Part shown: piece after piece, positions 1 to 10,776 of the stretch
Numbering within the stretch: position 1 is the stretch's first letter
Layout: every line of letters begins with the position of its first letter
Assembly (NCBI GenBank): GCA_005240025.1
Contig: SBBK01000119.1
Coordinates: forward strand, 1-10,776
Direction: 5' to 3'
DNA length: 10,776 nt
Origin: an archaeon
GTDB lineage: Archaea > Thermoproteota > Nitrososphaeria > Nitrososphaerales > Nitrosopumilaceae
Translations under genes and position numbers: made by a program
The notes under the pieces: generated by a model
Databases searched by the model: none
The model's input: only the letters and a program-made list of their open reading frames with translations
What the model was told of the DNA's origin: nothing

Positions 1-630
1 CTCTTGCCTGTCCAAAATTATCTGGGCGAGCTTTGACTGCTCGATTCGGAGTCGCTCGTCTTCAGTTTTTTCCCCTGACTGCTCTGTAACCACAACCGTC
101 GGGGTTTCCCAGCCCTTTGGCATCACGCCCAGCGTCAGGGTTTTTCGCGGTTTTTCTTCGGGCCGGAGTTGCGAAACTTTTTCGCTCAGGACAGATTCCA
201 GGTGCAGTATCTTCTGATTTGCCCATCTTATCTGGGATTTCAGGGAGTCGATGGTAGTATCCGTACCGGGTTGAGGCACACTCAGATTCACATTACCAAG
301 CTTTGAGCGGAGATATTTTTGATCAGAGACATAGAGTGGTTTGCCCTGTTTTAGGGATTCGGCTATGAACTGGAGCCTGCCCGTATCCCCTACGCCAGAG
401 TCTATCAGGGCTTGGATTTTTTCAATGATGCTCGGCTCGACTTGGGCCTGTTCGCGCAGCCCGATTTCCTGGGCCAGCTTGGAATCGAGGTATTTTTGAT
501 CAGAATTATAGAGTTTGCGGCCCTCTCTGAGTATTATCAAAATGTGGTCCAGCCTTCCCCGGTCCCCCTGGCCGGTCGCGATAAGCTTTTCGACAAAGGC
601 CCTGGTTTCTTGTGGGGTTAGAATAGCCAT
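1..630 (-). CDS. Partial protein with two LYxSDQKYL-type repeats, coiled coil
   Basis: This frame is open from ATG at 628-630 to the left window edge (210 codons, no stop), so the 3' end lies outside. The protein has two copies of one module at residues about 20-52 and 79-111. Both follow GxGDxGRL, a short helix, GKxLYxSDQKYL and SKL. A helical stretch (about 127-155) predicted as coiled coil follows, then a charged region. The duplication is visible even in the DNA, where TTTTTGATCAGA recurs near 316 and 495. Similar GRL...LYxSDQ.YL modules occur in thaumarchaeal proteins of unknown role; I do not assign a function. A TATA-like element at 655-665 lies about 30 nt upstream of the start, giving a very short leader that contains GAGG. 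Being open for 630 nt with a clean internal repeat makes it a convincing gene. Confidence 0.82.
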   Translation of the reverse strand, partial: MAILTPQETRAFVEKLIATGQGDRGRLDHILIILREGRKLYNSDQKYLDSKLAQEIGLREQAQVEPSIIEKIQALIDSGVGDTGRLQFIAESLKQGKPLYVSDQKYLRSKLGNVNLSVPQPGTDTTIDSLKSQIRWANQKILHLESVLSEKVSQLRPEEKPRKTLTLGVMPKGWETPTVVVTEQSGEKTEDERLRIEQSKLAQIILDRQE

Positions 631-654
631 CCTCTTTTTTGTATGGGCAACTAG

Positions 655-665
655 TATTTTAATAA
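655..665 (-). promoter_or_regulatory. TATA box of the left-edge repeat-protein gene
   Basis: Minus-strand TTATTAAAATA is centred about 30 nt before the ATG at 630. This is the expected spacing for a transcript with a leader of only a few bases. Confidence 0.5.
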
Positions 666-700
666 CTCAAAAATCGACTAATTTTTACAAATGAGTACAT

Positions 701-1180
701 CTAAAGCCGGATCGTTTTGAGGCGCTTCCACGCCGAGACGTCCTTTGAGGTTTTGTTGATGGTTATCCTGTCAAAGGTAAACCTTGACTTGATTTTCAGA
801 TCACGAATTATTGCCCTTCTGGTTCTGGCATCCATTTTTTTGTAAATGAGGCTGATGTGCGGCTCAAAGACATATTTCGCTGGCCCCGCACAGCCAGCGA
901 TGGTTTTGTAGAGTGTATCAAGGCGACGGTTTTTTCGAATACGGACGAAGACTGTTTTCCACAGATACTCTGAATGTTTTATGTCGAGGGCCTGGACCGA
1001 AAGCGGCCAAGTTTTGCAGTTTCGCACACAGTCAAGGGCTTTTGCATATGTCACACCACTGTACAGTGTCAGGTGTGGTGCAAATTCCGGCGCGCCATGT
1101 TTTTTTGCAAGGGCGCGGATTATTTTTCTTAGATATTTTGCATCGTTTTTTGACGGTTCAAGCCAGATGGATGTGGTCAT
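701..1180 (-). CDS. 2H phosphoesterase (cyclic phosphodiesterase / 2'-5' RNA ligase-like)
   Basis: 159-aa protein with the two HxT/S signatures of the 2H superfamily: H36-L-T38 in the context APHLTLYSG, and H108-I-S110 in EPHISLIYK. These place two histidines and two hydroxyl residues for attack on a 2',3'-cyclic phosphate or 2'-5' linkage. The N-terminal SIWLEP and the spacing match the plant/yeast cyclic nucleotide phosphodiesterase (CPDase) branch better than the LigT/ThpR branch, and the length is right for it. The natural substrate cannot be read from sequence. Candidates are ADP-ribose 1'',2''-cyclic phosphate from tRNA splicing or RNA ends. The start overlaps the stop of the upstream cupin gene as ATGA, so the two are probably co-translated. 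Confidence 0.85.
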   Translation of the reverse strand: MTTSIWLEPSKNDAKYLRKIIRALAKKHGAPEFAPHLTLYSGVTYAKALDCVRNCKTWPLSVQALDIKHSEYLWKTVFVRIRKNRRLDTLYKTIAGCAGPAKYVFEPHISLIYKKMDARTRRAIIRDLKIKSRFTFDRITINKTSKDVSAWKRLKTIRL

Positions 1181-1542
1181 GCCATTTTCTGCATTATGAT
1201 TTTGCGGTATTCCGGATATTCGGTTGCCGAATAATCGCCGGAAAACCCTTCTACAAATATGGCATCTTCAAGCGCAGTCAAAAGGTGGGCAGTCCGCGGC
1301 TGTACCACAATTATTGATGGTGCCGATACCGTCCTGACTGTTTCCCTGTTTGTGTCCAGATTTTTTTCTCGGACCTCTGTTTTTCCAGATATCAGAAAGT
1401 GCCTCGTCTCAAAGGAGTGGTAGTGACCACCCCTTGCAAAGCCTGCCTTGATTTCTACTATGTTCATGCTTTTTCTTCCGTGCTTGAGAAAAAGTATTTG
1501 GCCCCTGTTGTCCTCAACGCTTTTTTCGAATCTCAGTGCCAA
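1177..1542 (-). CDS. Cupin-fold protein (RmlC-like, WxcM/CapF type)
   Basis: 121-aa single-domain cupin. Motif 1 is GGHYHSFETRHF, with H40 and H42 as metal or substrate ligands and E45 or H48 completing the set, followed by the motif glycine at 53. Motif 2 is PRTAH with H86. The N-terminal DNRGQILFL and the RGGHYH segment resemble the sugar-nucleotide-isomerase-like cupins of the WxcM/FdtA/CapF group, but catalysis is not implied. The start is TTG at 1542: it includes the conserved N-terminal strand, no ATG lies in frame upstream, and a TATA-like CTAAATAATC sits about 26 nt upstream. The stop overlaps the 2H phosphoesterase start (ATGA), suggesting shared function in sugar or nucleotide metabolism. 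Confidence 0.75.
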   Translation of the reverse strand: MALRFEKSVEDNRGQILFLKHGRKSMNIVEIKAGFARGGHYHSFETRHFLISGKTEVREKNLDTNRETVRTVSAPSIIVVQPRTAHLLTALEDAIFVEGFSGDYSATEYPEYRKIIMQKMA

Positions 1543-1561
1543 CGGTTTTTGTGTGGGTTTT

Positions 1562-1571
1562 TGATTATTTA
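1562..1571 (-). promoter_or_regulatory. TATA-like element before the cupin TTG start
   Basis: Minus-strand CTAAATAATC lies about 26 nt upstream of TTG at 1542 and overlaps the stop codon of the secreted-protein gene. It supports a leaderless transcript for the cupin and 2H genes and helps decide the TTG start. Confidence 0.4.
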
Positions 1572-1952
1572 GATGCTATGAGGGGTTACGTCGATTGGCA
1601 TCGAAATTGTATGTGAGAGTGGAGACGGGTTGTCGATTCCCTCCCAGACAAAAATCGTCGCCTCGTATTTTCCCGCAGTATCCGGAGTCCACGATATGGC
1701 AGGGGAAAGAGACTGGGCCGGCGCAAGTGTTCCCGTGAGCCACGCCAGCGATATTGTTACGCCGTTCTCGTTTTGGATTTGGACAATGTATGCAAAGTTT
1801 TGCTCGATTTCCTGTCTGTTTGTCACGTCGGCTGCAATCTGGACCTGCCTGCCCATTTCGACTGTTTTTGGATCTGGATTGTCTGCCACATGAAATTGGG
1901 TGCCTTGCGAATGTGAGATAAAAAGCAAAAACACGAAAAACCAGAAAATCAT
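1569..1952 (-). CDS. Secreted Ig-like/CARDB-like protein
   Basis: 127-aa protein with a strongly hydrophobic N-terminus (MIFWFFVFLLFISHSQG) that looks like a Sec signal peptide cleaved near residue 17. The mature part is a single beta-sandwich-like domain. It has alternating hydrophobic strands such as VQIAADVTN and the late-strand pattern SWTPDTAGKYEATIFVW, which is typical of CARDB/Ig-like adhesion or transport-assist domains. No catalytic motif is visible. It probably works at the cell surface as a binding or structural module. Its ATG overlaps the stop of the upstream 37-aa zinc-ribbon gene (ATGA), so it is likely read from that gene's promoter. Confidence 0.75.
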   Translation of the reverse strand: MIFWFFVFLLFISHSQGTQFHVADNPDPKTVEMGRQVQIAADVTNRQEIEQNFAYIVQIQNENGVTISLAWLTGTLAPAQSLSPAISWTPDTAGKYEATIFVWEGIDNPSPLSHTISMPIDVTPHSI

Positions 1953-2062
1953 TGCCGCAAATTATGGGATTTTTCCAAGAACGTTATGGCGCACTCAGTT
2001 GAACAATAGTTCGAGGCGCGGTTTTGGAATTCCTTTCCGCAGTTTTTGCACTTCAATACCAT
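1949..2062 (-). CDS. 37-aa zinc-ribbon microprotein
   Basis: A short frame starting MVLKCKNCGKEF has the paired cysteine motifs CKNC (C5, C8) and CSTEC (C20, C24). This C-x2-C-x11-C-x3-C spacing suits one zinc ion. It starts at ATG 2060-2062, and its TGA overlaps the ATG of the secreted Ig-like gene as ATGA, good evidence that it is translated. A TATA-like TTTAATATTC at 2078-2087 lies about 22-25 nt upstream of the ATG, consistent with a leaderless mRNA. Such stand-alone ribbons in archaea often bind nucleic acid or proteins; the target is unknown. Confidence 0.75.
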   Translation of the reverse strand: MVLKCKNCGKEFQNRASNYCSTECAITFLEKSHNLRQ

Positions 2063-2077
2063 ATTATCAAAATTGTA

Positions 2078-2087
2078 GAATATTAAA
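2078..2087 (-). promoter_or_regulatory. TATA box of the zinc-ribbon / secreted protein operon
   Basis: Minus-strand TTTAATATTC in an A+T-rich intergenic stretch just upstream of the zinc-ribbon ATG at 2062. Spacing predicts transcription starting at or next to the start codon. Confidence 0.5.
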
Positions 2088-2137
2088 TTGACGATGAAAT
2101 ACCAAATTTGGAAATGCCGATACCGCGGTCTGGCGCA

Positions 2138-2593
2138 TCAGAATCTGGATATGCCGCACTTGGCATAATACTGCTGGTGGTATTCCTCGGCAGGATAAAA
2201 CTCGGACGCCGGCTCGATCGCAGTTACGATTTTGCTGTCAAACCTTGCAGAGTGGGCCTGCTTTGATTTTTCGGCCCGTGCCTTTTGTTCTGGGTCATGA
2301 CAAAATATCACGGACCTGTATTGCGTGCCAATGTCTGGCCCCTGCCTGTTGAGCTGGGTGGGATCATGGGCGGCCCAGAAAACCTCAAGGAGATTCTCGT
2401 ACGATATGATGTTTGGGTCATAGTCTACCTGGACTGCCTCGGCATGGCCCGTCATGTCGGTGCAGACGTCTTGGTATGTCGGGTTTTTTGTGTGACCTCC
2501 GCTGTAGCCAACCCTGGTGGATGTGACGCCTTTTGTTTTTCTAAAGATGTCCTCGACGCACCAAAAACACCCCGCACCAAAGGTCGCCTTCAT
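2138..2593 (-). CDS. msrA: Peptide-methionine (S)-S-oxide reductase MsrA
   Basis: MsrA reduces methionine-S-sulfoxide in oxidised proteins, using a catalytic cysteine regenerated by thioredoxin. The signature [10 protein letters not shown] is at residues 6-15 from the chosen start, with C9 as the nucleophile. Further family blocks are [49 protein letters not shown] and the C-terminal EEYHQQYY. A cysteine in AKCGISRF may act in resolution. An ATG six codons upstream (2611) is also in frame. I prefer 2593 because the family begins with [10 protein letters not shown] and a TATA-like TTTTATC (2616-2622) lies 26 nt upstream of it. The length is that of a standard single-domain MsrA; no fused MsrB is present. 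Confidence 0.96.
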
Positions 2594-2615
2594 GGTATCA
2601 TTTTGACACATCCGA

Positions 2616-2622
2616 GATAAAA
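2616..2622 (-). promoter_or_regulatory. msrA: TATA-like element deciding the msrA start
   Basis: Minus-strand TTTTATC is centred about 26 nt upstream of ATG 2593, but overlaps the region just before the alternative ATG at 2611. It favours leaderless expression from 2593. Confidence 0.4.
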
Positions 2623-2636
2623 GTCATAGTCCGGAT

Positions 2637-3416
2637 CTATTTTTCGTATAGCCAGACATCGACCTTTGTGAGAGGCAGTGTGAGGCTGTCTGGCAGGACA
2701 ACCAGCAGCCCGGATCCCCTGCCTGCGCCGTGGCACGTTCCGGAAAAACTCGCATAGTTTGTGCCAAAACACTGGCCGTCCGTATAATGTCTGAATACGC
2801 GGTTACTGTCATAGTTTGCCTGCTCCTCTGCAGACGGTACAAAATATACGTCAAAGCCAACAGTGCTGTCGTTTATCCGGAGCGAGTAATCAAATGTGGT
2901 CGAGTTTTTTTCTGTGCAGACCGGGATAAACTGGGAATAACCCGATATGATCTGGGCTTTGTGAGTCAAGTAGTCCTGCCTGCCCGGGACTGGATTGTAT
3001 AGTGTGATATCCGGGTCCGGGCTTTTTTGCAGGCCCAGAATGTATTCGATCTGGTGCCTGACGACATCTGCCCCAAATCTTGCATAGTGTGGTGTCCACA
3101 CATCGCGGCAGTCGGTATTGTCGTGTTGCACCAAGATGTAGGACTTGTTGTGGACGGATTTGATTGCGTCTACGTTTGTCTGCTTGACAATTTCTAGCCT
3201 TGCCTCTGGACTGGGAGGCTCTGCATTTGTTTTTGACCAGACATTTGTGATCTCGTATACAATGTTTGACGGGTAGCTTTTCCATTCTTTCTGCAGGTGC
3301 ACGTAGACAGACTGCTTGTTTACTGCATGTTGCTGCAGGACAAAGGCACCAAGCACGTAATAAATAACGATTATCGCAATCAGTGCCAAAATGAAAATGT
3401 GAGGGAGCCGCACCAT
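2637..3416 (-). CDS. Membrane-anchored extracellular protein, unknown function
   Basis: 259-aa protein with one N-terminal membrane helix (residues 7-28, HIFILALIAIIVIYYVLGAF) and a long outside domain. Four cysteines (103, 167, 216, 228) could form two disulfides. Three N-glycosylation sequons (N90, N171, N182) fit an exposed domain. The sequence HGAGRGSGLLVVLP near the C-terminus and the strand-rich pattern suggest a compact fold, but I recognise no enzyme signature. It appears to belong to a lineage-specific thaumarchaeal set of surface proteins. The start at ATG 3416 puts the helix right at the N-terminus; an ATG two codons upstream is in another frame. It lies 36 nt after the 45-aa gene and may share its transcript. 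Confidence 0.75.
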   Translation of the reverse strand: MVRLPHIFILALIAIIVIYYVLGAFVLQQHAVNKQSVYVHLQKEWKSYPSNIVYEITNVWSKTNAEPPSPEARLEIVKQTNVDAIKSVHNKSYILVQHDNTDCRDVWTPHYARFGADVVRHQIEYILGLQKSPDPDITLYNPVPGRQDYLTHKAQIISGYSQFIPVCTEKNSTTFDYSLRINDSTVGFDVYFVPSAEEQANYDSNRVFRHYTDGQCFGTNYASFSGTCHGAGRGSGLLVVLPDSLTLPLTKVDVWLYEK

Positions 3417-3444
3417 CGGCCATACAAAGGAGGTTGTTTTTGAA

Positions 3445-3457
3445 AGTAACTGTTACT
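3445..3457. promoter_or_regulatory. 13-bp perfect palindrome AGTAACTGTTACT
   Basis: The palindrome spans the stop codon of the 45-aa gene and sits about 30 nt upstream of the membrane-protein ATG (3416), next to an A/T-rich TTTCAAAAAC that could serve as its TATA element. A repressor site is possible. A chance palindrome inside coding sequence is the alternative. Confidence 0.3.
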
Positions 3458-3590
3458 GGTTGTCCAGTTCTTGGCCCGTTTCATGGAAATATCGGCGTTT
3501 TATCTCCGCCAGTTTTTGTTCTTTTTTGGGATGGGGTTTTGCAAGTTCCCTGTATTCAGATACCGGCTTTCTCAGCTCGGATTTTTTCAT
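3453..3590 (-). CDS. 45-aa highly charged protein coupled to the matrixin-like gene
   Basis: A short frame beginning MKKSELRKPVSEYRELAK and ending in ETGQELDNQ is rich in Lys, Arg and Glu and is probably all helical. It has no signal peptide, so it should stay in the cytoplasm, unlike its neighbours. Its ATG (3588-3590) overlaps the TGA of the matrixin-like gene as ATGA, which supports translation by coupling. The same frame is open further upstream inside the matrixin gene, but that part is an out-of-frame shadow. No family recognised. Confidence 0.6.
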   Translation of the reverse strand: MKKSELRKPVSEYRELAKPHPKKEQKLAEIKRRYFHETGQELDNQ

Positions 3591-4462
3591 GATTTTGTGC
3601 CGTTTTTTCCGTACTGTAGTTCGTAGGCTTTTTTGTTGTATTTTTTGATGTCGGCGAGTTTCTTTTCGACTATTTTTGTAAACTCGTATGATTTTTTGAA
3701 CTTGGAGTAGGATTCTTTGTATTTTGATTCCAGGACCAGCGCGCCCCCGTCTGTCTGGGTCTTTTGCGCATCGTCGAGGGATTTTTTGGCAGCCCAGTAT
3801 GCAGTCCATCCTTTTTGTATCTCGGCCTGTGCTGCCTTGTTTGTGTATGGCGCGGAAAGAAGCAGCGAGTTTGCCGAATCCACCTGCGGCTCCAGCTGAA
3901 TAATTTTATCTGATGCCTTGGCCTGGTATTTTTGCGACCTTGATTGCCAGTCGGTTTTTGAGGAGTTGTTTGAGGGTTTGACTTTTTGCACCTCATGGGA
4001 CTGGAGCCATGAGTCATAATATTCCACAGAAGGATACATGACGTCGTTTGTGTCAGTGCTGTGCGGAAGGGAAAGCAGGTGGCCAATCATGTGCTTTGTG
4101 ATATCTAGCGCATATTCTGGCGAGACTGTTGCAAGCTTTCTGTCCTTGAAGAAGCCAAGCGTAATCGAGATGGCCGGCTTGTTGTAATAGTTTTGAGCGC
4201 CGGTCGCATAGGCGCCGAATTTGCCGTCGTCGGTTTTGCTGCCCCATTCCACTACAAAGTCGGACTGGTCGGGATATGTAACATAGTTGAACTTGAGGCC
4301 CGGTGTTTTTTCCTCCCAGTATCTGGTTGCGTCCGAGAGGACTGTGCTGTACTGATCCTTCCAGACCACTGGCATTTTTTGCACGTACAGGTCGTAGGTC
4401 TGTGCGTATGCAGCAGTCAGTGTACAGAAAACAAAAACTGCCAAAATGAGTAGAACCTTCAC
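3587..4462 (-). CDS. Secreted matrixin-like protein lacking the catalytic Glu
   Basis: 291-aa protein from GTG 4462. That start gives a clean signal peptide (residues 1-20, ending LTAAYA) and avoids overlap with the upstream gene; an ATG at 4564 would add 34 untypical residues before it. The central region matches metzincin/matrixin proteases: zinc motif HMIGHLLSLPH (residues 124-134), followed by the Met-turn DVMYPS. The three zinc histidines (124, 128, 134) are kept, but the general-base Glu of HExxH is Met125 (codon ATG, not a GAA/GAG), so peptide hydrolysis is not expected. The C-terminal half (about 165-290) is a charged helical, coiled-coil-like region. A surface zinc-binding or pseudoenzyme role is likely. 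It is followed by the coupled 45-aa gene. Confidence 0.78.
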   Translation of the reverse strand: MKVLLILAVFVFCTLTAAYAQTYDLYVQKMPVVWKDQYSTVLSDATRYWEEKTPGLKFNYVTYPDQSDFVVEWGSKTDDGKFGAYATGAQNYYNKPAISITLGFFKDRKLATVSPEYALDITKHMIGHLLSLPHSTDTNDVMYPSVEYYDSWLQSHEVQKVKPSNNSSKTDWQSRSQKYQAKASDKIIQLEPQVDSANSLLLSAPYTNKAAQAEIQKGWTAYWAAKKSLDDAQKTQTDGGALVLESKYKESYSKFKKSYEFTKIVEKKLADIKKYNKKAYELQYGKNGTKS

Positions 4463-4560
4463 GCTATTTGGTGGGTGCTGGGACAAAAAAAGGTAGCTTT
4501 TGCAGACGCTGTCGTCTTTGGTTGTTGATGTGGAAGAGAGCGCCGGACTTGTCCAGTAGT

Positions 4561-4917
4561 TCACGTAGGATGTGCGACAAGATGAACATAATTTTTCTTG
4601 TTTTTAGCCCACCACGCCAGCCACAGTCTGGAAACACCTTGTTCTGATATGGGCATCTTTTGGCCCTTGGGTAAAATATCTTGAGGTTTGAGTTTTGTGA
4701 TATCAGATACTCCCTGATTCAAGAAAAAATATCCCTTCTTGAGTTTTTCCATGAATAAAGGAAGTGCCGCATAACCAAGATTTACCATCTTTTTGTATGG
4801 TTCATTATTTTCATAATCATTTGTAACGGAACTGATTGCTAATCCAGGTTCCTTGATCAGTTCTTGCCATTTTTTGAAGTATCTCTCAAATTCAGCCCTT
4901 TGAGTTTGGGCGGTCAT
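4561..4917 (-). CDS. Small conserved protein, HEAT-like helical, probable partner of the next gene
   Basis: 118-aa soluble protein. It resembles a widespread, mainly bacterial, uncharacterised family recognised by a pattern of the form ISSxxxDYxNNEPYKKMVNLG (here starting near residue 28), then ALPLFMEKLKKGYFFLN and an ISEQ...WLAWW segment near the C-terminus. The helix pair around ALPLFMEKL looks like one HEAT-type repeat. Function is unknown. It lies 46 nt downstream of the 4964-5494 gene in the same direction, so the two are probably one operon. The local DNA is more A+T rich than the flanking genes, which fits horizontal transfer. An antitoxin or immunity role for the neighbour is a guess only. 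Confidence 0.72.
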   Translation of the reverse strand: MTAQTQRAEFERYFKKWQELIKEPGLAISSVTNDYENNEPYKKMVNLGYAALPLFMEKLKKGYFFLNQGVSDITKLKPQDILPKGQKMPISEQGVSRLWLAWWAKNKKNYVHLVAHPT

Positions 4918-4963
4918 GCATTATTTACAGTCATGAGATATAAAACATTTGCCGGCCCTACGG

Positions 4964-5494
4964 TCATCTTTTCTTTGGTTCTTTTGGTTTTTCTTTCGGG
5001 CACAAACCGAGATTAGCTTTCGGATCATCCTTGCAATAACATCGGCATACATTTCCATATGCACCTCCCTCAAGCTGAGGCAGGCGATGAATTATTTTGA
5101 TACTGCGGCCCAGCTTGCTTTCCCACCAATCATCTTGTGTCTCTTTTGCTGCGTGTTTTGGTTTACCATCCTTGCAAAAAAGCGCAACCTTTCTTTTTTT
5201 GCATTCTGGCTTGCACTCAGATGAGGTAGTTCCACACGGTGTAAACCCGTTCCTTTTGTAAAACTCGTCAAAATCTGAGACCTCGACAGTACCGTCTTTG
5301 TCGCCAAACTGGTCAACTTGCTTCCAAACCCACTCGTTTTCCTTGCAAAGGCTCCACTCTATGCAATTGTATCTTGTTGTGGATTGTCCAGTAACACTCC
5401 ATCTCTTGATGTTTGGAAAATTTCCTTCCACTGTTTTCCTTTCTGTTGGTGTAGGGCTTGTGCCTTTTGGCGGTTCGTTGGCATCACTCAACAA
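4964..5494 (-). CDS. Cysteine-rich protein with NCIEW / KHAA / LEGGAYG motifs
   Basis: 176-aa protein from TTG 5494, chosen because a TATA-like CTTTAAATC lies about 24 nt upstream and no ATG is in frame. It contains NCIEWSL (C44), KPKHAAKE (H114), WWESKLGRSIKIIHRL (H136) and LEGGAYGNV (N148). This order recalls a group of mostly bacterial small proteins with an NCIxWA start motif, possibly the family Pfam calls DUF7689. A Cys-His-Asn order would fit a papain-like cysteine fold, but activity is unproven. Unusual here are extra cysteines in two groups (87, 94, 98, 107 and 150, 152, 154, 165), which may bind metal, and a basic tail KEKPKEPKKR. No signal peptide is visible. Confidence 0.68.
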   Translation of the reverse strand: MLSDANEPPKGTSPTPTERKTVEGNFPNIKRWSVTGQSTTRYNCIEWSLCKENEWVWKQVDQFGDKDGTVEVSDFDEFYKRNGFTPCGTTSSECKPECKKRKVALFCKDGKPKHAAKETQDDWWESKLGRSIKIIHRLPQLEGGAYGNVCRCYCKDDPKANLGLCPKEKPKEPKKR

Positions 5495-5513
5495 CTCATA
5501 TTCTTTTGGAATG

Positions 5514-5522
5514 ATTTAAAGA
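5514..5522 (-). promoter_or_regulatory. TATA box of the 4561-5494 gene pair
   Basis: Minus-strand CTTTAAATC lies 24-28 nt upstream of TTG 5494 and supports both the promoter and the non-ATG start. A second A/T-rich TTTTAAAATC follows just upstream. Confidence 0.45.
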
Positions 5523-5638
5523 TTTTAAAATTGGTGCGTAACACCCTCCCAATCTTGAGACCAGACAATCAACCACTAATGAACAGCATCCACTGACATG
5601 CTCGACCCATGGTTTTGCGAAATATGACAATCTAAGAA

Positions 5639-5647
5639 ATATTAATA
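5639..5647 (+). promoter_or_regulatory. TATA box of the HEAT-repeat gene
   Basis: ATATTAATA is centred 28 nt before GTG 5671, giving a leaderless transcript. The 130 bases between this site and the divergent promoter at 5522 hold only weak hairpins (GGTGCGTAACACC near 5533) and no recognisable gene. Confidence 0.55.
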
Positions 5648-5670
5648 ACAATTTGTGTCTCTGATATGCT

Positions 5671-6165
5671 GTGCCTCTGGACATACTGGATGAGAATGAA
5701 TTTCGAAGCCTGCCCCCAGGAAAACGGCTAGAAAGATGTGCTTACATTATAAAAAACGACCCCGATGAATCAAAGAGATGGGATGCAGTATACCTGGCAG
5801 GCGAAATAGCAGAGGACGCCCCGGCAGACCCAATCTTTGATGATGTGGCAGACCTCATGTCCTGGGTTTTGGAAAATGACGACAATGGCATCATAAAGCA
5901 CGAGGCGTGCTTTCAGATAGCCGCAAGGGACATGAGAAAAAAGATACCGGTGATGATCAAGACCGCGCTAAACGACAGGAGCGGGATTGCAAAGCATGAG
6001 GCACTGGAGTGTCTTGCTCTTATGAGGGCAGTAGAATCAAAAGAAGCGATACGGCCGGCACTGGACGACCCCATTCCCTATGTGAGTGAGACTGCGGCGT
6101 TTGCAATAAAAAGACTGGATAGGTTTGAGAAAAGTCAGGCATATGTGCCGTCCGACGTACTCTGA
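5671..6165 (+). CDS. HEAT-repeat protein (PBS-lyase-like) with two His-Glu pairs
   Basis: 164-aa all-helical protein built of about four HEAT-like helix pairs, with helices at RWDAVYLAGEIAE, IIKHEACFQIAA, IAKHEALECLAL and VSETAAFAIKRL. Two repeats carry His-Glu pairs (H77-E78 and H109-E110) in the KHEA context seen in E-Z/PBS-lyase HEAT repeats and in deoxyhypusine hydroxylase. The iron site of that enzyme needs four such pairs, so hydroxylase activity is not supported, and a scaffold or protein-binding role is more likely. The start is GTG 5671, placed by the TATA box 28 nt upstream and by the absence of an ATG in the right place. It stands alone, transcribed divergently from the 4964-5494 gene. 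Confidence 0.8.
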   Translation: MPLDILDENEFRSLPPGKRLERCAYIIKNDPDESKRWDAVYLAGEIAEDAPADPIFDDVADLMSWVLENDDNGIIKHEACFQIAARDMRKKIPVMIKTALNDRSGIAKHEALECLALMRAVESKEAIRPALDDPIPYVSETAAFAIKRLDRFEKSQAYVPSDVL

Positions 6166-6180
6166 TTTTCTGATACTCCC

Positions 6181-6206
6181 AACCCTAAAGGGTTCGGGCT
6201 TTCCCG
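6181..6206. repeat. Tandem hairpins resembling an IS200/IS605 element end
   Basis: Two back-to-back stem-loops: AACCC-TAAA-GGGTT (6181-6194) and CGGG-CTTT-CCCG (6195-6206), followed by CTCG. Palindrome, then GGGCTTTCCCGCTC, is the layout of subterminal hairpins of many IS200/IS605-family (TnpA/TnpB) elements as I remember them. No transposase or TnpB gene is next to it, so this would be a relic end. Since it starts 15 nt after the HEAT gene stop, it could instead be a transcription terminator, although no T-run follows. Confidence 0.35.
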
Positions 6207-6274
6207 CTCGCAATTTGTAAAACACGATAAGCCAGTGTGTATGTTTTGAACAACGCCAATTTCTTATCTTGATT

Positions 6275-6412
6275 GTGTGTCTGATAGACGTGGTCGTAAC
6301 AACATGGATGGTTCACCAGATGAGGCCAGTCAAGAACCCCGACATCGAGTGCGAATTTGACAAGATAAAATCCGAAAAGCTGGACATGACCGAGCTCGCC
6401 GTCAGCACATAA
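6275..6412 (+). CDS. Possible 45-aa small protein or gene remnant
   Basis: The frame from GTG 6275 to TAA 6410-6412 reads VCLIDVVVTTWMVHQMRP, then a charged tail ending KLDMTELAVST. Third codon positions favour C and G as in neighbouring genes (GAC, AAG, ATC, GTC), which suggests real or former coding. An alternative start is ATG 6308 (34 aa). No clear TATA box is 25 nt upstream of either, and no family is recognised. The stop directly abuts the stop of the convergent zinc-finger gene. Confidence 0.35.
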   Translation: MCLIDVVVTTWMVHQMRPVKNPDIECEFDKIKSEKLDMTELAVST

Positions 6413-6553
6413 TCAGGATTCCAGCTTGGAGTTGTGTCTTTTGCTGTCGAGATGCACCTGCCAGTCATCATACCCGACGACTTCAATCTGGCACACATCA
6501 CACCAGATAACTAGCTTGTCTGGGTCAATTGGCTGCTCGGTCGGGTTTGACAT
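6413..6553 (-). CDS. 46-aa C2H2 zinc-finger microprotein
   Basis: The frame starts at ATG 6551-6553 (MSNPTEQPIDPDKL) and then has one zinc finger: C18-x2-C21-x12-H34-x5-H40, in the context WCDVCQIEV and WQVHLDSKRHNSKL. The HLxSKRHxxxL ending is typical of U1/JAZ-like fingers that bind RNA or DNA. A TATA element (TTTAAT, 6577-6582) lies 27 nt upstream of the ATG, so the mRNA is leaderless. It is divergent from the 6636 gene; their promoters share an 82-nt gap. Both the intact finger and the well-placed promoter make it convincing despite its size. Confidence 0.78.
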   Translation of the reverse strand: MSNPTEQPIDPDKLVIWCDVCQIEVVGYDDWQVHLDSKRHNSKLES

Positions 6554-6576
6554 TTGTTGTGTTTTGTTTGATTCGG

Positions 6577-6582
6577 ATTAAA
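6577..6582 (-). promoter_or_regulatory. TATA box of the C2H2 zinc-finger gene
   Basis: Minus-strand ACTTTAATCC contains TTTAAT centred 27 nt upstream of ATG 6553, as expected for a leaderless archaeal gene. Confidence 0.55.
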
Positions 6583-6604
6583 GTTTTTTCCAGGTTGTCA
6601 GATC

Positions 6605-6614
6605 AGATAATAAG
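6605..6614 (+). promoter_or_regulatory. TATA box of the 6636 gene
   Basis: AGATAATAAG is centred about 27 nt upstream of ATG 6636; leaderless transcript predicted. Confidence 0.45.
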
Positions 6615-6635
6615 CAACTGCTGGCGCCAATTTGC

Positions 6636-7052
6636 ATGCCACACGGGATTTGGCTTGGCGGAATCTACCTAAAAGAAGAGGGCGGCTACGAGCTGGTCCT
6701 GCGGGCATTGTACCACTACAAAAAAAGACTCAGAAATATCCGACGCTCACCTGAGATAAAGGACGCGCCAATGTTTGCCCAGCTGGTTGAAGGCGAGGCA
6801 ATGAAGACATATCCCATGATTGATAAGGTGATAAGCAAGATTGGCGAGGGCCTGCAGGACCCACAGATTCTGCAAAGCCTGCAATCAGACGTTCCGCTGA
6901 TTGAAAAGTCGCTAAACTGCTATGAGGCCGACATTAAAAAACTAGGGTCTAATTCGTTTTATGCCGAGTTGATATCAGACAAAGATCTTGCTTCCTCTGA
7001 TCTCCAGAGTATCAGATCTGCTTTAAAACGAATAGCGGACGTGGCCTGCTGA
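6636..7052 (+). CDS. Helical hypothetical protein (138 aa)
   Basis: Soluble 138-aa protein with no signal peptide or membrane segment and no catalytic motif I recognise. Predicted almost entirely helical: YELVLRALYHYKKRLRNI near the N-terminus, then a region around LVEGEAMKTYPMIDKVISKI, and a final helix SDLQSIRSALKRIADVAC. Length and composition fit small thaumarchaeal proteins of unknown role. The start ATG 6636 is supported by the TATA box 27 nt upstream. It is divergent from the zinc-finger gene and could be regulated by it, which is only a suggestion from position. Confidence 0.72.
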   Translation: MPHGIWLGGIYLKEEGGYELVLRALYHYKKRLRNIRRSPEIKDAPMFAQLVEGEAMKTYPMIDKVISKIGEGLQDPQILQSLQSDVPLIEKSLNCYEADIKKLGSNSFYAELISDKDLASSDLQSIRSALKRIADVAC

Positions 7053-7431
7053 CATGAAATTAAATGGACGAGAAGACACGTGGAAAACTACAACGAAATA
7101 GTTTTTCAACAACATGATTGTTTTCCTATCCTGTCAATCTACGACGCAGAATGACAGTTTCTCGTCGCACCATATAACGTCAAAATAATATTTAAGATTG
7201 ATCCCGATTTCTAGGGGAGGTTTTTGTCTATACTGAGGACAGCCATAGGAGGTTGGTGAAGGGACTGGCCAAAGTGCCGGTAAGCGCCAACATGGAAAAA
7301 TCAAATGAAACTTCCAGTGACAATGTGAAAAAATCGATCGTCAACACCAGCAGAAGCAACATAAAAAATCAGTGTGGATTGATTGTGAATAGGATCAGCA
7401 TATTCTAAACATTTTTCTGTTTTTACGTGAA

Positions 7432-7445
7432 AAAATGCGCATTTT
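7432..7445. promoter_or_regulatory. 14-bp perfect palindrome AAAATGCGCATTTT
   Basis: A perfect palindrome 54 nt upstream of the roadblock-like gene and 10 nt before a second dyad. Its position just upstream of BRE/TATA suggests an activator or repressor site. Confidence 0.45.
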
Positions 7446-7454
7446 GAAAGACTG

Positions 7455-7474
7455 AAGTGAATCTCACTTAAATT
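7455..7474 (+). promoter_or_regulatory. Promoter with operator-like dyad overlapping the TATA box
   Basis: AAGTGA-ATC-TCACTT (7455-7469) is a perfect 6-bp inverted repeat, and its right arm runs into the TATA element CTTAAATT (7467-7474). The TATA is centred 28 nt before ATG 7499. A protein bound to the dyad would block TBP/TFB. Confidence 0.5.
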
Positions 7475-7498
7475 CGCGCCTGCGGTAATAGAATCAGA

Positions 7499-7879
7499 AT
7501 GTCGCAGGTGGAAAAAACCAGCGAGTATTGGCTTTTGGCTCAGAAATGCAATCTGGTGCTCCGGGAAGACAAGATAAGATTTGCAGCAATAATAAACAAG
7601 CTGGGCAAGATGGTTGCCGGCGGCTTTAAAGAGGGCGTAACGCCCCAAGTCGGCGATGCCGAACTGCAAAAGATGTACCTTGAGCTTGCGCTAAGAGTTT
7701 CGATGAGGCAAGAATTTGATTACTGCCTTGGGCCAGTAAAATATTCCACATCACGCAGGGAAAAAGCCACACTGCTGAGCTTTCCCATCGGCTCCAACAT
7801 ATTGCTGGTTTCGGCAGAACCAACAGTGCAGACTGACCCGATTGCTAGCAGGGTTATGAAAATAATGGGAATAGTCTAG
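7499..7879 (+). CDS. Roadblock/LC7-like protein
   Basis: 126-aa soluble protein. The order of helices and strands resembles the roadblock/LC7 (longin-like) fold: helix DKIRFAAIINKLGKMVAGG, helix AELQKMYLELALRVSMRQEF, then strands in YCLGPVKYSTSRREKATLLSF and IGSNILLVSAEP, and a final helix ASRVMKIM. I believe it belongs to the thaumarchaeal proteins grouped as DUF6659, but cannot verify this. Roadblock domains usually dimerise and act with small GTPases; no such partner is in the window. The ATG is leaderless with TATA 28 nt upstream and two palindromes before it. Its TAG directly abuts the stop of the convergent HEPN gene, marking the edge of the A+T-rich island. Confidence 0.75.
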   Translation: MSQVEKTSEYWLLAQKCNLVLREDKIRFAAIINKLGKMVAGGFKEGVTPQVGDAELQKMYLELALRVSMRQEFDYCLGPVKYSTSRREKATLLSFPIGSNILLVSAEPTVQTDPIASRVMKIMGIV

Positions 7880-8122
7880 CTACATCTTTAGAATTTCTTT
7901 TGTTTTGTTAACAAATACTTCTGCATTTATTACAAGGTTTTTTGCTTGGGTAGGAGATACCAGCTCTGCATTGTCGTATGTGAATTCGTGCCAGAGTTTT
8001 CTGGCCCTGTCAAATGAGTCCAATACATCTTTTGAAAATTTTGTGGAAAATACGTCTTGTACGAACATCACTACCGCAACGTGATGATCTCTTCCTTTTG
8101 GCCTGTAATCCTTAGAAAACAT
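7880..8122 (-). CDS. HEPN domain protein, C-terminal half
   Basis: 80-aa frame starting MFSKDYRPKGRDHH. It continues the HEPN domain of the preceding frame: the family normally reads HAxRALLF-xKGYRPK without a break, and here the halves end at HAGRA and resume at MFSKDYRPK. The Rx4-6H RNase-like motif can be placed at RARKLWH (R-x5-H), followed by TYDNAELVS and a last helix with NAEVFVNKTKEIL. The ATG overlaps the previous TAA by one base (TAATG), so it may be made by termination-reinitiation, by -1 frameshifting, or not at all. HEPN proteins paired with MNT nucleotidyltransferases are usually the toxin RNase. The exact RX4HXY motif of HepT, AMPylated by MntA, is not present. Confidence 0.75.
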   Translation of the reverse strand: MFSKDYRPKGRDHHVAVVMFVQDVFSTKFSKDVLDSFDRARKLWHEFTYDNAELVSPTQAKNLVINAEVFVNKTKEILKM

Positions 8123-8322
8123 TATGCTCTACCAGCGTGTAACATTACATTATATGCAGTGACATAGGCCAATCCCCATTCATTTATCCCCAGTACATTT
8201 TTTGCCGATGTCATTTTTTTATTTGCATTATCAAGTTCGTTTTCAATCTGCTCCTTATCAGATTCAAACTTTTCAACTAGATCTTGTTTCAATAGATCGC
8301 TTAAATTCATCCTCTTCACCAA
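8122..8322 (-). CDS. HEPN domain protein, N-terminal half
   Basis: 66-aa frame carrying the first helices of a HEPN domain: a charged helix SDKEQIENELDNANKKM, then INEWGLAYVTAYNVMLHAGRA, equivalent to the AYYAMFHAARAL helix of the family. It stops at TAA (8122-8124) exactly where the next frame begins. Inserting one base (GCA TTA ATG in place of GCATAATG) would restore RALMF and give one protein of about 147 aa. ATG 8322 overlaps the end of the MNT fusion gene by 50 nt; ATG 8310 (MNLSDLL) is an equally good start with a 38-nt overlap. Translation is thus coupled to the putative antitoxin gene. Confidence 0.72.
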   Translation of the reverse strand: MVKRMNLSDLLKQDLVEKFESDKEQIENELDNANKKMTSAKNVLGINEWGLAYVTAYNVMLHAGRA

Positions 8323-9277
8323 CTATCATCATTATTGGAGTCTTTGAGATCTCTCTTATCAGAGGTATTTTCTTACCCACTCTTTCCAAAAATTCCTCCT
8401 CTTTCCACAACAAGTAATTTATCTCGCGGCCTATTGTCCTTTCTGTTTTAGATATAGATCTGAGAAGAGTATTCTCGTTTACATCACCTATTATCAGCAA
8501 ATCAATATCGCTTGATTGTGATTCAGTTCCCTTTGCAAAAGATCCATAAATTAGTGCATACTTGATCTTTTCTTTTGGCAAATCTCGAGAAATTATTTCA
8601 TCAAGCATTTCGAATTTTAGAAATATCCGTTTTAATTCGCTATAGATAACACTTTGATTATTTATCTTATAAAACACCAAGTTCCCCTGAGTTCTTCTTA
8701 GAACCAATCCAATATTCTGAATTACAGGCATTTCTTTCGTTATGGTAGAAGGAGCCAATCCGGTTTTTCTTGCCATGTCGTTTGCATGGAATTCATTTGA
8801 AGAATTTAAGAATAGTAATTTTAGAATCAAAACCTGTGCTCTAGATCTGAAGAGATTTTCAAGTGAGCTCTTAATCGATACAGATTGCTGTGACTTTTTC
8901 CTCTCTTTAAAAACAATATTCTTGACAGAGGGAAGTACATTGCCCCCCATTGGTTTGGTAACCTCCTCCACCCCATCATTAACTAACAAGAGCCCTATTC
9001 CCAGACTTTGGCAAGAGTTCAGAATCATTCTAGTAGATCTGTCTTTTGGAATTGCAAGATATGAGAAGTTTACAGCATTCTTCTGGTGTAGTGCCTGTTC
9101 TATTCCTAGCTGCATAACTCCAGAGCCTCCCTTGATCTCTATAGCTGTTATTTTGTTGTCTTTGGTAGCTACGATATCTATAATTCTCCCTCGCAGCTTT
9201 ACTTCATGAGAGATCTTCCATCCTTTCTTTTCCAGATGCTTTTCTACCTTTTGTGATATGACATGCTCTGTGTTCAT
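8273..9277 (-). CDS. PD-(D/E)XK nuclease - winged helix - MNT nucleotidyltransferase fusion
   Basis: 334-aa protein with three parts. Residues 1-110 look like a restriction-endonuclease fold: E25, D34 in GRIIDIVATKD, the E47-x-K49 of TAIEIKGG, a Q in GIEQALHQ (RecB-type glutamine), then strands FSYLAIPKD and IGLLLV. Residues about 143-208 form a winged helix, with recognition helix APSTITKEMPVI and wing LVFYKIN. Residues about 235-325 are a minimal nucleotidyltransferase with GSFAKGTESQSSDIDLL, exactly GSX10DXD (D257, D259). The usual third acidic residue is unclear (E285 in REINYLLW). MNT/HTH proteins partner HEPN toxins, where MNT modifies and silences the RNase; the downstream HEPN fits. 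The winged helix probably binds its own promoter, which has a large dyad. The nuclease-like domain is the unusual addition. Confidence 0.88.
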   Translation of the reverse strand: MNTEHVISQKVEKHLEKKGWKISHEVKLRGRIIDIVATKDNKITAIEIKGGSGVMQLGIEQALHQKNAVNFSYLAIPKDRSTRMILNSCQSLGIGLLLVNDGVEEVTKPMGGNVLPSVKNIVFKERKKSQQSVSIKSSLENLFRSRAQVLILKLLFLNSSNEFHANDMARKTGLAPSTITKEMPVIQNIGLVLRRTQGNLVFYKINNQSVIYSELKRIFLKFEMLDEIISRDLPKEKIKYALIYGSFAKGTESQSSDIDLLIIGDVNENTLLRSISKTERTIGREINYLLWKEEEFLERVGKKIPLIREISKTPIMMIVGEEDEFKRSIETRSS

Positions 9278-9281
9278 AAAG

Positions 9282-9327
9282 TACCATTTCTATTTGACGA
9301 ATGATTGTTCGCTAGATAGAAATAGTA
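9282..9327. promoter_or_regulatory. 38-bp dyad operator before the nuclease-wHTH-MNT gene
   Basis: Arms 9286-9301 and 9308-9323 are inverted repeats matching at 13 of 16 positions (outer ATTTCTAT/ATAGAAAT and inner CGAA/TTCG perfect) around a 6-bp centre. It covers the predicted transcription start and leader of the gene starting at 9277. TACCATTTCTAT on the plus strand (9282-9293) and TACTATTTCTAT on the minus strand (9327-9316) form its outer parts. Confidence 0.6.
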
Positions 9328-9333
9328 TTTCTG

Positions 9334-9345
9334 CTATAAATAGTA
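9334..9345 (-). promoter_or_regulatory. TATA box / third operator copy
   Basis: Minus-strand TACTATTTATAG contains TATTTATA, well placed for transcription starting near 9312. It also matches the operator motif TACYATTTMTAT at 11 of 12 positions, so a factor recognising that motif would compete with TBP. Confidence 0.5.
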
Positions 9346-9361
9346 CCGGATCAGCACTGAG

Positions 9362-9469
9362 CTAGTAACTAGTTTTGGCATGGGCATAATCTTTGAGCTT
9401 AATTGTTTGTCCATTTGTCTGTGAATTTGCCAGCTTGTAAACAGAATAATCAACAAGCCAGCGAAAGAG
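9362..9469 (-). pseudogene. cas1: Out-of-frame C-terminal remnant of cas1
   Basis: In the frame shifted relative to the cas1 reading frame, the DNA encodes LFRWLVDYSVYKLANSQ and then TIKLKDYAHAKTSY before TAG. FRWLVDYSV is what follows the DLxE motif in Cas1, so this is the continuation of cas1 after a frameshift near 9470. It ends at 9362, in an 11-bp palindrome CTAGTAACTAG. The helices that usually follow (the FLELL-type segment and the casposase C-terminal region) are absent, so the gene is also truncated. Confidence 0.75.
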
Positions 9470-10244
9470 TCAAGTCATACACCAGAGATTGAAATGAGGC
9501 GTCTTGTTTATGGTAGAAGCCATAGTAAGGATCGAGACCCAAGCCATTCACAAACTTGGCAATCTCTCCAGCCAAAACCGTATATCCATAATTCAAAAGT
9601 ACATTGATAACATCAGAGGCACAGCGTTTGGAATTGACAAGACCTCCACCATGCCTAGACTGAAATCCATATTTGGCAGGAATAAGCTTTGCATAATTCA
9701 GAAAATAGTATCTACCACAGCCGCTTTCAATTGCTCTTAGCCCCTTTGAATCCGTTTTAGAGTCGATTTGGGAATGGTGTGATTCAAGTTTAGAAATTTC
9801 ATCTTGTATCTCTGGCTTTTCTAACGATTTGAGAAAGTTGATTTGGGATTGGATCTTCTCCTTTAGAATCCATTTCTGCAAGTGCAAGACCTTTACAGGA
9901 TCTCGAAAGGCATCGTATTGTCCCATTCGGTATTTAATGGCAGTATTGGAAACCATTCCGCCATTCATAAAAGAGACAGGATTGCCATAGATGTCAGTCA
10001 GAATCACGCTGATGTTGTTTTGGTTTAGAATTGAGATTGCCTCAGTTGAAACGTAGCCTTTTCCAGAAATCACAATTTTCTCGTATGGGATTTTTGAAAC
10101 AAACCATTCTTCTTTTTCTGAGATCCCAGTAATGTCATTTTGACCATTTTTTAGAATAATCTTGTTATCTTTTACATTAATTGAAATACCGTAGCCTCGA
10201 AGGAGTTTTACATTGTAATGATTTCGTTGCCACCTCTCAGTCAT
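9450..10244 (-). CDS. cas1: Cas1-family integrase (casposase-like), frameshifted and truncated
   Basis: 264-aa frame with clear Cas1 architecture: an N-terminal strand domain (about 1-100: LLRGYGISI, IVISGKGYVSTEAI, ISVILTDIYGNPVSF), then the helical integrase domain. Metal ligand E173 is in RAIESGCGRYYF and H245 in GLDPYYGFYHKQ, and SLVYDL has D257. The next ligand, expected at position 260 in a DLxE/D context, is lost: the frame reads DLTLSLAC and stops. About five bases (TAGAA, if the ancestor read DLIELFRW) seem missing near 9470, and the rest follows out of frame. Cas1 integrates DNA at CRISPR arrays or, as casposase, mobilises casposons. The HNH neighbours and lack of Cas2 or repeats favour a casposon. 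The start overlaps the HNH stop (ATGA). Likely inactive. Confidence 0.93.
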   Translation of the reverse strand: MTERWQRNHYNVKLLRGYGISINVKDNKIILKNGQNDITGISEKEEWFVSKIPYEKIVISGKGYVSTEAISILNQNNISVILTDIYGNPVSFMNGGMVSNTAIKYRMGQYDAFRDPVKVLHLQKWILKEKIQSQINFLKSLEKPEIQDEISKLESHHSQIDSKTDSKGLRAIESGCGRYYFLNYAKLIPAKYGFQSRHGGGLVNSKRCASDVINVLLNYGYTVLAGEIAKFVNGLGLDPYYGFYHKQDASFQSLVYDLTLSLAC

Positions 10245-10597
10245 TTTACGGAATAGCCTTTCTGGAAATTACACTGATAGCATAACGGTTGAATATTGTC
10301 AATATCATTGGTTCCTCCTTTCAGTAATGGAATGATGTGATCTTCAGTAATCTTGTACCTAGCATTTCCCTTGGAATTAGGAATATCCTCCCATTTGCGA
10401 TTACAACTAGGACACCTTTCATACTGCCTAAGTTTTTCAAGAAATTCCTTTTCAGTGTGTGAACCTTTTGCGTTCTTTTTCCTTTCAGAGTATTTCCTTG
10501 CTCTTTCACGCCTGCAGATTTTACAGTATTTATGAACGGTTCCATCAGTAGATGTCCATGTGCTCCAATTATCGTGACCTTTACCGCAGAGAGTCAT
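10241..10597 (-). CDS. HNH endonuclease with zinc ribbons
   Basis: 118-aa HNH nuclease. The core is ITEDHIIPLLKGGTNDIDNIQPLCYQCNFQKG: D86-H87 gives the first His, N101 the middle Asn and N110 the last position of the H-N-H/N motif. Two CxxC pairs (C62-C65 in CPSC and C106-C109 in CYQC) hold a structural zinc. A second N-terminal ribbon is suggested by C4, H8 and C25-C28 (CKIC), followed by an Arg/Lys-rich helix RRERARKYSERKKNAK likely to contact DNA. Such HNH genes commonly sit directly upstream of cas1 in casposons. It is joined by ATGA overlaps to both neighbours, so the three genes form one transcription-translation unit. Confidence 0.9.
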   Translation of the reverse strand: MTLCGKGHDNWSTWTSTDGTVHKYCKICRRERARKYSERKKNAKGSHTEKEFLEKLRQYERCPSCNRKWEDIPNSKGNARYKITEDHIIPLLKGGTNDIDNIQPLCYQCNFQKGYSVK

Positions 10598-10776
10598 CTG
10601 AGTTCGCTTTTCTTTTTGTCTCTACCTTCTACTATTTTGTGACAGTTTTCACAGTAAATCACGATGTTAGTCCAGTCATCGTTTGCCCTGTCGCCGTCTT
10701 TGTGATGCAAATCTAATTTCGTTTGGTGTGCATTTTTACCACACTTGCTACAAATGGCTTTGTTTAAAGCTAGAAA
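10594..10776 (-). CDS. Partial second HNH endonuclease (C-terminal 60 residues)
   Basis: A frame open from the right window edge to TGA 10594-10596, so its start lies outside. It reads CSKCGKNAHQTKLDLHHKDG, then DRANDDWTNIVIYCENCH. That is a compact HNH fold: a CxxC pair, L-H-H-K-D-G-D with the catalytic histidines, the W-T-N-I Asn, and CENCH closing the zinc site, with a Lys/Arg/Glu-rich tail. Its stop overlaps the next HNH start as ATGA. Two different HNH proteins in a row before cas1 is notable. The rest of the element, such as a PolB polymerase if this is a casposon, would lie to the right. Confidence 0.85.
   Translation of the reverse strand, partial: FLALNKAICSKCGKNAHQTKLDLHHKDGDRANDDWTNIVIYCENCHKIVEGRDKKKSELR

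What the first reader, a model, noticed from the sequence alone, without database searches (positions are those of the whole stretch)
7880..9277. Three-domain nuclease-wHTH-MNT fusion coupled to a HEPN protein
Seen: PD-(D/E)XK-like D34/E47-x-K49, a winged helix, GSX10DXD of an MNT nucleotidyltransferase in one chain, and an overlapping downstream HEPN. Known: MNT/HEPN pairs (MntA/HepT) are toxin-antitoxin systems in which the toxin is nucleotidylated. Inferred: this version adds a nuclease-like domain and a built-in transcriptional regulator to the antitoxin, giving a possible self-regulated defence unit. The HEPN lacks the RX4HXY AMPylation motif, so control may differ.
Basis: partly seen in the sequence, partly recalled or inferred. 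Interest (0 to 1): 0.75.

Follow-up and report, generated by a model that had tools for sequence, protein, structure and literature searches.

The report
Nuclease-armed antitoxin with decayed toxin
An archaeal gene joins a DNA-cutting-type domain, a DNA-binding switch and a nucleotide-adding enzyme in one protein that sits beside a toxin-like partner; the pairing looks like a variant of a known toxin-antitoxin kind, with its own conserved control sequence, and in this genome the partner is broken.

Summary
The three-domain protein is real: PD-(D/E)XK domain (1-125), ArsR-type wHTH (about 138-210), MNT (about 234-327); catalytic residues are nearly invariant in the 120 relatives examined. The overlapping HEPN is real but broken here: frameshifted, and an arginine invariant in 50 relatives is tryptophan. 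Relatives show the same order with a HEPN starting at the fusion's end. The pair matches PADLOC's candidate PDC-M05 and the published 'Class II' HEPN/MNT module, which had no biochemistry by 2020. New here: (1) the nuclease domain fused to wHTH-MNT, seen in one archaeal class; (2) a 38-bp palindrome at the fusion's promoter, same length in 13 of 13 fusion loci, not found in three genomes where only the two-domain form was seen; (3) one-sided decay: in 24 loci HEPN is broken or absent in 12, the wHTH-MNT frame open in 11 of those; no intact HEPN stood beside a visibly broken partner. Best reading: a self-repressing nucleotidyltransferase antitoxin with an extra nuclease arm. The nuclease's role is unknown; defence is not shown. 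New variant of a known kind.

The parts
8273..9277 (-). Fusion CDS, PD-(D/E)XK - wHTH - MNT, 334 aa
8903..9277 (-). PD-(D/E)XK (MmcB/NERD-like) domain, residues 1-125; D34 = 9176-9178, E47 = 9137-9139, K49 = 9131-9133
8648..8866 (-). ArsR/SmtB-type winged helix, residues about 138-210
8297..8578 (-). MNT nucleotidyltransferase domain, residues about 234-327; GSx10DxD = 8501-8545
8122..8310 (-). HEPN, N-terminal part (62 residues and stop), overlapping the fusion's end by 38 nt
7880..8122 (-). HEPN, C-terminal part in another frame (80 aa); the invariant R110 is W here (codon 7991-7993)
9286..9323 (-). 38-bp dyad, putative autoregulatory operator, just upstream of the fusion start
9334..9343 (-). 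TATA-box-like tract (ctatttatag) upstream of the dyad
   Evidence: read by eye; inference

Best explanation
The locus is a nuclease-bearing version of an archaeal Class II HEPN/MNT (PDC-M05) module. The HEPN protein is the toxin-like partner. The fusion protein is the antitoxin: its MNT domain is expected to nucleotidylate the HEPN (the best acceptor candidate is the invariant Y115 in R110-x4-Y115-D116), and its ArsR-type wHTH is expected to bind, as a dimer or tetramer, the 38-bp palindrome at its own promoter and repress the operon. The overlapping order (antitoxin first, toxin start inside its end) would couple the two. The N-terminal PD-(D/E)XK domain is predicted to be catalytically competent and would add DNA cleavage or DNA-end recognition, perhaps linking the antitoxin to damaged or foreign DNA. 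In this genome the toxin half is dead (frameshift, R110W) while the fusion and its operator remain intact. Shown by computation: domains, motif conservation, gene order, dyad, one-sided decay. Inferred: toxicity, nucleotidylation of Y115, repression, nuclease activity and trigger.
For: Domains and motifs. PDC-M05A and M05B profile matches. Fusion followed by HEPN, with the HEPN start at or inside the fusion's end. HEPN: A54, Y55, H79, R107, R110, Y115 and D116 are 50/50; fold closest to AF0298 2hsb. PDB 9xbd/9xbc, a HEPN of which 9xbd has a nucleotidyltransferase partner, aligns at R110, Y115, D116 and H79 (not R107), and the two entries differ by Y to F at the Y115 column, which suggests that its depositors mutated this residue. 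Decay is one-sided: of 24 loci HEPN is intact in 11, broken or absent in 12, undetermined in 1 (contig end); in 11 of the 12 the wHTH-MNT frame is open, in 1 (G421) it is broken too; intact HEPN beside a visibly broken NTase: 0 of 11 (one, G141:C25, is cut by the contig end). Dyad: 13 of 13 fusion loci, equal length, 12 of 13 times the most symmetric 40-48 bp of the locus; elsewhere in the same genomes the pattern is rare.
Against: No experiment on this family was found. The HEPN lacks the canonical RX4H RNase motif, so RNase toxicity is unproven. The loci were found mainly by the NTase, which favours seeing NTase without HEPN. Left out of the 24 are remnants in which both halves are gone or broken: NTase fragments without an intact HEPN (G202, G159, G258:C7) and HEPN fragments without a detected NTase (G134:C111, G337 twice; G156:C16 not fetched). 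Of five fusion loci with a broken HEPN, two (G072:C57, G103) also have the linker frameshifted. Most genomes are multi-contig drafts, where a single frameshift can be an assembly error, though truncations, R110W and two single-contig genomes (G083, G103) are not easily explained so. Persistence of the fusion without HEPN could equally mean that it has a job of its own.
Confidence: 0.6

Rival explanations
1. Two-tier defence enzyme: the PD-(D/E)XK domain is the main effector against invading DNA, guided by the wHTH, and the HEPN is a suicide back-up released when the nuclease fails; MNT holds it in check.
For: Nuclease triad nearly invariant; PADLOC lists the wHTH-MNT/HEPN pair as a defence candidate; in 3 of 5 fusion loci with a broken HEPN the whole fusion stays open, as if useful alone. 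Anantharaman et al. (PMC3710099, passages) propose such a two-tier scheme for other REase-HEPN proteins.
Against: Among 41 flanking proteins of 11 loci the 25 of 57 Pfam families shown include no defence family shared between loci apart from two further nucleotidyltransferases (PADLOC was not run on them); no relative on viral contigs; two-domain relatives do without the nuclease; in 2 of 5 fusion loci with a broken HEPN the link to the nuclease is frameshifted while wHTH-MNT is open.
Confidence: 0.2
2. Roles reversed: the nucleotidyltransferase protein is the toxin and HEPN its antidote or substrate-binding subunit, as first proposed for MNT/HEPN in 2009 (PMC2701414, passages).
For: The 2009 proposal; in AbiE the toxin is a nucleotidyltransferase (recalled, from no call).
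Against: HEPN is lost or broken with the wHTH-MNT frame open in 11 of 24 loci, and the reverse was not seen; Class I pairs were shown to work with HEPN as toxin (PMC7641770, passages).
Confidence: 0.07
3. A chromosomal regulator or DNA-repair protein: wHTH plus MmcB-like nuclease act on host DNA, and the HEPN is a dispensable remnant of its origin.
For: Best fold match of the nuclease domain is 3dnx and three of the 120 listed homologues carry Pfam MmcB-like PF06319; several loci keep only the fusion.
Against: Patchy occurrence (full fusion in 10 of 400 class genomes) and a dyad nearly confined to its own promoter do not fit a housekeeping regulator; the HEPN frame is intact in 8 of 11 full-fusion loci.
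Confidence: 0.13

Closest known systems
[quoted passage not shown] PMC7641770, passages)
   Same: PF05168-type HEPN without RX4HXY but with a conserved tyrosine; MNT with GSX10DXD; adjacent genes
   Different: Antitoxin carries an N-terminal PD-(D/E)XK domain and a wHTH; conserved 38-bp dyad
PDC-M05 (PADLOC candidate; PMC12988326, passages)
   Same: M05A and M05B profiles match the wHTH-MNT part and the HEPN
   Different: The M05A match starts at the wHTH; the nuclease domain is extra
MntA/HepT, type VII, Class I
   Same: MNT fold and GSX10DXD; helical HEPN
   Different: No RX4HXY; NCBIfam MntA model far below cut-off (28 against 60 bits)
PaREP1/8 HEPN operons with MNT and REase (DUF1626) (PMC3710099, passages)
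   Same: Archaeal HEPN-T associated with MNT and a REase-fold domain
   Different: No DUF1626 match was listed for the window protein and the HEPN motif differs (that family lacks R); whether MNT and REase are one protein there I did not see

Membership tests
Class II HEPN/MNT module | MNT of PF01909 with GSX10DXD | tested here: met
   (37.5 bits, cut-off 21)
Class II HEPN/MNT module | Adjacent HEPN of PF05168 | tested here: met
   4 of 5 intact relatives tested pass the cut-off, L002 does not; in the window the HEPN is split and its C-terminal half scores below cut-off
Class II HEPN/MNT module | HEPN without RX4HXY, with conserved Tyr | tested here: met
   R110-x4-Y115-D116 in 50/50
Class II HEPN/MNT module | HEPN toxic, neutralised by MNT | not testable with these tools
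   Only one-sided decay as indirect evidence
PDC-M05 | M05A and M05B profile matches side by side | tested here: met
   5.8e-46; C-half of HEPN 4.4e-4; intact pairs: L002, and the HEPN of L005
PDC-M05 | Antiviral activity | not testable with these tools
   Called unconfirmed in PMC12988326 (passage)
MntA/HepT type VII, Class I | RX4HXY in the HEPN | tested here: not met
PD-(D/E)XK nuclease | Fold | tested here: met
PD-(D/E)XK nuclease | D...E-x-K catalytic residues | tested here: met
PD-(D/E)XK nuclease | DNA cleavage | not testable with these tools
ArsR-type autorepressor | wHTH fold with a palindromic operator at its own promoter | tested here: inconclusive
   Fold match; palindrome present; binding untested; NCBIfam HTH_metalloreg below cut-off

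The most novel reading that the evidence does not exclude
The nuclease domain turns the antitoxin into a DNA-sensing guard: binding or cutting of damaged or foreign DNA by the PD-(D/E)XK domain takes the wHTH off the 38-bp operator or stops nucleotidylation, so that HEPN is made and unleashed; an archaeal two-tier DNA-restriction and cell-suicide switch in two overlapping genes.
Probability: 0.2. Interest if true: 0.8.

Novelty: new variant of a known kind. Interest (0 to 1): 0.5.

Why it matters
[quoted passage not shown] This family gives three handles: a conserved dyad that can be tested for binding, an invariant tyrosine as the modification candidate, and natural decay series in which the toxin-like half dies first. 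The fused nuclease suggests a link between such modules and DNA damage or invasion.

Tried and rejected
Split-gene idea: in G072 and G103 the nuclease and the wHTH-MNT parts are in different frames; I first took this for a separate-gene ancestor, but the overlapping frames in the linker and the broken HEPN in both fit decay of a fusion.

Programmed frameshift in HEPN: window, G203 and G259 all break near the GRA-LMF stretch, but the shifts look different by eye, other loci break elsewhere, and the window also has R110W; rejected as the leading idea, not excluded.

Casposon cargo: the neighbour is Cas1/casposase-like, but I saw no Cas1 in the neighbour families shown for 11 other loci (25 of 57 families shown) and the contig ends in the next genes; not settled.

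First dyad pattern was one letter too long (39): it gave 7 chance places in 15 genomes, none at a fusion promoter, and none in the window; corrected. The corrected pattern's matches at the fusion loci are by construction; the test is the rest of the genome. Outside the promoters it matched four places: G116:C12 (both strands, AT-rich), G374:C8, G374:C122 and G134:C283; the reversed control matched twice, both in G116. It missed the more diverged dyads of G348, G103 and G072. The elements were picked by eye, so the shuffle values are after the fact.

Viral contigs: no relative (two short peptide patterns only). A first scan of genome contigs used one sequence and so found only close relatives.

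Literature: the searches showed no description of this three-domain fusion in the listings, nor in the passages read of six papers (PMC3710099, PMC2701414, PMC12988326, PMC7641770, PMC11586414, PMC6393860); no paper was read whole, and only open-licence papers are held. One search gave only unrelated matches for 9XBD/9XBC.

Fold search: the wHTH filled much of the list; only the stated alignments are claimed.

Full report

Conservation. A database search found 561 homologues; only the best 120 were listed and used, 302-385 aa long. D34 is 120/120, E47 119/120, K49 118/120; S246, D257 and D259 are 120/120. The nuclease site is therefore under constraint.

The HEPN partner. It starts at 8310, inside the fusion's end, reads 62 residues, stops, and continues in another frame from 8122 to 7880. 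In 50 relatives of at least 130 aa (43 listed proteins, one of them short at its C-terminus, and 7 typed from loci) A54, Y55, H79, R107, R110, Y115 and D116 are invariant. The window has W at R110 (codon 7991-7993). Of five intact relatives tested, four pass the PF05168 cut-off and L002 does not. The model of the Nitrosotalea bavarica HEPN (pLDDT 92) is closest to AF0298, 2hsb. Anantharaman et al. describe this HEPN-T type, with D in place of the canonical H and another conserved H in the helix 2-3 insert (PMC3710099, passages); H79 and R110-x4-Y115-D116 fit this. PDB 9xbd/9xbc share R110, Y115, D116 and H79, but not R107, and differ from each other by Y to F at Y115.

Known class. Yao and co-workers (author recalled) divide HEPN/MNT modules into Class I (RX4HXY) and Class II (PF05168, no RX4HXY, a conserved tyrosine) and write that no biochemical study on Class II was known to them (PMC7641770, passages). 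PDC-M05 is an archaeal-enriched candidate whose antiviral role is unconfirmed (PMC12988326, passages). The locus fits both descriptions by sequence. The nuclease domain is the addition.

Distribution. In 400 genomes of the class, 56 match at 1e-10, most of them over the wHTH-MNT part only; the full fusion is present in 10 genomes (11 loci), and two more (G072, G103) have it broken by a frameshift in the linker. In 250 genomes of the family, 13 match at 1e-40. In 398 genomes of the phylum, 10 match at 1e-25; the three outside the class match over the wHTH-MNT part only. A tree of the wHTH-MNT part groups all fusion rows at 92/99 together with one long-branch outlier (L024), compatible with one origin of the fusion but not proving it; the label count on the tree asks for 4 changes. 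The two fusions of this genome fall in different subclades.

One-sided decay. Twenty-four loci of the close family were judged: 21, and 3. Full fusion: 11 loci, HEPN intact in 8 (G000:C82, G116, G348, G028, G087, G134, G098, G374), broken in 3 (window, G156, G203). Linker-broken fusion: 2 (G072:C57, G103), HEPN broken in both. Two-domain: 10 loci, HEPN intact in 2 (G132, G565), broken in 6 (G072:C69, G083, G141:C37, G177, G259, G601), absent with the NTase itself broken in 1 (G421), undetermined at a contig end in 1 (G429). G141:C25 has an intact HEPN, its NTase cut by the contig end. So HEPN is intact in 11, broken or absent in 12; in 11 of these 12 the wHTH-MNT frame is open. An intact HEPN beside a visibly broken NTase was not seen (0 of 11). 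The HEPN gene is less than half as long as the fusion, so random decay would hit the fusion more often. Dropped before this count, because only fragments matched: G202, G159 and G258:C7 (NTase-protein fragments of 51-72 bits, no intact HEPN), and HEPN fragments without a detected NTase in G134:C111 and twice in G337 and in G156:C16 (not fetched). In the fetched ones both halves are broken or missing; they show that the NTase half decays too, but not that it goes first. More distant intact HEPNs checked by eye also have an MNT-motif neighbour (G013; G203:C13). The loci were found mainly by the NTase.

The dyad. Upstream of the fusion a 38-bp dyad (window 9286-9323) recurs with identical length in 13 of 13 fusion loci (linker-broken ones included), among them a relative only 47% identical, and twice in tandem in G098 and G374. 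It is the most symmetric 40-48 bp of its locus in 12 of 13 (not in L010). Arms covary: of 14 elements pair 7/32 is A-T in 7 and T-A in 5; pair 5/34 is C-G in 11 and T-A in 2. Shuffle tests give p from below 0.0001 to 0.015, after the fact, since the elements were picked first. A pattern made from these elements, searched in 15 genomes, found the promoters of 10 fusion loci by construction, four other places, and none in G083, G141 or G132, in which no complete fusion was seen; G141 has one contig-edge piece whose N-terminus is unseen. Some two-domain relatives have other dyads at the same place (L020, L022, L044). Whether the element acts as DNA or as an RNA hairpin is untested; fixed length, palindromy and the wHTH favour DNA.

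Surroundings. Two to four flanking proteins from each of 11 other loci (41 in all) were scanned against Pfam: 57 families matched, of which the 25 shown are ordinary chromosomal ones, none in more than two proteins; two proteins are further nucleotidyltransferases. PADLOC was not run on them. The module seems to be an isolated cassette at different sites. In the window its upstream neighbour is a Cas1-like gene whose best solved relative is 6opm, which I recall as a casposase.

Verdict. A real and conserved architecture, best explained as a self-regulated Class II HEPN/MNT antitoxin with a fused, probably active nuclease domain. In this genome the toxin half is dead. Defence remains a hypothesis. 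On checking against the calls I corrected counts and wording (remnant loci, the capped neighbour table, the AbiE statement now marked as recalled) and left the odds as they were.

Noticed in passing
window 9450-10244 (-): Cas1-like protein of 264 aa that ends early against the Cas1 profile and 6opm; by eye the sequence goes on in another frame. The only Cas1 match in this incomplete genome; with the HNH gene next to it this may be a decayed casposon end.
   Followed up: partly
window 10241-10776 (-): HNH endonuclease gene (Pfam 1.2e-11) and a second HNH-like frame, read by eye, that runs off the contig end.
   Followed up: no
L109 5449-6573 (-) and 5034-5423 (-): A 375-aa protein with an N-terminal PD...E-x-K-like motif (by eye), weak wHTH matches and MNT next to a PF05168 HEPN; the 47 listed relatives other than its own entry are 241-305 aa and cover at most 70% of it, so it looks like an independent one-off fusion of the same kind.
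   Followed up: partly
L109 3095-3553 (+): Stand-alone relative of the fusion's nuclease domain (E 2.3e-15; Pfam MmcB-like below cut-off) near two MNT/HEPN pairs.
   Followed up: partly
L015 and L016, upstream of the fusion: The 38-bp dyad is duplicated in tandem, copies 73 bp apart.
   Followed up: partly
L003 1130-2127; L004: Two more two-domain wHTH-MNT genes in the same genome, one with its own HEPN; L004's is at a contig end.
   Followed up: partly
PDB 9xbc / 9xbd: HEPN entries that differ by Y to F at the Y115 column; 9xbd also holds a nucleotidyltransferase; no paper found.
   Followed up: partly
window 701-1180 (-): Weak match to RNA 2',3'-cyclic phosphodiesterase, below cut-off.
   Followed up: no
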